64,000 nt of DNA. Source: Prochlorococcus marinus str. MIT 0919. GTDB taxonomy: Bacteria > Cyanobacteriota > Cyanobacteriia > PCC-6307 > Cyanobiaceae. Within the stretch, counting starts at the first letter, position 1. The number at the start of each line of letters is the position of its first letter. Both the position numbers and the translations under genes were made by a program. Of this stretch, positions 1 through 64,000 are shown piece by piece. Under the pieces are notes generated by a model. It was given only the letters and a program-made list of their open reading frames with translations, made no database searches and was not told where the DNA came from. The DNA lies in assembly GCF_027359375.1 (NCBI RefSeq), contig NZ_CP114779.1:496001-560000 (forward strand), read 5' to 3'.

Positions 1-72
1 CACGAAGAAAGTTCTGTTAGCTCAATGTTTAGATAATCTTTAAACCGACTAGTTGATATCTATATAAATAAG

Positions 73-504
73 TTACTTATTCTTTTTCTTTAACTCTTTA
101 TCAAGAGTAGACTTGACTTTTTCTTTAACTTCATCAGGTACTTGATCAGGGCAAAAATCCATTGCTGCTATTACTAACTGAAATTCTGCTCCAGTAAATA
201 ATTGCTCTCTTTCCAATCTTTTCTTGCTAACACTCTTAATTACCCCTCCATGTCTGCCTTCTAAAACTTGCACATATGTTGCTGCTGCAATTCCCACAGC
301 CTTAGGAAATTCTATACCTGCAGCTCTTGCATTACATATATATGTGCCACCTAACCCCCTATACAAAGAGGTATCTTCTGTGGTTGCAGGTTTTGTTTTA
401 TTTTTAGCAGCAACTGAGTATGGGGCAAGGCAAAGTAAAGCAAGCAAAAGGAAAAGCATTCTGGCTTGGATTAAACTAGGCTTTAGGAAAGTGAGTTTTC
501 TCAA
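73..504 (-). CDS. Conserved hypothetical exported protein
   Basis: A 143-residue protein with a basic N-terminus, a hydrophobic stretch at about residues 15-32 ending in SVAA, and a mature part rich in lysine at its C-terminus. This is the layout of a signal peptide followed by a small periplasmic or lumenal protein. Two cysteines are visible, in TYICNARAAG and MDFCPDQV. I do not recognise a family with a known function; it looks like one of the small exported proteins typical of marine picocyanobacteria. Function unknown. Confidence 0.7.
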   Translation of the reverse strand: MRKLTFLKPSLIQARMLFLLLALLCLAPYSVAAKNKTKPATTEDTSLYRGLGGTYICNARAAGIEFPKAVGIAAATYVQVLEGRHGGVIKSVSKKRLEREQLFTGAEFQLVIAAMDFCPDQVPDEVKEKVKSTLDKELKKKNK

Positions 505-561
505 AAGTGAATAAAACCAATTAAATCCTTATGAATATACTTCATTCCCAGAAATTATCAT

Positions 562-1137
562 TTATAAATCATCTTCTATTAACCCAAGTGCATCATGAAT
601 TCTAATTTCATGGTGATTCTCTACTATTCTTAATTTATCTGAATTCCAGCTATAAATAACTCTAGAACGATAACGATCTTGATCTATTAATCTAGTGTGC
701 TCTAATACATACCAGCGATCATATTTGGATTCAAAAATCAATTCATGCTCATCTACTTGTCTTATGCTTGAAACACCTGGTGATTCACTTAAGTAGCAAT
801 TGTTTCTATGAAGTTGATGACCTAAAACAGATACTTCTATAATGCCTTCTTTTGAATAAGAAGGCTTTTTTTTAAAGAAATCAGAATTATCTTCTGTCAT
901 CCAAGTAAACCTATATCTAAGATCACCCGGAGTTCTCTCAACATATTTTTCAATTTTAATGATCATTTCAACATTTAAGACATCCTCATCATCGAAAAAA
1001 TATTGCCTCCTAGACCTCCATTCTCCCAAGTTTCTTCCAAACCAACGTCTAAGATTATTATCAAAATTAATCCTAAAGTTATCTTCTTGACTGGGCGAAT
1101 CTATGCCTCCCCCTTTTTTTGAGTCAGTTAAAACCAT
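562..1137 (-). CDS. Hypothetical protein, possibly CpeS/CpcS-like lipocalin fold
   Basis: A 191-residue soluble protein. The segment FGRNLGEWRSRRQYFF at about residues 33-48 recalls the start of the CpcS/CpeS chromophore lyases, where a GxWRSQR stretch opens a lipocalin-like barrel. The rest has the alternating pattern of a beta barrel, with many aromatic and charged residues. CpeS enzymes attach bilins to phycobiliproteins; Prochlorococcus keeps only remnants of that system, so a true lyase role is uncertain. The resemblance is short and seen by eye, so an unrelated lipocalin-type cyanobacterial protein is equally possible. Confidence 0.55.
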   Translation of the reverse strand: MVLTDSKKGGGIDSPSQEDNFRINFDNNLRRWFGRNLGEWRSRRQYFFDDEDVLNVEMIIKIEKYVERTPGDLRYRFTWMTEDNSDFFKKKPSYSKEGIIEVSVLGHQLHRNNCYLSESPGVSSIRQVDEHELIFESKYDRWYVLEHTRLIDQDRYRSRVIYSWNSDKLRIVENHHEIRIHDALGLIEDDL

Positions 1138-1240
1138 TAGAGTGGAAAAATTTTTAATTCATCGATTTCATTTATTTAGCAAATCTTGAAAGTTACTCCT
1201 ATTACCTTAATGTATACATAACAATTGAAAAGGCCTTAGT

Positions 1241-2356
1241 TTGGATGTGGCTACTAAAAAAGAAAGGAGGGATCTAAAACTACTTTTGGTGGCAAACAGG
1301 CAGCATCTTTCTCGCAAAGATATAATTTCACTGGTAAATTTCCTAGAATCTGAAGAATGTGGTTTCAACATTTCCTTACAGTTATCTGATCCTAGTGAGC
1401 AACCAGAACTTTTAGAGCTGCATAGGCTTGTTGCAATCCCAGCATTAATAAAAATAAACCCTCAGCCAAAACAGATTTTTGCAGGAAGTACCATTTTTCA
1501 ACAACTTAAAAACTGGCTGCCAAGGTGGGAGCAAGAGGGACTTATAAGTAGCGTAGATTTAAACCTTAGAAACCCTGAAAATGATAATGGAGGACTAACA
1601 AGAAGAGAATTACTTCTAGAAGACGAACTTCTCGTATTGCGCCAAGAGAATGAGACACTTTCAGCAAGAGTTGAGGCCCAGGAAAGACTATTGAGGATGG
1701 TTGCCCATGAATTAAGAACTCCTTTATCAGCAGCAGTTCTAGCAATGCAAAGTCAAGAACTTGGGCAAATTAACCAAGAGAAATTTCAAGAAGTAGTTAA
1801 AAGGAGACTTGAAGAAATCGAACTATTATCAAAAGATTTACTTGAAGTTGGTAGTACTAGATGGGAAGCATTGTTTAATCCTCAAAAAGCTAATTTAACA
1901 AGTATCACAGCGGAAGTTATTCTTGAGCTAGAGAAGTTTTGGCTAGCAAGGGGTGTAGGAGTTAATACAGATATTCCATCTGACCTACCAAAAGTTTTTG
2001 CTGATCAGAGAAGAATGAGGCAAGTACTTTTAAACCTTATAGAAAATTCACTTAAATTTTCAAAAGATGGTGAAACTATTTCAATAACAATGTTACACAG
2101 AACTAATCAATGGGTTCAGGTAAGTATTTGTGACAATGGTCCTGGGATACCTGAAGAAGAACAGCAAAGGATATTCTTAGACCGAGTACGTTTACCCCAA
2201 ACATCCAGTGATACAGCTGGCTTCGGGATAGGCCTTTCAGTGTGCAGACGCATTGTTGAAGTGCATGGTGGCAAGATCTGGGTAGTGTCTGAACCAGGCA
2301 AAGGTTCGTGTTTTCATTTTACAGTTCCTGTGTGGAATGGAGATGACAAGTCATAG
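1241..2356 (+). CDS. sasA: Adaptive-response sensory histidine kinase SasA (circadian clock output)
   Basis: SasA is the kinase that reads the KaiC clock and passes phosphate to RpaA. The 371-residue product has a thioredoxin/KaiB-like N-terminal domain (about residues 10-95), a helical linker, a histidine phosphotransfer box [13 protein letters not shown] with His156, and a C-terminal HATPase with an N box (NLIENSLKF), a G1 box (DNGPGIPEE, from about residue 298) and a G2 box ([11 protein letters not shown]). Length and domain order fit SasA, not a membrane sensor, because no transmembrane segment is present. The start is TTG at 1241; a GTG lies two codons later. It is followed by a tRNA gene and has no kinase partner in the window. 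Confidence 0.93.
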
Positions 2357-2399
2357 CAAAGCTTGACTCAGGGTTAACCTGGCCCGTAACTTTCACAAT

Positions 2400-2419
2400 G
2401 TGATCAATTAAATGATCAC
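2400..2419. other. Hairpin between sasA and tRNA-Glu
   Basis: A perfect 7-bp stem (GTGATCA / TGATCAC) with a six-base AT loop lies between the sasA stop and the tRNA. It has no T-run after it, so it is not a classical terminator. It could be a processing or pausing site ahead of the tRNA. Confidence 0.4.
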
Positions 2420-2425
2420 GGCCTC

Positions 2426-2498
2426 GCCCCCATCGTCTAGAGGCCTAGGACACCTCCCTTTCACGGAGGCGACAGGGGTTCGAATCCCCTTGGGGGTA
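2426..2498 (+). tRNA. trnE: tRNA-Glu (anticodon TTC)
   Basis: The 73-nt sequence folds as a full cloverleaf. The acceptor stem GCCCCCA pairs with TGGGGGT and is followed by discriminator A. The anticodon stem CCTCC/GGAGG encloses the loop CTTTCAC with anticodon TTC at 2460-2462. The T-arm is AGGGG TTCGAAT CCCCT. CCA is not encoded. In cyanobacteria charged tRNA-Glu also feeds tetrapyrrole and chlorophyll synthesis through glutamyl-tRNA reductase, so this gene serves both translation and pigment production. Confidence 0.98.
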
Positions 2499-2526
2499 TA
2501 AATATCAAAGCCAAACTGCAATTGCT

Positions 2527-3096
2527 TTACGCAGTCCCTAGAGCGGCTCTCTCAACGGCCAACAGGTTATTGGCCAGGTCTTGCCTTAATCTATTTTCTA
2601 TAAGCCCCACAGGCATGCCTAAGGCTCCTTGCACAGTTAATTCGTATACCAGTGAGGTGTCACACTTGTTTTGCGAAGGTGTGATCAACCATGATCCTTC
2701 AAATCGCCGAAAGTCGCCTTCAATCAAATTAAATTTCAAAAGTCCCTTGTCTTTTTCTTCAAAAAGCTCAAGCAGGACTTCTGCCGTAAAAGTAAATCCT
2801 AAAAATACTTGAGAACCAACCTGTCTTAGCTCTACACGATTAGCTTGTCTAGAAAGCAACTTACTACTGCTCAAATTGGGTATGAAATTACTTAATTGAT
2901 CGTATGTAGTAAGGATTGTCCATAAGGCATCGAAGGTGGCACTTGTTCGCAATTGAGCAGCAAGCCTTCTAGTCCCTTTAGGCAGAACTTCCATAGTTTG
3001 CTCAATAGTTCTCTCGTTTCTTCCCATTGCAGCCAAATATCCTTCTGGAACATCTTCAGGAGGACTCTTAATAGCCTTAACTCTAGACAAAACCAA
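2527..3096 (-). CDS. SRPBCC (polyketide cyclase/dehydrase-type, START-like) protein
   Basis: A 189-residue protein with the helix-grip pattern of the SRPBCC superfamily: an amphipathic beta start, then ATFDALWTILTTYDQLSNFIP (helix, then the invariant-like YDQLxxFIPN stretch), a run of beta strands (VELRQVGSQVFLGF, ADVLLELFEE-like, RRFEGSW) and a long C-terminal helix (about 155-185) that would close a ligand pocket. Related cyanobacterial proteins are annotated cyclase/dehydrase or COQ10-like, with no proven substrate. It is convergent with sasA/tRNA-Glu and divergent from petH. Its start could also be an internal Met; the ATG at 3096 gives the usual family length. Confidence 0.75.
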   Translation of the reverse strand: MVLSRVKAIKSPPEDVPEGYLAAMGRNERTIEQTMEVLPKGTRRLAAQLRTSATFDALWTILTTYDQLSNFIPNLSSSKLLSRQANRVELRQVGSQVFLGFTFTAEVLLELFEEKDKGLLKFNLIEGDFRRFEGSWLITPSQNKCDTSLVYELTVQGALGMPVGLIENRLRQDLANNLLAVERAALGTA

Positions 3097-3217
3097 TAAT
3101 CGTCAAAAGCTAAGGAAGAATACATAAAAAGAAAGCTTCTTGGGAGAATGAAGCAAATGTTCTGACTTGTGCCAATCTCAAAACGTGAACTAAAGAATCG
3201 AATATGTGAGCCAATAA

Positions 3218-4357
<1,140 letters not shown>

Positions 4358-4391
4358 TTTAACTACTTTTGCCTACCTATAACTTAAAGAA

Positions 4392-4436
4392 GCCTCTCTA
4401 TAAAAGGATTTACTGGTTATAGAGAGGCAATTTTTT
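4392..4436 (+). terminator. Rho-independent terminator after petH
   Basis: A 12-bp perfect stem (GCCTCTCTATAA / TTATAGAGAGGC, arms at 4392-4403 and 4417-4428) with a 13-base loop, followed by AATTTTTT. It sits 34 bases after the petH stop. Confidence 0.9.
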
Positions 4437-4550
4437 GGAAAAGGTAATTTTTTAATTTTGGTGATCTGAGAACAAAACATAGCTTCTTTTAGATAATTAA
4501 TTTGAATTTAATCATTAGCAGTTTCAATCATCGGCAAAGGGAGGTATTAA

Positions 4551-6074
4551 TTGATCATGCCGATTACAAATCCTTTAAGAATAGGACTCAGGCAAGAAAG
4601 AGTTATTTCTCCACAATGCCTGGTGATTTTTGGGGCAAGTGGGGACCTTACTCATAGGAAATTGATACCTGCTTTGTTTGAACTTTTCAAGCAAAGGAGA
4701 TTGCCAAGTGAATTTGCAATTATTGGGTGTGCAAGAAGGCCATGGACCGATGAAGTATTCCGTCAAAAGATGGCTTCATCGCTTGAAAATAAAATTATAA
4801 ATAACACTAAAGAATGGGAAGAATTTTGCTCAAATCTTTTCTATGAGCCTGTAGACCTGCAACATTCAGAAGATGTAATAAAATTAGCTAAAAGATTGGA
4901 AGATATTGATCGTTTAAAAGCAACTCATGGTAATAGAACTTTTTATCTTTCTGTTTCGCCTAAGTTCTACGCAAATGGCTGCAAATCACTTGCGAATGCA
5001 GGTCTATTAAATGATCCCAAAAGAAATCGTGTAGTAATAGAAAAACCTTTTGGACGTGATTACAGTAGCGCTCAAACTCTTAATCAACTAGTGCAAAACT
5101 GTGCTCTAGAAAGTCAAATTTTCAGAATAGATCATTATCTTGGGAAGGAAACTGTTCAAAATATCTTAGTCTTAAGATTCGCTAATACGATTTTCGAACC
5201 TATTTGGAATAGAAATTATATCTCGAACATTCAAATTACATCTGCAGAAACTGTTGGCGTAGAAGATAGAGCAGGTTACTACGAGAGCTCAGGAGCGTTA
5301 AGGGATATGGTGCAAAACCATTTAACACAAATGCTTGCGATAACAGCAATGGAACCACCTGGGCATTTTGACCCTGAAGCAATAAGGAACGAAAAGGCGA
5401 AAGTACTTCAAGCAGCTCACCTTGCAAACGAATTAGAACCATGGAAATGCTGTGTAAGAGGGCAATACTCAAAAGGAGGTAACAAAGCAAATCCAATAGC
5501 TGGTTATAGGCAAGAACCTGGTGTTGATCCAAATAGCACAACAGAAACTTATGTAGCCATGAAACTTTTTATTGATAATTGGAGATGGCAAGGCGTGCCA
5601 TTTTATATACGTACTGGGAAACGACTGGCTAAAAGGACAAGCGAGGTTGTACTTACTTTTCGAGAAGCGCCCGTCCACCTTTTTGATGCTGCTGGGGGAA
5701 GTCCTACGTCAAACCAATTAATTCTTAGAATTCAACCCAATGAAGGAGCAGAATTTCGCTTTGAAGTTAAATCACCAGGTTCAGGGATGCGAAGCAGGCC
5801 TGTTGAGATGGAATTTTCATATGACGAATCATTTGGAGAGCCTTCTGATGAAGGCTATGTAAGGCTTTTAGCAGATGCGATGCTGGGCGATCCGACTCTT
5901 TTCACTAGAAGTGATGAAGTTGAGGCGGCTTGGCGCTTATACACACCTTTACTTGAATTAATAGAAGATAGTCCTTGGCAGCTTCCGATTTATCAATATG
6001 AAGCACGCACATGGGGTCCAGCGGAATCGGATGCCTTATTAGCTAAAGACCAACTACTCTGGCGAAGACCTTGA
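4551..6074 (+). CDS. zwf: Glucose-6-phosphate 1-dehydrogenase
   Basis: Zwf makes 6-phosphogluconolactone and NADPH from glucose 6-phosphate, the entry to the oxidative pentose phosphate pathway that cyanobacteria run at night. The 507-residue protein has the NADP-binding motif GASGDLTHRKL near the N-terminus, the EKPFGRD motif at about 165, and the substrate-site signature RIDHYLGKE with His195. A strong ribosome site (AAGGGAGG at 4537-4544) precedes two in-frame starts, TTG at 4551 (6-base gap) and ATG at 4557 (12-base gap), so the exact start is open. The next gene is opcA, its assembly and redox partner, with only 34 bases between. Confidence 0.97.
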   Translation: MIMPITNPLRIGLRQERVISPQCLVIFGASGDLTHRKLIPALFELFKQRRLPSEFAIIGCARRPWTDEVFRQKMASSLENKIINNTKEWEEFCSNLFYEPVDLQHSEDVIKLAKRLEDIDRLKATHGNRTFYLSVSPKFYANGCKSLANAGLLNDPKRNRVVIEKPFGRDYSSAQTLNQLVQNCALESQIFRIDHYLGKETVQNILVLRFANTIFEPIWNRNYISNIQITSAETVGVEDRAGYYESSGALRDMVQNHLTQMLAITAMEPPGHFDPEAIRNEKAKVLQAAHLANELEPWKCCVRGQYSKGGNKANPIAGYRQEPGVDPNSTTETYVAMKLFIDNWRWQGVPFYIRTGKRLAKRTSEVVLTFREAPVHLFDAAGGSPTSNQLILRIQPNEGAEFRFEVKSPGSGMRSRPVEMEFSYDESFGEPSDEGYVRLLADAMLGDPTLFTRSDEVEAAWRLYTPLLELIEDSPWQLPIYQYEARTWGPAESDALLAKDQLLWRRP

Positions 6075-6108
6075 TCAATTCCCTTTCTAAAAACCAACCA
6101 AGTCATCA

Positions 6109-7416
6109 ATGTCTCCTCAACTAACACTTCAAACACCACTCCAATTGCCACCTGCTGAAATACCAAATTATTTAAATAAGCTTTGGGCCCAAGAGGAAAT
6201 AGACACTAAAGGAGCAAACACATTCTCTCTTTTAATTTGGCAACCGGCATGGTTAGAACAAAAGCTAGTTAATACACAAAAGCTCAAAGAACCGATTATT
6301 GGTAATACTAGGAATGAAATGATTGAAGCAGCAAGGAAAGTAGTTTTAGATAAGGACTTGCCTCATTCAACTCCACCTTTTGACGAAAAAGTTGCAGCCG
6401 CAATCGAGACATCAATAGCATCTCCTCCACACGAAGACCTCAGAGGGCAGCATATAGACAATTCCATCAGTGATCTCCAGCCAAGGCGCCTAATTACACT
6501 GGCGCCAACTATTGAAAAAGACCATGCACTTGAAGCTCTAGTTGCAGCATATTGCCCATTACCTGAGGAGGGAGGAGGGAATTCAGCATGCGGAGATGTT
6601 GTTGTACTAAGAGGCAATTTAGATTCACTAAAAGGTAGCCTTCAAATAGTTGAAGATTTAATACCTGAAGACCTTCCCTCATGGCTTTGGTGGAATGGAG
6701 TGCTAGATGAGGATCCTGACCTGTTTGACAAATTAGCCGTACCTATTCGTAGACTCGTCCTTGATAGCGCGTTGGGAGAGCCTCATCGATGTCTTAAATT
6801 GCTTGTAACAACTATTGAGAATGGCCAAGCAGTTAATGACCTGAATTGGCTGAGACTTAGAACGTGGCGAGAGACTTTGGCAATGGTATTTGATCCACCT
6901 GATCGTCGATCTATACTTAATAGTCTAACAAATATAGATATTGACATTGAAGGCAATAACCCTGTTCAAGGACTACTTCTTGCCGCCTGGATTGCTGATA
7001 GACTTGGTTGGGAATTACAGAAAGAAGTCTCGAAAGAATTCAACGGCTTTAATATAAATTTTACCCGCCCGGATCAACAAACAGTTATTTTCCGATTAAT
7101 GCCTTTACCAGTCGGGAAACCAAGTATCCACCCAGGACAAATTATTGGTTTAAGGTTGATATCTAAAGTACAAGGTAAAATTAATGGCTCAGTATGTGTA
7201 ATACTTGCCTCTGAATCAGGTGAATGCATGCGCCTAGAAGCAGGAGGCATGGCAAGCATGGAACTAATAGAAGAAGTTGTGCCAATTCAAAAAAACTCTA
7301 CTGAAATGGATGTTGCACGATTACTTGCGACCAGTCGCGGTTCCACTAGCCCTTTACTAGCAAATGCTGCTCCATTGGCAACGAAATTGCTTGGCTTGAT
7401 TAACTCTGCGGAGTAG
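6109..7416 (+). CDS. opcA: Glucose-6-phosphate dehydrogenase assembly protein OpcA
   Basis: OpcA is needed for oligomerisation and redox activation of cyanobacterial Zwf. The 435-residue protein carries family traits: an N-terminal low-complexity stretch, a central region with a WLWWNGVL motif (about residue 200), the PDRRSILNSL segment, and a C-terminal domain with GQIIGLRL and LEAGGMASME. It contains several cysteines (for instance SACGDVVV), in line with thioredoxin-linked control known for the family. It lies directly after zwf in the same direction, as in other cyanobacteria, and probably shares its transcript. Start ATG at 6109. Confidence 0.93.
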   Translation: MSPQLTLQTPLQLPPAEIPNYLNKLWAQEEIDTKGANTFSLLIWQPAWLEQKLVNTQKLKEPIIGNTRNEMIEAARKVVLDKDLPHSTPPFDEKVAAAIETSIASPPHEDLRGQHIDNSISDLQPRRLITLAPTIEKDHALEALVAAYCPLPEEGGGNSACGDVVVLRGNLDSLKGSLQIVEDLIPEDLPSWLWWNGVLDEDPDLFDKLAVPIRRLVLDSALGEPHRCLKLLVTTIENGQAVNDLNWLRLRTWRETLAMVFDPPDRRSILNSLTNIDIDIEGNNPVQGLLLAAWIADRLGWELQKEVSKEFNGFNINFTRPDQQTVIFRLMPLPVGKPSIHPGQIIGLRLISKVQGKINGSVCVILASESGECMRLEAGGMASMELIEEVVPIQKNSTEMDVARLLATSRGSTSPLLANAAPLATKLLGLINSAE

Positions 7417-7444
7417 ACTAAGCAGTTGACAAGTAACCAAGGAA

Positions 7445-8848
7445 ATGACATGTATAATTTCTGCTCCTTCTAGTAGCAGTGGGAAAACATTATTAAGTCT
7501 TGTTCTTGCATCATGGGTGCAATCACAGAAGAAAAGTATACAGACATTTAAAGTGGGGCCTGATTATTTAGATCCTCAACAGTTATCACTAATAACAAAA
7601 AGACCTTGCAGAAATTTAGATGTGGTCTTGTCCGGATCAGAATGGGTTAAAAATAATTTTCAGAAATTTACGCAATCAGCGGAGCTTGCTTTAATCGAAG
7701 GGGCCATGGGATTGTTTGATGGTGTAGGAAGTTCAGAAGATGGAAGTACTGCCGATATCGCTAGATTATTAAAACTTCCAATAGTTCTTATTGTTAATTC
7801 GCGGGGACAAGCTGCCTCTCTAGGTGCTTTAGTAAAAGGTTTTATAGAGCAAGATAAACAACTTAAGATCGCAGGAGTTGTTTTAAATAACGTCAACAGT
7901 ACTCGTCATGAGGTTTTATTAAGGGAAGTTTTAGAAAGAATAAATGTCAACATTCTTGGTTGTCTTCCAACAAGTCCATACCTCCACCTAAAAAGTAAAA
8001 ATTTAGGTCTTGCTCCTGCACATGAAATTCAATCAATTGAGGAAAAGATGAATCAATGGACTGATGTAGCATCGAGATATCTTAACCTTGAGCATTTTGA
8101 AAAGCTACTAAGAACTAATAGCCCAGTAATTGTTGCAAATAAAACATTGTTATTTGCACAGAAAAAGCCAAGAAAAGAAAAAAGTATCCCTATCGCAATA
8201 GCACAAGATAAAGCTTTCCATTTTTGCTATCCAGACTTAGAGGAGTCTCTAGAAAGCTTAGGCATTGAAGTAATCCAATGGAGAATAACCAAAGATGAGC
8301 CCATACCTGAAGAAGTGAAAGGAATCATTATTCCTGGAGGGTTCCCAGAGTTGCATGCCGAAGAAATAAGTCAATCCCAAAAAAGTTTAAATTCTATTCG
8401 AAGATTTTTTGGAACTCGTCCAATATATGCAGAGTGTGGTGGTATGTTAATTCTTGGAAATTCAATTCAAGATGAAAACAATAAAACGCATTTAATGGCA
8501 GGGATACTTCCTTTTAGTGCTAAGCAAGGGGCTCTGGAAGTAGGTTATAGAAAGCTAAAGTCTACAAAAAATAGCCTCTTACTTGGCTCTAATCAATCAT
8601 TAACTGGTCACGAGTTTCATAGATGGTCATTACATAAAATTAATGAGCCTAATATTTCGGCAAATAATAATATAAAAGCTTTGGGTGAAAAGCTATCTCC
8701 ACCATGGCAATCAAAAGGCTGGTACTCAAATTATAAAGACGAGGGATGGAGTAATAATATTTTTCATGCAAGCTGGGTTCATCTTCATTGGCCTAGTACA
8801 GAAACAGTTCTCACTTCATGGCTAAATGCTGTTAAAGCTGTTAAATAA
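7445..8848 (+). CDS. cobB: Cobyrinic acid a,c-diamide synthase (CbiA/CobB type)
   Basis: This enzyme amidates the a and c side chains of the corrin ring during B12 synthesis, using ATP and glutamine. The 467-residue protein has an N-terminal P-loop-like dethiobiotin synthetase fold (SAPSSSSGKTLLSL, residues 6-19; EGAMGLFDG at about 85) and a C-terminal class I glutamine amidotransferase domain with YAECGGMLIL, nucleophile Cys331. PGGFPELH at about 300 is also typical. It follows opcA by 28 bases, so it may be read through from zwf-opcA even though the pathway differs. The cobalt-dependent pathway is expected in Prochlorococcus, which makes pseudocobalamin. Confidence 0.93.
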   Translation: MTCIISAPSSSSGKTLLSLVLASWVQSQKKSIQTFKVGPDYLDPQQLSLITKRPCRNLDVVLSGSEWVKNNFQKFTQSAELALIEGAMGLFDGVGSSEDGSTADIARLLKLPIVLIVNSRGQAASLGALVKGFIEQDKQLKIAGVVLNNVNSTRHEVLLREVLERINVNILGCLPTSPYLHLKSKNLGLAPAHEIQSIEEKMNQWTDVASRYLNLEHFEKLLRTNSPVIVANKTLLFAQKKPRKEKSIPIAIAQDKAFHFCYPDLEESLESLGIEVIQWRITKDEPIPEEVKGIIIPGGFPELHAEEISQSQKSLNSIRRFFGTRPIYAECGGMLILGNSIQDENNKTHLMAGILPFSAKQGALEVGYRKLKSTKNSLLLGSNQSLTGHEFHRWSLHKINEPNISANNNIKALGEKLSPPWQSKGWYSNYKDEGWSNNIFHASWVHLHWPSTETVLTSWLNAVKAVK

Positions 8849-8854
8849 ATTCTT

Positions 8855-10306
8855 TTAATTATTAGAAATAGATTGAAAGTTTTCGTTCCATATATTTGCC
8901 TGGTTGTCCTCTTCTTGACTGCCTAAAAGATAAACACCTTTACTAGCTCTACTAACAGCTACGTAAGCGAGCTGTCTTCTTAAAGACAAATCTTTAGGCC
9001 AAAAGATATCTGAAGCAATAAAAACCTCTTCAAAAGTACTTCCTTGACTTCGATGAACAGTTAGAACAGAAGCAGGGCTTAGATAGGCAAATGAATCTCG
9101 AAGATAAAAAAATATTTTCCATAAAATTTTAGAATCCTTCCCGGTAGATTTTCTAGCTTTTAAAGAAATCTTATCTAGTGAACTGTCCAGTAATTTCCTA
9201 GAAATCGAATCAACTTCTGGTAAAAGCCTTACTGAAAAATTCTTTGTTCCAATACTTATTTTTGCTGTATAAGAATCAAGCCTTGGTATTTCAATAGGGC
9301 ATTTATCAGCTAGTTCAGAATCCATAAAATCATAAATTTCTGAACCTACATCCTTTACAAGCAATTCTGTATTTGAACTAAAAAGCATTCCAGGCTCTTC
9401 TTCTGAAAATGATTGTTCTAAAGACGCATTACTCATAACAGCTCGTCTACTAATAAGAACCTCGCCAGGCAAAACCGACATCTTATCTGCAAGTGTCCCA
9501 TGCACAGCTCTACGAGCATGTGGTATTAGTCTTTCAAGGTATCTATTTGTATAACATAAAATCCTCGCTGCATCTGGATCATTATTTTTTGATGCTGTAA
9601 GCAAAGAAGATTTAGCAGATTCAAGCCAAAGATTTTTATTCATTGAGCTTACAAATTGCTCTGCTTTATCTAAAGTCGAAAAGCAAGGAGGAGGAGGACA
9701 AGAAAAGTTTTTGTCTCTAAGTAATGTTGCCAATTGCAATACAGGTCCTTGATGGCGAACAACCGTAGTTAACTCAGCAAAAGAGGCATTCTTAAGCGAA
9801 AAGACAGGACTATATTCTTCTCCTACAGGAGGTAGTTGAGCAGGATCTCCAACGAAAACCAAGCGTGTTTTAAAAGCATGAGCAGATTCAAGAATTATCT
9901 CTAAAAGAGTACTACTAATCATTGAAGCCTCATCAACAAGGACTAACTTCAATTGCTCTAGAGAATTGGCCGTTTGACTTGTTGATTCACAAATTTCCAA
10001 GTCGCCTTTCTTTTTTAATCTTAAGCGAAGCAACCTGTGAATAGTGGATGGGTAGAAAGTTGGATTCAAGTCACTTTTCAGTAATGCACGCCTAACAACT
10101 CCTACAGCTTTGTGGGTTGGGGCGACAACAGTCCAACACAATTTTCGTTGCTCAACCTCATCTAAAAAATCAACTGACAAATAAGTTTTACCAGTACCGG
10201 CAAAACCACTAAGGATAAAAGGATCACCAGTAAAAGTCTTATCTAGCCACAATTCAAAAGCTTCTTTTGCTTTCTTCTGGTCAAGAGTTAAAGAAATTTC
10301 CTTCAC
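8855..10306 (-). CDS. RecD-like superfamily 1 DNA helicase (ATP-dependent)
   Basis: The product (483 residues from the GTG at 10306) has the motor motifs of SF1 RecD/Dda helicases: Walker A LSGFAGTGKTYLS, motif Ia VVAPTHKAVGVVRRA, Walker B LVLVDEASMIS, motif III VFVGDPAQLPPVGEE, and late motifs VLTVHRSQGSTF and YVAVSRASKGVYL. It lacks RecB or RecC neighbours, so it is probably a stand-alone helicase similar to bacterial RecD2 or phage Dda. A longer in-frame reading to 10381 would run far into the upstream gene; the GTG makes a GTGA overlap with that gene's stop and is the better start. It is the last gene of the crtE run. Confidence 0.88.
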   Translation of the reverse strand: MKEISLTLDQKKAKEAFELWLDKTFTGDPFILSGFAGTGKTYLSVDFLDEVEQRKLCWTVVAPTHKAVGVVRRALLKSDLNPTFYPSTIHRLLRLRLKKKGDLEICESTSQTANSLEQLKLVLVDEASMISSTLLEIILESAHAFKTRLVFVGDPAQLPPVGEEYSPVFSLKNASFAELTTVVRHQGPVLQLATLLRDKNFSCPPPPCFSTLDKAEQFVSSMNKNLWLESAKSSLLTASKNNDPDAARILCYTNRYLERLIPHARRAVHGTLADKMSVLPGEVLISRRAVMSNASLEQSFSEEEPGMLFSSNTELLVKDVGSEIYDFMDSELADKCPIEIPRLDSYTAKISIGTKNFSVRLLPEVDSISRKLLDSSLDKISLKARKSTGKDSKILWKIFFYLRDSFAYLSPASVLTVHRSQGSTFEEVFIASDIFWPKDLSLRRQLAYVAVSRASKGVYLLGSQEEDNQANIWNENFQSISNN

Positions 10307-10818
10307 CCTATAATTGATCCAAAGGAATGAATTAAGTGAAGAGGAGAACCAATAAAAACAATACCTGGCAAAGCTATGCAAGGCCCCAATAAACTACCAA
10401 CTAAAACTTCTAATCGAGTATGGCCTAGACTTTCTTTAAGAGGAATCTCTATAGACTTAGTAAATTTATCTGCAGACAACTGATTTACACGTGTAGCTAT
10501 TAACCCAGCAGCTCTGCGAATCCCACTTGCGTCATACATGACGATAAATGCAACCGTAGCCGCCAAAGCAAACGTTGGGCTAGCAAAACCCAACTGAAGA
10601 CCAATCCCTGAAGCAGTCCCTGTGACAAGTGCAGAATGGCTAGAAGGCATTCCACCAGTTTCAATCAAAACAGAAGGTCTCCATTTGTTATTAATTAACA
10701 GTTCAAATAACAATTTAGAAACTTGCGCAACTCCACAAGCTGCAAGCCCCCATGCAAGAGAAGTGTTATCCAGCAGCTCACTAAAAGAAGATGTTGAAAT
10801 TGTCTGGAGAAAGCTCAT
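10303..10818 (-). CDS. Divergent PAP2-family membrane protein (DUF212/YuiD type)
   Basis: A 171-residue membrane protein of the YuiD/DUF212 family, sometimes annotated as acid phosphatase/vanadium haloperoxidase-related. Visible are [15 protein letters not shown] (about 53-67), a PSSHSA signature shared with PAP2 phosphatases, followed by hydrophobic helices and [12 protein letters not shown]. The likely role is a lipid phosphate phosphatase, unproven for this family. Its ATG overlaps the crtE stop as ATGA and its own stop overlaps the helicase start as GTGA, so the three genes are probably co-translated. Placement beside a prenyl diphosphate synthase makes an isoprenoid phosphate substrate thinkable, but that is inference. 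Confidence 0.85.
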
Positions 10819-11717
10819 CGATCTCTTGCCGTGATGTAATCAGCCAACGAAAGTAGAGGTCCCGCATTTTTTTTCCAAGGGTCCAAAACAGCTTTAGCAT
10901 TTTCGACAAGTTTATTTGCACGTCTTCGTGATTCATCTAAACCCAATAGCTTTGGGTATGTTGTTTTATCTGCAATTAAATCTTTACCTGCTGTTTTACC
11001 AAGCACTTCGCTACTGGAAGTTACATCAAGTATATCGTCAACAATTTGGAAAGCTAAACCAATAGCTTTTGAATAAGTTCTAAGTGCATCTAATAAATCA
11101 TCATTTGCTCCGCCAATTAATGCACCACATACAACCGAAGCTTTTAACAAGGCACCCGTTTTATGAATATGAATATATTCGAGTGTTTCCAAGTCAACAT
11201 CCTTACCTTCACATTCCAGATCAACAACTTGACCTCCTACCAGGCCAGGAGCTCCTGCCACCAAAGACAGCTCTCCTACAACTCTTAAAAGTCTTTCAGA
11301 AGGCACATTGGCACTACGCATAGATACCATCTCAAAAGCCCTAGTCAAAAGAGCATCTCCAGCCAAAATTGCTATCGCATCACCATATACCTTGTGATTT
11401 GTAGGGCGACCCCTTCTTAAATCATCATTATCCATAGCAGGCAAATCATCATGAATAAGCGACATCGTATGAATCATTTCTATGGCAACTGCCGTTGGAA
11501 GAGCAGCGTCAGAATCGCCTCCAGTTAATTCACAAGCCGCTAAGCAGAGAATAGGGCGAAGCCTTTTACCCCCCGCAAGAAGCGAGTACCTCATAGCCTG
11601 TCTTAATTCCTCTGGACGCTCAGGGCCTAAAGAGCTATCCAAAGCAGCTTCTACACGCGCTTTTGCCTTAGCCAAATAAGCGCCAAAATCAAAAATAGAG
11701 CTGACCGCTTCATCCAT
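10815..11717 (-). CDS. crtE: Geranylgeranyl diphosphate synthase
   Basis: CrtE extends allylic diphosphates with isopentenyl diphosphate to C20 GGPP, the precursor of carotenoids and the phytol tail of chlorophyll. The 300-residue protein shows the first aspartate-rich motif [19 protein letters not shown] (about 87-105), the GKRLRP substrate motif (about 51-56) and the second aspartate-rich motif FQIVDDILD (about 214-222). Length fits the short-chain prenyltransferase family. It leads a three-gene overlapping run. folD lies 41 bases upstream on the same strand and may share the transcript. Confidence 0.95.
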
Positions 11718-11758
11718 GAAAAAAATTAAGGAACAAAATTTTTTCAGGAGTCAAAACT

Positions 11759-12655
11759 TCATGGAAGCAGATCTCCAAGACTCAAGGATAAACCGCAACG
11801 CTGCTGCCAACCAATAACAGTGTTTACAAGCAACATTGCAATAGTCATAGGACCTACCCCACCGGGTACAGGAGTAATGGCAGCAACATGATCTTGAATT
11901 TCCTCAAAACGTACATCACCACATAGTTTATGACCAGCTTGCTCCTTATTAGGGACCCTATGAATACCAATATCTACAACTATTGAATTTTTTCTAACAT
12001 GTTCAATGCCAATCAAGCCTGGTTTCCCAGCTGCCACAACTAATAAATCTGCTTGTGTAGTTATCTCAGGGAGGTCAACCGTATATGAATTAGCAAGAGT
12101 AACAGTTGCATTAGCCGCTTGAAGCATTAGCCCCATGGGTTTTCCAACAAGAATGCTTCGGCCAATTACAACAGCCTTTGCTCCCTTTAATCTAATTTGA
12201 TTTTTAGCTAGTAAAGCCATTACCCCTGCAGGAGTGCATGATCTTGGACCTAGCTCACCTTTAATTAATCGTCCTAAATTAATTGTATGAAGACCATCAG
12301 CATCCTTTTCAGGATCAATATGCTTTAGAAGTTCCTCTGAATTCAAATGAGAAGGAAGAGGGAGTTGCAACAAAATGCCGTCAACGTGGACATTATTATT
12401 CAATTTCCTAATTTGCTGAACAATTTCTTCTGCAGAAGTATTTGCTTTAAAATGGCAACCAAAACTCTTTACTCCAACTCTTTTACAAGCTTTTTCTTTA
12501 TTAGATACATATATTCCACTAGCAGGATCATCTCCGACTCTTATCACCGCCAAACCAGGAGGTCGCCCTGACTCATTAATACCATCAGTTATTGCCTGGT
12601 TGATTCTTAGCTCAATTTCATTGGCTAATTTCTTTCCATCTAGTTTATTGACCAT
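11759..12655 (-). CDS. folD: Bifunctional methylenetetrahydrofolate dehydrogenase/cyclohydrolase
   Basis: FolD interconverts 5,10-methylene-, methenyl- and 10-formyl-tetrahydrofolate in one-carbon metabolism. The 298-residue protein has the catalytic [15 protein letters not shown] segment (Tyr and Lys of the YxxxK motif, near residues 50-56), the [11 protein letters not shown] stretch (about 94-104), the NADP-binding [14 protein letters not shown] (about 162-175), and the C-terminal signature [17 protein letters not shown] (about 262-278). It is divergent from the 7TM-HD gene and precedes crtE on the same strand. Confidence 0.97.
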
Positions 12656-12726
12656 TGTATAGAGCTAATGTAAGAGAAAGCATGCTTTTCATTAATAGCT
12701 AGGGTTATGTTCAGTATCAAAGAGCT

Positions 12727-14832
12727 TTGGCAAAAATTCTACGCATAAAAAGCTTTTGGCGAGGCTTAATAGATAGTCAGTCGCCAAGAAGGTCAGTAAG
12801 TCACTGGGCTTTGGCTGACAGAGTGGTTCTTTTGATGGTCTGTGTTTTAATAGCAATTGTTTCCAGTTACAAACTATTAGCTGTTCCTGACGTAAAGCCC
12901 GGTGACCTAGCTTTATTTGATGCAAATGCCCCTGAGAATGCCTTAGTAGTTGATAGTGCTGCACTTGAACAGCAAAAAACTGATTTAATATCTAGAACAT
13001 CAGTCCAAATAATTGATGCAAAAGAATCTAAAAAAATCGAAGGAATATTAATTAAAAAACTTGATTATTTAGAGAAAGTAGCATTGAGCAATGACTCTTT
13101 TCCTATAGGACCTGTTAATCTAACTCCAAAAGAAAGGACCTGGTTATTAAATCAATCAAACAAAGAAAGAGTTAAGTGGAGTGAAGAAATTATTTCATCA
13201 TCTAGAAAGATGCTTAAACAAGGTCTTATAAAAACTATTGCATATGACCAAATATTTAATGCAGCTAAATATAATCTAAATCCAAGTAATCAACAAGATA
13301 ATTCATCAATAAATTTAGCTGCAAAAATAATTGCAACAAGCTTCTATGGGAATACCAACCTCCGTCATGATCCTGCAAGAAGCCAGCAATTGCTTGAGGA
13401 ATTAATAACAAAGCAAAGCATACCCAAAATAGAAGTTAAGAAAGGGGATCTTATTACTAGAAAAGGAGAAGAAATAACATCAAAAGGTTATGCCGTACTA
13501 GATTACTTTGGTCTTATAAAAAGAAGTCCTCGACCTTTTGAATGGATTTGCAGCTTTAGCGAAGCAATTGCAAGCTGTTTAGTATTACTAATGTTGATGA
13601 AAAAAGATAAGCCTTCCTTAAAATCTAAGCATGGCTTACTTGCACTTGGATTACTTCTTATTGTCCAGGTAAGTAAAGACTGGTTTGGTGCAGCAATAAG
13701 TCCATTGCAAATTCTCATGCCTCCAATGCTACTGCTATCTCAAGGCATTGGTACAACTTCCGCTTTGGGGTGGCTAGGCATTGCAAGTCTTTTGTGGCCA
13801 GTTCCCGTAAGTGGAATTGGAGAAGGAAGGCTAATTATCGCTGTTATTGCTTCTGCTTTTGTAGCTCTTTTAGGAGGGCGCATGAGAAGCAGAGCTCAAC
13901 TATTACAAGTAGTAGTTTTCTTTCCTTTTGGTGCCCTATTAAGCCAATGGGTTTTATTAAGAACGCAAATATCTTCTTCAGGAAGTGCTTGGAGAAGACT
14001 TTCACCTAATTCAGAAACTCTCATTACAGAGGCTCTGGTTTTAGGGGCAATGCTTATGTTTACTGTCTTATTAATACCGATTATTGAAAATGCATTTGGA
14101 TTATTAACAAGAGCGAGATTGATGGAAATTTCAGATCAAGAAAGGCCTCTTTTGAGAAGGCTGTCCAAAGAAGCTCCTGGGACCTTTGAACATACTCTTA
14201 CTATTTGTGGTTTAGCCGAGGAAGGTGCACGGATTATAGAAGCAGATGTTGATCTAATAAGAACAGGGGCTCTTTACCATGATATTGGCAAACTACATGC
14301 ACCAGAATGGTTTATAGAAAATCAAGGGGATGGTGTCAACCCTCATGAGGCATTGCAAAACCCTTTTAAGAGTGCCGAAATACTGCAAGCTCATGTTGAT
14401 GAAGGAATAAAGCTTGCGAGAAAGCACAGGCTTCCTAGTCCCATAGCAGATTTCATCCCAGAGCATCAAGGGACTCTAAAGATGGGATATTTCCTTCATA
14501 AAGCAAAAGAGTTGGATCCTTCGACGCGGGAATCCAGTTTTAGGTACAAAGGTCCAATACCACAGTCAAAGGAAACTGCCATACTTATGCTTGCTGATGG
14601 TTGTGAAGCTGCCTTAAGAGCCTTAGGGCCCAAAAGTACTGATGAAGAAGCCAGTAAAACCATTAGGAAAATAATTAATTCCAGGAAACTTGATGGGCAG
14701 CTTTTAGATAGTGGTCTTTCAAAATCTGAAATTGAATTAGTTATACGAGCTTTTGTAAGTGTTTGGAAACGGATGAGACATAGAAGGATTCAGTATCCTA
14801 TGAGTTCTTTCAAAACAGCATATCCAGCCTAA
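12727..14832 (+). CDS. 7TM-HD family phosphohydrolase (PgpH-like)
   Basis: A 701-residue membrane protein of the 7TMR-HD family. It has one N-terminal transmembrane segment, a large extracytoplasmic 7TMR-HDED domain (about 60-270), a block of several membrane helices (about 275-475) and a cytoplasmic HD domain with EAPGTFEHTLTI (His near 490) and GALYHDIGKLHAPEWF (His518-Asp519). Characterised Firmicutes relatives (PgpH) degrade c-di-AMP, so a second-messenger phosphodiesterase is likely; the substrate here is inference. The start is a TTG at 12727. The gene stands alone and is divergent from folD. Confidence 0.92.
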   Translation: MAKILRIKSFWRGLIDSQSPRRSVSHWALADRVVLLMVCVLIAIVSSYKLLAVPDVKPGDLALFDANAPENALVVDSAALEQQKTDLISRTSVQIIDAKESKKIEGILIKKLDYLEKVALSNDSFPIGPVNLTPKERTWLLNQSNKERVKWSEEIISSSRKMLKQGLIKTIAYDQIFNAAKYNLNPSNQQDNSSINLAAKIIATSFYGNTNLRHDPARSQQLLEELITKQSIPKIEVKKGDLITRKGEEITSKGYAVLDYFGLIKRSPRPFEWICSFSEAIASCLVLLMLMKKDKPSLKSKHGLLALGLLLIVQVSKDWFGAAISPLQILMPPMLLLSQGIGTTSALGWLGIASLLWPVPVSGIGEGRLIIAVIASAFVALLGGRMRSRAQLLQVVVFFPFGALLSQWVLLRTQISSSGSAWRRLSPNSETLITEALVLGAMLMFTVLLIPIIENAFGLLTRARLMEISDQERPLLRRLSKEAPGTFEHTLTICGLAEEGARIIEADVDLIRTGALYHDIGKLHAPEWFIENQGDGVNPHEALQNPFKSAEILQAHVDEGIKLARKHRLPSPIADFIPEHQGTLKMGYFLHKAKELDPSTRESSFRYKGPIPQSKETAILMLADGCEAALRALGPKSTDEEASKTIRKIINSRKLDGQLLDSGLSKSEIELVIRAFVSVWKRMRHRRIQYPMSSFKTAYPA

Positions 14833-14899
14833 ATTTTACAAATAAATTATGAAAATATTCAAAAAGTAAAACTAGAGTATTTGATTATAAAGATCAATG

Positions 14900-15301
14900 C
14901 TATAAACGAATTCTCTTCGTTTTTCTATGCGCAGGTCTACACCAATAAATAAGAGCCATTAAATTAAGGGCTGATATTAAAGATGCAATTATACTTAAAT
15001 CAGAAAAGTATTTCTCACTTTGGATCAAAAAAATTGCATGGCTAGTACAACCTATAATTGTCATCGACAAAGCAACTATTGCTAAAATTACTCCCCAACG
15101 CCTTTCAGCCAGAAGTCCAGAACAGGCTACTATTCCAACAACAGCCGAAGGCCAATGGATGCCTGCTGAAAAACTTATATTTCCTACTCTAAAACTTGGG
15201 TTATAAAAACTCACAACAAATGCAAAAAAGATTATCGCCCCTATATTTGAGAATAATCCTAGCCAGGTAAGGAACCAATAACCTCTTAAACTAGCTCTCA
15301 T
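14900..15301 (-). CDS. Hypothetical four-helix membrane protein
   Basis: A 133-residue protein with about four hydrophobic segments (residues 8-31, 42-65, 70-92 and 100-120) and a very basic tail (RPAHRKTKRIRL), which by the positive-inside rule puts the C-terminus in the cytoplasm. No family motif recognised. It is convergent with the 7TM-HD gene and sits upstream of the MTH1187-like gene on the same strand. Function unknown. Confidence 0.7.
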   Translation of the reverse strand: MRASLRGYWFLTWLGLFSNIGAIIFFAFVVSFYNPSFRVGNISFSAGIHWPSAVVGIVACSGLLAERRWGVILAIVALSMTIIGCTSHAIFLIQSEKYFSDLSIIASLISALNLMALIYWCRPAHRKTKRIRL

Positions 15302-15398
15302 TAAAAGGACTTATATTAATTACTAAAAAATAGCTCTTAAATTGAGAATGGCATTAATTTTGGCAAATGATTGATACGAAGTTAATAAATTATAACTG

Positions 15399-15710
15399 CT
15401 ACAACTTTTGCTTATAAGAAGCAGAACTTACACTTTGAACCTTCTCACGAAAAGATTGGTAACGGTCATTGCGAGTATTTACCTTCAAAGCTGAATAGAT
15501 ACGATTTGCACCTAAAGAATGAACTACTTCATGACAGGCCTTTACACATTGAAAAACCTCCTCCCAATCTCCCTCTATTGCAGTTCCATTTGGCCCTAGT
15601 TCGTAATCAAGACCTTTTTCCTCAATTATTTCTTTACAAGCTGCTATGTATGGAGAAAGTGAATCTCCTACTCCTAATGGCAGGAGGCACAAATCAATAC
15701 TTACCCACAT
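15399..15710 (-). CDS. MTH1187/YqgV family thiamine-binding-like protein
   Basis: A 103-residue protein of the MTH1187 (DUF77) family. It shows the typical ferredoxin-like layout: MWVSIDLCLLPLGVG, SPYIAACKEIIEEKGLDYEL, the near-invariant GPNGTAIEGDWEEVF (about 39-53) and a C-terminal VHSLGANRIYSALKVNTR. Members bind thiamine or related small molecules and often accompany transporters; none is nearby. The exact function in cyanobacteria is unknown. Confidence 0.85.
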   Translation of the reverse strand: MWVSIDLCLLPLGVGDSLSPYIAACKEIIEEKGLDYELGPNGTAIEGDWEEVFQCVKACHEVVHSLGANRIYSALKVNTRNDRYQSFREKVQSVSSASYKQKL

Positions 15711-15760
15711 CGAAAGAACCTTTCGTACTATCCAATTTCTAAGAAAAAGCTCCTAAACAG

Positions 15761-15973
15761 TCAAGAGTATCTAATTGTTCTCCATGATCCATTAGATGTT
15801 TTTACCTCTATACCAAAAATAGAATTGCTATTTCCTTCAGCAAATCCTTGAGCAGAAACCCAATTCCTAGCTGCTCCTTCAGCTGCATCCATTGATTCAT
15901 AAGGGGTATCTAGAACGGGATGAGGGAGCCCATCAAATCCAACAAGCCTATAGATGGATGTTTGCATAATCAT
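15761..15973 (-). CDS. Small conserved cyanobacterial hypothetical protein
   Basis: A 70-residue soluble protein. The order of segments (YRLVGFDGLPHPVLDTPY, then AAEGAARNWVSAQGF, then IFGIEVKTSNGSWRT) suggests a small alpha/beta domain with one helix packed on strands. Such proteins are widespread in marine picocyanobacteria with no assigned role. It starts with Met-Ile-Met; either ATG could be used. It lies between leuA and the MTH1187-like gene on the same strand. Confidence 0.65.
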   Translation of the reverse strand: MIMQTSIYRLVGFDGLPHPVLDTPYESMDAAEGAARNWVSAQGFAEGNSNSIFGIEVKTSNGSWRTIRYS

Positions 15974-16042
15974 AATTATGTTCGATTACCTAACCGTCAC
16001 TCAAAAAGCTTATACCCTATTTGTTCAAAAACCAAACGGATT

Positions 16043-17653
16043 TTAAAGATTTGCTTTCACTACATCATATTGAGGATGAATAGAATTCTTTGCTTCTGAG
16101 GAAACAAGTCTATTAAGCGCATTAACATAAGCTTGTGCAGCTGCAACTACAACGTCCGTATCAGCTGAATGTCCTGAGAAAATTTTCCCTTTTTTCCTTA
16201 ACCTTATTGTAACCTCCCCCAATGCATCTATACCTTCAGTTACTGACTTCACAGAAAATTCTATAAGCTCATTATTTTCCCCTGACAAGCTTGCTAGAGC
16301 TTTGCAAACAGCATCAACTGGACCTGTACCTATAGCAGAGGTAGTCTTATCAGTTCCATCTTGATCAGCAAGGGTGACAGTTGCAGTTGGTTTTAAAGCT
16401 GTTCCACAACTAACTTGAACTAACTTCACTTGAAATCTACTTTCAGGTTGCATAACTTGTTCACTGACTATTGCTTCAAGGTCCCTATCTGTAATCTCCC
16501 TTTTACGATCTGCCAAATCCTTGAACCTTGCAAAAGCTTCATTTAAATCTTCTCTTGTCAAGTCATATCCCAACTCTTCCAACCTGGCTCTAACAGCACT
16601 CCGCCCACTTAATTTACCAAGTGAGATTCTATTATCTGCAAGCCCAACAGTGCGAGCATCAATTATTTCATAAGTAAGACGATTCTTTAGCACTCCATCT
16701 TGGTGAATACCAGATTCATGAGCAAAAGCATTAGTCCCAACAATGGCCTTGTTTGGTTGAACTACCATTCCAGTTAAATTCGAAACCAAGCGAGAGGTTT
16801 TTGTTATTTCCTCAGTTCGAACAGCGGTAAGAGGCGTAGGGCTTTCAGGATCTCTACCAAAGAATGGATTGTAGTAGCTTCTCCTTACATGCAACGCCAT
16901 AACTAATTCTTCTAATGCAGCATTCCCTGCTCTTTCGCCTATTCCATTAATGGTGCATTCCATCTGCCTAGCACCTTTCTTTACTGCTTCAAGAAAATTT
17001 GCGACTGCAAGACCTAAATCATTGTGACCATGAACTGATAGGACAGCCTCGTCAATATTACTTACATTATTATTTATTCCTTTAATCAGGTCTCCAAATT
17101 CTGCAGGTGTTGTATAGCCAACTGTATCTGGAATATTTATAGTCCCTGCACCAGCAGAAATTGCTTTAAAAATAACTTCGTAAAGGAATTCAGGATCACT
17201 CCTAGCTGCATCCTCACATGAGAATTCCACATCATCTGCGAAAGTTCTTGCATAGGAAACCATCTCAGGGACTATATCCAGTACATCTGAACGTTGCTTC
17301 TTGAGTTTATGTTCTAGATGAATATCACTAGTTGCAATGAAAGTATGAATCCTTTTATTAGGTGCGGGGGCGAGAGACTCACCGCAAGCTTTTATATCTG
17401 CTTTAGATGCCCTAGCCAAACCACAAATAATAGGTCCATCTTCTCCTCCTACTTGCTCAGCTATCCTTTGAACGGCAGTAAAGTCGCCTTGACTGGCATA
17501 TGGGAAGCCGGCTTCAATTACATCAACACCCAATCTTGCCAGTTGATGAGCTATAGCAAGTTTCTCCTCTAAATTCAAACTGGCACCAGGGGACTGCTCA
17601 CCATCTCTTAAGGTGGTATCAAAAATAAGAACTCTTCCTGGATCTTTGGCCAT
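16043..17653 (-). CDS. leuA: 2-isopropylmalate synthase
   Basis: LeuA condenses acetyl-CoA with 2-oxoisovalerate, the first committed step of leucine synthesis. The 536-residue protein has the signature [16 protein letters not shown] (about 11-26), the metal-binding [12 protein letters not shown] (about 208-219), a central [13 protein letters not shown] motif, and a C-terminal leucine-binding regulatory domain (about 395-520). The complete regulatory domain points to feedback inhibition by leucine. Start ATG at 17653; it is divergent from the GH57 gene with a 90-base gap. Confidence 0.97.
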
Positions 17654-17743
17654 GAAATGAAAATGACCTTATTTAATTCCAATAATACTTTTATTCTAAC
17701 TAGATGATAACCATTCTAAATTATACAAATAGGTTTTAAGCAA

Positions 17744-19297
17744 TTGATTAAAGGGAACCTGGCTCTAATACTTCATGCACACCTTCCCTATGTAAGGTCT
17801 GCAGAACCAGGTTCTTTAGAGGAAGACTGGTACTTTCAGGCTCTAATGGAATGCTATTTACCTTTACTAGAGGTAATAGAAAAATCCTTTTACAACAAAA
17901 ATGAAAATCCTAAGCTAACAATATCCCTTTCCCCAACACTGCTTTCCTTGCTCGACGACCAAGATCTAAAAAATCGCTTCCCTGAGTGGATAAAACTTAG
18001 ATTAAAAATTTTAAGAACAAACGCCCAAGCACAAAATCAAGCAGGGGAACATCTAATAAAGGTTATAAACAATCAATTAGATAATTGGCTTAAATGCCAG
18101 GGAGAATTAATTAAAAGATTTATTGAGCTAGAAAGATTAAATGCTATTGATATTCTTACGTGCGCAGCAACACACGGATACCTACCAATTCTAAGAGAAA
18201 ATACAGAGACTGTAAGAGGACAACTTAAAACCGCAGTCAGAGAACATGCGCGTTTTTTTGGGAAAATGCCCCAAGGCATTTGGCTTCCTGAATGTGCATA
18301 TTATGAAGGCCTTGACAATTTATTACGCGAAGCAGGACTTCGTTATTCAGTATTAGATGGGCATGGAGTACTCCATGCAAAACCAAGGCCAAGATATGGA
18401 GTTTATGCACCAATCTGTACTAAAAATGGAATCGCATTCTTTGGACGCGATAGTGACTCAACACTTCCGGTTTGGTCGGCAAAAGAAGGTTATCCAGGGA
18501 ACCAAAGATATCGTGAATTCCATAGAGACATAGGGTGGGATTTGCCTTTAGAACAATTAAACGAATTTGGCATTCAAGATCCCAGACCTCTTGGCTTAAA
18601 ACTTCACAAAGTTAGCGTGCATTCAACCCTGGAAGACAAGAAGTTGTATGAACCAATAGATGCTTTAAAACAAATAAAAGAAGATGCAAAAGACTATCTG
18701 AATGGAAGGAAGAATCAACTATTGAAAATAAACAAGGAAACTAATGTAAATGCATTATTAGTGGCACCATTCGATGCTGAACTTTTTGGCCATTGGTGGT
18801 TTGAAGGCCCATTATTTATAGGAGAGCTTTTCAAGCAAGCAGCCAAACAAAATGTCAGATTTACAACTTTAAAGGAATTTCTAGTAAAAAACTCAGTTTT
18901 ACAATTATGTGAGCCATGTCCATCTAGCTGGGGACAAGGAGGCTTTCATAAATATTGGCTTAATGAAAGTAATGATTGGGTTGTAAACGAATGGAGCAAA
19001 GCTGGCAAAGCAATGGTAAACATTTGCTCAAAGGGTGTTTCAAGCAAATTTGATTTAAGGTTGCTGCAACAAGCTGCTCGCGAACTACTTCTTGCGCAAT
19101 CTTCTGATTGGAGCTTTATTCTAAGAGCAGGTACAACAACAGAGCTTGCAAAAGAAAGGATTCATAGACATTTAAGTAGATTTTGGGAGTTAATAGAGTG
19201 CATAGAAACTGAAAAGGTTATAGAGGAATCAGATATTCTAAAACTAGAAAAAGAAGACTCTATTTTCCCCTTAATTCAAGCAAATGATTGGTGTTGA
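17744..19297 (+). CDS. GH57 family glycoside hydrolase, probable 1,4-alpha-glucan branching enzyme
   Basis: A 517-residue cytoplasmic protein of glycoside hydrolase family 57. Visible are LILHAHLPYVRSAEPG (about 7-22), the nucleophile region GIWLPECAYYEGL with Glu183, and FDAELFGHWWFEGP with the acid/base Asp344. It also has a C-terminal helical domain with LLLAQSSDWSFI (about 450), common in the branching-enzyme subgroup (DUF1957). It would form alpha-1,6 branches in glycogen or a similar glucan; amylase-type activity cannot be excluded. The start is TTG at 17744. Confidence 0.9.
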   Translation: MIKGNLALILHAHLPYVRSAEPGSLEEDWYFQALMECYLPLLEVIEKSFYNKNENPKLTISLSPTLLSLLDDQDLKNRFPEWIKLRLKILRTNAQAQNQAGEHLIKVINNQLDNWLKCQGELIKRFIELERLNAIDILTCAATHGYLPILRENTETVRGQLKTAVREHARFFGKMPQGIWLPECAYYEGLDNLLREAGLRYSVLDGHGVLHAKPRPRYGVYAPICTKNGIAFFGRDSDSTLPVWSAKEGYPGNQRYREFHRDIGWDLPLEQLNEFGIQDPRPLGLKLHKVSVHSTLEDKKLYEPIDALKQIKEDAKDYLNGRKNQLLKINKETNVNALLVAPFDAELFGHWWFEGPLFIGELFKQAAKQNVRFTTLKEFLVKNSVLQLCEPCPSSWGQGGFHKYWLNESNDWVVNEWSKAGKAMVNICSKGVSSKFDLRLLQQAARELLLAQSSDWSFILRAGTTTELAKERIHRHLSRFWELIECIETEKVIEESDILKLEKEDSIFPLIQANDWC

Positions 19298-19313
19298 CTT
19301 TCAAAAATTCAAG

Positions 19314-20537
19314 TTATTTTCTCAACAAGCCAAGCATTCCTAATTTAACTCTTAAAGGTGAAATGAAATATAATCTCACCATAACAACTACTAACCTGGG
19401 TAGGCGAAGAGTATTAGCTAAAAACCCTGACCAATCTTCTTTTGGTAATTTAAAAAATGATGCAAAAAAACTTCGCAAAAGATCTTCATCAAAACTCATT
19501 AGGCGTTGCAAACCGAATTGGTAAAGTCGATGTCTTAATACAAGATCACGGGACCAAAGCACATTCCAACCCCTCTTGGCTAAATTTGCTGAATCCAATT
19601 CAGGCTTAATTGAAATAGCTCTAGAAAGCTCATCCGCCAAAGCTGGTCCTCTCCTTAAAAGGGCTCCCACCATATAGCCCGAAGCCGGGTGAACCATGCT
19701 TGCAGAACCACCAAAACCCAATAGGGGCTGATTAAGAAAAGGCAATGATAAGTTCATGGGGAATAAGCAATGTTCCTCATGAATAGTTTCTTCAATTACT
19801 ATTCCTCGATGAGAAAGTCTTAACAGCAATCTTTCTTTCAATTTAGTCCAAGAAATAGGGGGGAAATAGGCTAAAGATGTTTCCTCTACAAAGTAAATTC
19901 CTTCACCAAAGTCCATTGCATATAAAAACGAAGGTGGCTCTTTTAAATCATTTTTAGTTAAATGATCAGGGCGAAAATCCATGAGCACGAATTGATTATC
20001 TTCTACTGGTGGAGAACTAAATCTTCCTACAACTCCATAAGCTGCTTGTTGAGCAACTTGCCCTTGATCTGGTCTTTTTATAAAAGGACTTCTATGGCCA
20101 CTTGCATCTATAACTACTCTTGCTCTATAAATTTTGCCTGAAGTACAAATAACTTCAGTTATCAGATCCCTATACCGAATATTTTCTGCAGTTTCAATAA
20201 TCCAATTAAGGCCAGAACATTTTTCTAAAAGCTTTGATTGAAAAAGTGACTGATCGAATAATCCATAATCGAAATTATGTACAACTGGTTTTTTCCCATC
20301 TTTGCTAACTCCATCACCAAAATAGCTAACAGTATTTTTCCAGCGACTCCCAAGTAATGAGGCCATATCTAGAGCTTCTAGTTCTTCTGCCCAGATCCCA
20401 TAAGTATTAGTCCATGGTTTTTCTGGCGAGTGAGATGCAAGTGCACTTACCTTCAAACCTTTCTGAACTAGCTCAGAAGCAATGGAAAGGGCTGCAGGCC
20501 CAGCCCCCATAACCAAAACATCTGAACAATCTCTCAA
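19314..20537 (-). CDS. crtL: Lycopene cyclase, CrtL type
   Basis: CrtL closes the ionone rings at the ends of lycopene, giving the carotenes from which zeaxanthin and alpha-carotene derive. The 407-residue protein has the dinucleotide fold [15 protein letters not shown] (about 6-20), the cyclase motif [10 protein letters not shown] (about 43-52), RVVIDASGH and a C-terminal [16 protein letters not shown]. Prochlorococcus has two CrtL paralogues, a beta-cyclase and an epsilon/beta-type; this one looks more like the beta form but the two are not separable by eye. The TTG start overlaps the gyrA stop by four bases (TTGA), so it is probably translated with gyrA. Confidence 0.9.
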
Positions 20538-23167
20538 TTTTTTTCTACTGATGTAATGTCATCGGCCGCACATTCAGATTCTGAAAGTGAATCTTCGCCT
20601 TGCTCTTGGATCGATTGTTGAGGTGGAACTAGAACAACTTCAGCAAGGTGATCTCCAGTATCAAGGCGCTGAAGTCTAACCCCTGTTGCAGCTCTGGATT
20701 GTTGGGAAATTTTATCAGCACTAGTTCTTACAATGACACCTTTTTCAGTAACTAAAAGCAACTCTTCCCCTTCTCCCAAGACTTTCAATCCAACTAAGGA
20801 ATCACTCTGCTTTCTAAATTTCATTGCCCTCAAGCCCATTCCTGCACGTTTTTGAAGCCTAAATTGCGTAACAGGCACTCGCTTCCCTAAACCATCAGCA
20901 GATGCGACCAAAACCCAAGGACCATTGGAAATACTTTCTTCTTCTAGATCTACTTCTGAATCTTCACCATCACTTCCAGCAATTCTATCGGCCAACTCTC
21001 TTGGCAAGACATCCATACTTACTAATGAATCCCCATCCCTTAAATTCATTGATCTAACCCCCCTAGCTGTTCTTCCTAAAGGCCTTAATTCATTATTATC
21101 CAACCGAAAATGAATCGTCATAGCTGCTTTTGAACCAATCAAAACACTATCCCCAGAAGCTGCCAACCTCACCCATGTCAACGCATCTCCTTCTTCAAGA
21201 CTTATGGCTATCAATCCATTTGCCCTGATTTTACTAAAAGCTGAAACTGACGTTCTTTTAATATATCCCCCTTTTGTAAGCATTAAGAGATGATTATCAT
21301 CATCAAAAGAGGATACAGAGAGTAATGAGGTAATAGCTTCTTCTCTTGGGATAGGCAATAACTGAACTACTGGGGTTCCCTTAGCAGATCGACTTGATTG
21401 TGGAACTCTATAAGCAGGCAAAGTATATGCAACTCCTCTATCACTAAAGAGGAGAAGATTATCATGGTCATTACAACTAATAAACAGCTTAACTTCTTCT
21501 TCTCCTTGACTTCTAGTACCAGATTTACCTCTAGTTCCTCGACTAGTAGCTTCAAACTCATTTACAGGCATTCTTTTTAAATAACCTGTTTCAGTTAATA
21601 GAACAACAGAACGTTCATTAGCAATAAGATCAATATCTTCTATACCTCCACCTAAATCTAGAATCTCAGTTCTTCTTGGTGTATTGTATTTTTCTTTTAG
21701 TTTAGATAATTCATCTTCAATAATATCAAAAACTCTTGATTTATTAGCCAAAATATCTTTAAAGTCAGCTATTTTTACAAGAAGATCTTGATGTTCTAAG
21801 CGTATTTTATCTGCTTCTAATGCAGTAAGTCTCCTTAACTGCATCTGTAGGATTGCGTCTGCCTGCACATCAGTTAAACCATGTAATTCCTGAAGCTGAC
21901 TCTTTGCTACTGAAGTGTCAGAGGCTGCTCTAATTAGAGCAATTATTGGATCTAATTGATCTAAAGCCAATAATAAACCAAGTAAGAGGTGGTTCCTTTC
22001 CTCAGCTTTTCTCAATAAATAATTTGTTCTCCTTTGAATAGTTTCTACTCTAAAGTCAAGGAAAACTTGCAACATCTTCAAGATAGACAATGTGACAGGT
22101 TCACCATTAACAAGGGCCAGCATATTGGCACTAAAATTTGACTGAAGAGGAGTAAGCTTGAAAAGATTATTTAAAACTACTTGAGGGTATGAATCTCTCC
22201 TGAGCTCAACAACAATACGCATTCCATCTCTATCACTTTCGTCTCTTATATCGGAAATACCTTCCAACTTCTTATCGTTAACCATATCAGCAATTCTTTC
22301 AATTAAGGCTGCTTTATTTGTCTGATAAGGCAATTGAGTGATGATCACCGCATCTCTATCAGGGCGACCTGGAAGTTCTATTGTTTCTATATCAGCAACT
22401 CCTCTCATCGTTATAGATCCTCGTCCGTTTAAATAAGTTTCCTTGATTCCATTCCTTCCAAGAATTTGCCCTCCTGTAGGGAAGTCAGGGCCTTGAATGA
22501 TTTTAAAAATTTCTTTCTCCGTTATTTCAGGGTTCGAGATTAAAGCCATTAAGCCATTAATCAACTCGCCAAGATTATGAGGTGGAATATTAGTTGCCAT
22601 ACCAACCGCTATCCCAGAAGACCCATTTAATAGAAGCTGTGGTACTCGAGCAGGTAAAACAGTTGGTTCCTGCTGTGAACCATCAAAATTATCTATAAAA
22701 TCAACAGTTTCTGACTCTATATCTTCAAGAAGACTATCTTGAGTAAGTGATTGAAGTCTAGATTCTGTATACCTCATTGCTGCAGGCGGGTCATTATCTA
22801 TAGAACCAAAATTTCCATGTCCATCAACCAAAGGCATTCTCATAGAGAAGTCCTGAGCCATTCTTACTAATGCGTCGTAAACAGCAGTATCTCCATGGGG
22901 ATGATACTTACCTAAAACTTCACCTACTACACGAGCACATTTTCTATAAGGTCTCTCACTAGTTAACCCCAATTCATACATTGCATAAAGAATTCTTCTA
23001 TGCACTGGCTTGAGGCCATCTCTTGCATCAGGCAAAGCCCTGCCAACAATTACGCTCATCGCATATTCCAAATAGGAACGCGACATTTCATTGCGCAGAT
23101 CTGTCTGGATTATCCGATCTTCGAATTCGCCAGGAACACCGCTATTGGGTTCCGAAGAATCAGCCAT
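20534..23167 (-). CDS. gyrA: DNA gyrase subunit A
   Basis: GyrA breaks and rejoins DNA during supercoiling. The 877-residue product starts at the ATG at 23167 (MADSSEPN); an in-frame TTG six codons upstream at 23185 is also possible. It has the conserved [21 protein letters not shown] segment, the active-site [10 protein letters not shown] with Tyr133, and the QTNK and [11 protein letters not shown] stretches. The C-terminal pinwheel carries the GyrA box-like region [13 protein letters not shown]. The acidic tail is rich in Glu and Ser. crtL follows with a 4-base overlap. Confidence 0.97.
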
Positions 23168-23428
23168 GAAGGAGTGTTCTACCAAGCTTTAGGTTATCTC
23201 GAAACAAGATCAATTGACAGAGATACGTGCTTAAAAGCACTATGAAAGACCAAAAAAGGGGCTTAGAGAGGAAATTATTTTAAAAATTGTTGATGCACTC
23301 ACAAACCTTGGGTAAGCAATCCGTTTTAGATAAAAATGGTCCTAATTAAAAAACATCTGTTATTAACAACCAAAATCTTAATTACCCTAATCGTTTGGTA
23401 ACTTGTCCAAAATTTATTAAATTCTGAT

Positions 23429-24592
23429 TTGAATATTCAACTCGGCCACTCAAAGTTTGTTCGTCGAGCATTTGGTATCGACGAAATAGCCCTTGTACCA
23501 GGAGGAAGAACTGTTGATCCTGATATAACTGATACCTCTTTAAATATAGGAGGCAAAGAATTAGAAATTCCAATAATTGCCAGCGCTATGGATGGAGTAG
23601 TCGATGTAGGTATGGCAATTGCTCTTTCAAAATTAGGTGCTTTAGGTGTACTTAATCTTGAGGGGATTCAAACCAGATACGAAAACCCCAAAGAAGTCAT
23701 AAATCGAATCACATCTGTTGCTAAAACGGAATTTGTACCACTTATGCAGGAGATATATAGCAAACCTATACAAGAGAAGTTAATAACTCAAAGGATTAAT
23801 GAAATTAAATCTCATGGAGGCATTGCAGCTATAAGCGCAACACCTCAAGCCGCTATAAAATATAAGGAAACGATAGTCAGTGCTGGTGCTGACATGTTTT
23901 TCCTGCAAGCAACTGTTGTATCTACCGAACATATTGGACCGTCAGAGCGAAAGAGTCTTGATATTTCTAAACTTTGTCAAAGCTTGCCTATTCCTGTACT
24001 GGTAGGGAACTGCGTAACCCATGACGTAGCTTTAAATCTTATGAAGGCTGGTGCTAAAGGAATCTTAGTAGGAATTGGGCCGGGAGCAGCATGTACTTCA
24101 AGAGGGGTTCTTGGAATTGGCACCCCTCAAGCCACAGCAATTGCAGATTGTTCCTCAGCAAGAAATGAGCACATGAAAGAAACTGGGGAATATATTCCAA
24201 TAATTGCAGACGGGGGAATTGTTACCGGAGGTGATATTTGTAAATGCATTGCTTGCGGAGCTGATGGGGTGATGATTGGATCCCCTATTGCAAGAGCCAA
24301 CGAAGCTCCTGGAAGAGGCTTCCATTGGGGGATGGCAACACCGAGTCCTGTACTCCCAAGAGGTACTCGCATTAACGTTGGTTCTACTGGCAGTCTAGAA
24401 AAAATCTTACGCGGACCTGCAAGTCTTGATGATGGAACTCAAAATCTTTTAGGAGCTCTAAAAACTTCCATGGGAACACTAGGAGCAAAAAATATTAAAG
24501 AAATGCAAAAGGTAGAAATCGTTATAGCTCCATCACTACTTACAGAAGGCAAGGTATATCAAAAAGCACAGCAATTGGGTATGGGCAAATAA
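23429..24592 (+). CDS. GuaB3-type IMP dehydrogenase-related protein
   Basis: A 387-residue TIM-barrel protein of the IMPDH family lacking the paired CBS domains that full-length GuaB inserts after about residue 95, which explains its short length. The catalytic loop GPGAACTSRGVLGIG holds Cys222; GGIVTGGDICKCIACGADGVMIGSP (split motif at about 270-294) binds phosphate. Members of this actinobacterial/cyanobacterial group (GuaB3) are annotated IMPDH family but the reaction has been unclear, with GMP reductase also possible. Start TTG at 23429. Confidence 0.88.
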   Translation: MNIQLGHSKFVRRAFGIDEIALVPGGRTVDPDITDTSLNIGGKELEIPIIASAMDGVVDVGMAIALSKLGALGVLNLEGIQTRYENPKEVINRITSVAKTEFVPLMQEIYSKPIQEKLITQRINEIKSHGGIAAISATPQAAIKYKETIVSAGADMFFLQATVVSTEHIGPSERKSLDISKLCQSLPIPVLVGNCVTHDVALNLMKAGAKGILVGIGPGAACTSRGVLGIGTPQATAIADCSSARNEHMKETGEYIPIIADGGIVTGGDICKCIACGADGVMIGSPIARANEAPGRGFHWGMATPSPVLPRGTRINVGSTGSLEKILRGPASLDDGTQNLLGALKTSMGTLGAKNIKEMQKVEIVIAPSLLTEGKVYQKAQQLGMGK

Positions 24593-24797
24593 ATTTGGCC
24601 ATAAGGTTGAAAAATGAAAATTAGTTTCGTTTATTGAAGCAATAACTTGAAAGGTAAAGCATTAGAATCTCCTCAAATTGACTGCTATAGTTGACTCATG
24701 AAAGATTTGAGGACCTATATCAAAACGAACTTATGGCAGAATTGATTTTATTCGGCAAAATAAAATAATTAAATCCTGTTAAATAGTCTTCAAAGGT

Positions 24798-25121
24798 ATG
24801 TCAAGCGCTGCAGCAGTAACTGATTCATCATTTGAGCAGGAGGTACTTCAGAGTGATGTGCCTGTTCTGGTTGATTTTTGGGCTCCTTGGTGTGGACCAT
24901 GCAGGATGGTATCTCCTATAGTTGATGAAATATCCAAAGATTTTGAAGGTAAAATCAAAGTTTGCAAATTAAATACTGATGAGAACCCAAATGTTGCTAG
25001 TCAATACGGAATACGAAGTATTCCTACGTTAATGATTTTCAAAGGTGGGCAGAAAGTCGATACAGTTGTTGGTGCCGTTCCAAAAGCAACACTGTCAGGG
25101 ACTCTTTCAAAGCATCTTTGA
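24798..25121 (+). CDS. trxA: Thioredoxin
   Basis: A 107-residue thioredoxin with the active site [10 protein letters not shown] (Cys32 and Cys35), the cis-proline loop RSIPTLMIF and the standard length. It reduces disulfides in Calvin cycle and other enzymes, with reducing power from ferredoxin or NADPH. OpcA/Zwf in the same window are among the enzymes known to be thioredoxin targets. Start ATG at 24798. hisH follows after 40 bases. Confidence 0.97.
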
Positions 25122-25161
25122 ATCTAAAAAGCTTTTTAATGAATCAAATTAACCTTGTTAA

Positions 25162-25788
25162 GTGAACATAAATATTGGTCTAATAGATTATGGAATGGGT
25201 AATCTTTACTCTGTTCAACAATCCTTAAGACGACTCAAGCAAACCACTAAGTTAATAAAAAGTCCTAAAGATTTAACTAATTGCAAGGCTCTAATCCTTC
25301 CAGGAGTTGGTTCTTTTGATCCAGCAATGGAAAATCTACGAAAAACCAATCTAATACCTGAAATTAAAACATGGGTGCAAAGCAAAAAACCTCTTCTCGG
25401 AATATGTTTAGGCTTACAATTAATGTTTGAAAGTAGTGATGAAGGAAATTTATCTGGGCTGGGTCTCCTAAAGGGCCATGTATCTTCTTTGCCAAAAAAT
25501 CAACCTGAAAGGATACCTCATATGGGTTGGTCGCCTCTCAAGCAAAAAAAACAATGTCCTTTACTAGAAGAACAAAGTAATTCAAAATGGATGTACTTTG
25601 TACATTCATACTCGGCAATTCCACTAGCAGAAGATCTTGCCGCAACAGTAAGTTTTGGAGGAGAAGATATAACTGCAATTGTTTGGAGGGATAATATAGG
25701 AGCTTGCCAATTTCATCCAGAAAAATCTGGTATTGCAGGAAAGAGTTTACTAGATTCTTGGTTAAAGTGGGTGAATGAGAAAGGTTAA
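25162..25788 (+). CDS. hisH: Imidazole glycerol phosphate synthase, glutamine amidotransferase subunit HisH
   Basis: HisH releases ammonia from glutamine for HisF in histidine synthesis. The 208-residue class I amidotransferase has the oxyanion strand LPGVGSF (about 49-55), the nucleophile loop LLGICLGLQLMF with Cys82 and the C-terminal His-Glu pair in FHPEKSG. Start GTG at 25162. It is followed 18 bases later by rsmD in the same direction. Confidence 0.96.
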   Translation: MNINIGLIDYGMGNLYSVQQSLRRLKQTTKLIKSPKDLTNCKALILPGVGSFDPAMENLRKTNLIPEIKTWVQSKKPLLGICLGLQLMFESSDEGNLSGLGLLKGHVSSLPKNQPERIPHMGWSPLKQKKQCPLLEEQSNSKWMYFVHSYSAIPLAEDLAATVSFGGEDITAIVWRDNIGACQFHPEKSGIAGKSLLDSWLKWVNEKG

Positions 25789-25806
25789 TTCAACCAGAAA
25801 AGTAGT

Positions 25807-26430
25807 ATGAAGCTTATTAGTGGTCTTAAAATAAAAAGCCCATCTTTTAATGGTACTAGACCAACAACATCATTAGTAAGAGAAGCTGTAATGAACATTA
25901 TTGGTAGAAAAGTTTTAAATTCTAATTGGTTAGATTTATGTAGTGGTAGTGGAGTGATGGGATGCGAAGCATTGCAAAAAGGTGCTTCAATTGTTATTGC
26001 AGTTGAGATAAATAGATTGGTATCCAAAGTCTGCAAAGAAAACCTAAAACATGTATCCCAAATTATTAGTAGAGAAAAAAGTTTTGAATTAATAAATGAT
26101 GATGTAGTTAAATGGCTAAAAAAAGGTTATGAACACCAGGAGAAAAGATATCTTTCTCATATAGATAAAGCAAATAGAAAATTTGATCTAGTCTATTTTG
26201 ACCCTCCTTATCAAAGTAATATTTACTCCCCTGTACTGAAAAATTTAATTGATGGTAATTGGTTAAAAAAAGATTCGTTAGTAATTTGCGAATGCGCCAA
26301 TGAGTTAAGTATAGATAATTTGTCTAAGTGGAAAATCGCAGACAGAAGGACCTATGGGAAAACCTCTTTAATCTTCCTCACTCCCAATCAGGTAGAGGAC
26401 TTTCACGTCGATACTGATTCCATGCACTAA
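25807..26430 (+). CDS. rsmD: 16S rRNA (guanine-966-N2)-methyltransferase RsmD
   Basis: RsmD methylates G966 in the 30S subunit. The 207-residue protein has the opening [23 protein letters not shown] split across residues 6-28, the SAM-binding motif [15 protein letters not shown] (about 43-57), VIAVEINR and the catalytic DLVYFDPPY (about 138-146). Its last 53 bases overlap the 3' end of petG on the opposite strand. Start ATG at 25807. Confidence 0.93.
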
Positions 26431-26497
26431 CAAATAAACCTATTATGGTTATTGGAACAAGACCTAAAACAATTCCACAAAGAAGCGGTTCAATCAT
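26378..26497 (-). CDS. petG: Cytochrome b6f complex subunit V (PetG)
   Basis: A 39-residue single-helix subunit of the cytochrome b6f complex, embedded in the thylakoid membrane. [20 protein letters not shown] is the diagnostic N-terminus and transmembrane helix; [11 protein letters not shown] is the usual stromal end. The ATG at 26497 gives the canonical start; a longer reading to 26575 has no family support. It overlaps rsmD tail-to-tail by 53 bases, an unusual arrangement in which both ends are coding. cytM starts 60 bases away in the other direction. Confidence 0.95.
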
Positions 26498-26556
26498 TTT
26501 CCAGTAATAATAAAAGATAATGTTATACACAATTCTTTCATGATAGTGAACCTTTC

Positions 26557-26946
26557 GTGAAAAGCACTTCACCAATTGGTATAGAAGATGATGAAAGCCC
26601 CAACAAGGGGCTGCTACTTTTATTGGCTGTAAGCGCGATTTCGTGCTTGATAATCTTTTTATCTTTTATTTTTACGGCAAATATAGATCCTTACACTAAA
26701 GAATCATTGCAGCTAAATGGTTCACCAGAACAAGGAAGGAGGCTTTTTCGAATTAATTGTGCTGGCTGTCATGGCATCTCAGCTCAGGGTCTAGTGGGAC
26801 CTGACTTGCATGGAGTAACAAGCCAATTAAGTGACAAGAGGATTGTCAATCAAGTAATTAAAGGTCTTACCCCGCCAATGCCAAGATTTGAAATGGAGCC
26901 AGAATCAATGGCAGATCTGCTCTCCTACCTACATTCGTTAAATTAA
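26557..26946 (+). CDS. cytM: Cytochrome c class I, probably CytM
   Basis: A 129-residue cytochrome c with an N-terminal membrane anchor ([20 protein letters not shown], about 19-38) and one heme site NCAGCHG with Cys68, Cys71 and His72; a distal methionine is likely in GLTPPMPRF. This anchor plus short heme domain matches cytochrome cM, a low-abundance cyanobacterial cytochrome linked to stress or to suppression of respiration/photosynthesis cross-talk. Neighbouring petG gives a b6f context. Start GTG at 26557. Confidence 0.88.
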
Positions 26947-26948
26947 CC

Positions 26949-27680
26949 TTGAAAGTAAACAAGCAAAACATCAAGCTTATCCTTGTAGAGCCAGCTGGAG
27001 AAATAAATTTAGGAAGTGTGGCTAGGCTTTGCAAAAACTATGAGATTGAAGAGCTAAGACTTGTCTCTCCAAGATGTCAACCACTAGATGTAAATGCACG
27101 GAAGATGGCTTTAAAGGGCATCGACATCCTAAAAAATGCAAAAGTTTACTCAACTTTGTTAGATGCAATTGATGACTGTGTGCGAATAATTGCAACATGT
27201 GGTCGCAAAGATCATGGAGATATTCCATTACATTCATCTGAATCTTCATTGGATTGGCTTATAGAAGGTTTCTGCTTAAAACCTGTAGCAATAGTTTTTG
27301 GCAGGGAAGACCGTGGACTTACCAATCAGGAACTTCAATTAGCTCAAAAAGTAATCACTCTTCCTTCGTCACAACAATATCCATCTCTCAATATTTCCCA
27401 CGCAGTTGCAATTATCTTGAATGATTTAACTAGATGCATAAACAAACCCACCCAATCAATCAAAGAGAAAATAAATAATCCATCTACACCTAAACAAATC
27501 AATGATTGCTTAATTCAGGCTGAGTCACTTCTTCTTGAAATAGGTTTTTTACAAAATCACACTGCAAAATCGCGGATATCAAAAATACAAGCAATGTTTC
27601 AAAGAGCTGAGATAAGAGAAGAAGAAATTGCACTAATAAGAGGAATTTTACGACAAGCTAAATGGTTTATTGATAAGTAA
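26949..27680 (+). CDS. RNA methyltransferase, TrmH/TrmJ family
   Basis: A 243-residue SPOUT methyltransferase. The N-terminus KLILVEPAGEINLGSVARL is typical of group 1 (TrmJ) enzymes, which 2'-O-methylate tRNA or rRNA ribose. The SAM knot motifs are AIVFGREDRGLTNQEL (about 112-127) and PSSQQYPSLNISHAVAIIL (about 139-157). Start is TTG, two bases after the cytM stop, so the pair is likely co-transcribed. Exact RNA target unknown. Confidence 0.9.
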   Translation: MKVNKQNIKLILVEPAGEINLGSVARLCKNYEIEELRLVSPRCQPLDVNARKMALKGIDILKNAKVYSTLLDAIDDCVRIIATCGRKDHGDIPLHSSESSLDWLIEGFCLKPVAIVFGREDRGLTNQELQLAQKVITLPSSQQYPSLNISHAVAIILNDLTRCINKPTQSIKEKINNPSTPKQINDCLIQAESLLLEIGFLQNHTAKSRISKIQAMFQRAEIREEEIALIRGILRQAKWFIDK

Positions 27681-27726
27681 ACTTTTTAATATTAAAATTC
27701 CAACAATGAGTTAGCGCGAACTTTAA

Positions 27727-28797
27727 TTGATTAAAAAAACCAATCTAGAAATTAATAATTCTAGCAAGTTGATAAGAAATTTTATAAACCTATTTTTAAT
27801 GGGGATAGGATTAGGAGTAATTTTTGGCTCTATCTTTAGAACAATTACTCCAACAAGCAAAGTTTTTAATATAAACCAAAGAAAAGCGATAGCTGAAAGT
27901 AATAGCAGAAAAAAAATAGGGATTATTTCAAACCTAAATGGATTGGGGAATTACAAACAACGTAAAGAGTTAATTATTTTAAGTAACAAATGGAAAAAGC
28001 TTTCAGATGAAAAGATAGATCTCCAAGTAAGTGCTTATTTAAACTTTGAAGATGGAAGATACGCTCAATTAAATGCTGAAAATAGTTTACCAGCAGCAAG
28101 CTCTATAAAAGTCCCAATACTTTTAATAGCCTTAGAAATGCTCGACAATAAATTACTTTCTTGGGATGAACTTATAGAACTTAAAAGAGATTTGATAGCT
28201 TCTGGATCTGGATGGATGAGATATCAAAGGATTGGACAAAAGTTCCCTATTCACGAAATCGCAACTGAAATGATAAGAGTAAGCGACAATACAGCTACTA
28301 ATCTTTTAATTGACCGTATAGGTGGTATTGAAATACTTAACAAGCGTTTTATTGAACTTGGTCTTAATCAAACACATATAAAAAACATGTTGCCAGATTT
28401 AAACGGAACGAATAGAACTAGTGCAAAAGATCTCTGCCAGGTATTTCAAATAGCAGACTCAACTAATTTCCTGAGCTTAAAATCAAGAGACCTCTTTCGA
28501 GAAATCCTAAGCACATCCAAAACCAACAGCTTGCTACCTGATGGTTTGTTAATTGGTCTTGGTCAATCGCCTGGCAATACAGATTACAATCTATTAATAA
28601 ATGGTTACAGGGTCTACAACAAGACTGGTGATATAGGGATTTCTTATGCAGATGCAGGCTTAATAGAAATGCCTGATACATCTAGAGCAACTAGCGCTTT
28701 CATCGTTAAAGGTCCTTTTAATGACCCTCGATCTGCAACACTTATTCGAGATTTGTCTGCTGAAATCATTAATCACATCAAGACCGCACGAGAATAA
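27727..28797 (+). CDS. Class A beta-lactamase-like serine hydrolase
   Basis: A 356-residue protein with an N-terminal hydrophobic stretch (about 19-40) as signal or anchor. The serine penicillin-recognising motifs are present in order: SSIK at 125-128 (nucleophile Ser125), SDN at 186-188, and KTG at 299-301. This places it in the class A beta-lactamase/PBP-like family. In cyanobacteria these proteins likely act on cell-wall peptidoglycan, not on antibiotics, although I see nothing that separates the two. Start is TTG at 27727. Confidence 0.88.
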   Translation: MIKKTNLEINNSSKLIRNFINLFLMGIGLGVIFGSIFRTITPTSKVFNINQRKAIAESNSRKKIGIISNLNGLGNYKQRKELIILSNKWKKLSDEKIDLQVSAYLNFEDGRYAQLNAENSLPAASSIKVPILLIALEMLDNKLLSWDELIELKRDLIASGSGWMRYQRIGQKFPIHEIATEMIRVSDNTATNLLIDRIGGIEILNKRFIELGLNQTHIKNMLPDLNGTNRTSAKDLCQVFQIADSTNFLSLKSRDLFREILSTSKTNSLLPDGLLIGLGQSPGNTDYNLLINGYRVYNKTGDIGISYADAGLIEMPDTSRATSAFIVKGPFNDPRSATLIRDLSAEIINHIKTARE

Positions 28798-28930
28798 TTA
28801 GGTAAGCAATAGGGATCAGAAACATCTTAAAGTTTTCAATAAACATTGCTTTATAAAGCTTTTTAAGAGTTAAGCAAGACTCAGGTAACCTGCCTATGAA
28901 ACAATCCAAAACAGGAAAAACTATTAATCA

Positions 28931-30019
28931 GTGAGTTCAACTAGGAACCGCAGGGTATTCCCCTTCGCAGCAGTTATTGGTCAAGAAGAAATGAAGTTGG
29001 CACTTCTTCTGAACATAATTGACCCTCGAATAGGAGGGGTAATGATTATGGGAGATAGAGGAACGGGTAAATCAACCACCATTCGAGCACTTGCAGATCT
29101 TCTTCCAGATATAGACGTTGTACAAGGAGATCCCTATAACAGTTCTCCTGAGGATCCTGACTTGCAAAGTACAGAGGTTCAACAACTTTTAGAACAAGGG
29201 GGAGAGCTGACCACAGAAGGGAAGCAAGTGCCAATGATTGATCTCCCACTTGGTGCGACTGAAGACCGCCTCTGCGGAACAATAGATATCGAAAAAGCCT
29301 TATCCGAAGGAGTAAGGGCCTTTGAACCAGGCCTTCTAGCCAAAGCCAATAGGGGACTTTTATACGTTGACGAAGTTAACTTGCTTGATGATCACCTAGT
29401 TGATGTCTTGCTAGACTCTGCGGCTTCAGGGTGGAATACAGTTGAGAGAGAAGGTGTTTCAGTAAGACATCCCGCAAGATTTGTATTAATAGGTTCAGGG
29501 AACCCAGAAGAGGGAGAGTTGAGACCTCAACTTTTAGATAGATTTGGCATGAGCGTTGAGGTGCGTACAGTTAGGGATGCAGAGCTTCGTGTGAAAGTTG
29601 TTGATCAAAGGACATCATTTGATGATAATCCCAATGGATTTATATCTTCAGTAAAAGAAAAGCAAGATTCACTGCAAAAGAAAGTGATTGAGGCTCAAGG
29701 AAGACTCCAAAATGTCAGTATTGATGAAGACCTTCGTTTGAAAATTTCTGCTGTTTGCGGAGAGCTAGATGTAGACGGTCTACGTGGAGATATTGTTTCT
29801 AATAGAGCAGCTAGAGCTCTTGCAGCGTTTGAAGGTCGTAGTGAAGTTACTGAAGAAGATGTTGCTAGAGTTGTTTCCTGTTCATTAAGACACCGTCTCA
29901 GGAAAGACCCACTAGAACAAATCGATTCAGGCGACCGTGTTATCAAAGCATTTTGCAAGATATTTGATAGAAGTGATGAAGACAATCTGACTGATTTTGA
30001 ATTAGCATCATCGGACTAA
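28931..30019 (+). CDS. chlI: Magnesium chelatase ATPase subunit I
   Basis: ChlI is the AAA+ motor that, with ChlD and ChlH, inserts magnesium into protoporphyrin IX for chlorophyll. The 362-residue protein has Walker A GDRGTGKS at 41-48 (Lys47), the family insertion [12 protein letters not shown], Walker [16 protein letters not shown] (about 136-150), sensor 1 [20 protein letters not shown] and an arginine finger region. Start GTG at 28931. ruvC follows after four bases. Confidence 0.97.
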
Positions 30020-30023
30020 AAAA

Positions 30024-30503
30024 TTGTTAATCCTTGGAATAGACCCTGGCTTAGCGAAAGTCGGCTATGGACTAATAAATTGCAAAGAAAAAAGCAAAGA
30101 AATAATTGATTGCGGCATAATTAAAACCAATAAAGATCAATCAGATGGAGATAGAATGATTGAGATAGCACGAGATCTCCGTTACATAATAAGAAAATGG
30201 GAACCCTCATTGGCTTCTGTTGAAAAATTCTTTTTTTATCGTTCGAGTGCAACAATTAGTGTTTTACAAGCAAGAGGGGTAATAATGATGACACTTGCAC
30301 GTTTTAATATTCCAGTTTTAGAGTTTCCACCAATGCAAATCAAACTTGCAGTGACTGGTTTTGGTCATGCAAAAAAAGATGAAGTAGTTGCATCTGTAAT
30401 AAGAGAGCTGGAATTAAAAAAACCTCCAAAGCCAGATGATGCAGCAGATGCACTAGCAATCGCTTTGACAGCTTTTTACAATTATGGGGACTTTAATGAT
30501 TAA
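30024..30503 (+). CDS. ruvC: Crossover junction endodeoxyribonuclease RuvC
   Basis: RuvC cuts Holliday junctions during homologous recombination. The 159-residue protein has the four acidic catalytic residues in their motifs: [12 protein letters not shown] (Asp7), SVEKFFF (Glu near 68), and the C-terminal [15 protein letters not shown] (about 136-150). Start TTG at 30024, four bases after chlI. Neither ruvA nor ruvB is here; scattering of ruv genes is common in cyanobacteria. Confidence 0.94.
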
Positions 30504-30552
30504 GTTTATTTATATTCAATTACAAACTTATAAAATTATTTAAGAAGAAATA

Positions 30553-31137
30553 ATGAACTCAAAAAAAAATAAATCTATCGCAAGAAAGAAATATCAAGGA
30601 ATTAGGAAAGAGGTCGTTAATGTTAAGGAAAATCTAATCTATAATCAAGTTAAAAGAAAATTAAATCAGCTACTAATCAAGAAGAAAAATCTTTGTATAG
30701 GGATATATTGGCCATTAAGTGGAGAAGTAAATCTTACCAAGCTTAAAGGGTCAGCAAAGTTATTTTTAGCTTTACCAGCAAGCAAAATCCTTAACGAGAT
30801 TACATATCATCTGTGGAGAGAAAATCCATTAGAGGATGACTTATTAGGAATCCCTGCACCAATTAGCGAGCCAATTCTTCCTCCTTCCAAACTTGATCTA
30901 TTACTTGTACCAGCACTGGCTATTGATCAAAGTGGTCATAGATTAGGCTATGGAGGAGGTTATTTTGACAGGCTACGAAGTAAAGCGCCATGGAGAGCTG
31001 TTAAATCCTTAGTAGTCCTCCCTGAAGCCTGTGTTTCCAAGCAGGCATTACCTGTTGACCAGTGGGATATACCTTTTGATGGTTGGATAACAGAAGAAGG
31101 CTGCTTTGAAATAAGAGAGGTGAATAAAAAAAGTTAA
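30553..31137 (+). CDS. 5-formyltetrahydrofolate cyclo-ligase
   Basis: The enzyme converts 5-formyl-THF to 5,10-methenyl-THF using ATP, so it recycles folate alongside FolD in this window. The 194-residue protein has an N-terminal basic helix (about 1-40), IGIYWPLSGEVN (about 50-61) and the signature RLGYGGGYFDRL (about 130-141). Length is normal. Start ATG at 30553. It lies 17 bases before the sufE-like gene. Confidence 0.92.
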   Translation: MNSKKNKSIARKKYQGIRKEVVNVKENLIYNQVKRKLNQLLIKKKNLCIGIYWPLSGEVNLTKLKGSAKLFLALPASKILNEITYHLWRENPLEDDLLGIPAPISEPILPPSKLDLLLVPALAIDQSGHRLGYGGGYFDRLRSKAPWRAVKSLVVLPEACVSKQALPVDQWDIPFDGWITEEGCFEIREVNKKS

Positions 31138-31154
31138 GCTAATAGTAATTACTC

Positions 31155-31613
31155 ATGGCCAAAAATTTTATGGCTGGGAACCTTGAAGAAAATTTTGCAC
31201 AAAGCTTTGGGAGCAAAGAACTTGACAAATTGGTTTCCAAACTTAGATCAACCTCTGACCCTCGCAAGAAATACGAATATCTCCTATGGCTAGCAAAAAA
31301 ACTTCCTTTGCTTCCAGAAAACTCTTTGAAAGATTCAATAAAAGTGAAAGGTTGTATTTCGCAAGTATATGTACAAGGGGAACTTCATAATCAAAAATTG
31401 ATATGGAAAGGATATTCTGATGCCCTAATAACAAAAGGGATGCTTGCATTACTTATAAAAGGTTTGACAGATCTGACACCTAAAGAAGCAGTTTCTATAA
31501 ACCCTGAATTCATAGAGGCAACTGGCTTGAAAGCAAGCCTTACCCCCTCAAGAGCGAATGGTTTCTTAAATATCTTTCTTAAAATGAGTTCTCAAGCCAA
31601 ATTATTTTTATAA
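31155..31613 (+). CDS. sufE: SufE-like Fe-S cluster assembly protein
   Basis: SufE accepts sulfur from the SufS cysteine desulfurase on a conserved cysteine and delivers it for Fe-S cluster assembly. In this 152-residue protein the motif IKVKGCISQVYV carries Cys67, and the rest (YLLWLAKKLPLLP, IKGLTDLTPKEA) follows the family. Fe-S clusters are in high demand in photosystem I. The ATG at 31155 is used; another ATG lies at residue 6. No sufS or sufBCD nearby. Confidence 0.93.
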   Translation: MAKNFMAGNLEENFAQSFGSKELDKLVSKLRSTSDPRKKYEYLLWLAKKLPLLPENSLKDSIKVKGCISQVYVQGELHNQKLIWKGYSDALITKGMLALLIKGLTDLTPKEAVSINPEFIEATGLKASLTPSRANGFLNIFLKMSSQAKLFL

Positions 31614-31665
31614 ATAAACGCTATTAGTTCATAGAGTCAACAATAGTAAAGCCGGTACCAATCTC

Positions 31666-32982
31666 ATGAAAAAACATATTTGTGTTGGGCTAATAGGACT
31701 AGGCACTGTAGGGACAGGAGTGGCAAAGATAATAAATTCGCCAGACGGTCGACATCCTTTAGTATCCAAAATTAAATTGTCTAAAATTGCTGTTAGGGAC
31801 AAAAGGAAAAGTAGATCAATCTCAATACCTAATGAATTAATAACTGAAGATCCTTTGGAAATAGTTCAGGATCCTGAAATAGACGTTGTAGTAGAAGTCA
31901 TGGGGGGTATTGAGCCTTCTCGAACATTAATTTTAAGTGCTATTAAATCAGGCAAGTCTGTTGTAACAGCTAACAAAGCAGTTATCGCAAGACATGGCGA
32001 AGAGATAGCAGCAGCAGCAAATTCAGCCGGTGTTTATGTACTTATTGAAGCTGCAGTTGGAGGTGGCATTCCTATAATTGAGCCTTTAAAACAATCATTA
32101 GGGGGGAACAAAATAAAGAAAGTAAGTGGAATTATCAATGGAACTACAAACTACATTCTTACCAGAATGGCAAAAGAAGGAGCTAATTACCAAGAGTTAT
32201 TAAAAGAAGCTCAGGAGCTGGGTTATGCCGAAGCAGATCCTATGGCTGATGTTGAAGGTCTTGATGCTGCAGACAAAATATCTATATTAAGTGGGCTTGC
32301 ATTTGGCGGTCATATCAATAGATCACTTATACCTACAAAAGGTATAAGTGATCTGCAAAACATAGATGTAAATTATGCAAATCAACTGGGCTATGAGGTG
32401 AAACTTATTGCAGTTGCTGAAAGTCTTCAAGTGCAAAAAGCGAATGATGAATCATTAGCATTAGCAGTAAGAGTGGAGCCAACACTTATACTCAAAGAGC
32501 ATCCCTTAGCTGGAGTCAATGGAGTAAATAATGCCATTTTCGTAGAAGGTGATCCAATTGGTGAAGTGATGTTCTACGGACCAGGGGCAGGTTCTGGTCC
32601 AACAGCATCTGCCGTGGTGGCTGACATTCTCAATATTGCAGGCATAAAAGTAATGGGAGAAGTAAGCAACTCTCTAGATCCACTCTTATCAGCTTTTAGT
32701 TGGAGAAAATGTCATTTAGCAAAGCCGACGGAAATCTTTCAGAAGAATTATTTGCGTCTAATCACAAAAGACACTCCTGGGGTAATTGGCCAAATAGGAC
32801 AAATTTTTGGCAAGAAAAAAGTCTCCATACAATCAATTGTTCAATTTGATTCGAATGATACTGATGCTGAAATTGTAGTGATAACTCATCAAGTTAATAA
32901 AGGTCTTATAAAAGAAGCTATTACTGAGATAGAAAACCTTTTAGAAGTCAAAAAAATAGCTGCTCACATGAGTTGTCTTTAA
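31666..32982 (+). CDS. hom: Homoserine dehydrogenase
   Basis: The enzyme reduces aspartate semialdehyde to homoserine on the way to threonine and methionine. The 438-residue protein has an N-terminal Rossmann fold (GLIGLGTVGTGVAKI, about 8-22), the central catalytic region (VVEVMGGIEPS, TANKAVIARHG, SGIINGTTNYILTRM, GYAEADPMADVEG), and a C-terminal ACT domain (LRLITKDTPGVIGQIGQIF, about 364-382), the usual site of threonine feedback. Start ATG at 31666. Confidence 0.96.
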   Translation: MKKHICVGLIGLGTVGTGVAKIINSPDGRHPLVSKIKLSKIAVRDKRKSRSISIPNELITEDPLEIVQDPEIDVVVEVMGGIEPSRTLILSAIKSGKSVVTANKAVIARHGEEIAAAANSAGVYVLIEAAVGGGIPIIEPLKQSLGGNKIKKVSGIINGTTNYILTRMAKEGANYQELLKEAQELGYAEADPMADVEGLDAADKISILSGLAFGGHINRSLIPTKGISDLQNIDVNYANQLGYEVKLIAVAESLQVQKANDESLALAVRVEPTLILKEHPLAGVNGVNNAIFVEGDPIGEVMFYGPGAGSGPTASAVVADILNIAGIKVMGEVSNSLDPLLSAFSWRKCHLAKPTEIFQKNYLRLITKDTPGVIGQIGQIFGKKKVSIQSIVQFDSNDTDAEIVVITHQVNKGLIKEAITEIENLLEVKKIAAHMSCL

Positions 32983-33087
32983 ACAAAGTCAAACATGGCA
33001 TTTCCATCAAAGAATTGGTAATTGTGTATATAGGGAATTGATCCTTATGAATTCAAACCCCACTTATCTTTAATTCTTAAGAAATCC

Positions 33088-33303
33088 ATGAACTTAAGAA
33101 AAAATAGAATTGCGCATGCAAGTTCACTTAATGATAGTGTTTTACATCAGGGAGACTGTGTTCACCTTGTCGATGACAAGAACTTGTTTCAAATTATTGG
33201 CATAGATAACGAGCACGAAAAATGTTGGGTAAGACAATGGCCTCTTTTGCCAAAAGGCTCTCCTGTATTTGAAATATCAATTCAACAAATTGCATTACCT
33301 TAG
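33088..33303 (+). CDS. Small conserved hypothetical protein
   Basis: A 71-residue protein with a compact all-beta look: GDCVHLVDDKNLFQIIGI, then CWVRQWPLLPKGSPVFEI, then IQQIALP. The spacing resembles SH3-like small domains, but no family can be named. It is the short gene between hom and the ABC transporter, in the same direction. The ATG at 33088 is the first plausible start. Confidence 0.65.
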   Translation: MNLRKNRIAHASSLNDSVLHQGDCVHLVDDKNLFQIIGIDNEHEKCWVRQWPLLPKGSPVFEISIQQIALP

Positions 33304-33339
33304 AAAAATTGATCAGAATATACTTGATTAAAAACAGCT

Positions 33340-34947
33340 TTGAATAATTTTCTATTTCAAACTAAACCAAAAGGTTTTTTTCAATTAACAATCCTAATAG
33401 CAACTTCTCTTCTGGCATTCAGTCAAATCTCATGTGGACCAACTAGAGATTCGGATCGAGTAATTGTTGCAAGCAAGGGTAAAATCGAATCATTAGACCC
33501 CGCACAAGCTAATAAGTTACTTGCTATACAGCTTCTTAGCGCATTAGGAGATCCGCTTTATAGAATTAATGACGAAGGTGTTCTTGAGCCAAGGCTTGCT
33601 AGTGATCAGCCTTATATCAGCAAAGATGGTCTGACAGTTTCTATCCCTCTTAGGGAAAATGTTCTTTTTCATGATGGGACTAGTTTCAATTCTGAAGCGA
33701 TGGCCTTTAGCATTAGACGTTTTATGGATATAGGTACATTAAATTACATCATAGGAGGAAGAATAGTTGATATTGAGACACCCAACCCTTTCTTAATTCG
33801 TATAAAACTTTCAAGGCAGTCTAGCTCTATTAAAGGTTTACTTACCTCTATAAATTTAACACCAATTTCACCAACAGCATATAAGAATTACCAAGATAAG
33901 TTCTTGAACAAGCAATTCATTGGTACTGGCCCATATAAGCTTGATAGTTTTAGTCCGGAGAGGCAAAGATTAATACCTTTTAAAGGTTATTGGGATGGAA
34001 AACCAACAAACAAAGGAATTGATTTTATAAGCTATACGAGCTCTATATCATTATTTAGTGCAATGAAAACTGGTCAAATTGATGTACTTCTTTCTAATTC
34101 ATTAGAAGATGGTCATCGACTAGCACTTCACAAACTTTCAAAGAAAGGAAAGATCATAGAAGGTGTAGGACCTGCCATGCAGATTGAATATATAGCCTTT
34201 AAATCCAACTCACCACCTCTAAATCAAAAACTTATAAGACAAGCTCTTTCTTATAGTATTAATAGAGATCTTATTTCCAAACAGGTAAGCTATGGCCTAA
34301 GAGAACCTTTAAGATCAATTGTTCCTCCTGTCTTGCAAAAAGAAAAACAATCAAAGTGGCCTATTTATAACCCAATAAAAGCCAGGAAATTATATGAAAA
34401 AGCTGGTTTTTGTAATCAAAATATTCTCAATATTCCTTTAACTTTTCGATCTAATGTACCTGCAGACAAACTCCTGGCATTGACATGGCAATCGCAAATA
34501 AAAAGAGACTTTTCAGATTGTATTGAACTTAAATTAAATGGAGTTGAGTCAACCACTGTTTACAAGCAACTTTCAGAAGGAAGTTATAATGCAGTAATTC
34601 TTGGTTGGACCGGAGAATATCCAGACCCACATGCTTATTTATCTCCTCTATTAGATTGTAAAAAAATTTCCGACTCAATATGTAAAGAAGGTGAAGCTGT
34701 TTTTGGTGGAACTTTCTGGGCTTCCAACGAAATACAAAAAGCTCTAGATCAAACTGAAATTCTTACTGGTAATAAAAGAGACAAAAAACTTAGTGATATC
34801 GAATTGCTTGCATCTAAAGGAGGGGCTATTTTGCCAATTTGGCTAGAGAAACCAAGAGCCTGGGCACAAACAAATTTTTTAAAGCCAAAATTTGATGGGA
34901 GTGGAAGATTACTTTTAAACCAACTACAAAAAGAGAAAAGGAAATGA
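33340..34947 (+). CDS. Peptide-type ABC transporter substrate-binding lipoprotein (SBP_bac_5)
   Basis: A 535-residue periplasmic solute-binding protein of the DppA/OppA cluster. The N-terminus is a signal peptide with a lipobox whose Cys32 (SQISC) would carry the lipid. Typical family stretches follow: SLDPAQANKLLAIQLLSALGDPL split over about 52-70, FHDGTSFNSEAMAFSIRRFM, QFIGTGPYKLDSF and GWTGEYPDPHAYL. It binds oligopeptides, nickel or similar ligands; which one is not visible. The permease gene overlaps its end by four bases (ATGA). No ATPase or second permease is present here. Start TTG at 33340. Confidence 0.93.
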   Translation: MNNFLFQTKPKGFFQLTILIATSLLAFSQISCGPTRDSDRVIVASKGKIESLDPAQANKLLAIQLLSALGDPLYRINDEGVLEPRLASDQPYISKDGLTVSIPLRENVLFHDGTSFNSEAMAFSIRRFMDIGTLNYIIGGRIVDIETPNPFLIRIKLSRQSSSIKGLLTSINLTPISPTAYKNYQDKFLNKQFIGTGPYKLDSFSPERQRLIPFKGYWDGKPTNKGIDFISYTSSISLFSAMKTGQIDVLLSNSLEDGHRLALHKLSKKGKIIEGVGPAMQIEYIAFKSNSPPLNQKLIRQALSYSINRDLISKQVSYGLREPLRSIVPPVLQKEKQSKWPIYNPIKARKLYEKAGFCNQNILNIPLTFRSNVPADKLLALTWQSQIKRDFSDCIELKLNGVESTTVYKQLSEGSYNAVILGWTGEYPDPHAYLSPLLDCKKISDSICKEGEAVFGGTFWASNEIQKALDQTEILTGNKRDKKLSDIELLASKGGAILPIWLEKPRAWAQTNFLKPKFDGSGRLLLNQLQKEKRK

Positions 34948-35963
34948 ACAGAGCGCGGGCTCTATTTAACTACTCAATGACCAGATTAGCCTTAGCACCT
35001 CTAATGCTATGGCTTATCTCAACGTTAGTTTTTCTTCTTCTAAGGATTGCCCCTGGAGATCCTGTAGATGCAATTCTTGGCAATCGAGCTGATGAGGCTG
35101 CAAGAGAAGCAATGCGAATGAAACTTGGATTAAATCAACCATTACTAAATCAATATTTGAAATTTATTAATGACCTTGTTCATGGGGATCTAGGTTTTTC
35201 TTTAAATACTCAAGAAGCCGTTTCTGAGATCATTTCAAAGGCTTTACCTGCAAGCATTGAATTAGCCTTTGCTGCCCTTATTTTTGCAACCGTAATTGGC
35301 TTTTCAATTGGCTTTGCTGGCATATTAAAACCTAATGGTAAAACTGACTTCGCAGGGCGCCTATATGGAATTGGAACATATGCATTACCTCCTTTTTGGG
35401 CAGCAATGCTTATTCAATTATTTTTTGCTGTGATCTTAGGTTGGTTTCCAGTTGGAGGGCGGTTTCCTCTTATTCAACCACCACCAGAAATAACAGGTTT
35501 TTTAGTAATAGACAGTTTGTTATCTTTTAATTTCCCCGCACTAATAGGAACTTTAAGGCATCTATTTCTTCCATCTTTTACATTAGGCTTTTTATTAAGT
35601 GGAATTTTCAGCAGATCACTAAGAGTCAATATGGAAAAATCATTATTAACTGGTCATATAGAGGCAGCCAGGACTAGAGGAATAAATAAAAATCAAATTA
35701 TTTTTTCACATGCACTTCCAAATGCTTTACTACCAGTCCTGACAATTACAGGGCTAACAGTTGCCTCTCTAATAGGAGGAGCTCTTCTCATAGAAATAAC
35801 ATTTTCCTGGCCAGGTATTGCTCTTCGACTACAAGAGGCTATAAGCCAAAGAGACTACCCAATTGTGCAGGGAATTATTGTTGTAATCTCTATGCTAGTA
35901 GTAACAGTTGGTGTAGTTGTTGATCTACTTATTGCCTTACTAGATCCAAGAGTTAGCTATTAA
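34944..35963 (+). CDS. ABC transporter permease (DppB/OppB type)
   Basis: A 339-residue inner-membrane permease with about six transmembrane helices and the cytoplasmic EAA loop EAARTRGINKNQIIFSHALP (about 238-257), which docks to the ATPase. The N-terminus LLRIAPGDPVDAILG is diagnostic for the DppB type. It is translationally coupled to the binding protein by a four-base overlap. The companion permease (DppC) and ATPases (DppD/F) are not in the window, so the transporter needs partners encoded elsewhere. It ends four bases into the next convergent gene. Confidence 0.93.
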   Translation: MNRARALFNYSMTRLALAPLMLWLISTLVFLLLRIAPGDPVDAILGNRADEAAREAMRMKLGLNQPLLNQYLKFINDLVHGDLGFSLNTQEAVSEIISKALPASIELAFAALIFATVIGFSIGFAGILKPNGKTDFAGRLYGIGTYALPPFWAAMLIQLFFAVILGWFPVGGRFPLIQPPPEITGFLVIDSLLSFNFPALIGTLRHLFLPSFTLGFLLSGIFSRSLRVNMEKSLLTGHIEAARTRGINKNQIIFSHALPNALLPVLTITGLTVASLIGGALLIEITFSWPGIALRLQEAISQRDYPIVQGIIVVISMLVVTVGVVVDLLIALLDPRVSY

Positions 35964-37609
35964 TTATTTACTATATTTTCCACATTAGAATAATCTAATA
36001 AATGATATTTTAAATTAACTGTGCTCCCATTAATTGACACAGGTAATTTCTTCTTTTGTTCTAAAGAATCTAAAAAGCGTATTACCTGAGAAGATAGCAA
36101 ACCTTGAACAGATAAAGGATATGAACCAACTAATCCTTCTCCTAACTGAAACAGATCTTCTCCTCTTGAATTATCAGTTTGATCTTTAACTCTAATAGGA
36201 GAAAAATGACTGGCCCCCTCAATAACTAAAACTCTATTGAAAGAGTTAGGTTGAATAGAAAGTAAAAGACCAAGTTGTTCACTTAATGCTGGTGTAATCA
36301 AATCAAAAGTACCACCGGTTAATAAAACAGGAACATTTGAAGTTAAAGAAGAGCGATCTGGCCAAAGCAAGCTCCCGAAACTATTAATGCCAACTATTGC
36401 ATGCAATTGCTTGATGTCGAGGTCCTTTTGCAATGGAATATCTATCAATTGACATTGCATAAGTCTTGAAAGGTTAGTAAGAGATAAATTAGATAAAGCC
36501 TTTTGGCATCTTTCAGCTAAGCCTTCCTGAGGCATTGCGCCAGAAGCAAGAAATGCTGTCAATGCTCCCAATGAATGACCTAGTAAAACAACTTTTTCAC
36601 CGGGTATAGAAATTTCCCCATCCTCCCTTGCTTTAAGAACAACCTGTAAATCCTTTAGCCGATAAGAAAATACTTCTGCTGCACTTGGTGCTGGCAAACT
36701 TCCATCAACAAGAAGGTTAAGGGCTTCAGAATCACTACCTGGATGGTCCAAAACAACTACAGGCCATCCTTGGTGACTAAGACTTCGCGCAAGCCAACGA
36801 AAATGATTCTGATCACCCCCCAAGCCTGGCATTAAAACAATCCATGTATTCCTAGGCACTTCTCTTGCTAGAGGGTTCCAAACTTCAACATTTAAAAGTT
36901 CAGATCGATGCGAAGTAGTTAATTGAACTAATTCATAAAGAGATTCCTTTAACTCTCCAGCAGATTGATCTTTTTCATATTTGAAAGACAAATCATTATT
37001 GGTTGAATTAGAAGTATTAGAGGTTAAAGATCTTAGATCAGTTAATAGTTTCTGCTGGCCTTTTAGTTCATCTCGCCAACTAGTAGCAACTTGAACCCAT
37101 TCATTTAAATCAAAATGTATTACCTCCGCTGGTAGTTCTTTTAAGAGATCTAAAGTTGAGACTTCCCCCTGTTGGTCAAGCAAAGATTCCAATGTATTAA
37201 AAACCTTGGTACCTGATCTATCTTCGTCCAATCGAATTAAATCACTTACTTCATCTAAGAGTTTCCTTCCCACCCAACTTCTCAATAATTGCCTAGCCAT
37301 GCTTTTATCTTTAACAAGAGGTACTTGAAGAAATTTAGATAAAGCCGAACGACTATCAAAGCCAAGCATGTTTAACCACGCAGATAAGTCTGACTTAGTC
37401 TCATTGTTTAAAAGAATAGGTTTTGCATTTAGATCAACATCTCTACTCCAATCAGAAAGTTCCTTTATAGAAATCGGCAAGGTTAAGTCTTCAAAATGGA
37501 ATTCAATTCTTTCTGCTGCAAACAAAGGGCTGATACGAGATGCAGAAATAAAAAAGTTGGTTAAAGCAGCTATCGCAATTATTCTTATTAATGAACGTCT
37601 TGAAGACAA
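35960..37609 (-). CDS. DUF1400/alpha-beta hydrolase, exported
   Basis: A 549-residue protein. The N-terminus has a hydrophobic signal (about 9-30) then AERIEFHFEDLTLPISIKEL, the start of the DUF1400 region found only before alpha/beta hydrolases in cyanobacteria. The hydrolase core has a nucleophile elbow VVLLGHSLGALTAF with Ser346, an earlier VLMPGLGGDQNHFRWLAR oxyanion region and a possible catalytic His in GASHFSPI near the end. Related proteins are called predicted dienelactone hydrolases; substrates unknown. The start is a TTG inside the MFS start region, so the two divergent genes overlap by 19 bases. Confidence 0.85.
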   Translation of the reverse strand: MSSRRSLIRIIAIAALTNFFISASRISPLFAAERIEFHFEDLTLPISIKELSDWSRDVDLNAKPILLNNETKSDLSAWLNMLGFDSRSALSKFLQVPLVKDKSMARQLLRSWVGRKLLDEVSDLIRLDEDRSGTKVFNTLESLLDQQGEVSTLDLLKELPAEVIHFDLNEWVQVATSWRDELKGQQKLLTDLRSLTSNTSNSTNNDLSFKYEKDQSAGELKESLYELVQLTTSHRSELLNVEVWNPLAREVPRNTWIVLMPGLGGDQNHFRWLARSLSHQGWPVVVLDHPGSDSEALNLLVDGSLPAPSAAEVFSYRLKDLQVVLKAREDGEISIPGEKVVLLGHSLGALTAFLASGAMPQEGLAERCQKALSNLSLTNLSRLMQCQLIDIPLQKDLDIKQLHAIVGINSFGSLLWPDRSSLTSNVPVLLTGGTFDLITPALSEQLGLLLSIQPNSFNRVLVIEGASHFSPIRVKDQTDNSRGEDLFQLGEGLVGSYPLSVQGLLSSQVIRFLDSLEQKKKLPVSINGSTVNLKYHLLDYSNVENIVNN

Positions 37610-38847
37610 CGTTAAATCTCACATCGTGGTGGAACCAGTTTCCCCAAAAATTACGCCTACTTACTAGAGGTCGCTTTTTTGCTTCAGTTGGAGCTGGTGG
37701 TGTCCTTTATTTAACTCCATTGGTTTTTAATAATCTTGCTTTTTCAGCAACACAAATCGGAAGTGGCCTTACAGCAGCTGCCTTTGCAGGAACTATTACA
37801 AGATTAACAACAGGTCTTTTTCTTGATAAAGGAGGCAAATATGCAACTCCTTTAAAAACGGCTGCTATTACAGCAATAATTGCAGACTTGCTACTTCTAA
37901 CTGCAGGAACTTATCGTCAGTATCTAATCGGCGAGATATTTCTAGGAGCCGCTGCTGGAATATATTGGCCCTCTATTGAATTAGCTGTACCTATCACATG
38001 CGGAGATTTTCAATCAAGTAAAGGTTTTGCATTAGTCAGGAGTGCTGATGCATTTGGTATAAGCGCTGGAGCACTAATAGGATCCTTAGCCGCCTCTGCA
38101 GACTTCATTAGATTCATTTACTGTGTTGAAATAGCATGCATGTTTAGTTTTATATATTTATTAATGGACAATAGGCTCCAGGATTCATCTGCAGTTTCTG
38201 AAGGGTTAAAAGATAGCAATAGAGGCTTCGTGCTTTATTTTACAAATAAGCTTCAAGAGTACAGATATTTTGTACCAAAATTATTCCCAATACTAACTTT
38301 AAGTCTTCTCTCAACAGGAATACTGTCTTTACTGCAAAGTGCTCTACCTATTGATCTTGTACTTGGAGGAATTAAAAGAGCTGCTATAAATGAAAGTTTT
38401 ATAGGGGGTATAATAGCAATTCAATTAACACTATTATTATTAATTCAATGGCCTATAGGTAATTGGCTTACAAAGAGGAATATTCGTTTTGGCTTATATA
38501 TAAGTTTATTAAATTTTTCCATAGGTTGCTTGTTACTTGGCTTATCAAATATATTCAAAGGAGGTTTAATAATTGCAGCAATTGGATTAGTACCAATCTC
38601 AATTGGTTTAGCTTCATTTCTACCAACAGCGACAGAAGTCATTGTTCAAATATCACCAATAAATTATAGGGGTTTAAGTATGGCAATATACTCACAGTGC
38701 TTTGGGCTTAGTGCTATTTTTGCACCTTGGTTGGCTGGTCTTTTAATTGACACTAATGGAAACGCACTATTACTATGGTTAATTACAAGTATCCTTTGCA
38801 TTTTTGCGTTACCATTAATAAGTAAAATCAGAGTTATTAGAGCATAA
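37591..38847 (+). CDS. MFS transporter
   Basis: A 418-residue membrane protein with about 12 hydrophobic helices. Motif-A-like features (FLDKGGKYATPLKTA, about 69-83) and GEIFLGAAAGIYWPS show the major facilitator superfamily; substrate unknown. The first ATG at 37591 overlaps the divergent hydrolase start by 19 bases; a later start is possible as RGRFFASVGAGG is the first conserved piece. Confidence 0.85.
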   Translation: MNVLKTTLNLTSWWNQFPQKLRLLTRGRFFASVGAGGVLYLTPLVFNNLAFSATQIGSGLTAAAFAGTITRLTTGLFLDKGGKYATPLKTAAITAIIADLLLLTAGTYRQYLIGEIFLGAAAGIYWPSIELAVPITCGDFQSSKGFALVRSADAFGISAGALIGSLAASADFIRFIYCVEIACMFSFIYLLMDNRLQDSSAVSEGLKDSNRGFVLYFTNKLQEYRYFVPKLFPILTLSLLSTGILSLLQSALPIDLVLGGIKRAAINESFIGGIIAIQLTLLLLIQWPIGNWLTKRNIRFGLYISLLNFSIGCLLLGLSNIFKGGLIIAAIGLVPISIGLASFLPTATEVIVQISPINYRGLSMAIYSQCFGLSAIFAPWLAGLLIDTNGNALLLWLITSILCIFALPLISKIRVIRA

Positions 38848-38873
38848 AGCAAACTATAATTATCTTTTAGTAT

Positions 38874-39227
38874 TTAATTATATTTTTGATCTTCGATTAA
38901 GCGAAGTTCTCTTAAAAAAAGAAATAGTGGTGCAGAAAATGCAAATGCAATAAGAAAAGTTGAAATAATAACAACCCAAAAATATTTTATCTCCAACCTT
39001 TTTGACTCAGAAAACATCCATACAACAATCGCACTCGATCCTATTAGTAAATCTCTAGACAAAGAACTTGCTGCAGGGTTTATATTAGCTAGCCGGATAA
39101 AATGTAGTACATCAAAGCCAGGTCCGTAAGTATTGATGTAATCGATATTAGCTTGCATAGTTAAGATTGCACCCAAAACCGCGAGTAACAAATAAATCGA
39201 ACATAAAAAATAGCGCTTAAAAAGCAT
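38874..39227 (-). CDS. DUF2834 membrane protein
   Basis: A 117-residue protein with three hydrophobic segments (about 6-24, 57-75 and 80-104). The arrangement LLAVLGAILTM at the front, SLSRDLLIGSSAIVVWMF in the middle and an Arg/Glu/Asp-rich tail fits the DUF2834 family, small membrane proteins common in cyanobacteria. Function unknown. It is convergent with the MFS gene. Confidence 0.75.
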   Translation of the reverse strand: MLFKRYFLCSIYLLLAVLGAILTMQANIDYINTYGPGFDVLHFIRLANINPAASSLSRDLLIGSSAIVVWMFSESKRLEIKYFWVVIISTFLIAFAFSAPLFLFLRELRLIEDQKYN

Positions 39228-39286
39228 TGTATTTATAAAAAGTTTAAACGTTATGTATTATAAAGGGTAAAAACAATAAAAAATAA

Positions 39287-40129
39287 ATGGATATTGATCT
39301 AATAAAAGAAATTCATAACGTACCAAAGCTAAATCTTGCTGTTATAGGCCATATAGAATTAGTTACATTTGTTGGCGTAAAAGCATTAGCGAAACCAGGC
39401 GAAATAAATCATGCAAATAAATTTACAGTCCTACCCGCTGGAGGAGGAGGTGTTGCTGCAGTTCAAATGTCAAAACTGACAACTAATAAAGTTCACTTTT
39501 TTACGGCTCTAGGACGCGATGAGGAAGGTCTTAAGAGTGCAAAGATTTTAGAAAAATTTGGTCTTAGTCTACATATCGCTTGGAGAGATAAGCCTACAAG
39601 GAAAGGCATTAGCTTTATCGATGATGATGGCGAAAGGACAATTACAGTAATTGGAGAAAGGCTTCAGCCAAACTCGGAAGACGATCTTGAATGGTCTATG
39701 TTGAAAGATTTTGACGGTATTTTTATTACAGCTACAGATTCAATAACAATTAAACATTGCCGAAAAGCAAAGGTAATTACAGCAACCCCACGAGTTGGCC
39801 TTCAAGCATTAAAAAAGGCAAATGTACAGCTTGATAGCCTATTAGGAAGCAAGCTTGACAAAGATGAGCAGATTCCATTAGATGAAATAAATCCTAGGCC
39901 AAAAACAATTATAAGAACAGAAGGAATTAAAGGTGGAGAAGTCATACCTGGAGGAAAATACAAAGCATTTAATTCAAGAAAGCCAACGATTGATTCTTAT
40001 GGATGTGGAGATTGCTTTGCTGCAGGAGTTACAGCAGGCCTAGCCGCAGGCTGGGAAGCAAATAAAGCAGTAAACCTTGGTGCGAGATTAGGAGCAATGT
40101 GCGCCGAAAACTTTGGCCCTTATATATAA
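39287..40129 (+). CDS. PfkB-family carbohydrate kinase
   Basis: A 280-residue ribokinase-like sugar or nucleoside kinase. The N-terminal signature region PAGGGGVAAVQMSKL (about 53-67) and C-terminal signature DSYGCGDCFAAGVTAGLA with catalytic Asp242 are visible. The usual GAGD is GCGD here, which is tolerated in some members. The substrate cannot be told from sequence. Start ATG at 39287. Confidence 0.88.
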   Translation: MDIDLIKEIHNVPKLNLAVIGHIELVTFVGVKALAKPGEINHANKFTVLPAGGGGVAAVQMSKLTTNKVHFFTALGRDEEGLKSAKILEKFGLSLHIAWRDKPTRKGISFIDDDGERTITVIGERLQPNSEDDLEWSMLKDFDGIFITATDSITIKHCRKAKVITATPRVGLQALKKANVQLDSLLGSKLDKDEQIPLDEINPRPKTIIRTEGIKGGEVIPGGKYKAFNSRKPTIDSYGCGDCFAAGVTAGLAAGWEANKAVNLGARLGAMCAENFGPYI

Positions 40130-40187
40130 TCAAGCTTCAATACTCTTTTATAATAAAAAACAATTGCTAGTGCGCAGCTTTATTCAA

Positions 40188-40403
40188 ATGAACAAAGCCA
40201 CTAAACAGGAGATAAAAGAAAAAGTAAACAGAGAAAGGACGCTTGTTTCATCAGCAATATTTTATGGCTTAGCAATTTTCATTCTATTTTTAGAGTCAAT
40301 AATTACTCTTGTTTCATTTGCATGGAAAGGAGTCTTTAAAAAGGAAATTCTTTCTAAAAATAGTAATCTTGGATTTGATATTGATATAATTTTAAAGGAG
40401 TAA
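40188..40403 (+). CDS. Small single-helix membrane protein, hypothetical
   Basis: A 71-residue protein starting at ATG 40188. A charged N-terminus (MNKATKQEIKEKVNRERT) precedes one transmembrane helix (about 22-45, AIFYGLAIFILFLESIITLV) and a lysine-rich tail. A longer in-frame reading from 40113 overlaps the kinase gene and lacks support. No family recognised. Confidence 0.6.
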   Translation: MNKATKQEIKEKVNRERTLVSSAIFYGLAIFILFLESIITLVSFAWKGVFKKEILSKNSNLGFDIDIILKE

Positions 40404-40430
40404 CAACATTTCTTTTTTGAAGACTGATCT

Positions 40431-40787
40431 ATGAGAATAATTTACATTATACCGATTATAGTTTTTTGCATTTGGCTTTCATTAAAATTTAAAAGCTTGT
40501 TAGGTAGGAAAAGAAACATAAAACTATTTCGAGATAATATTATTCAGAGGAACAAAACAATCCAAAGATTTAACGAACGTTATTTTGACAAACTACTTAC
40601 TTGTCCTGACATTAATATAAAGATATGCTCATCAGACACTGAAGAAAGTCTAATTGAAAAAGCTAACATTCACAGATCAAGGCTAAGTAAATTTGGCAAA
40701 TCAAAGATGCGTGGTAAAATCTATTACAAAGGTAGCAGAGGTGGTATTTATATATACACAAAGAATGGAAATAAAAAATATGTTTGA
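40431..40787 (+). CDS. Hypothetical membrane-anchored basic protein with virus-like C-terminal motif
   Basis: A 118-residue protein with an N-terminal anchor (about 3-19) and a strongly basic body (many Arg and Lys). The C-terminal end SRGGIYIYTKNGNKKYV has the pattern RGGxYxYTxxGxKxYV found at the end of basic proteins of some large DNA viruses and phages; this is a by-eye resemblance. It sits between two small genes in the same direction. No function known. Confidence 0.6.
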   Translation: MRIIYIIPIIVFCIWLSLKFKSLLGRKRNIKLFRDNIIQRNKTIQRFNERYFDKLLTCPDINIKICSSDTEESLIEKANIHRSRLSKFGKSKMRGKIYYKGSRGGIYIYTKNGNKKYV

Positions 40788-40820
40788 CAATCCAAGGAAT
40801 AATAACATTGACAAATAAAA

Positions 40821-41054
40821 TTAACTATTAAAAATATATTCTTCAAATCTGCGATTAGCCCAATGTATAAGGCTTGAACAATCCAAATATTTATCTAACA
40901 CCGTTTTATTCTTGCTATAGAGAAAAGGTTCTTCTTGGTTTTCATTAATTTTAGATTCCCCAATTAAAGAAAATACGCTGTCCTGACAAGCTAATCTAGG
41001 TTTTTTAGTTAGAAAACCTTTAGGTAGTTCTCGCTGTGGCCAAAATTTCTTCAA
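40821..41054 (-). CDS. Small hypothetical protein
   Basis: A 77-residue soluble protein rich in Lys, Glu and Asn with no transmembrane segment and no recognised motif. Two cysteines are present (ACQDS and DCSSLIHWANRRFEEY). The Trp/Arg pattern at the end looks like a short helix. It could be real, but no family support is visible. Confidence 0.45.
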   Translation of the reverse strand: MKKFWPQRELPKGFLTKKPRLACQDSVFSLIGESKINENQEEPFLYSKNKTVLDKYLDCSSLIHWANRRFEEYIFNS

Positions 41055-41192
41055 AATCTCAATACTAGGCTTACTTCCAATAAAGCAAAAATCTATAACT
41101 ATGCAATAGAAGAAATACCATTGTGATTCCGATTAATTTCCTAATTAATCATATATTTTATAAGTCAATATAAAATTACTTTCTTGGTTTAT

Positions 41193-41387
41193 TTATTTAC
41201 GACTTTGAGGTAGGAGTTGTTCCTCACATCTAATAAGGTCAATACAATTAGGATGGTCTTTAATATATTTATTAAATTCCATAGCAAGCATTCTCGCTTC
41301 AAATGAATCGCTTGCATAAAAACAGTTCTCAAGTTTTCCGTTATCAAAAGAGCGGTAACGAACTGTATAGGGTCTTAAATTATTCAT
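41193..41387 (-). CDS. Small conserved hypothetical protein
   Basis: A 64-residue soluble protein. The run YTVRYRSFDNGKLENCFYASDSFEARMLAMEF, given here in parts (YTVRYRSF and FEARMLAMEFNKYI), suggests two strands and a helix, and the length and style match the small Prochlorococcus proteins that recur in many strains. Function unknown. Confidence 0.6.
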   Translation of the reverse strand: MNNLRPYTVRYRSFDNGKLENCFYASDSFEARMLAMEFNKYIKDHPNCIDLIRCEEQLLPQSRK

Positions 41388-41506
41388 TGACTCCTAATAG
41401 GAGGTCAAACTAACTATCACTCTTATCAGCGTCAAATATCCACAAATATGTTCCAAAGGAGATATAGAAAAAGGATTTAAAAAACCACCAGTTGCAAGAA
41501 TTCTCT

Positions 41507-42058
41507 CTATTGTCCTGGCATGGCAGGCTTATAGCCACCTAAATTATCTGAGCATTCCAAGCTATCTCTAGTAGCTATTCCCGTTATGGGGTTAACTCCT
41601 TCTGCTATTTCGCAAAGATTCCTTTGATCATCTCTGTCTAAAACTGCATAAGAGAAGTCTGCTCCTTCAATAAGGGCACCAGCAAAACTACTTCCAGAAG
41701 CAATCATATTTACAAGAATTGAATTTCTTAAATCTGTTTTTTGAAAATTAACTCGATCAGAGAGAGTATCTGTCAAATTTATTCCATTAAGATTGGAGCC
41801 TTTAAGATCAGCCAAAGTAACCACAGTTCCGTGAAGATCTACGTTACTCAAGTTTGAATCTCTTGCTGTGGCTCCAGCAATAGAAGATTTTGACAAGTCT
41901 TGGCCATGAAGATCTATACCAGTAATTTGAGATCGCACATAGTTTGGAACTTCGTCACCTTCTTGGAGCACTGCTTCAACTGGTTCCAAGGGAATAATAA
42001 AAAATACAGCTCCTATAAAGAAAGCAAGTACTCCAAGGAAGAATCGATAAGAAATCAT
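41507..42058 (-). CDS. Exported pentapeptide-repeat protein
   Basis: A 183-residue protein with a signal peptide (about 1-30, ending EPVEA) and then a series of A(D/N)LXX-type pentapeptide repeats (for instance DLHGQDLSKSSIAGATARD, SNLNGINLTDTLS, VNFQKTDLRNS, LIEGADFSYA), which fold into a right-handed four-sided beta helix. The C-terminal domain has two cysteines (RNLCEIAEG, SLECSDNLGG). This layout is typical of thylakoid-lumen pentapeptide proteins of cyanobacteria and plants, whose function is not settled. Start ATG at 42058. Confidence 0.88.
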   Translation of the reverse strand: MISYRFFLGVLAFFIGAVFFIIPLEPVEAVLQEGDEVPNYVRSQITGIDLHGQDLSKSSIAGATARDSNLSNVDLHGTVVTLADLKGSNLNGINLTDTLSDRVNFQKTDLRNSILVNMIASGSSFAGALIEGADFSYAVLDRDDQRNLCEIAEGVNPITGIATRDSLECSDNLGGYKPAMPGQ

Positions 42059-42187
42059 GGTGAATTTTCCTGCAACTTAAATTGTTTTTAAATTATCTCT
42101 CCTTAAGGAAAATTATTTACTTGATTTAAAAATCCATTTACCTTCTTTAAAAAGTCTAAAGAAGCTCAAAGACTTTTCAATGCATAT

Positions 42188-42394
42188 CTATAGAGGTCGA
42201 CCAGAAATAAATTGATGCACAGAAGGGTTTATCCAGTAAAAGCCAAGGCAAAACATCAGAAGAAGATTAAAAAATACTAAAGCACTTCCAACAAATAAAG
42301 ACTGGTTATTTGCTGATTCCAAGGGATCCGAACTCCTAACTACCAATGACTGCAATTCGTCCTTCATCAAGACCCACTTATTTAGCTTAGGCAA
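42188..42394 (-). CDS. Small single-helix membrane protein, hypothetical
   Basis: A 68-residue protein with one transmembrane helix (about 33-54, LFVGSALVFFNLLLMFCLGF), a cytoplasmic acidic/basic N-terminus (MKDELQSLVVRSSDPLESANN) and a short exposed end. A second in-frame ATG at residue 10 could be the start. Small proteins of this size are often photosystem-associated in cyanobacteria, but no family is recognised. Confidence 0.6.
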   Translation of the reverse strand: MPKLNKWVLMKDELQSLVVRSSDPLESANNQSLFVGSALVFFNLLLMFCLGFYWINPSVHQFISGRPL

Positions 42395-42547
42395 TATAAC
42401 AAAATTAAATCCACATCGCGAAATTTAAAACTTGTGAAGAGGGGAGAATATCCTTTTTTCTTTAACCTTGCACTTTTGAAAATATCTATAGAAATTCAAA
42501 ATGGAACGTTTATAGTCAAAATAATTTTCATATTTTAATTTCTGATT

Positions 42548-42886
42548 ATGCCTCTAATAAATTTAAAAACATCTATTACAGATATAAAAGGCGAGAAAGA
42601 GGTATTAAAAGCATTGTCTTCTTGTCTAACAAGCCTTACAGGAAAACCAGAGAAATATGTAATGGTGACAATACAAACAGGAGTAAAAATCTTGTTTGGA
42701 GGAAACGATCATGCCAGTTGCCATATAGAGGTTAGGTCCATAGGTTCTCTGAATCCTTCATTAATGTCTCAGGAATTATGTGAACTTATACACGATATTT
42801 TAGGAATAGAAAAAGATCGAATTTACATAAACTTTGAAGATGTTCCTGCAAAAAACTGGGGGTACAACGGTTCCACTTTTGGATAG
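42548..42886 (+). CDS. MIF-like tautomerase (macrophage migration inhibitory factor homologue)
   Basis: A 112-residue protein of the MIF family. It begins MPLINLKTS, so that removal of Met exposes the catalytic Pro; it has MVTIQTGVKILFGG (about 38-51), the substrate region IEVRSIGSLNP (about 59-69) and the C-terminal RIYINFEDVPAKNWGYNGST. Known activity of the family is phenylpyruvate or dopachrome tautomerase; a Prochlorococcus homologue has been studied as a MIF-like tautomerase. Role in the cell unknown. Start ATG at 42548. Confidence 0.92.
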   Translation: MPLINLKTSITDIKGEKEVLKALSSCLTSLTGKPEKYVMVTIQTGVKILFGGNDHASCHIEVRSIGSLNPSLMSQELCELIHDILGIEKDRIYINFEDVPAKNWGYNGSTFG

Positions 42887-43044
42887 TTTAAAGGACTTAC
42901 TTAAAACCATTTACTGAAATCAGAGTTAAATGTGAATTTGCAATCCTACTCAAAATAGAATTTTTTGATTTATTACTGGGCAGAAATATAGGGTTTTGCA
43001 AGATACTACTAAAGTATTAGCCTTTAAAAATTGAAAGTTTTTCT

Positions 43045-43248
43045 ATGTCAACCAGCAAAAGAGAAGAAGTCTGCTCCCATTTGCGGTATATACGCCAAGA
43101 GCTTAGGGATTTAGACCAAATGCTTAGTCAAGATGGACTTTTACCTGAGCTTACAGAACTCAAAGAAGTTTACAACTCTCTAAATGCTTTACATGAACTA
43201 ATTACAGGGAAGGTCAAAAAGAAACCAAAACCTGAATTCGACGATTAA
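43045..43248 (+). CDS. Small hypothetical protein, probably helical
   Basis: A 67-residue soluble protein with a high content of Leu, Glu, Arg and Lys. Residues 5-55 look like two helices (EVCSHLRYIRQELRDLDQML, TELKEVYNSLNALHELI) and the C-terminus is basic. No family recognised. It is convergent with flavodoxin. Confidence 0.6.
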   Translation: MSTSKREEVCSHLRYIRQELRDLDQMLSQDGLLPELTELKEVYNSLNALHELITGKVKKKPKPEFDD

Positions 43249-43344
43249 AAGGATTATTAGCTCTGAGATCAGAATGAGTAAATATTAAAGTATTTAAATT
43301 CTTTTTCGACCTAAGTTTATTTGATCAATTGAAGAAATTTAATC

Positions 43345-43869
43345 TTAACTAATTCCAGCAATCTCTCCTTTTAACTGATTAGCCCACTGAGAAATTCTTG
43401 TATCGGTCATATCTGACTCACTATCCTCATCCAAAGGTAATCCACAAAACGAATCACCTAAAACACTCTTGGATTCGTCAAAGGTATATTCCTTAGAGCT
43501 TACATAGCCAACCATGCTGGCCCCTGCTTGCTTGAAATATCTATGAAGTTCCTCCATAGCATCGCAGTAGTTTTCAGTGTAAGTAGATGAATCTCCCAAG
43601 CCAAATATTGCTACTTGCTTTCCTGAAAGGTCTAGTTCAGCAATGTCTTCAAGAATAGCGTCCCATGCAGTTCCAGATCTTTCTGAATCCGCACCAGTAT
43701 TCCAAGTAGGAATACCGCAGATAATTGCATCATGATTAGCAAATTCACTGAGATCATCGACATCAGACATATCTTTTGGAGCCTCCGCTCCATTTAATAA
43801 GCCATGTAGCCTTTCAGCTATATCCTCTGTTTTCCCTGTGGTTGTCGCGAAGTAAATACCTACCGTCAT
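43345..43869 (-). CDS. isiB: Flavodoxin
   Basis: Flavodoxin carries electrons with FMN and replaces ferredoxin when iron is scarce. The 174-residue protein has the FMN phosphate loop FATTTGKTEDIAERL (about 7-21), the aromatic loop PTWNTGADSERSG (about 54-66) and FGLGDSSTYTENYCDAMEEL (about 89-108). Length fits long-chain flavodoxins. It supplies PetH in the same window. It lies just beyond the terminator of the first pcb gene. Confidence 0.95.
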   Translation of the reverse strand: MTVGIYFATTTGKTEDIAERLHGLLNGAEAPKDMSDVDDLSEFANHDAIICGIPTWNTGADSERSGTAWDAILEDIAELDLSGKQVAIFGLGDSSTYTENYCDAMEELHRYFKQAGASMVGYVSSKEYTFDESKSVLGDSFCGLPLDEDSESDMTDTRISQWANQLKGEIAGIS

Positions 43870-43992
43870 GTGAATAGTAATAACTTAATTGTCATAAATC
43901 ATTAGTCGAATGCAGGAAGAACAGAAAGCACTATTCAATGTCTTTTCTTATACAAACTCTGGTGCCATGACTTCTATTTTATTTAACGCCAA

Positions 43993-44030
43993 AAAAGGAA
44001 AGCCTTGCTAAAAAGCAAGGCTTTCCTTTT
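43993..44030 (-). terminator. Terminator after first pcb (and possible stop for other strand)
   Basis: A 16-bp perfect stem (AAAAGGAAAGCCTTGC / GCAAGGCTTTCCTTTT) with a 6-base loop, arms at 43993-44008 and 44015-44030. It is followed by a T-run on the minus strand. It lies about 50 bases after the pcb stop at 44080 and before flavodoxin. Confidence 0.9.
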
Positions 44031-44079
44031 TAGATTTTTCTTTAAAAATTAAAGAAGTTAATTAAAAAAACCTTTGTTC

Positions 44080-45165
44080 TCAGGATTTGATAGTAAAGGT
44101 TGCTGTTTTTTCATTACCTATGGCACTAGTTACACTCTTGAAATCAAATCCCAAGGCTCTAAGTGCATGCCAAAAATGACCCTGCAAGAAAAAGAAACCA
44201 AGATAGTAATGAACATTAGATAATGCAGCTCTAGTTGAATGTCCCCAAAAAGCTGTGGCATCAGAAAGATCACCAGTATCTATCCAATAAGGAGAAACTG
44301 AAAACTTAAACTGAAGCGGCTCTCCGTACCAAGCTTCTGGATAAACAGTGGTATTAGAAGCACACCAAAATGCTGCAACAATTGCCATCCAGCCAATACC
44401 TGCTAATGACCAAGAAAGGACTGCTTCAGCAGAAAGCAATTCAGCACCTTTAAATTTGCTCCATTCACCAAGACGCTTCTCCTGCCATGGAGTAGATCCT
44501 GCAACGATATGGAAAGCACCACCAGTAATTTCAGCAAAAGCTAAAAATGCATGTCCCCCCATGACATCCTCAAGACTGTCTATAGAAAGGAAGTCAAATT
44601 GCCTTTGCCAAATCATGGATAGGTCAAGGTTGTAATTAACCTGACGAACTGCTCCTAAAGCGGGGTCGTAAATACCATGAATCCTTGCCCATTCGACGAA
44701 CCAAATACAAGCGACACCAAAGAAAATTAAATGGTGACCAAGAATAAAGGTTTGGTTATCAGGGTTATTCCACTCAAGCTTAAATTTCTTAGCTTGCAAA
44801 ACCTCACTATCTTCTACATTCTCTTCAAAAAGAACAGCATGAAGAAGGCCTCCTCCTCCATAAACCATAGAGAAAATAAGGTGAAAAATTGCAATAGTTG
44901 CAACGCCAGCCCCTGTCCAAGCTCCAGCTTCATCAAAGCCAATGCCAACAGAAGCAAGATGAGCCAAGAACAAAGAGCTTTGATGCCCCATAGGTATTTC
45001 TGGGTTGTACCTAGCCAACTCCCAAAGAGTGCTACCACCAGCCGCAAAGCATATCAAGCCTGTATGTCCTACATGAGAGGCAATGAATCGGCCAGAGCGG
45101 TTAGTAACCACAGAATTCCCAGCCCACCATCCATAGGTAACGTCTGGATTTCCATAGGTCTGCAT
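44080..45165 (-). CDS. pcb: Chlorophyll a/b-binding light-harvesting protein Pcb (copy 1)
   Basis: Pcb proteins are six-helix antenna proteins of the CP43/IsiA family that bind divinyl chlorophylls around photosystems in Prochlorococcus. From ATG 45165 the product has 361 residues and starts MQTYGNPDVTYGWWAGNSVV. Helix and ligand regions seen include SHVGHTGLICF, PMGHQSSLFLAHLASVG, LEDVMGGHAFLAFAE and ALSNVHYYLGFFFLQGHFWH; conserved histidines would bind chlorophyll magnesium. An in-frame reading ten codons longer (to 45195) lacks the family start. A terminator follows at 43993-44030. Which photosystem this copy serves, or its light or iron response, cannot be told. Confidence 0.95.
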   Translation of the reverse strand: MQTYGNPDVTYGWWAGNSVVTNRSGRFIASHVGHTGLICFAAGGSTLWELARYNPEIPMGHQSSLFLAHLASVGIGFDEAGAWTGAGVATIAIFHLIFSMVYGGGGLLHAVLFEENVEDSEVLQAKKFKLEWNNPDNQTFILGHHLIFFGVACIWFVEWARIHGIYDPALGAVRQVNYNLDLSMIWQRQFDFLSIDSLEDVMGGHAFLAFAEITGGAFHIVAGSTPWQEKRLGEWSKFKGAELLSAEAVLSWSLAGIGWMAIVAAFWCASNTTVYPEAWYGEPLQFKFSVSPYWIDTGDLSDATAFWGHSTRAALSNVHYYLGFFFLQGHFWHALRALGFDFKSVTSAIGNEKTATFTIKS

Positions 45166-45195
45166 AATTTTTAAGCAATACAGGCGAATATCCAA

Positions 45196-45746
45196 TGAAG
45201 ATTACACTGTGCTCAAAGGATATGCGCAGAATAGTTAAAGGTCTTTATTTAGTTAGTAAGAAATATTTTTTGATCAGTAAAAAAAAACTGGTTTCCAAGG
45301 GTGTTCTAAAGCAAGTATTTTAATTGAGTTTGGCTAAAAATTTTAAGCCAAATCACTGCAGTGCAAGGCTTTACAAAGCTAAGAGCGAGCCAAATTCATT
45401 GTGCAAAGGAATCAATTACGCAGTAATTATGAATTCAAAATAAAAAAAATAGAAATAATAAAAAAAATCCTTAAGAGTCAAAGATGAAGGAATTGGAGCG
45501 AAAAAAAAGCTCTTCAGAAAACAATTTTCTTTTCAGCTCTTAAGCCATTTTTTTAACCCTCAAGTTTTTTTTCACTAGAAACAAACTTTTTCGCCAAACT
45601 CAAACGAAAATTTAATTGGGAGCTTTTAACACATATGCAATATTGACTTTCAGCTATTGATTTAATTAATAGTAATGTCAAAAAAGAAATTTCTTGACAA
45701 TAAGCTTAAGCTCTAGGCTATAACTCACTTGATTTTCACTAACTTG
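45196..45746. promoter_or_regulatory. Intergenic region with pcb copy 1 promoter and promoter of small gene A
   Basis: About 550 bases without a believable gene. Near 45227-45257 is a stretch (GAATAGTTAAAGGTCTTTAT and following bases) also found upstream of pcb copies 2 and 3. Just before the small plus-strand gene there is TTGACA at 45694-45699 and TATAAC at 45719-45724, a 19-base gap, which would start transcription near 45731 and leave a very short leader before the ATG at 45747. Confidence 0.5.
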
Positions 45747-45959
45747 ATGATTGATTTCTCGCATTTACTGGATTTCGCAACACAATTACCTCACCCATCA
45801 GATATAGGTTTAGTAAAGCCATCAGGTGGATTTCAATTGGCACCAGTATTATTTGGAATACTTGCAATAATTCAAGTATCTCAATTTCATTGGTATGCAA
45901 GAGACTGCAATGATCCTGAAAAGTTTGAAGGGACAGAAAGGCAAAAATTGTCACGTTAA
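45747..45959 (+). CDS. Small single-helix membrane protein, pcb-associated family, member A
   Basis: A 70-residue protein with the N-terminal motif DFATQLPHPSDIGLVKPSGG at about residues 9-28, one transmembrane helix (about 31-52, LAPVLFGILAIIQVSQFHWY) and a polar tail. The same layout is found in the genes at 47366 and 47919, so the three form a paralogous set. I do not recognise a named family: it is not PsaI, PsaJ, PsaM, PsbN or any HLIP by eye. The upstream -10 box supports the ATG at 45747 over a TTG at 45729. A terminator pair follows at 46013-46089. Function unknown, with a role in the antenna suggested only by position. Confidence 0.75.
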   Translation: MIDFSHLLDFATQLPHPSDIGLVKPSGGFQLAPVLFGILAIIQVSQFHWYARDCNDPEKFEGTERQKLSR

Positions 45960-46012
45960 ATTCTTTTCAGAAAACGTTCCAAACCCATTGCAGTAATTTA
46001 ATTTGTAAAAAG

Positions 46013-46037
46013 GCAAAGCTTTTAGCTTTGCTTTTTT
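46013..46037 (+). terminator. Terminator after small gene A
   Basis: Stem GCAAAGC / GCTTTGC (46013-46019 and 46025-46031) with a five-base loop and TTTTTT at 46032-46037, shortly after the stop at 45959. Confidence 0.85.
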
Positions 46038-46053
46038 ATGTCTTTTAAATTCC

Positions 46054-46089
46054 AATAAAAAAACCCCTATATATAGGGGTTTTTTTATT
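46054..46089 (-). terminator. Terminator after pcb copy 2
   Basis: A long near-perfect inverted repeat AATAAAAAAACCCCTATA mirrored as TATAGGGGTTTTTTTATT, about 18 bp per arm including the A/T part. It lies 37 bases after the pcb stop at 46126 on the minus strand, and as it has T-runs on both strands it can also back up terminator 46013-46037. Confidence 0.9.
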
Positions 46090-46125
46090 GGCTCTATAAA
46101 GCGGCAATTAATTAAAGGCCTCTAA

Positions 46126-47175
46126 TCAAAGAGTTCTTGGGATACCGAAAGGACCAGTTCTATCAAGCAATCTCTTGAAGTCAAAGCCCATAGCCCGCAA
46201 TGCGTGCCAAAGATGACCTTGAATAAAGAAGAATCCAAGATAGTAGTGAACGTTAACTAAGGCAGCCCTAGTTGTGTGCCCCGCAAAAGAAGTACCGCCA
46301 GGGACAGTATCTATCCAATAAGGAGCAATCCCAAACTTAAATTGAAGGACTTCTCCATACCAGGCCTCTGGATAAACAGTTGTATTTGTTGCAGCCCAGA
46401 AAGCGGCTACACATGCCATCCAACCAATACCTGCTAATGACCAGGAAAGAATTGCTTCAGCAGAAAGCAATCCCTTGCCTTTGAACTTTGTGTATGTACC
46501 AATTTGCTTAGTTGCAATATGGAAAGCTCCCCCACCAAGTTGGAAGAAAGCTAAAAATGCATGGCCACCCATGACATCCTCGAGACTATCAATAGCTAGA
46601 AAATCAAATTGATGATTCCAGATCTGAGTAAGATCAAGGTTGTAATTGACTTGGCGTATTGCATCAATAGCAGGATCGTAGATACCGTGAATCCTTGCCC
46701 ATTCGACGAACCAAATATTGGCTACACCAAAGAAAAGCAAATGGTGTCCAAGAATAAAGGTTTGATTGTCAGGGTTATCCCACTCTAATTTGAATTTTCT
46801 AGCCTGAGGGACTTCTGAGTCCTGCATATCACCAGTGAAATAAACAGAATGCAAAAGGCCGCCACCTCCATAAACCATGGATAGGATCAAATGGAGAATT
46901 GCAATTGTTGCAACTCCTGCTCCAGTCCACACTCCAGCATCATCAAAACCAATGCCGATAGAAGCTAAATGAGCCAGAAACAGTGAACTTTGATGCCCCA
47001 TAGGTAATGAAGGATCAAAGCGTGATAATTCCCAAAGGGTGCTACCACCACAAGCAAATGTTATAAGGCCTGTATGAGCAGCATGAGCTGCTATGAACTT
47101 GCCTGAACGGTTAGTAACCCCAGCATTTCCAGCCCACCACCCATAGGTGACATCTGGGTTTCCGTAGGTCTGCAT
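46126..47175 (-). CDS. pcb: Chlorophyll a/b-binding light-harvesting protein Pcb (copy 2)
   Basis: A 349-residue CP43/IsiA-family antenna protein with six membrane helices, starting MQTYGNPDVTYGWWAGNAGV. Compared with copy 1 it is shorter in the lumenal loop before the last helices (PYWIDTVPGGTSFAGHTTRA) and the rest is similar (LEDVMGGHAFLAFFQLGGG, PMGHQSSLFLAHLASIG). The C-terminus ends TGPFGIPRTL. It has a leader that closely matches the one of copy 3, so the two are probably regulated alike. Convergent with small gene A and divergent from the 46-residue small gene B. Confidence 0.95.
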   Translation of the reverse strand: MQTYGNPDVTYGWWAGNAGVTNRSGKFIAAHAAHTGLITFACGGSTLWELSRFDPSLPMGHQSSLFLAHLASIGIGFDDAGVWTGAGVATIAILHLILSMVYGGGGLLHSVYFTGDMQDSEVPQARKFKLEWDNPDNQTFILGHHLLFFGVANIWFVEWARIHGIYDPAIDAIRQVNYNLDLTQIWNHQFDFLAIDSLEDVMGGHAFLAFFQLGGGAFHIATKQIGTYTKFKGKGLLSAEAILSWSLAGIGWMACVAAFWAATNTTVYPEAWYGEVLQFKFGIAPYWIDTVPGGTSFAGHTTRAALVNVHYYLGFFFIQGHLWHALRAMGFDFKRLLDRTGPFGIPRTL

Positions 47176-47262
47176 AATCTTTTTTGAGCGAAAAAGGCGC
47201 TATACCCCATGAACACTACATCCAGCTCAATTAATATGGACGGAAAAGTTAAGGGTCTTTAT
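47176..47262 (-). promoter_or_regulatory. Upstream region of pcb copy 2, near-duplicate of that of copy 3
   Basis: The 87 bases next to the ATG match the ones before copy 3 (49301-49387) with about six mismatches by eye, including the shared core GAGCGAAAAAGGCGCTATAC and ATCCAGCTCAATTAATATGG on the plus strand. Beyond it the sequences diverge. This holds a promoter and 5' leader; exact -10 and -35 boxes are not clear. Confidence 0.75.
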
Positions 47263-47365
47263 TAAAGAGAAAGAAAAAACTTTTTTTCAACGTGCAACGA
47301 GATGAATATTTTTGGTCTCTTTGTGTTTATCTATAGGGAAATTTCAAACTACTTAGCAGCTCAAA

Positions 47366-47506
47366 ATGCTTACTTTCCTTCATTCAACCCCTTTGCTAGC
47401 AACAATTACTGTTGGTGGATTTAATCCATTAGCAGCCGTTTGTGGGCTAATCGCATTCGTTCAAGTAAGTCAATTCATCTATTACGGACTAAACGACCCA
47501 TCCTGA
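47366..47506 (+). CDS. Small single-helix membrane protein, pcb-associated family, member B (short)
   Basis: A 46-residue protein (ATG at 47366, TGA at 47504-47506). The C-terminal two thirds, GGFNPLAAVCGLIAFVQVSQ then FIYYGLNDPS, match the core of members A and C (GGF, CG-L..F, SQF, Y), but the N-terminal DFATQLPHPSDIG part is missing. One transmembrane helix is expected at about residues 20-40. It is divergent from pcb copy 2 and has its own terminator at 47591-47618. Function unknown. Confidence 0.8.
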   Translation: MLTFLHSTPLLATITVGGFNPLAAVCGLIAFVQVSQFIYYGLNDPS

Positions 47507-47918
47507 TTTCTTGAATTTGATCATTAATTCCATTTTTCTTTGTGGATAATTTTTGAGACAAACCTAAATTCAAGTTCTTTACGCAAAGAAACCTCGCTCT
47601 CAAAAGCGAGGTTTTTTTAATAAAACCTTCTCCAAGAACTTTTAAAGCATCAATGCATTTAGCAACTCAAGGTCCAAACGTGAATTCATCATTACTAACG
47701 AAATACATAACCCAGACTAAATTTTGAAAGAATTATCAAGGAGCTCGCTTAGTAAATTCCAATTATGGTTTTTTTGAGATTTGAGCAGATCTTTATTTGT
47801 CTTTATCAATCTTATGCATCGGATCATTTTGCTATATAAAACCTGATGTAAAGTTACTAAGCGCGGGTATGGCAAAGTGGCCACCTGGGTTATTTATAAA
47901 ACTCCCAATTCAAAATCA
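47507..47918. other. Intergenic gap between small genes B and C
   Basis: About 410 bases with no credible gene. It holds a terminator at 47591-47618. The stretch 47862-47883 reads GCGCGGGTATGGCAAAGTGG, like the 5' half of a tRNA (compare tRNA-Gln or tRNA-Leu acceptor plus D-arm), but no matching 3' half or cloverleaf follows. An AT-rich TATATAAA lies at about 47833, a candidate -10 for gene C. Confidence 0.5.
47591..47618 (+). terminator. Terminator after small gene B
   Basis: Stem ACCTCGCT / AGCGAGGT (47591-47598 and 47605-47612) with a six-base loop, then TTTTTT. Confidence 0.85.
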
Positions 47919-48113
47919 ATGATTGATCCAAATCACTTCCTAGATTTCGCTACACAACTACCTCATCCTTCTGACATAGGGATAATCAAGCCATCAGGAG
48001 GTTTCAACCTAGGAGCTGCATTATGCGGCTTAGGGGCATTTTTTGGCGCTTCTCAATTCTTTTACTATTCTGACGACTCAAAAAGGATTGATCCTTGGGC
48101 TAAAAAGGATTAA
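47919..48113 (+). CDS. Small single-helix membrane protein, pcb-associated family, member C
   Basis: A 64-residue protein starting at ATG 47919. It shares the N-terminus with member A almost letter for letter (LDFATQLPHPSDIG, then KPSGGF), and the helix GAALCGLGAFFGASQFFYY is close to member B. The polar tail (SDDSKRIDPWAKKD) is its own. A longer reading to 47877 lacks conserved sequence. Gene C is convergent with pcb copy 3 across a shared bidirectional terminator. Function unknown. Confidence 0.78.
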   Translation: MIDPNHFLDFATQLPHPSDIGIIKPSGGFNLGAALCGLGAFFGASQFFYYSDDSKRIDPWAKKD

Positions 48114-48182
48114 TCGAAATAGCGTTAAAATTCTAATTAAGGAATTTACTTGCTTGAAAAGAAATTGAGGTTCGGTTTTAAG

Positions 48183-48225
48183 CAAATAAAAAAGCCTCGC
48201 TTAAATAGCGAGGCTTTTTTATTTG
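48183..48225. terminator. Bidirectional terminator between small gene C and pcb copy 3
   Basis: A 19-bp perfect inverted repeat around AGCCTCGCT TAAAT AGCGAGGCT with flanking A/T arms, so T-runs leave both ways. It is 70 bases after gene C and 17 bases after the pcb stop. Confidence 0.92.
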
Positions 48226-48241
48226 CAACTGATCTTATGAC

Positions 48242-49300
48242 TTATGAAGCCGTTGATTCAGTCAGGCCTCCTATGGCTTTAGCAATTCGTCTAAAATCAA
48301 AGCCAAGAGCTCTCAAAGCATGCCATAAATGCCCTTGGAGGCAGAAGAAAGCAAAATAATATTGAACATTAACTAAAGCAGCACGCGTAGTATGTCCAAG
48401 AAAGTATTTGCAATCTGACGTATCACCAGTATCTGCCCAGTAAGGTGAAATACCAAACTTGAGCTCTAAAGGTTCTCCATACCACTCTGTTGGGTAAACA
48501 GTTGTGTTGTTAGCTGCCCAAAATGCTGCAACAACTCCCATTAGAAATAAACCTGCCAAAGACCAAGACAAAACAGCTTCTGCAGAAAGAAGGCCATTCC
48601 CTTTGAACTTGGTGTATTCACCAATTTGTCTGGTAGCAATGTGCCAGGCCCCACCACTTATCTGTAAGAAAGCAAGGAATGCATGGCCACTCATTACATC
48701 TTCAAGACTATCTATTTTGATGAAATCAAATTGATGTCCCCAAACCATTCCGAAATCCCCATAACCAGGGAAAATAGTTCTAACAGCTCCAATAGCTGGA
48801 TCGTAGATTCCATGAACTCTTGCCCATTCAACGAACCAAATATTGGCGACTCCTAAAAAGATCAAATGATGACCGAGTATAAAGGTCAAATTGTCAGGGC
48901 TATCCCAGTCCAATTTGAACTTATCTACTCTGCCTATTGGACCTTCTTTGAGATCAGGGTCAAAAAATAGAGAGTGTGCGAGTCCAGCAGTTCCATAGAC
49001 AGCTGAAAAAATCAGGTGGAAAATTGCAATTGTTGCTACACCTGCTCCTGTCCATACACCAGCCTCATCAAAACCTATTCCAAGAGATGCCAAATGAGAT
49101 AGGTAGATAGAGCTTTGATGCCCCATTGGGATGGAAGCATCAAAACGTGCAAGCTCCCATAAACAACTTGCACCTGTTGCGAAGCAAATAATTCCGGTAT
49201 GTCCAACATGAGAGCCAATAAATCGGCCAGCACGGTTGGTCACAACAGAATTACCAACCCACCACCCATAGGTGACATCTGGGTTTCCGTAAGTCTGCAT
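48242..49300 (-). CDS. pcb: Chlorophyll a/b-binding light-harvesting protein Pcb (copy 3)
   Basis: A 352-residue six-helix antenna protein starting MQTYGNPDVTYGWWVGNSVV. It differs most in the first helices (TGIICFATGASCLWELARF, QSSIYLSHLASLG) and has an extended loop GAVRTIFPGYGDFGMVWGH near residue 190. The usual LEDVMSGHAFLAFLQISG and the C-terminal HYY-type region (VQYYFAFFCLQGHLWHALRA) are present. The upstream region is a near-duplicate of that of copy 2. Which photosystem it serves is not visible. Confidence 0.95.
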   Translation of the reverse strand: MQTYGNPDVTYGWWVGNSVVTNRAGRFIGSHVGHTGIICFATGASCLWELARFDASIPMGHQSSIYLSHLASLGIGFDEAGVWTGAGVATIAIFHLIFSAVYGTAGLAHSLFFDPDLKEGPIGRVDKFKLDWDSPDNLTFILGHHLIFLGVANIWFVEWARVHGIYDPAIGAVRTIFPGYGDFGMVWGHQFDFIKIDSLEDVMSGHAFLAFLQISGGAWHIATRQIGEYTKFKGNGLLSAEAVLSWSLAGLFLMGVVAAFWAANNTTVYPTEWYGEPLELKFGISPYWADTGDTSDCKYFLGHTTRAALVNVQYYFAFFCLQGHLWHALRALGFDFRRIAKAIGGLTESTAS

Positions 49301-49387
49301 AATTTTTTTTGAGCGAAAAAGGCGCTATACCCCTGGAACCCTACATCCAGCTCAATTAATATGGACGGAATAGTTAAAGGTCTTTAT
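49301..49387 (-). promoter_or_regulatory. Upstream region of pcb copy 3, near-duplicate of that of copy 2
   Basis: Matches 47176-47262 with about six mismatches by eye. The part GAATAGTTAAAGGTCTTTAT just past it is also found upstream of copy 1 at about 45228-45247. This points to common control of the three pcb genes. Confidence 0.75.
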
Positions 49388-49532
49388 TTAGTTAACTTAT
49401 ATTTGTTGCTATTAATACGAAAAGCCAGAGTTTTGAGATCAAGCATAAGAAGGCCTCAACTGGCGAAAGAAATTAAAAGACTAGTTTTTATGGAATTTTG
49501 AAGCAGGTGCTTAGTTTATGTAACGGACCAAA

Positions 49533-49685
49533 TTATTCCTTGTCAATCAAAGCCCTTTCATAATTTTCAATTTTAAGAATAGAGACGAAAAACCTTTCTA
49601 TATCCTCATCCTTGCATTTAAGGGTTTCTTTCAGCTCTAGAGAAAATTCCTCTGTTTCCTTCCTTAAGGCTTTTGAAAAAATCAT
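49533..49685 (-). CDS. Tiny hypothetical protein
   Basis: A 50-residue helical, charged protein (ATG at 49685): MIFSKALRKETEEFSLELKE followed by a second helix with ERFFVSILKIENYERALI. It starts two bases after the stop of the 42-residue gene on the same strand, so the two look like a pair. No family recognised. Confidence 0.5.
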   Translation of the reverse strand: MIFSKALRKETEEFSLELKETLKCKDEDIERFFVSILKIENYERALIDKE

Positions 49686-49687
49686 TC

Positions 49688-49816
49688 TCAAAGCTTAGGC
49701 TCTATACCTTGCGATTTAAGATTGTTCTTGTAACCAACAAATCCAATCAAAAGGGTAAGCAAATAAAGCATTGCTGGGAGAACGAAAAAGCCAACAGCTA
49801 AATGTAAAAAGCTCAT
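49688..49816 (-). CDS. Tiny single-helix membrane protein
   Basis: A 42-residue protein (ATG at 49816): MSFLHLAVGFFVLPAMLYLL then TLLIGFVGYKNNLKSQGIEPKL. Residues 5-27 form a transmembrane helix with a basic end, in the size range of photosystem-associated subunits. No named family recognised. Two bases separate it from the 50-residue gene below it on the minus strand. Confidence 0.6.
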   Translation of the reverse strand: MSFLHLAVGFFVLPAMLYLLTLLIGFVGYKNNLKSQGIEPKL

Positions 49817-49938
49817 TTTTGACTAAAAACATTCTCAAGACCAGAGTTTAGACAAGTAAAGCGAAGGCCTGAAAGAAAATTACTTCACACTAGTTCACAA
49901 AGTATGTTACATTGCTTTACATAGCAATCTTTTTAAAC

Positions 49939-50046
49939 ATGACTCCTGAAGCTGAAAAGTTCAATGGCTGGGCAGCAATGCTCGGTTTTGTGGCAGCATT
50001 TGGCGCTTACGCAACTACTGGGCAAATCATTCCAGGCATTTTCTAA
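49939..50046 (+). CDS. hli: High light-inducible protein (HLIP), short form
   Basis: A 35-residue one-helix member of the extended LHC family (ELIP/SEP-type). It has EKFNGWAAMLGFVAAFGAYA, containing the chlorophyll-binding ExxNxxxAM pattern, and ends TGQIIPGIF, the typical C-terminus. Such proteins protect photosystems and chlorophyll synthesis under excess light. First of three hli genes, 11 bases before the next. Confidence 0.95.
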   Translation: MTPEAEKFNGWAAMLGFVAAFGAYATTGQIIPGIF

Positions 50047-50057
50047 CTTTTATACAC

Positions 50058-50261
50058 ATGACATCCTCCACCCAAATAACAACCGAGTCAGGCAATCGTC
50101 AAAACGTTTTTCCTGTAGAAGCTAAGCCCGAACTTATTGAAAGCTATACAAATTATGCCGAAGAAGCGGAAAAGGCTAATGGAAGATGGGCAATGATTGG
50201 CTTCCTGGCTCTTTTGGGTGCATACATTACTACAGGACAAATTATCCCTGGCATATTCTGA
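50058..50261 (+). CDS. hli: High light-inducible protein (HLIP)
   Basis: A 67-residue HLIP. After a polar N-terminal extension (about 1-36) comes EKANGRWAMIGFLALLGAYI, with the chlorophyll-binding ExxNxRxAMxGF motif, and the same TGQIIPGIF end as its upstream neighbour. Its stop overlaps the next gene's start as TGATG, so the two are translationally coupled. Confidence 0.97.
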   Translation: MTSSTQITTESGNRQNVFPVEAKPELIESYTNYAEEAEKANGRWAMIGFLALLGAYITTGQIIPGIF

Positions 50262-50380
50262 TGAACAACAGCTTTTTAAAAACTGCAGAGAGAACCAATG
50301 GTAGGCTTGCTATGATTGGTTTATTTGCCGCATTTGTTAATTACACTATCTTTGGATGGATAGCTCCTGGCATCTTCTAG
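50261..50380 (+). CDS. hli: High light-inducible protein (HLIP), divergent end
   Basis: A 39-residue HLIP starting at ATG 50261, which overlaps the previous stop by one base. AERTNGRLAMIGLFAAFVNY carries the ExxNxRxAMxG motif; the end is FGWIAPGIF, so it differs from the other two in the second half of the helix. Third gene of the cluster. A longer out-of-register reading starting at 50186 is not supported. Confidence 0.93.
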   Translation: MNNSFLKTAERTNGRLAMIGLFAAFVNYTIFGWIAPGIF

Positions 50381-50468
50381 CCAAGAATAAGTGCATGTAA
50401 ATAATAACTATATAGAACCCGTACCTTGTAAATTTAAAATTCAATCAATTAACATTGATAATTGATCT

Positions 50469-50521
50469 AAAATGATACTATTGATTAATAAATCATCAAT
50501 ATTACTAAAAAGTATCATTTT
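50469..50521. other. Inverted repeat after the hli cluster
   Basis: Arms AAAATGATACT (50469-50479) and AGTATCATTTT (50511-50521), with a second inner pair ATTGAT / ATCAAT. No clean T-run follows, so it may be a terminator, an mRNA stabiliser or a protein site. Confidence 0.5.
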
Positions 50522-50581
50522 CTGAATATTTGTTTAATATCGACCAAGTGGAGTAAGCTCTCGGGAATTAGAAAAGAGAAC

Positions 50582-50722
50582 TTGACGGAAATTGAAACCA
50601 TTGCTTTTTCTTATGGCTTGGCATTAGTGGCAATAATTTTCATATTTTTTGCTGACAACGAAGATGATGACGATGAGGGCGGTGGCATGATGCAACCTGT
50701 TTACTTGGGAGTTGAAAACTAG
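50582..50722 (+). CDS. Tiny acidic membrane protein with EGGGM motif
   Basis: A 46-residue protein read from TTG 50582. Residues 9-23 (FSYGLALVAIIFIFF) form one transmembrane helix, then comes an acidic cluster (DNEDDDDEGGGMM) and a QPVYLGVEN end. The EGGGM stretch also appears in the protein at 53841. An AGAGAA lies just before the start as a weak ribosome site. No known family. Confidence 0.6.
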   Translation: MTEIETIAFSYGLALVAIIFIFFADNEDDDDEGGGMMQPVYLGVEN

Positions 50723-50839
50723 GTCCTACAAAAAGCCTTCGAGACTATGGGCTAATACTTCTTAAATAATTAAGCTGGAAAAAGCAAAAGAGCCAATCAT
50801 GACCAAAAAGAGATAGAATATAAAGAAATAGTTAAGCTC

Positions 50840-51061
50840 ATGGAATATTCCCATATTTCCGGTGAGAGCAGCCGCAGGCTCATACTAAGTTTTGTGGTAT
50901 CCAGGATGCTAGAAATAGAAAAAGGCAATAGGGATTGTCTTTATTCAGAATTTAGAGAATGGATAGAAGATACTAATTTCGATGACGATGAGACATGGAG
51001 CATCCCTGATCTAACTGATGAGGGGCTAAGAGATTTCTTCAAACGGGCTATCTCTCAATAA
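50840..51061 (+). CDS. Small hypothetical protein
   Basis: A 73-residue soluble protein, acidic overall, with RRLILSFVVSRMLEIEKGNR at the start and the acidic, Trp-containing REWIEDTNFDDDETWSIPD, then a short helix to the end. Looks like a small helical domain. No family recognised. Standing alone between two intergenic gaps. Confidence 0.6.
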   Translation: MEYSHISGESSRRLILSFVVSRMLEIEKGNRDCLYSEFREWIEDTNFDDDETWSIPDLTDEGLRDFFKRAISQ

Positions 51062-51134
51062 AATTCAGATAGAAATTAGATTTGTGCAATTGGATTTAAG
51101 AAAACCTATCTCAACCTAATAATCAAATGAATGC

Positions 51135-51488
51135 CTAGGATATTCCATAAAGCATAAATCCGCTATGAAGGCCATAAGTTAAAAGAATAAAACTCATGAA
51201 GCCAAGGCTTATTAGCATAGTTGTATAAAGCCTATTGACTCCATATCCACTTTCAATTGGATTAAAGTCAGCAATTACAAAAGACTGGATGGAATACTTA
51301 CCTCTATTAGCCAGGCCTGATTCGCCAATTAGTTCTTGACTTGAATTAAAATCAAAATTATCGTTTTGCTTATAATCCTCTCTAAAAAATCTGGGGAGCA
51401 TATATGTATGCCACAAAGCTATTACTGCTACCCAAAAGATCATACTTAATCCAGCAATTCCGAAAAGAATGTATTTGAAAGTTTCCAT
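51135..51488 (-). CDS. Hypothetical two-helix membrane protein
   Basis: A 117-residue protein with one helix at the N-terminus (about 5-27, ILFGIAGLSMIFWVAVIALW) and another at the C-terminus (about 87-110), separated by a polar loop rich in Asn, Asp and Ser. No family recognised. Confidence 0.55.
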   Translation of the reverse strand: METFKYILFGIAGLSMIFWVAVIALWHTYMLPRFFREDYKQNDNFDFNSSQELIGESGLANRGKYSIQSFVIADFNPIESGYGVNRLYTTMLISLGFMSFILLTYGLHSGFMLYGIS

Positions 51489-51535
51489 TTAAACAAAAAG
51501 CTAATGAATTGTATTTATATTAAATAAGGGTTTAA

Positions 51536-51673
51536 TTAAGAACTGCTCTTAACTTCGTTATGCAGGATTCTCCCTCTAATATACATAAATATGCATAAGG
51601 TGCCTATAATAATAGGGGGATGTGCAGAGATCAATGCGCTCACATATTGAATTTGTTCAGCTGACATTTTCAT
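51536..51673 (-). CDS. Tiny single-helix membrane protein
   Basis: A 45-residue protein if the ATG at 51673 is used (MKMSAEQIQYVSALISAHPP), with a transmembrane helix IIIGTLCIFMYIRG and a charged end. An in-frame ATG at 51721 gives 61 residues; neither has a clear ribosome site. No family recognised. Confidence 0.45.
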   Translation of the reverse strand: MKMSAEQIQYVSALISAHPPIIIGTLCIFMYIRGRILHNEVKSSS

Positions 51674-51928
51674 TAATGGTTCATTAATAAATAAACTTAC
51701 ATACAAAAATCTATTAAGCATGTATTATTCTTTATTAATTACATGTACTTAAGTCACTAATAAGACATACAAAGCTCACATAAAAGGATTTGTGCAGCAA
51801 AAATTATCTTTAAACTATCTTTGAAAAGAGTTTTTTTTAACACTAAATCCCTGAAAGACTGGAAGTATTAAGATAAACCATATCTAAAAAGTAATGGCTC
51901 CTATTAACAGATCTAATAAAATAAATAC

Positions 51929-52669
51929 CTAAAAACCATTCAGTACATATTTCTTACCTGGAGTAGGGTTTATAAATGTTATTTGTTGTGGAATAGACTT
52001 CGATGCTTCCTCTAAACTGCCATCAATAGTAATTAACTTATTAATAAAACCCTTAAAAGTAGAATCACCACCTGTAGTACTTGATAATATAGTTTTAGGC
52101 TCAAACTTTTCAATTAGTCTTGGAAGTATAGTCTTACCATTAATAAAGTTTCCTGCTAAAGGTAATTTCAAATCTAAAACAGGGGTAATTACTGCATCTA
52201 GCTTTCTATATCCTATATTTTTATCCAAAAACCCATGGGGTTCAATATATAATGAGCCATCAGGATGCGTTAATAAATATCCATTCTCAATCTTTGGGAC
52301 TGAAGCACCTTGAGTAGCTTCAATAGTTAAAGCATTATATTTTATATATTGAGTTGGTTTAAGTATATTAACTTTTTGAAAGCCTATTTTAGTAACTACT
52401 TCAGAGCCAGAGGGGGATGCAACAACTTCTATGGATCTATCAAAAAGTGCCAAAGTTGGCAGGTGAGCATGATCAGCTAGACCTTGTGTAAGAAGGATCA
52501 GATTTACATTATCTGGGATTGGCAATTGAGTATTTAAATTACCTTCAAAAAGCCATTTGCCAGGAGGGAAAGAAAGGGTGCCTACTAACCATGGGTCGAC
52601 CAAAATTCGAAAATTAGCAATTTCGAGAAGCCATCCACTAGATCCATAATAAGTTACATTAAAAGTCAT
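51929..52669 (-). CDS. MBL-fold protein with altered metal site
   Basis: A 246-residue protein with the start of the metallo-beta-lactamase fold (FNVTYYGSSGWLLEIANFRILVD, in parts) and the region LILLTQGLADHAHLPTLALF, where the classic HxHxDH is replaced by TQGLADHAH, so one zinc site is likely incomplete. The DPWLVG stretch (about 26-31) is typical of this plant/cyanobacterial subgroup. Substrate unknown. It is divergent from the aldo/keto reductase gene. Confidence 0.78.
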   Translation of the reverse strand: MTFNVTYYGSSGWLLEIANFRILVDPWLVGTLSFPPGKWLFEGNLNTQLPIPDNVNLILLTQGLADHAHLPTLALFDRSIEVVASPSGSEVVTKIGFQKVNILKPTQYIKYNALTIEATQGASVPKIENGYLLTHPDGSLYIEPHGFLDKNIGYRKLDAVITPVLDLKLPLAGNFINGKTILPRLIEKFEPKTILSSTTGGDSTFKGFINKLITIDGSLEEASKSIPQQITFINPTPGKKYVLNGF

Positions 52670-52809
52670 ATATTATAAAATAATTACTATTATTATATAA
52701 ATAAAGCATTTAAATAAGAGAAGAATGGTCTCAATAAGTTTATTCTTAAATTATTCATATCAATATATCGCTTTAATATAGTAATATTGTATTAAATATT
52801 TCTAAGGAT

Positions 52810-53769
52810 TTGTCTTCTATTGGATTTGGGACTTGGGCTTGGGGGAATAAATTTCTTTGGGGATATTCACCAGAAAAACAAGACCTTATTTTAGAAGAAA
52901 CCTTTAAAGAAGCCATTAAAAGCGGCCTTAATTTTATTGATACTGCTGATTCATATGGAACTGGAAAACTTGCTGGAAGAAGTGAGCTCCTTCTAGGGAA
53001 ATTTATAAAAGAACTTCCCAAGGCTAAGATGCAAAATCTTATAATTGCAACCAAATTAGCTCCGTATCCATGGAGAATTGGAAGGAATGGTTTTCTTAAG
53101 GCCCTAAATGATAGTAGCAATCGGCTTCAGGGAAAAATTGATAGAGTGCAACTTCATTGGAGTACTTACAATTATGCTCCATGGCAGGAATTGCAATTGA
53201 TTGATGGACTTGGTGATCTAGTAAAAAATGGTGTCATTCCTGAACTAGGTGTTTCCAATATGGGTGCTAAAAGATTGAGAACTATACATAATCGACTCAA
53301 GAACAGAGATGTCACGTTGAAAAGCCTACAAATACAATTCTCCTTACTTTCTCCTGAATCCAATAGTTTTTATGAAATCAAAAATGTATGCGAAGAATTA
53401 AATATTGAAATTATTTCTTATTCTCCTTTGGCTTTAGGGGTGCTTACAATACCTCCTGGAACAATTAAAAAAGCTAATACTTTTATAAGGCAACAGATTT
53501 ACTTAAGGCTTTTAGACTCTAGTGAAGAGTTAAGGCAAGGGCTTCAGAAAATTGCCGCATATAGGAATGTTTCACAAGCGCAAGTGGCTTTAAATTGGTG
53601 TCGAGCACATGGAACCAAACCCATTGTTGGAATTAGAACTCCTAAACAAGCTAAAGAAGCAGCCGCAGCCACCAAATGGAATTTAAACAAAAAAGAAGTT
53701 CAAGAGTTAACTAGTCTTAAAAATGAATGCAACCGTAGAATGCCTAAAAATCCTTTCCAAAGCATATAG
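52810..53769 (+). CDS. Aldo/keto reductase
   Basis: A 319-residue TIM-barrel NADPH-dependent oxidoreductase. Family pieces in order: FIDTADSYGTGKLAGRSELLLG split at about 38-59 (Asp and Tyr of the active site), ATKLAPYPW (Lys), VQLHWSTYN (His), and late GIRTPKQAKEAAAA for cofactor binding. Substrate unknown. Start TTG at 52810 is close to the conserved GFGTWAWG, so it may be right, although an upstream non-standard start cannot be excluded. Confidence 0.9.
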   Translation: MSSIGFGTWAWGNKFLWGYSPEKQDLILEETFKEAIKSGLNFIDTADSYGTGKLAGRSELLLGKFIKELPKAKMQNLIIATKLAPYPWRIGRNGFLKALNDSSNRLQGKIDRVQLHWSTYNYAPWQELQLIDGLGDLVKNGVIPELGVSNMGAKRLRTIHNRLKNRDVTLKSLQIQFSLLSPESNSFYEIKNVCEELNIEIISYSPLALGVLTIPPGTIKKANTFIRQQIYLRLLDSSEELRQGLQKIAAYRNVSQAQVALNWCRAHGTKPIVGIRTPKQAKEAAAATKWNLNKKEVQELTSLKNECNRRMPKNPFQSI

Positions 53770-53840
53770 TTAATCATTTGCGCATGAATTAATGAGCCTT
53801 ATTGAATACAATGTATAAAACCATATTAAGGAATCATCCG

Positions 53841-53960
53841 ATGGGCTCAGAAGAAGGTGGTGGAATGGTCCCAGGTCTACTGGCGATTGGCATTTCAGTG
53901 TTATTTGCAGCTGGAATAGGATTTTTAATTCTTCACTTTATTCCAAACACTCCTTTTTAA
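53841..53960 (+). CDS. Tiny single-helix membrane protein with EGGGM motif
   Basis: A 39-residue protein (ATG at 53841): MGSEEGGGMVPGLLAIGISV, then LFAAGIGFLILHFIPNTPF. One transmembrane helix at about residues 12-34. The EEGGGMVP start resembles the EGGGMMQP stretch in the protein at 50582. The ATG follows AAGGAAT, a weak ribosome site. It has the size of a photosystem small subunit, but I do not recognise a known one. Confidence 0.7.
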   Translation: MGSEEGGGMVPGLLAIGISVLFAAGIGFLILHFIPNTPF

Positions 53961-53985
53961 TAACTGAAATAGTTTAGAATAATAT

Positions 53986-54258
53986 TTAGTTTGAGCTAGA
54001 TAAAGAATTTGCCATATCAACTAATGTCTTATGGGCATCTTTACTATCTATAAGGGTATGATCAAAGTAAATGTCAAGGTTCTCACCATCCACTTCTAAT
54101 TTCATTAGTTTTGGTGTTATGGATATCATTTTTACATTAATTGGATTAGAAAGATCACCATAAAAACTAGCGAATGATTTTAATGTATCTTTATGATCGT
54201 TATTCATATGCAAACAGATTCTTTCTATTACTTGCTTATCCAGTATATTATTTTCCAT
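53986..54258 (-). CDS. DUF2470 domain protein
   Basis: A 90-residue protein that is essentially one DUF2470 domain (HMNNDHKDTLKSFASF near the start, then ISITPKLMKLEVDGENLDI). The same domain forms the C-terminal part of HugZ-like heme oxygenases and of glutamyl-tRNA reductase-binding protein, which controls the start of tetrapyrrole synthesis. A role in heme or chlorophyll control is therefore a fair guess. Start ATG at 54258. Confidence 0.85.
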   Translation of the reverse strand: MENNILDKQVIERICLHMNNDHKDTLKSFASFYGDLSNPINVKMISITPKLMKLEVDGENLDIYFDHTLIDSKDAHKTLVDMANSLSSSN

Positions 54259-54300
54259 TGATTTATTATGAATTGATTTTCAAAAGATAGTCGATAATGA

Positions 54301-54975
54301 CTAAAGTTTCTCTAAATTATTAAATTTATAACATGTTTTTAATGCTTTTTGGTTCAAAAAACTTTGAGCTTCTATAGTTCTTGAAGAAAGTACGAAGGTG
54401 CTACATTCTCTGAGGGGTGTAAATTCATCTATAAAAGTCCTTTTTGCACTTGAAGGTTTCTTTGTAATTGGATCTAAGTTTTGACTTGTATATACCTGGC
54501 TTAAATAACCTTTAGGGGTATAGAAAACTTTTTCGGTAAAAATATTGATTAAACTTCCATGTATGTGTCGGTAAACCATAGTTACCGTATTGTCTTTAAT
54601 CCTATACTTATCTCCTTTATTCTTACCATCAACCAAAATTTCTAGGCCTGTGGAGTTAATCTCACCTGATTTAAAAGTATTTTGACCATGTGTTTTTTCA
54701 AAAGGCCTTCTAATACGATGAATAGACACTTCCCATAATTGAGAATATATGTCCTTTTCTGCTTCCTTATTAGAAAGACCTTTAATTATAGGTTTACAAT
54801 CTTTAGGCAATACAAATGAGCCTGCATATTTACCATACTCATTATCAACTTCACAAATACCTTTATAACCAGAGAAACCAGGTTCCCATGTATATCGATT
54901 CTCATAGGCTTTCCTAAATTGTTTCGTGCAATCATTATCTTTATCGATGTTATTCAATAATTCTTCTGAAGACAT
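54301..54975 (-). CDS. DUF3386-like cyanobacterial protein
   Basis: A 224-residue protein. The segment FRKAYENRYTWEPGFSGYKG (about 20-39) matches my memory of the DUF3386 family start, and VYRHIHGSLINIFTEKVFYTPKGYLSQVY (in parts) matches the middle. No signal peptide, no membrane helix. The function of the family is unknown. The next gene upstream on the same strand is the Nif11 protein. The identification is by eye only. Confidence 0.65.
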   Translation of the reverse strand: MSSEELLNNIDKDNDCTKQFRKAYENRYTWEPGFSGYKGICEVDNEYGKYAGSFVLPKDCKPIIKGLSNKEAEKDIYSQLWEVSIHRIRRPFEKTHGQNTFKSGEINSTGLEILVDGKNKGDKYRIKDNTVTMVYRHIHGSLINIFTEKVFYTPKGYLSQVYTSQNLDPITKKPSSAKRTFIDEFTPLRECSTFVLSSRTIEAQSFLNQKALKTCYKFNNLEKL

Positions 54976-55107
54976 AATGATTTCTATGAATTAAAAGTTG
55001 AACTAATTAGTTTAGATTAGTCTATTTCATAACATACTTTACTTTTTCCTGGTTTGCTAAAAAATAAAAGTATATAGAGACTTCAAAGAGCCCTCTTTAT
55101 AAGTTTA

Positions 55108-55323
55108 TTAATTGTATTCCCCTGGAACATCATTTTTTCGCACAGTCACTTTCCCAACTTTTTTACCTGAAAATCTCAATAATTCATCGCCTGAAAATTC
55201 ATATCCAAGTTTCAACGCAATTTGAGCTACGTCATCAGCAGTTGAAGAAGCTAGAACTTTCTCTTTAAGGTTCAAGTCACTTTGCATAGTTTGCAGAAAC
55301 GCCTTGAGATCATCCAAAGCCAT
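55108..55323 (-). CDS. Nif11-type leader-like small protein
   Basis: A 71-residue protein that matches the Nif11 family: LKAFLQTMQSDLNLKEKVLA at the start, then a middle helix with DDVAQIALKLGYEFSGDELL. Nif11 domains serve as leader peptides for peptide natural products such as prochlorosins, but here the tail (KKVGKVTVRKNDVPGEYN) lacks cysteines and a Gly-Gly site, so a substrate for lanthipeptide modification is unlikely. Start ATG at 55323. Confidence 0.85.
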   Translation of the reverse strand: MALDDLKAFLQTMQSDLNLKEKVLASSTADDVAQIALKLGYEFSGDELLRFSGKKVGKVTVRKNDVPGEYN

Positions 55324-55385
55324 TGTGATTCACAATTACTAGATCTTGATTTTACTGCTAATAATGGCTTAGAGACTCTAAACAA

Positions 55386-55775
55386 ATGACAAGCTTGCCA
55401 TATTTGATAGGTATCGCACTAATTGAACAAAATGGCGTTAGAACAATGCCAATAGGTGGAAAATCCTTGCAAGAGTCCATAAATAAAAATGATGGCCCTT
55501 CTAATAAAGGTAAGGAGATTGCCTTGGAAATCTTGTTAAGAGTTATGGATAAGAGTCAACAAACAGCAATAAGACAAGCTGCAGGTGGGAAAAGTCTACT
55601 TCTTCTAGAAATGCCTTTAAATGAAATACAAGAAAACTTGCCTAAAATAAAAGCTCAATGGATCTCTGAAGGAAATAATGAGCACTTGCTTTCAGATTTG
55701 AGTGCCATATGTAAAAGCATTTGGAGCATTACTTTTGAAAAGCATAAAGGAGTCCTTATATCACGTTGCTTTTGA
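55386..55775 (+). CDS. Hypothetical conserved protein
   Basis: A 129-residue soluble protein without recognised motifs. It begins SLPYLIGIALIEQNGVRTMP, has a Lys/Gly-rich middle (SNKGKEIALEILLRVMDKSQ) and a final TFEKHKGVLISRCF. Probably a small alpha/beta domain. It lies before rpsU in the same direction, and divergent from the Nif11 gene. Confidence 0.6.
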   Translation: MTSLPYLIGIALIEQNGVRTMPIGGKSLQESINKNDGPSNKGKEIALEILLRVMDKSQQTAIRQAAGGKSLLLLEMPLNEIQENLPKIKAQWISEGNNEHLLSDLSAICKSIWSITFEKHKGVLISRCF

Positions 55776-55849
55776 TTACCTACTTATGAAGTTCATTGGA
55801 ATATTTTTTCTATCAAGTGGTAGGTTTAGTGCTTGATAGGGTTTCTTTT

Positions 55850-56026
55850 TTGACTCAAGTAACTGTTGGAGAGAACGAAGGCATTGAATCAGCGCTTCGT
55901 AGATTTAAGCGTCAAGTTTCAAAAGCCGGAATTTTTGGCGAGTTAAAACGTTTGCGTCACCACGAAACACCTGTTGAGAAATACAAAAGAAAACTTCAGC
56001 AAAGAAGGAGAAGTAGAAGACACTAA
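55850..56026 (+). CDS. rpsU: 30S ribosomal protein S21
   Basis: Bacterial S21, a small basic protein of the 30S platform. The 58 residues from TTG 55850 read [20 protein letters not shown] and go on [20 protein letters not shown], ending RRRSRRH, as in other cyanobacteria. An in-frame reading from 55796 adds 18 residues with no family support. TTG as a start is the usual problem for this gene in this group. Confidence 0.95.
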
Positions 56027-56083
56027 TTAATCAGAGAGGAATACACATATAAATCTATAAATGAAGTTAATCATAAGCAGAGA

Positions 56084-56114
56084 TAAAAAAAGGCCCTCGC
56101 TTAATACGGGGCCT
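56084..56114 (-). terminator. Minus-strand terminator, possible small RNA end
   Basis: Stem AGGCCC / GGGCCT (56091-56096 and 56109-56114) with a 12-base loop and, on the minus strand, a T-run directly after it (the complement of the A-run at 56085-56090). Confidence 0.65.
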
Positions 56115-56151
56115 AGGTGATGGGGATAATTAATTTTTAAACCAAGCGATG

Positions 56152-56180
56152 AAAAAAACAACCCCCATAAATAGCGGGTT
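56152..56180 (-). terminator. Second minus-strand terminator
   Basis: Stem AACCC / GGGTT (56160-56164 and 56176-56180) with a T-run after it on the minus strand (complement of 56152-56158). Confidence 0.55.
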
Positions 56181-56292
56181 TGTCTAGCTGATGGTCAAAG
56201 AACCAACACTTATAGAGTTTACGTACTATTTCCTCAACCAAAAATCAACAAAAGGGGAGATTGGCGGGGTAATGAGGAGCAGTAGGCTCTTT

Positions 56293-56319
56293 AGCCCTTC
56301 TATACTCAAGGGCTTTTTT
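56293..56319 (+). terminator. Plus-strand terminator without an obvious gene
   Basis: Stem AGCCCTT / AAGGGCT (56293-56299 and 56308-56314), eight-base loop, followed by TTTTT at 56315-56319. The nearest plus-strand gene, rpsU, ends 270 bases upstream. Confidence 0.75.
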
Positions 56320-56362
56320 AATCTGTAGTGGCACATAAAAGATTAGGTAGAGTGTGTACCAA

Positions 56363-56410
56363 TAAAAGAACCTCAAAATCTATTTATAAATAGATTTTGA
56401 GGTTCTTTTA
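56363..56410. repeat. 48-base perfect palindrome, probable terminator of the outer-membrane gene
   Basis: Two 24-base arms meet without a loop at 56386/56387. The stem includes AGAACCTCAAAATCTATTTA on one side and its mirror on the other. It lies 80 bases after the stop of the minus-strand outer-membrane gene. Confidence 0.85.
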
Positions 56411-56491
56411 TAATCCCTATTTTTGATTTAACTATGGGAAAGTAGTTTTCAGATAAAAGCTATAAACTTAAATGATTAACAACTGCTGAGA

Positions 56492-57142
56492 CTAGAAACT
56501 AAATCTAATACCAACTTGACCTTTCCAAATATCGAAATTGTCAATATTTGTTCCTTCATTAACATCAATCTCATCTATTCCTTGCCATACAATTTCACCA
56601 AAGAAGTCAGCATTGGAAGCAGTGTCATAAGAAACACCTAATTTAAGTTGTCTAGTACCTGCTGTTTCATCTCCATCAAAACTTGCATCAGTATCAACAA
56701 GACTTTCGCCAAAACCAAAACCTAAGTAAGGAGTCCAGCTGCTGTCGTTCGCCATGTCATAGTAAGCATTTATAAAATATGAATGCACTGAAACATCCTC
56801 TATCACACTAGAACCATCAACTTCAAAAGCGCTAAATGCATAAGAGCCTTCCAGCCTAAAGTTTTTATTAAACCTGTAGCCAAGAGCTGCTTCTCCAGCC
56901 CAATTTCCATCAGTAGAATGGTCAAGATTAGAATGGTTAATATCTTGAGTACTTGAAGCACCTGCTCCTACGGATATATATAGGCCGCTTGTGTCAGTAG
57001 AAACACTCCCACCAAGATCTTCTGAAAGGTCTCCAGTGTAAGTGTCAGCACTTACAGGGATTGAAAGAGATCCTAAAGCAAGAGCGGATGCAATGAATGA
57101 TCTTTTAAGAGACACGAATTGGTAGATAAACTTATAAAACAT
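56492..57142 (-). CDS. Outer-membrane beta-barrel protein
   Basis: A 216-residue protein with a signal peptide (about 1-32, ending SIPVSA) and a beta-barrel body with alternating hydrophobic residues and acidic loops (SSTQDINHSNLDHSTDGNWA, in part). The strands AALGYRFNKNFRLEGSYAF, PYLGFGFGESL and the final WKGQVGIRFSF end in Phe as barrel proteins do. It resembles the opacity/OmpA-barrel group. Function unknown; likely a small porin or surface protein. Start ATG at 57142. Confidence 0.85.
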   Translation of the reverse strand: MFYKFIYQFVSLKRSFIASALALGSLSIPVSADTYTGDLSEDLGGSVSTDTSGLYISVGAGASSTQDINHSNLDHSTDGNWAGEAALGYRFNKNFRLEGSYAFSAFEVDGSSVIEDVSVHSYFINAYYDMANDSSWTPYLGFGFGESLVDTDASFDGDETAGTRQLKLGVSYDTASNADFFGEIVWQGIDEIDVNEGTNIDNFDIWKGQVGIRFSF

Positions 57143-57283
57143 ACTAGCTATCTTTTTTATTTAGTCACAGAAATAGGGCAGCAAGTAAAAAGGCACACTG
57201 AGTAGTTACTTAAAGTGAAAGATCATCGACATATGAGGACTAATAACATCGTATTGATTTGTTTAAACAAAAACAGTTTTAAG

Positions 57284-57311
57284 AATGCCTTCTATAGGGC
57301 ATTTTTTTTTT
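57284..57311 (+). terminator. Orphan plus-strand terminator
   Basis: Stem AATGCC / GGCATT (57284-57289 and 57298-57303) with a loop of eight bases, directly followed by a run of T to 57311. No plus-strand gene lies between it and the outer-membrane gene start at 57142, so it may end a small RNA or a leader. Confidence 0.7.
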
Positions 57312-57365
57312 GCACTCTATAAGTGGATGGATTAATGTTGGCCATGACTTTAAATTATTGCAGCC

Positions 57366-57578
57366 TTGGCTATTGAACCAGAAATAATTCCAATTAATAG
57401 CAATGAAGGCATAGGTGCGAAGCATCTATATCCAAAAATTACAGTGATGGCTTTGATTTTAGCAGGTTTTATATTTTTAATAATACTTTTAAAAACAATT
57501 TTTTCCTTAACTTTGATGACTATAGGTTTGATTTTTATTTTTCAGAAAGTACGCAAACAATTCTTTCCAAATAGATAA
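57366..57578 (+). CDS. Small membrane protein, hypothetical
   Basis: A 70-residue protein from TTG 57366, with a polar N-terminus (IEPEIIPINSNEGIGAKHLY) and a long hydrophobic region (about 26-58, TVMALILAGFIFLIILLK and IFSLTLMTIGLIFIF), enough for one or two helices, and a basic tail. No family recognised. Confidence 0.5.
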   Translation: MAIEPEIIPINSNEGIGAKHLYPKITVMALILAGFIFLIILLKTIFSLTLMTIGLIFIFQKVRKQFFPNR

Positions 57579-57630
57579 AGATACGGTTTAATTGTCTATT
57601 GATAGATGCGACTATTACTTTAACTGGATA

Positions 57631-57807
57631 CTATTTTCTCTTTTGTCTTTTTCGCTCATCATTATCCAATGTAGTTTTAATAAGATCCTGATAACCACCT
57701 TTTGCTGAACTAATCCCAAACATCAGTAGAAATCCAAGGCCAGCAATTATTATCACCGCAATTTCTAATGGGTTCAATCCCAGCGCAACTGAAAAAAGTT
57801 TAAACAT
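57631..57807 (-). CDS. Small single-helix membrane protein, hypothetical
   Basis: A 58-residue protein (ATG at 57807): MFKLFSVALGLNPLEIAVII, with a helix about 14-34 (IAVIIIAGLGFLLMFGISSA) and a basic cytoplasmic tail ending KRQKRK. No family recognised. Divergent from purT with a gap of 73 bases. Confidence 0.6.
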   Translation of the reverse strand: MFKLFSVALGLNPLEIAVIIIAGLGFLLMFGISSAKGGYQDLIKTTLDNDERKRQKRK

Positions 57808-57880
57808 AAAAAGTTAATCAATATTTTCAGTTTTAGCTGGTATAAGAGAAGTGAACATAAACTTTATCTGGAAAATTGCT

Positions 57881-59056
57881 ATGAACACATTCCCGAAGAC
57901 CTTAATGCTTTTAGGGAGTGGAGAGCTAGGGAAAGAAGTTAGCATTGCCGCCAAGCGCCTGGGTTGCAATGTTATTGCATGTGATAGATATCCAAATGCA
58001 CCAGCAATGCAAGTAGCTGATCAGGCTGAGGTTTTGAACATGTCAGACAGTATTGAATTAAAACAAATAATCAGGAAACATAAACCTGACGTAGTAATAC
58101 CTGAGATAGAGGCCCTGGCGGTAAATGTATTGCATGAAATAGAAAGTGAAGGAATTACCGTGATTCCAAATGCAGAAGCGACTTCGATAACAATGAATAG
58201 AGACAAAATCAGAAATCTTGCTTCCACAAAACTTGGTTTGAAGACTGCAAAATTTGCTTACGCAACTAACAGTGAAGAGCTTAAAAGTGTAGTAAAGGCT
58301 TTCGAATACCCAATATTAATTAAACCAGTTATGAGTTCATCTGGGAAGGGCCAATCACTCGTCAAAGAAGAAAAAGACCTTCTTAAAGCCTGGCAAATAG
58401 CTATTGATGGAGCTAGAGGAGTTTCTAACAAAGTAATAGTAGAAGAATTTATAAGCTTTGATCTTGAGATTACATTGCTAACAATTAGACAAAAAAATGG
58501 TAACACTATCTTTTGCCCACCTATTGCTCATCTGCAAAAAGATGGCGATTATCAATCTAGCTGGCAACCAGCAGAAATAAATAAAAATCAGTTAGAAGAA
58601 GCTAAATCAATCGCAAAAACTATAACTCAATCACTTGGTGGAGTCGGATTGTTTGGAGTAGAGTTTTTTATCACAAAAGACGGTGTGGTTTTTTCAGAAT
58701 TATCCCCAAGGCCTCATGACACAGGCTTGGTAACTCTTACAAGTCAGAATATTAATGAATTTGAACTTCATCTTCGTGCAATATTAAATCTTCCAATTCC
58801 AATAATCACAACAAATCAACCTTCTGCAAGTACTGTGATCCTAGCTAAAGATACATTCTCGAAAGTGGCATATACTGGCTTAGAGAAAGCGCTAGAGGTA
58901 GAAGATACAAAAGTTTTTCTTTTTGGAAAACCAAACTGCAAGAAAGGAAGGAGGATGGGAATAGCTTTAGCGAAAGGGGACACAGTAGAGGAGGCAATAA
59001 AAAAAGCCCATATATCTGCAAGCAGTATCAAGGTAATTAAAGGAAAATCAAAATGA
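57881..59056 (+). CDS. purT: Formate-dependent phosphoribosylglycinamide formyltransferase (PurT)
   Basis: PurT makes formyl-GAR from GAR, formate and ATP in purine synthesis. From ATG 57881 the 391-residue protein has the usual length. The ATP-grasp features are VMLLGSGELGKEV-like TLMLLGSGELGKEVS at the start, KPVMSSSGKGQSLV (about 148-161), VEEFISFDLEITLLTIR (about 187-203) and FSELSPRPHDTGLVTL (about 275-290). A GTG ten codons upstream (57851) is also in frame. Confidence 0.96.
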   Translation: MNTFPKTLMLLGSGELGKEVSIAAKRLGCNVIACDRYPNAPAMQVADQAEVLNMSDSIELKQIIRKHKPDVVIPEIEALAVNVLHEIESEGITVIPNAEATSITMNRDKIRNLASTKLGLKTAKFAYATNSEELKSVVKAFEYPILIKPVMSSSGKGQSLVKEEKDLLKAWQIAIDGARGVSNKVIVEEFISFDLEITLLTIRQKNGNTIFCPPIAHLQKDGDYQSSWQPAEINKNQLEEAKSIAKTITQSLGGVGLFGVEFFITKDGVVFSELSPRPHDTGLVTLTSQNINEFELHLRAILNLPIPIITTNQPSASTVILAKDTFSKVAYTGLEKALEVEDTKVFLFGKPNCKKGRRMGIALAKGDTVEEAIKKAHISASSIKVIKGKSK

Positions 59057-59247
59057 GCTAAGCTTCTTTTAAGAAACATTCCTAATGCTCAAATAAGCTA
59101 TAAGAATGAACAGTCATGAGAGTTATAGTTAATGTCAATCATTCGTTAAGTTTTAGAAATTTACTTTAAAAGGTGTGTTGATCTATCAATTTATCCTTGC
59201 CAAAAAAATTATAAGAGTGATTTTTAGAATAAGTTAAAAATTTACTA

Positions 59248-59604
59248 ATGCTTGTTCTTTTTAGTTATTTCATTATTGGATTTTCTCTTTGGACTGCATT
59301 TGCTCTAATAACAAAAGGTCAAAAACATTCTGAAATCAAGGAGGTATCCAATGAAATCCTTTCTAATATAAAAAGTCTAATCTACACATTTAGAAAGCTT
59401 TTTAGGCTACTAATTCAAGATTTGCTAACAAATAATACATCTCAAACTATAGATGATTTTTCTAAAAAAAATTACCGCAAAGAAACATTTGAAGAGCCAC
59501 GGGGATTCATTGTTAATGATTTTGATGATGAAGACAAGGCAATAATTGATTTTTCACAAGAAGTAATTGACGTGATCACCGAGGAAGAAAACAAAGCTGC
59601 TTAA
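59248..59604 (+). CDS. Hypothetical membrane-anchored acidic protein
   Basis: A 118-residue protein. One helix at the N-terminus (about 3-22, LFSYFIIGFSLWTAFALIT) is followed by a polar, mostly helical body with an acidic C-terminal third (NDFDDEDKAIIDFSQEVIDV). No family recognised. Confidence 0.6.
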   Translation: MLVLFSYFIIGFSLWTAFALITKGQKHSEIKEVSNEILSNIKSLIYTFRKLFRLLIQDLLTNNTSQTIDDFSKKNYRKETFEEPRGFIVNDFDDEDKAIIDFSQEVIDVITEEENKAA

Positions 59605-59628
59605 CTTAGAAACAGAAAATTGTTATCT

Positions 59629-59817
59629 TTACGGAGACCCTTCTCCCCACCTTCTACCAATCTCATACCCCCACTCTCTAGCCAATAAAACAACTTCATT
59701 ATGAGTTGAGCAAGACTCTAACTCTTTATAACGAAGGGGATTATTCTCTATATTCTCTAAAAGTTGATTTAATTGATCTATTTTTTCAATAAATCTTTGA
59801 AGGTCATATTTTGACAT
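59629..59817 (-). CDS. Nif11-type small protein
   Basis: A 62-residue protein with the Nif11 pattern: DLQRFIEKIDQLNQLLENIE at the start, CSTHNEVVLLAREWGYEIGR in the middle, ending RWGEGSP. The GYxIGRRWGE end is common in small cyanobacterial Nif11 proteins. It has no cysteine-rich core, so it is unlikely to be a lanthipeptide precursor. Function unknown. Confidence 0.75.
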   Translation of the reverse strand: MSKYDLQRFIEKIDQLNQLLENIENNPLRYKELESCSTHNEVVLLAREWGYEIGRRWGEGSP

Positions 59818-60063
59818 TTTTTACAGGGCTTAATCTATTTAGTATAAAGTCTAGGATTTTACAATTAAAATAACAAAGGCGTTGTAAGATTTATTTTGCA
59901 AATATTCATCTTAAGTACATTTACTCCTATATTTAGAATATTATGATATTCAATATTTATAAGGGCAGAGATAAGGTTTTAGTAAATAAATTAAAGTGTG
60001 TTCATATATAATTAGTTATCTACAAAACATACTTCGAAGTTCCAGCTAAGTAATAAATATATT

Positions 60064-60216
60064 CTATGAATTGTTTTTGTCATGTGTTATTTCAGACATA
60101 TTTTCGATATTACATAGTTCTAATTCATGAAACATCTCATCAAGCCTTTGATCTTGAGCCTGATCGAGGCTTTGACGATGCTTATGATCTAAATCCTTAT
60201 TTTCATTGGAGTTCAT
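60064..60216 (-). CDS. Tiny hypothetical protein
   Basis: A 50-residue very polar protein (ATG at 60216): MNSNENKDLDHKHRQSLDQA, then QDQRLDEMFHELELC and a Lys/Asn tail. Predicted helical. No family recognised and codon usage is not decisive, so it may be spurious. Confidence 0.35.
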   Translation of the reverse strand: MNSNENKDLDHKHRQSLDQAQDQRLDEMFHELELCNIENMSEITHDKNNS

Positions 60217-60578
60217 GATAATAAATTAGCAATAAGAATGATGAAGGAGATTATTTTGCAATCCTAAGTAAAAAGGTAAGGGCAACTAATGTAAAGAGAA
60301 ATTGCAATGAAATACTATGAATCATTAAATTGGAACATTTTTATAGTTTTATCTCAGATAAAGGGAAAGTGCCATTGGTAATTATTACTTATTATTTCCC
60401 ACCATAGAAGAAAGAACTACTGCTAGTTAGGTTCTCGATTTGACTGACTTTATTAGGATTGGCACCCTCTGAAAGAGAAATTTAAACATAAATAGATGTT
60501 TTTGTCATTTTTTATGTGCTTGGGGTGGTTGTAAGCACAAAAAACAATCAGATTAGTACTATGCGTTGAGATCAAGCG
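60217..60578. other. Intergenic gap, one hairpin
   Basis: About 360 bases, AT-rich. The only structure seen is TGTGCTT / AAGCACA (60515-60521 and 60533-60539), whose stem extends by a T-run and A-run. It lies 39 bases before the next gene and would be in its leader. Confidence 0.4.
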
Positions 60579-61088
60579 ATGAATGACGAAAAAAATAACT
60601 TTGCAAAGGAGATCAAGCCAGTAATAAAAGAAGTAAAAGATTCATTACCATTTATCAAAACTATTTTCCTTGCTCCACTTGCTTTGGGCTTTGCCCTAGG
60701 AGAAAGGTATTTACAAGAAATAACTAAACGTCAGCAAGAGGCAAAGAAGCAAGCAGAAATTAGTGCCTTGAAAAAACTAGCTGAAGAGCGTGAAAGAAGA
60801 ATTGAAGAAAGGAAAGCCCAGGAAGACTCAAAAATAGCTGAAGAAAAACGTGCAGAAGAGAGGGCAATAAGAGCCAGGCTGGAAGAGCGGAAAATAACAC
60901 CTAAAAAAATTATCCACACTGGATTGTATTTTGTAGGCACATTAGCCTTGATATCAGGGGTCCTAACGCTTATTCCAATTGCTAAAAGGGCAAAATATAT
61001 AAACGAATGCGTGGAGGATAAAACCCTAACAAGTTTAAATGAGATGACTATTAGCCAAAGAGTTATTCTCTGCTCCAAAGGCGAATAA
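60579..61088 (+). CDS. Membrane protein with charged coiled-coil and C-terminal two-cysteine motif
   Basis: A 169-residue protein. N-terminal hydrophobic piece (about 25-40, FIKTIFLAPLALGFAL), then a highly charged Glu/Lys/Arg coiled coil (about 45-108, with repeated EERxxRIEER), a transmembrane helix (about 112-133) and a C-terminal ending NECVEDKTLTSLNEMTISQ then RVILCSKGE. This ending resembles that of the protein at 62007 (NDCVQEK ... IYFCNGGR). Function unknown. Confidence 0.7.
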   Translation: MNDEKNNFAKEIKPVIKEVKDSLPFIKTIFLAPLALGFALGERYLQEITKRQQEAKKQAEISALKKLAEERERRIEERKAQEDSKIAEEKRAEERAIRARLEERKITPKKIIHTGLYFVGTLALISGVLTLIPIAKRAKYINECVEDKTLTSLNEMTISQRVILCSKGE

Positions 61089-61250
61089 AACCTATAACCA
61101 TAAAGGAGATAAGTCTCTTTTGGTATTAAATATCAATAATTAAACATTCAAACAATAAATAATTTTAATTTATAATTATGAAATTCCTATTATAATTTTT
61201 TGCCAATCTTCAAAAAAAATTGCTTGAAAGGCTTGTAGGGGTTTAACTCC

Positions 61251-61379
61251 ATGAAAATACTGCTTAAGATCGAGGTGCGGTCATTAAGAACTGTAACATA
61301 TTATATTGAGAACTGTAAAGGATGTAATGGTCTTAGTCTCCCCCAGGAGAAAGAGAAGGTGCTACTTCGATTTTTATGA
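61251..61379 (+). CDS. Possible tiny protein with CxxC
   Basis: A 42-residue open reading frame from ATG 61251 with GGGG a few bases upstream. It includes YYIENCKGCNGLSLPQEKEK, a CxxC pair and a basic end. It may be a real small redox or metal protein, or chance. No homologue known to me. Confidence 0.3.
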   Translation: MKILLKIEVRSLRTVTYYIENCKGCNGLSLPQEKEKVLLRFL

Positions 61380-61503
61380 TTAGCTTATTGGCTACATTTA
61401 CTTATGTCAGGCTGATTATTTGATTTATTTTGATATATCTAATATATATTATTTAGTGTTTATGTTTATAGCGAAGTAATATTATGGAAGGCTATTTTGT
61501 AAA

Positions 61504-61983
61504 TTATTCCTGTAAGGCTTTTTCTATAGCATTAACAAGCTCGTCGCTAGAAGGTAGTGTCCCTGGCACGTAACGAGCAATTACATTACCTTCTTTGCTA
61601 ATTAAAAATTTTTCAAAATTCCAACTTACATCTCCTGAAGGATCAGCTTTATTTAGGGTTGTATAGGGTTCAGTTGTGCTTCCTTTTGCGTGGACTTTAT
61701 TAAAAATCTCAAAATTGGCGCCATATTTCACAGAGCAGAATTCTTTTATTTCATCCAAAGTGCCAGGTTCTTGAGCTCCAAAATCATTGCATGGGAATCC
61801 AAGAACAGAAAACCCTCTCGCTTTATACTTTTCTTCTAGTTCTTGCAAACCAGCATATTGAGGGGTGTTTCCGCAATAACTAGCAAGGTTTACGATTAAA
61901 AGCACTTTGCCTGAATATTCTCCAAGCATCTTTGTTTTTCCAGTTGAGGTCTCAACTTGAGTTTGGGATACGTTTATTGTCAT
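61504..61983 (-). CDS. Glutathione peroxidase
   Basis: A 159-residue peroxidase from ATG 61983. The catalytic motif NLASYCGNTPQYAGLQELEE carries Cys37 (not selenocysteine); FPCNDFGAQEPG holds the second cysteine and DVSWNFEKFLI the tryptophan/asparagine of the triad. Cyanobacterial enzymes of this type often use NADPH or thioredoxin against lipid peroxides. A longer in-frame reading to 62010 would overlap the neighbouring gene and is less likely. Confidence 0.93.
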   Translation of the reverse strand: MTINVSQTQVETSTGKTKMLGEYSGKVLLIVNLASYCGNTPQYAGLQELEEKYKARGFSVLGFPCNDFGAQEPGTLDEIKEFCSVKYGANFEIFNKVHAKGSTTEPYTTLNKADPSGDVSWNFEKFLISKEGNVIARYVPGTLPSSDELVNAIEKALQE

Positions 61984-62006
61984 AGTCAGTAGATTAACAA
62001 CAAAAT

Positions 62007-62321
62007 TCACCTTCCTCCATTACAAAAATAAATTGCATCAGAAGCATCAAGTCCAAAAACGTATTTTTCCTGAACACAGTCGTTAAAAGTTCTTGATTCC
62101 CTACTAATAGGCAAAATGCTAAAAGCTATAACCAATAATGCCATCGTAGAAAATACATGACTTATCAAGTGAAGAGATTTGTAGAGAATCATTAGTTTTC
62201 CTTTTTGCATGAAGTTTGTTGCTAAGCCAAAGAAATGTTTCCCGGCAGATGAGTTATTTGCTCTTAATTCAACATTTCTTTGTCGTGCAATGTTTCTATT
62301 AGAAAAGTTTTCACTAGTCAT
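62007..62321 (-). CDS. Small membrane protein with C-terminal two-cysteine motif
   Basis: A 104-residue protein with a polar start (about 1-40), a transmembrane helix (about 50-70, LISHVFSTMALLVIAFSILP) and an ending FNDCVQEKYVFGLDASDAIY then FCNGGR. The two cysteines are placed as in the ending of the protein at 60579. It is upstream of the glutathione peroxidase on the same strand. Function unknown. Confidence 0.65.
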   Translation of the reverse strand: MTSENFSNRNIARQRNVELRANNSSAGKHFFGLATNFMQKGKLMILYKSLHLISHVFSTMALLVIAFSILPISRESRTFNDCVQEKYVFGLDASDAIYFCNGGR

Positions 62322-62529
62322 TACTAAACCAAGTCGCTGCTATTAATTTACCAATTTTCAAAAGGAGGTAAACTGACCTCTCAAGTAATTCCAGTACTTA
62401 CAACTGAAGAACACGCTAATAGTTGGAAAGATATATTCATAATGTAATTTCAGGAAACATCTATTTTTGTTATTTCTATAAGACAACATGTAGTGAAGTG
62501 ATCAAGATAAATTCAATTAACTTTGATAA

Positions 62530-63831
62530 ATGAATTTATCCAAGGAGGGTCTTCAAAAAAGTCTCGGCCCTGGCATATTACTTGCTGGTGCATGCATTGG
62601 AGGCTCTCATCTGATGTCATCTACTACAGCAGGAGCTAAATATGGATTTGCATTGTTAGCTTTAATCTTGCTCACTAATTTAATTAAATATCCATTCTTA
62701 CTTGTTGGGACTCGTTTTACAGCCGCAACTGGCTTGTCTCTATTAGAAGGTTTTAAGGCTCGTAACTCTTTATATTTACCAATTTACTTATCTGTAAGCT
62801 TGGTAACCGGTACATTTACAATTGCCGCAGTAAGTTTTGTATCTGGCTTACTTCTGACTAATATTCCTATTTTCAGGCCTTTTCCGCCAATGGATCTTTC
62901 CATAGGCGTTTTAGTTATCAGTGGTTTAATTTTACTTCTAGGTCATTATCGAGCTCTAGATCGTATTTCAAAATTACTAGTTGCAATACTAGCTTTTTTA
63001 ACTTGTCTAGCTGTTATTTCAATCGTAAGTCGGGGGGCGGTAGGTGATGTGACAAGCACTTTGTTAAACAGCGAGCCAAGTCCTTGGTCATTATCTAACT
63101 TATCTTTTTTAATACCTTTAATGGGATGGATGCCTGGACCAGTTGAATTATGTGTATGGCCTTCTCTTTGGATGTTCTCTAGATCAAAGGAAACAAACTA
63201 CAAGGCAAATGTTAAAGAAGCAGAATTTGACTTTAACCTTGGATATTTAATTACTGTTGTGACTGCAATATTCTTTGTCACTCTCGGTGCCTTCACTATG
63301 TATGGAACAGGTGAGGGGATGATGTCTGGAAGTGGTGTCTCATTTGCTCAAAATCTTATTCGACTATATACAGAATCAATGGGAAACTGGGCTCAATGGA
63401 TAATTATTCCAGCTTCATTTGCAGCCATGTTTAGTACAACCTTGACATGTCTAGATGCCTACCCTCGCGGAATATCAGCTACTCAAGGACTTCTTCAAGG
63501 GATAGACAAGGGTCACTTATCATCGACTTCTGAAAAGAAACGTTTGGATTTTTGGATAGTCGCTCATATATTTGCAGCTTTAGTCGCATTATTAATTGCA
63601 AAGACTGGAGGAGTAAGTGTAAAAGATTTTGTATTTGGTGCAATGACAGGAAGTTTTCTAACAGCTCCAATTTTTGCCTGGATGGCAATGGATACAATCA
63701 ATAGCCCCCTAGTCTCAAAAAAATATCGGTATGGACCATTCATGAAATATTTATGCTGGGTCGGACTAGCTTTCCTGATAATCTTCAGCATCCTTTTCGT
63801 AGCTAATTCATTCTTTGGTTTAGGAGTCTAG
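62530..63831 (+). CDS. NRAMP-family metal transporter, atypical motifs
   Basis: A 433-residue protein with about 11 membrane helices. The opening LGPGILLAGACIGGSHLMSS corresponds to NRAMP helix 1, where the usual DPGN is replaced by a Gly/Ser-rich ACIGGSH. The helix 6 piece MGWMPGPVELCVW stands where the usual MPHN/MPHS metal motif lies. Loss of these ligands means its ion may differ from Mn/Fe; Mg-type NRAMP-related proteins exist. Long downstream helices match the family. Start ATG at 62530. Confidence 0.85.
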   Translation: MNLSKEGLQKSLGPGILLAGACIGGSHLMSSTTAGAKYGFALLALILLTNLIKYPFLLVGTRFTAATGLSLLEGFKARNSLYLPIYLSVSLVTGTFTIAAVSFVSGLLLTNIPIFRPFPPMDLSIGVLVISGLILLLGHYRALDRISKLLVAILAFLTCLAVISIVSRGAVGDVTSTLLNSEPSPWSLSNLSFLIPLMGWMPGPVELCVWPSLWMFSRSKETNYKANVKEAEFDFNLGYLITVVTAIFFVTLGAFTMYGTGEGMMSGSGVSFAQNLIRLYTESMGNWAQWIIIPASFAAMFSTTLTCLDAYPRGISATQGLLQGIDKGHLSSTSEKKRLDFWIVAHIFAALVALLIAKTGGVSVKDFVFGAMTGSFLTAPIFAWMAMDTINSPLVSKKYRYGPFMKYLCWVGLAFLIIFSILFVANSFFGLGV

Positions 63832-63931
63832 ATCTTCTAGTCCTTAGCATTTTTAACATATTCATTTCTATATTTCTATTTAGAGAGAAGATTATAAATT
63901 GGTTTTAGTAGTTATTTGTACATCAAAAAAC

Positions 63932-63950
63932 CACTGAAAAGTGCTTTTTT
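63932..63950 (+). terminator. Weak hairpin near the window end
   Basis: A short stem CACT GAAA AGTG followed by C and a T-run, about 100 bases after the transporter stop. Only four base pairs, so support is low. Confidence 0.35.
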
Positions 63951-64000
63951 TATATGTTTCGAGGAATATTGTCCTGAAAGCAAAGAATAAGTCTCAATTT

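Follow-up and report, generated by a model that had tools for sequence, protein, structure and literature searches.

Positions 56027–56491 of the window, a 64,000-nucleotide stretch of the Prochlorococcus marinus str. MIT 0919 genome, form a 465-base gap between rpsU and an outer-membrane protein gene, and sequence comparison indicates that this gap very probably holds a real small-RNA gene. We propose that it is a self-contained gene on the minus strand, one of three clear copies in its own genome of a marine picocyanobacterial family, and we favour the reading that the family consists of multicopy base-pairing small RNAs which would repress translation of the sigma factor gene rpoD4. Prochlorococcus has few regulators. 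In MED4, five sigma factors are described, all cycling with light (PMC2663038). A multicopy small RNA aimed at the start of a sigma factor gene, if true, would be a direct RNA link to daily global expression. The features of the gap and its flanks are as follows.

55850–56026, plus strand: rpsU (ribosomal protein S21; PF01165, 3.9e-20), convergent neighbour
56085–56223, minus strand: predicted small RNA, 3′-end at terminator F
56085–56117, minus strand: F, intrinsic terminator, stem AGGCCC/GGGCCT followed by seven U
56116–56127, minus strand: E, invariant motif AUCCCCAUCACC, complementary to the Shine-Dalgarno/AUG region of rpoD4
56159–56176, minus strand: D, CGCUAUUUAUGGGGGUUG, with an AUGGGG able to pair with CCCCAU of E
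56206–56229, minus strand: putative promoter, placed by alignment position; ATAGTA (56229–56224) and a CACTA..TAGTG counterpart (56217–56206)
56263–56289, minus strand: B, GAGCCTACTGCTCCTCATTACCCCGCC, second copy of the motif, its 19-mer core four mismatches from TGATCCCCATCACCCGGCC
56289–56322, plus strand: A′, antisense terminator at the 5′ border of the cassette, stem 56293–56314 and U-run
56362–56411, no strand: perfect palindrome of 50 nt with U-rich ends on both strands
56492–57142, minus strand: outer-membrane beta-barrel protein gene (PF13505, 5.9e-13), same-strand upstream neighbour

The full cassette would thus run from A′ at its 5′ side through B and a putative promoter after B to an RNA ending in E and terminator F. 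E, together with B if B is transcribed, would pair with the Shine-Dalgarno and start-codon region of rpoD4 and block the start of translation, and D (AUGGGG) may keep E partly closed by imitating the target within the RNA. The predicted 5′-end of the RNA carries a margin of tens of bases, and could lie as far upstream as motif B or hairpin A. Comparison of the copies establishes the family, its spread, the order A′-B-E-F and two marks of a small-RNA gene, namely a conserved, covarying terminator and B-bearing copies that are not tied to a neighbouring gene.

When 60 relatives were searched at the DNA level, 15 genomes, counting the genome of origin, had a match; most of the matches spanned only positions 93–187 of the query (56082–56176 of the window) and lay in varied genomic places. 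Two covariance models were used, R1 built from 21 copies and the wider R2 from 28 sequences. R1 matched the window at 56082–56223 (552082–552223 of the genome, minus strand, E 6.9e-19) and R2 at 56079–56186 (E 5.1e-21). A covariance search of the gap in relatives had been suggested by the first-pass annotation, and it revealed the gap to hold a copy of a dispersed family. The genome of origin had three copies at E≤0.01 and five matches at E≤1; the other two copies, found by R1 and by a search of that genome with the gap, are at 18607–18740 and 42828–42963.

Across the taxonomic family, 176 of 400 genomes matched R1 at E≤0.01, and when eleven complete genomes were rescored with laxer filters all eleven matched at E≤1, with two to ten matches each, some of them weak. 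In a marine Synechococcus-like genus the best R2 match had an E of 2.2e-6 or lower in 18 of 19 genomes and 0.22 in the nineteenth. A class-wide sample gave matches at E≤0.001 in 11 of 116 genomes, ten of which belonged to the same family; the sole match outside it (G423) was weak (7.4e-4). A pattern scan of named genomes returned 67 stretches, 65 of them with cyanobacterial titles, nearly all Prochlorococcus. The two non-cyanobacterial stretches were taken as chance (L094 did not match the models and L116 gave an E of 0.17), and carriage by viruses or phages was rejected, there being one viral pattern match without a model match at E≤1 and no phage match. The model-found copies share common descent and were selected partly for the motif. 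Some copies were found in clusters (G076:C1:89616–140476, G082:C1:415705–448054 and G033:C1:1602698–1865814), and the equal scores of several neighbouring clustered copies suggest recent local duplication.

The stem of terminator F was the sole helix with strong support. In A3, an unfitted alignment of 28 sequences, 94.6% of its cells were paired, with 16 two-sided changes against 4.9 ± 1.6 in shuffles; in A4, a model-fitted alignment of 99 matches from 100 chosen loci (95 distinct rows), 96.7% were paired, with 67 two-sided changes against 19.3 ± 3.2. Five pairs showed a two-sided change in A4, a number reached by 129 of 500 shuffles. Covariation was sought in the D-E helix (AUGGGG/CCCCAU) and none was found, its pairing being invariant instead; the helix was missing from the A3 consensus and lost in some Synechococcus copies. 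Folding of single sequences gave an unremarkable z-score of −1.7 for the window RNA, and −3.6, −3.3 and −0.02 for the copies at L010, L079 and L057.

No member of the family reached the gathering score of any Rfam 15 model, in 15 family loci and the window, so the family is probably unannotated in most genomes. We take the 2510659-bp genome among the relatives to be CC9605, and others to be MED4, AS9601, MIT9301, MIT9211, SS120, MIT9313 and WH7803. It is doubtful, though a fair minority of the probability lies there, that the family has already been named, as Yfr103 or as some other small RNA of Voigt 2014, in which case only the present copy would be new. Yfr103 is described as 290–328 nt long, with an imperfect palindrome located between −58 and −29 relative to its start site, has seven paralogs in CC9605, and comes with a strain list that, as given there, includes SS120, MIT9313 and WH7803, with MED4, AS9601, MIT9301 and MIT9211 absent (PMC5069720). 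Like our family, it is multi-copy, dispersed in Prochlorococcus and marine Synechococcus, and preceded by an imperfect palindrome; in the 2510659-bp genome seven R2 matches reached E≤0.01, and B would fit the palindrome as published if the RNA starts 29 nt after B. However, in a comparison made by description, neither the published length nor the published strain list fits. In the 2510659-bp genome four copies bear B, and they measure 142–195 nt from the assumed start or 236–280 nt from hairpin A, so that predicted copies differ from the length described; three of the seven R2 matches there lack B; and the distribution also differs, the family being present in the four genomes that we assign to strains off the list as published. 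Furthermore, Cyano-2 also gives seven matches in that genome, five of them over the cut-off.

Cyano-2 (RF01702) is a rival candidate for the identity of Yfr103. It resembles our family in being multi-copy in marine Synechococcus but does not overlap the element, and it had no match in the genome of origin, none at gathering score in the gap and none in 12 genomes other than the 2510659-bp one. The genomes taken as SS120, MIT9313 and WH7803, all on the published Yfr103 list, were among those without it. Cyano-2 was observed just upstream of two family copies on the same strand (L057, 1823–2026; L221, 465–511, minus). Cyano-1 (RF01701) had no gathering match in the window and a single match in the 15 family loci, on the other strand and outside the element (L057, 1324–1385).

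Yfr2–Yfr5 are likewise small, multi-copy picocyanobacterial RNAs at unfixed positions, and in SS120 yfr2 is given as a neighbour of rpsU; they differ in a GGAAACA loop and a length of 89–95 nt, and the family copies in the genome taken as MED4 lie elsewhere (PMC1242208). These copies, at 348847–348969, 772354–772485 and 936705–936838, coincide with no ncRNA of Table 1 of PMC2518516 or Table 2 of PMC1242208, the tables being the parts of those papers compared. Yfr11 and Yfr16 were rejected as MED4 members, as the matches lie elsewhere. The copies in the genome taken as MIT9313 are at 1102823–1102966 and 1083056–1083204. Cluster 9 of PMC1242208, given there as six sequences with none in MED4 and no conserved position, may be an early sighting of the present family or of Cyano-2.

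Motif E has the invariant sequence UCCCCAUCACC across the family, with the core CCCCAUCACC, and B carries the same core. A motif B within four mismatches of TGATCCCCATCACCCGGCC was present upstream in 72 of 98 distinct copies, 35 of them exact (shuffles, about 0), and the spacing between B and E was mostly 150–160 nt; in the window copy it is 152 nt. The shared core would make sense if B were transcribed. A TANNNT peak 54–59 nt after B, where one 5-base bin holds 11 of 34 non-redundant copies, suggests instead that the RNA starts after B, and a common motif peak sought upstream of hairpin A was not found.

An exact search of seven genomes with GGGTGATGGGG, the complement of E, gave 35 sites. 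Seven, one per genome, lie at the start codon of one gene (AGGAGGCCAGGGTGATGGGGATCC...), and 26 are inside model matches or less than about 60 nt from them, some of these matches being weak (E up to 0.12); the remaining sites were one B-like stretch without a match and one elsewhere. Since the reversed pattern gave eight matches over the same seven genomes, about one site of this 11-mer per genome is the chance rate; what does not look like chance is that the site is kept at one start codon and that the complementarity extends further. The protein of the candidate target gene is a sigma factor (TIGR02997). In the 1657990-bp genome the target gene contains both qPCR primers published for PMM1697/rpoD4, the forward primer lying at base 686 from the ATG used here and at base 746 as numbered in PMC2921402, so the annotated rpoD4 start may differ. 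PMC3142192 names PMM1697 among the Yfr1 candidates that were discarded. A small RNA acting on rpoD4 was not reported in those parts of the literature that were searched.

The Shine-Dalgarno and start region of rpoD4 reads AGGAGGCCAGGGUGAUGGGGAUCC. Among the 25 best rpoD4 homologues from 28 genomes, GGGTGATGGGGAT was found at the start in 15 and was absent from seven, two of which (in G007 and G026) differ at the last base alone; the other three could not be framed. The codons GGG ATC CTG were identical in 22 of 22 genes, GGG being required by the pattern, while at 204 other invariant residues of rpoD4 mean codon identity was 0.53 and only one residue reached at least 0.95.

The E segment of the window was predicted to pair with the rpoD4 start of its own genome at −35.4 kcal/mol, a value equalled by none of 2824 window stretches of 90 nt on both strands, the locus left out (best −28.8). 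Against the same background, no stretch was as good as the consensus B (−39.1), and three were as good as the degraded B of the window, which paired weakly (−25.7). Eighteen copies of other genomes gave −25.4 to −39.1 with their own rpoD4, values that have no background, and some reached only −25.4 to −29.7. Eleven positions of E pair with the target as it is in G000 in at least 97% of 98 copies; at position +8 C is found in 77%, yet 99% of copies still pair. After +8 there is a mismatch in nearly all copies (4% pair) and then G (99%). Full-length duplexes had z-scores of −3.0 to −3.5 against 90 start regions of the window; their energy was rejected as target evidence, as shuffling the rpoD4 start sometimes gave a better score.

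Redundant base-pairing small RNAs that act on one regulator mRNA are known in the Qrr RNAs and in DsrA and RprA, which act on rpoS. Our family is like them in that several similar RNAs share one unchanging seed directed at the beginning of an mRNA for a regulator or sigma factor, and unlike them in sequence, lineage and genes and in that its pairing is predicted.

A different reading of the same motifs is that B and E are protein-binding sites in DNA or RNA, that the rpoD4 start is kept for a cis hairpin of its own, such as a thermosensor, and that the complementarity comes from common descent or from one binder recognising both. Start hairpins whose stem includes the AUG and whose loop contains GGGG are indeed predicted at rpoD4 in L304 (1456–1545), L286 and L305; such a hairpin is a possible cis regulator, and self-folding alone could account for the codon conservation. 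B is moreover an imperfect palindrome, and part of E is base-paired in the predicted fold of the RNA. We nevertheless consider this reading unlikely: the palindromic partner of ATCA in B varies (TAAT, CAAT, GGAT, TCAT) while the side of B complementary to rpoD4 is invariant, and E is not palindromic.

An antisense terminator A′ was found no more than 80 nt upstream of B in 54 of 68 B-bearing copies (39 of 53 after thinning), against none in two control stretches and 4.5 (3.8 thinned) in shuffles, which places the plus-strand terminator at the 5′ border of the cassette. By the same strict rule the sense terminator F was called in 42 of the 68 copies (34 of 53 thinned). The first-pass annotation had proposed small RNAs on both strands. 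For the minus strand this was borne out by the dispersed, conserved family, its covarying terminator and the even neighbour orientations of B-bearing copies; a plus-strand RNA was not confirmed, the conserved A′ fitting either an antisense RNA or mere insulation. One elaboration, which we regard as quite improbable, is a two-strand device in which the sense RNAs of several copies together repress rpoD4 by pairing with the hairpin at its Shine-Dalgarno/AUG region and antisense RNAs ending at A′ act as sponges for them, with copy number and read-through from neighbouring genes setting the sigma factor level over the light-dark cycle. In the antisense RNAs, GGGUGAUGGGGAUC would imitate the start of rpoD4.

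Of the 68 B-bearing copies, 58 had a called neighbour on each side, and their orientation pairs were distributed 16/15/14/13; orientations were taken from simple ORF calls, and one side was uncalled in the other ten. The 26 copies without B had skewed neighbours (13 −/−, 7 +/−, 4 +/+ and 2 −/+), a skew partly due to orthologous loci. As the orientations around B-bearing copies are even, the hairpins do more than terminate the genes beside them. It is most improbable that the gap lacks an RNA gene and that its hairpins are the terminators of rpsU and the outer-membrane gene. In favour of that view, the palindrome directly follows the outer-membrane gene, read-through from rpsU would be stopped by A′ and a terminator scan alone is at chance; against it, F faces away from both genes, F and E are conserved together at many unrelated places and the B-bearing copies are indifferent to neighbour orientation. 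Termination of the flanking genes, which was to count against small RNAs in the gap, holds for the palindrome only.

The arms of the palindrome, 25 nt each, are fully complementary with no spacer between them; it was initially reported as 48 bases rather than 50, and its fold has a z-score of −10.4. A search of the genome of origin with the whole gap found no second site for it. It is most likely a bidirectional terminator of the outer-membrane gene and lies outside the RNA family. Of the hairpins described in the first-pass annotation, the plus-strand terminator is that of A′ (z −3.2). Two minus-strand terminators had been called: the one at 56117–56085 (−14.6 kcal/mol, z −3.1) is conserved and covarying, whereas the other, at about 56192–56152 (−10.4 kcal/mol, z −2.0), corresponds to D, and its U-run is not kept in homologous copies while GGGGnTTG is. 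In a simple consensus scan of 55500–57000, which gave one terminator-like site against 0.8 expected in shuffles, hairpin density was not above chance; the argument is built on conservation and on the palindrome. At gathering score Rfam gave only a tRNA in the whole window and nothing in the gap. A permissive search of the gap gave 39 matches up to E 10 (best 1.6e-5), none above gathering score and many on the palindrome, and these were rejected as palindrome artefacts or chance.

The congener G002 has a family copy in its own rpsU-outer-membrane gap; in G001 that gap is present and no model match was found inside it. An alignment of the window with G002 showed 65% identity in the RNA part, 48% in the A-B stretch, 52% between B and the RNA, and 41% and 43% in the outer flanks. 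The RNA part is thus better conserved than the flanks.

Several further elements were observed near family copies. A Nif11-domain gene (PF07862) is encoded at 55108–55323 of the window, two genes before rpsU, and a Nif11 homologue in G005 directly adjoins a family copy (L071). In three of 15 loci scanned, a glutamine-II riboswitch aptamer was found no more than about 1 kb from a family copy (L010, 603–657; L070, 1313–1371; L079, 563–620). Short palindromes resembling CACCANNTNTGGTG recur both beside and inside copies (L054, L056, L057, L062 and L081), chiefly in Synechococcus. Weak R2 matches on both strands at 46030–46115 of the window (E 0.013 and 0.05) are probably a plain hairpin. A second element, GGTGATA/TGG..CCCCATCACC(C/T)GGCCCGGAGTGC..GGG with a U-run, has the same E-F motif and was found at L164, L184, L185, L162 (near 1500) and L225 in genomes G095, G268, G036, G033 and G238; it looks like a single orthologous locus and is possibly another RNA aimed at rpoD4.
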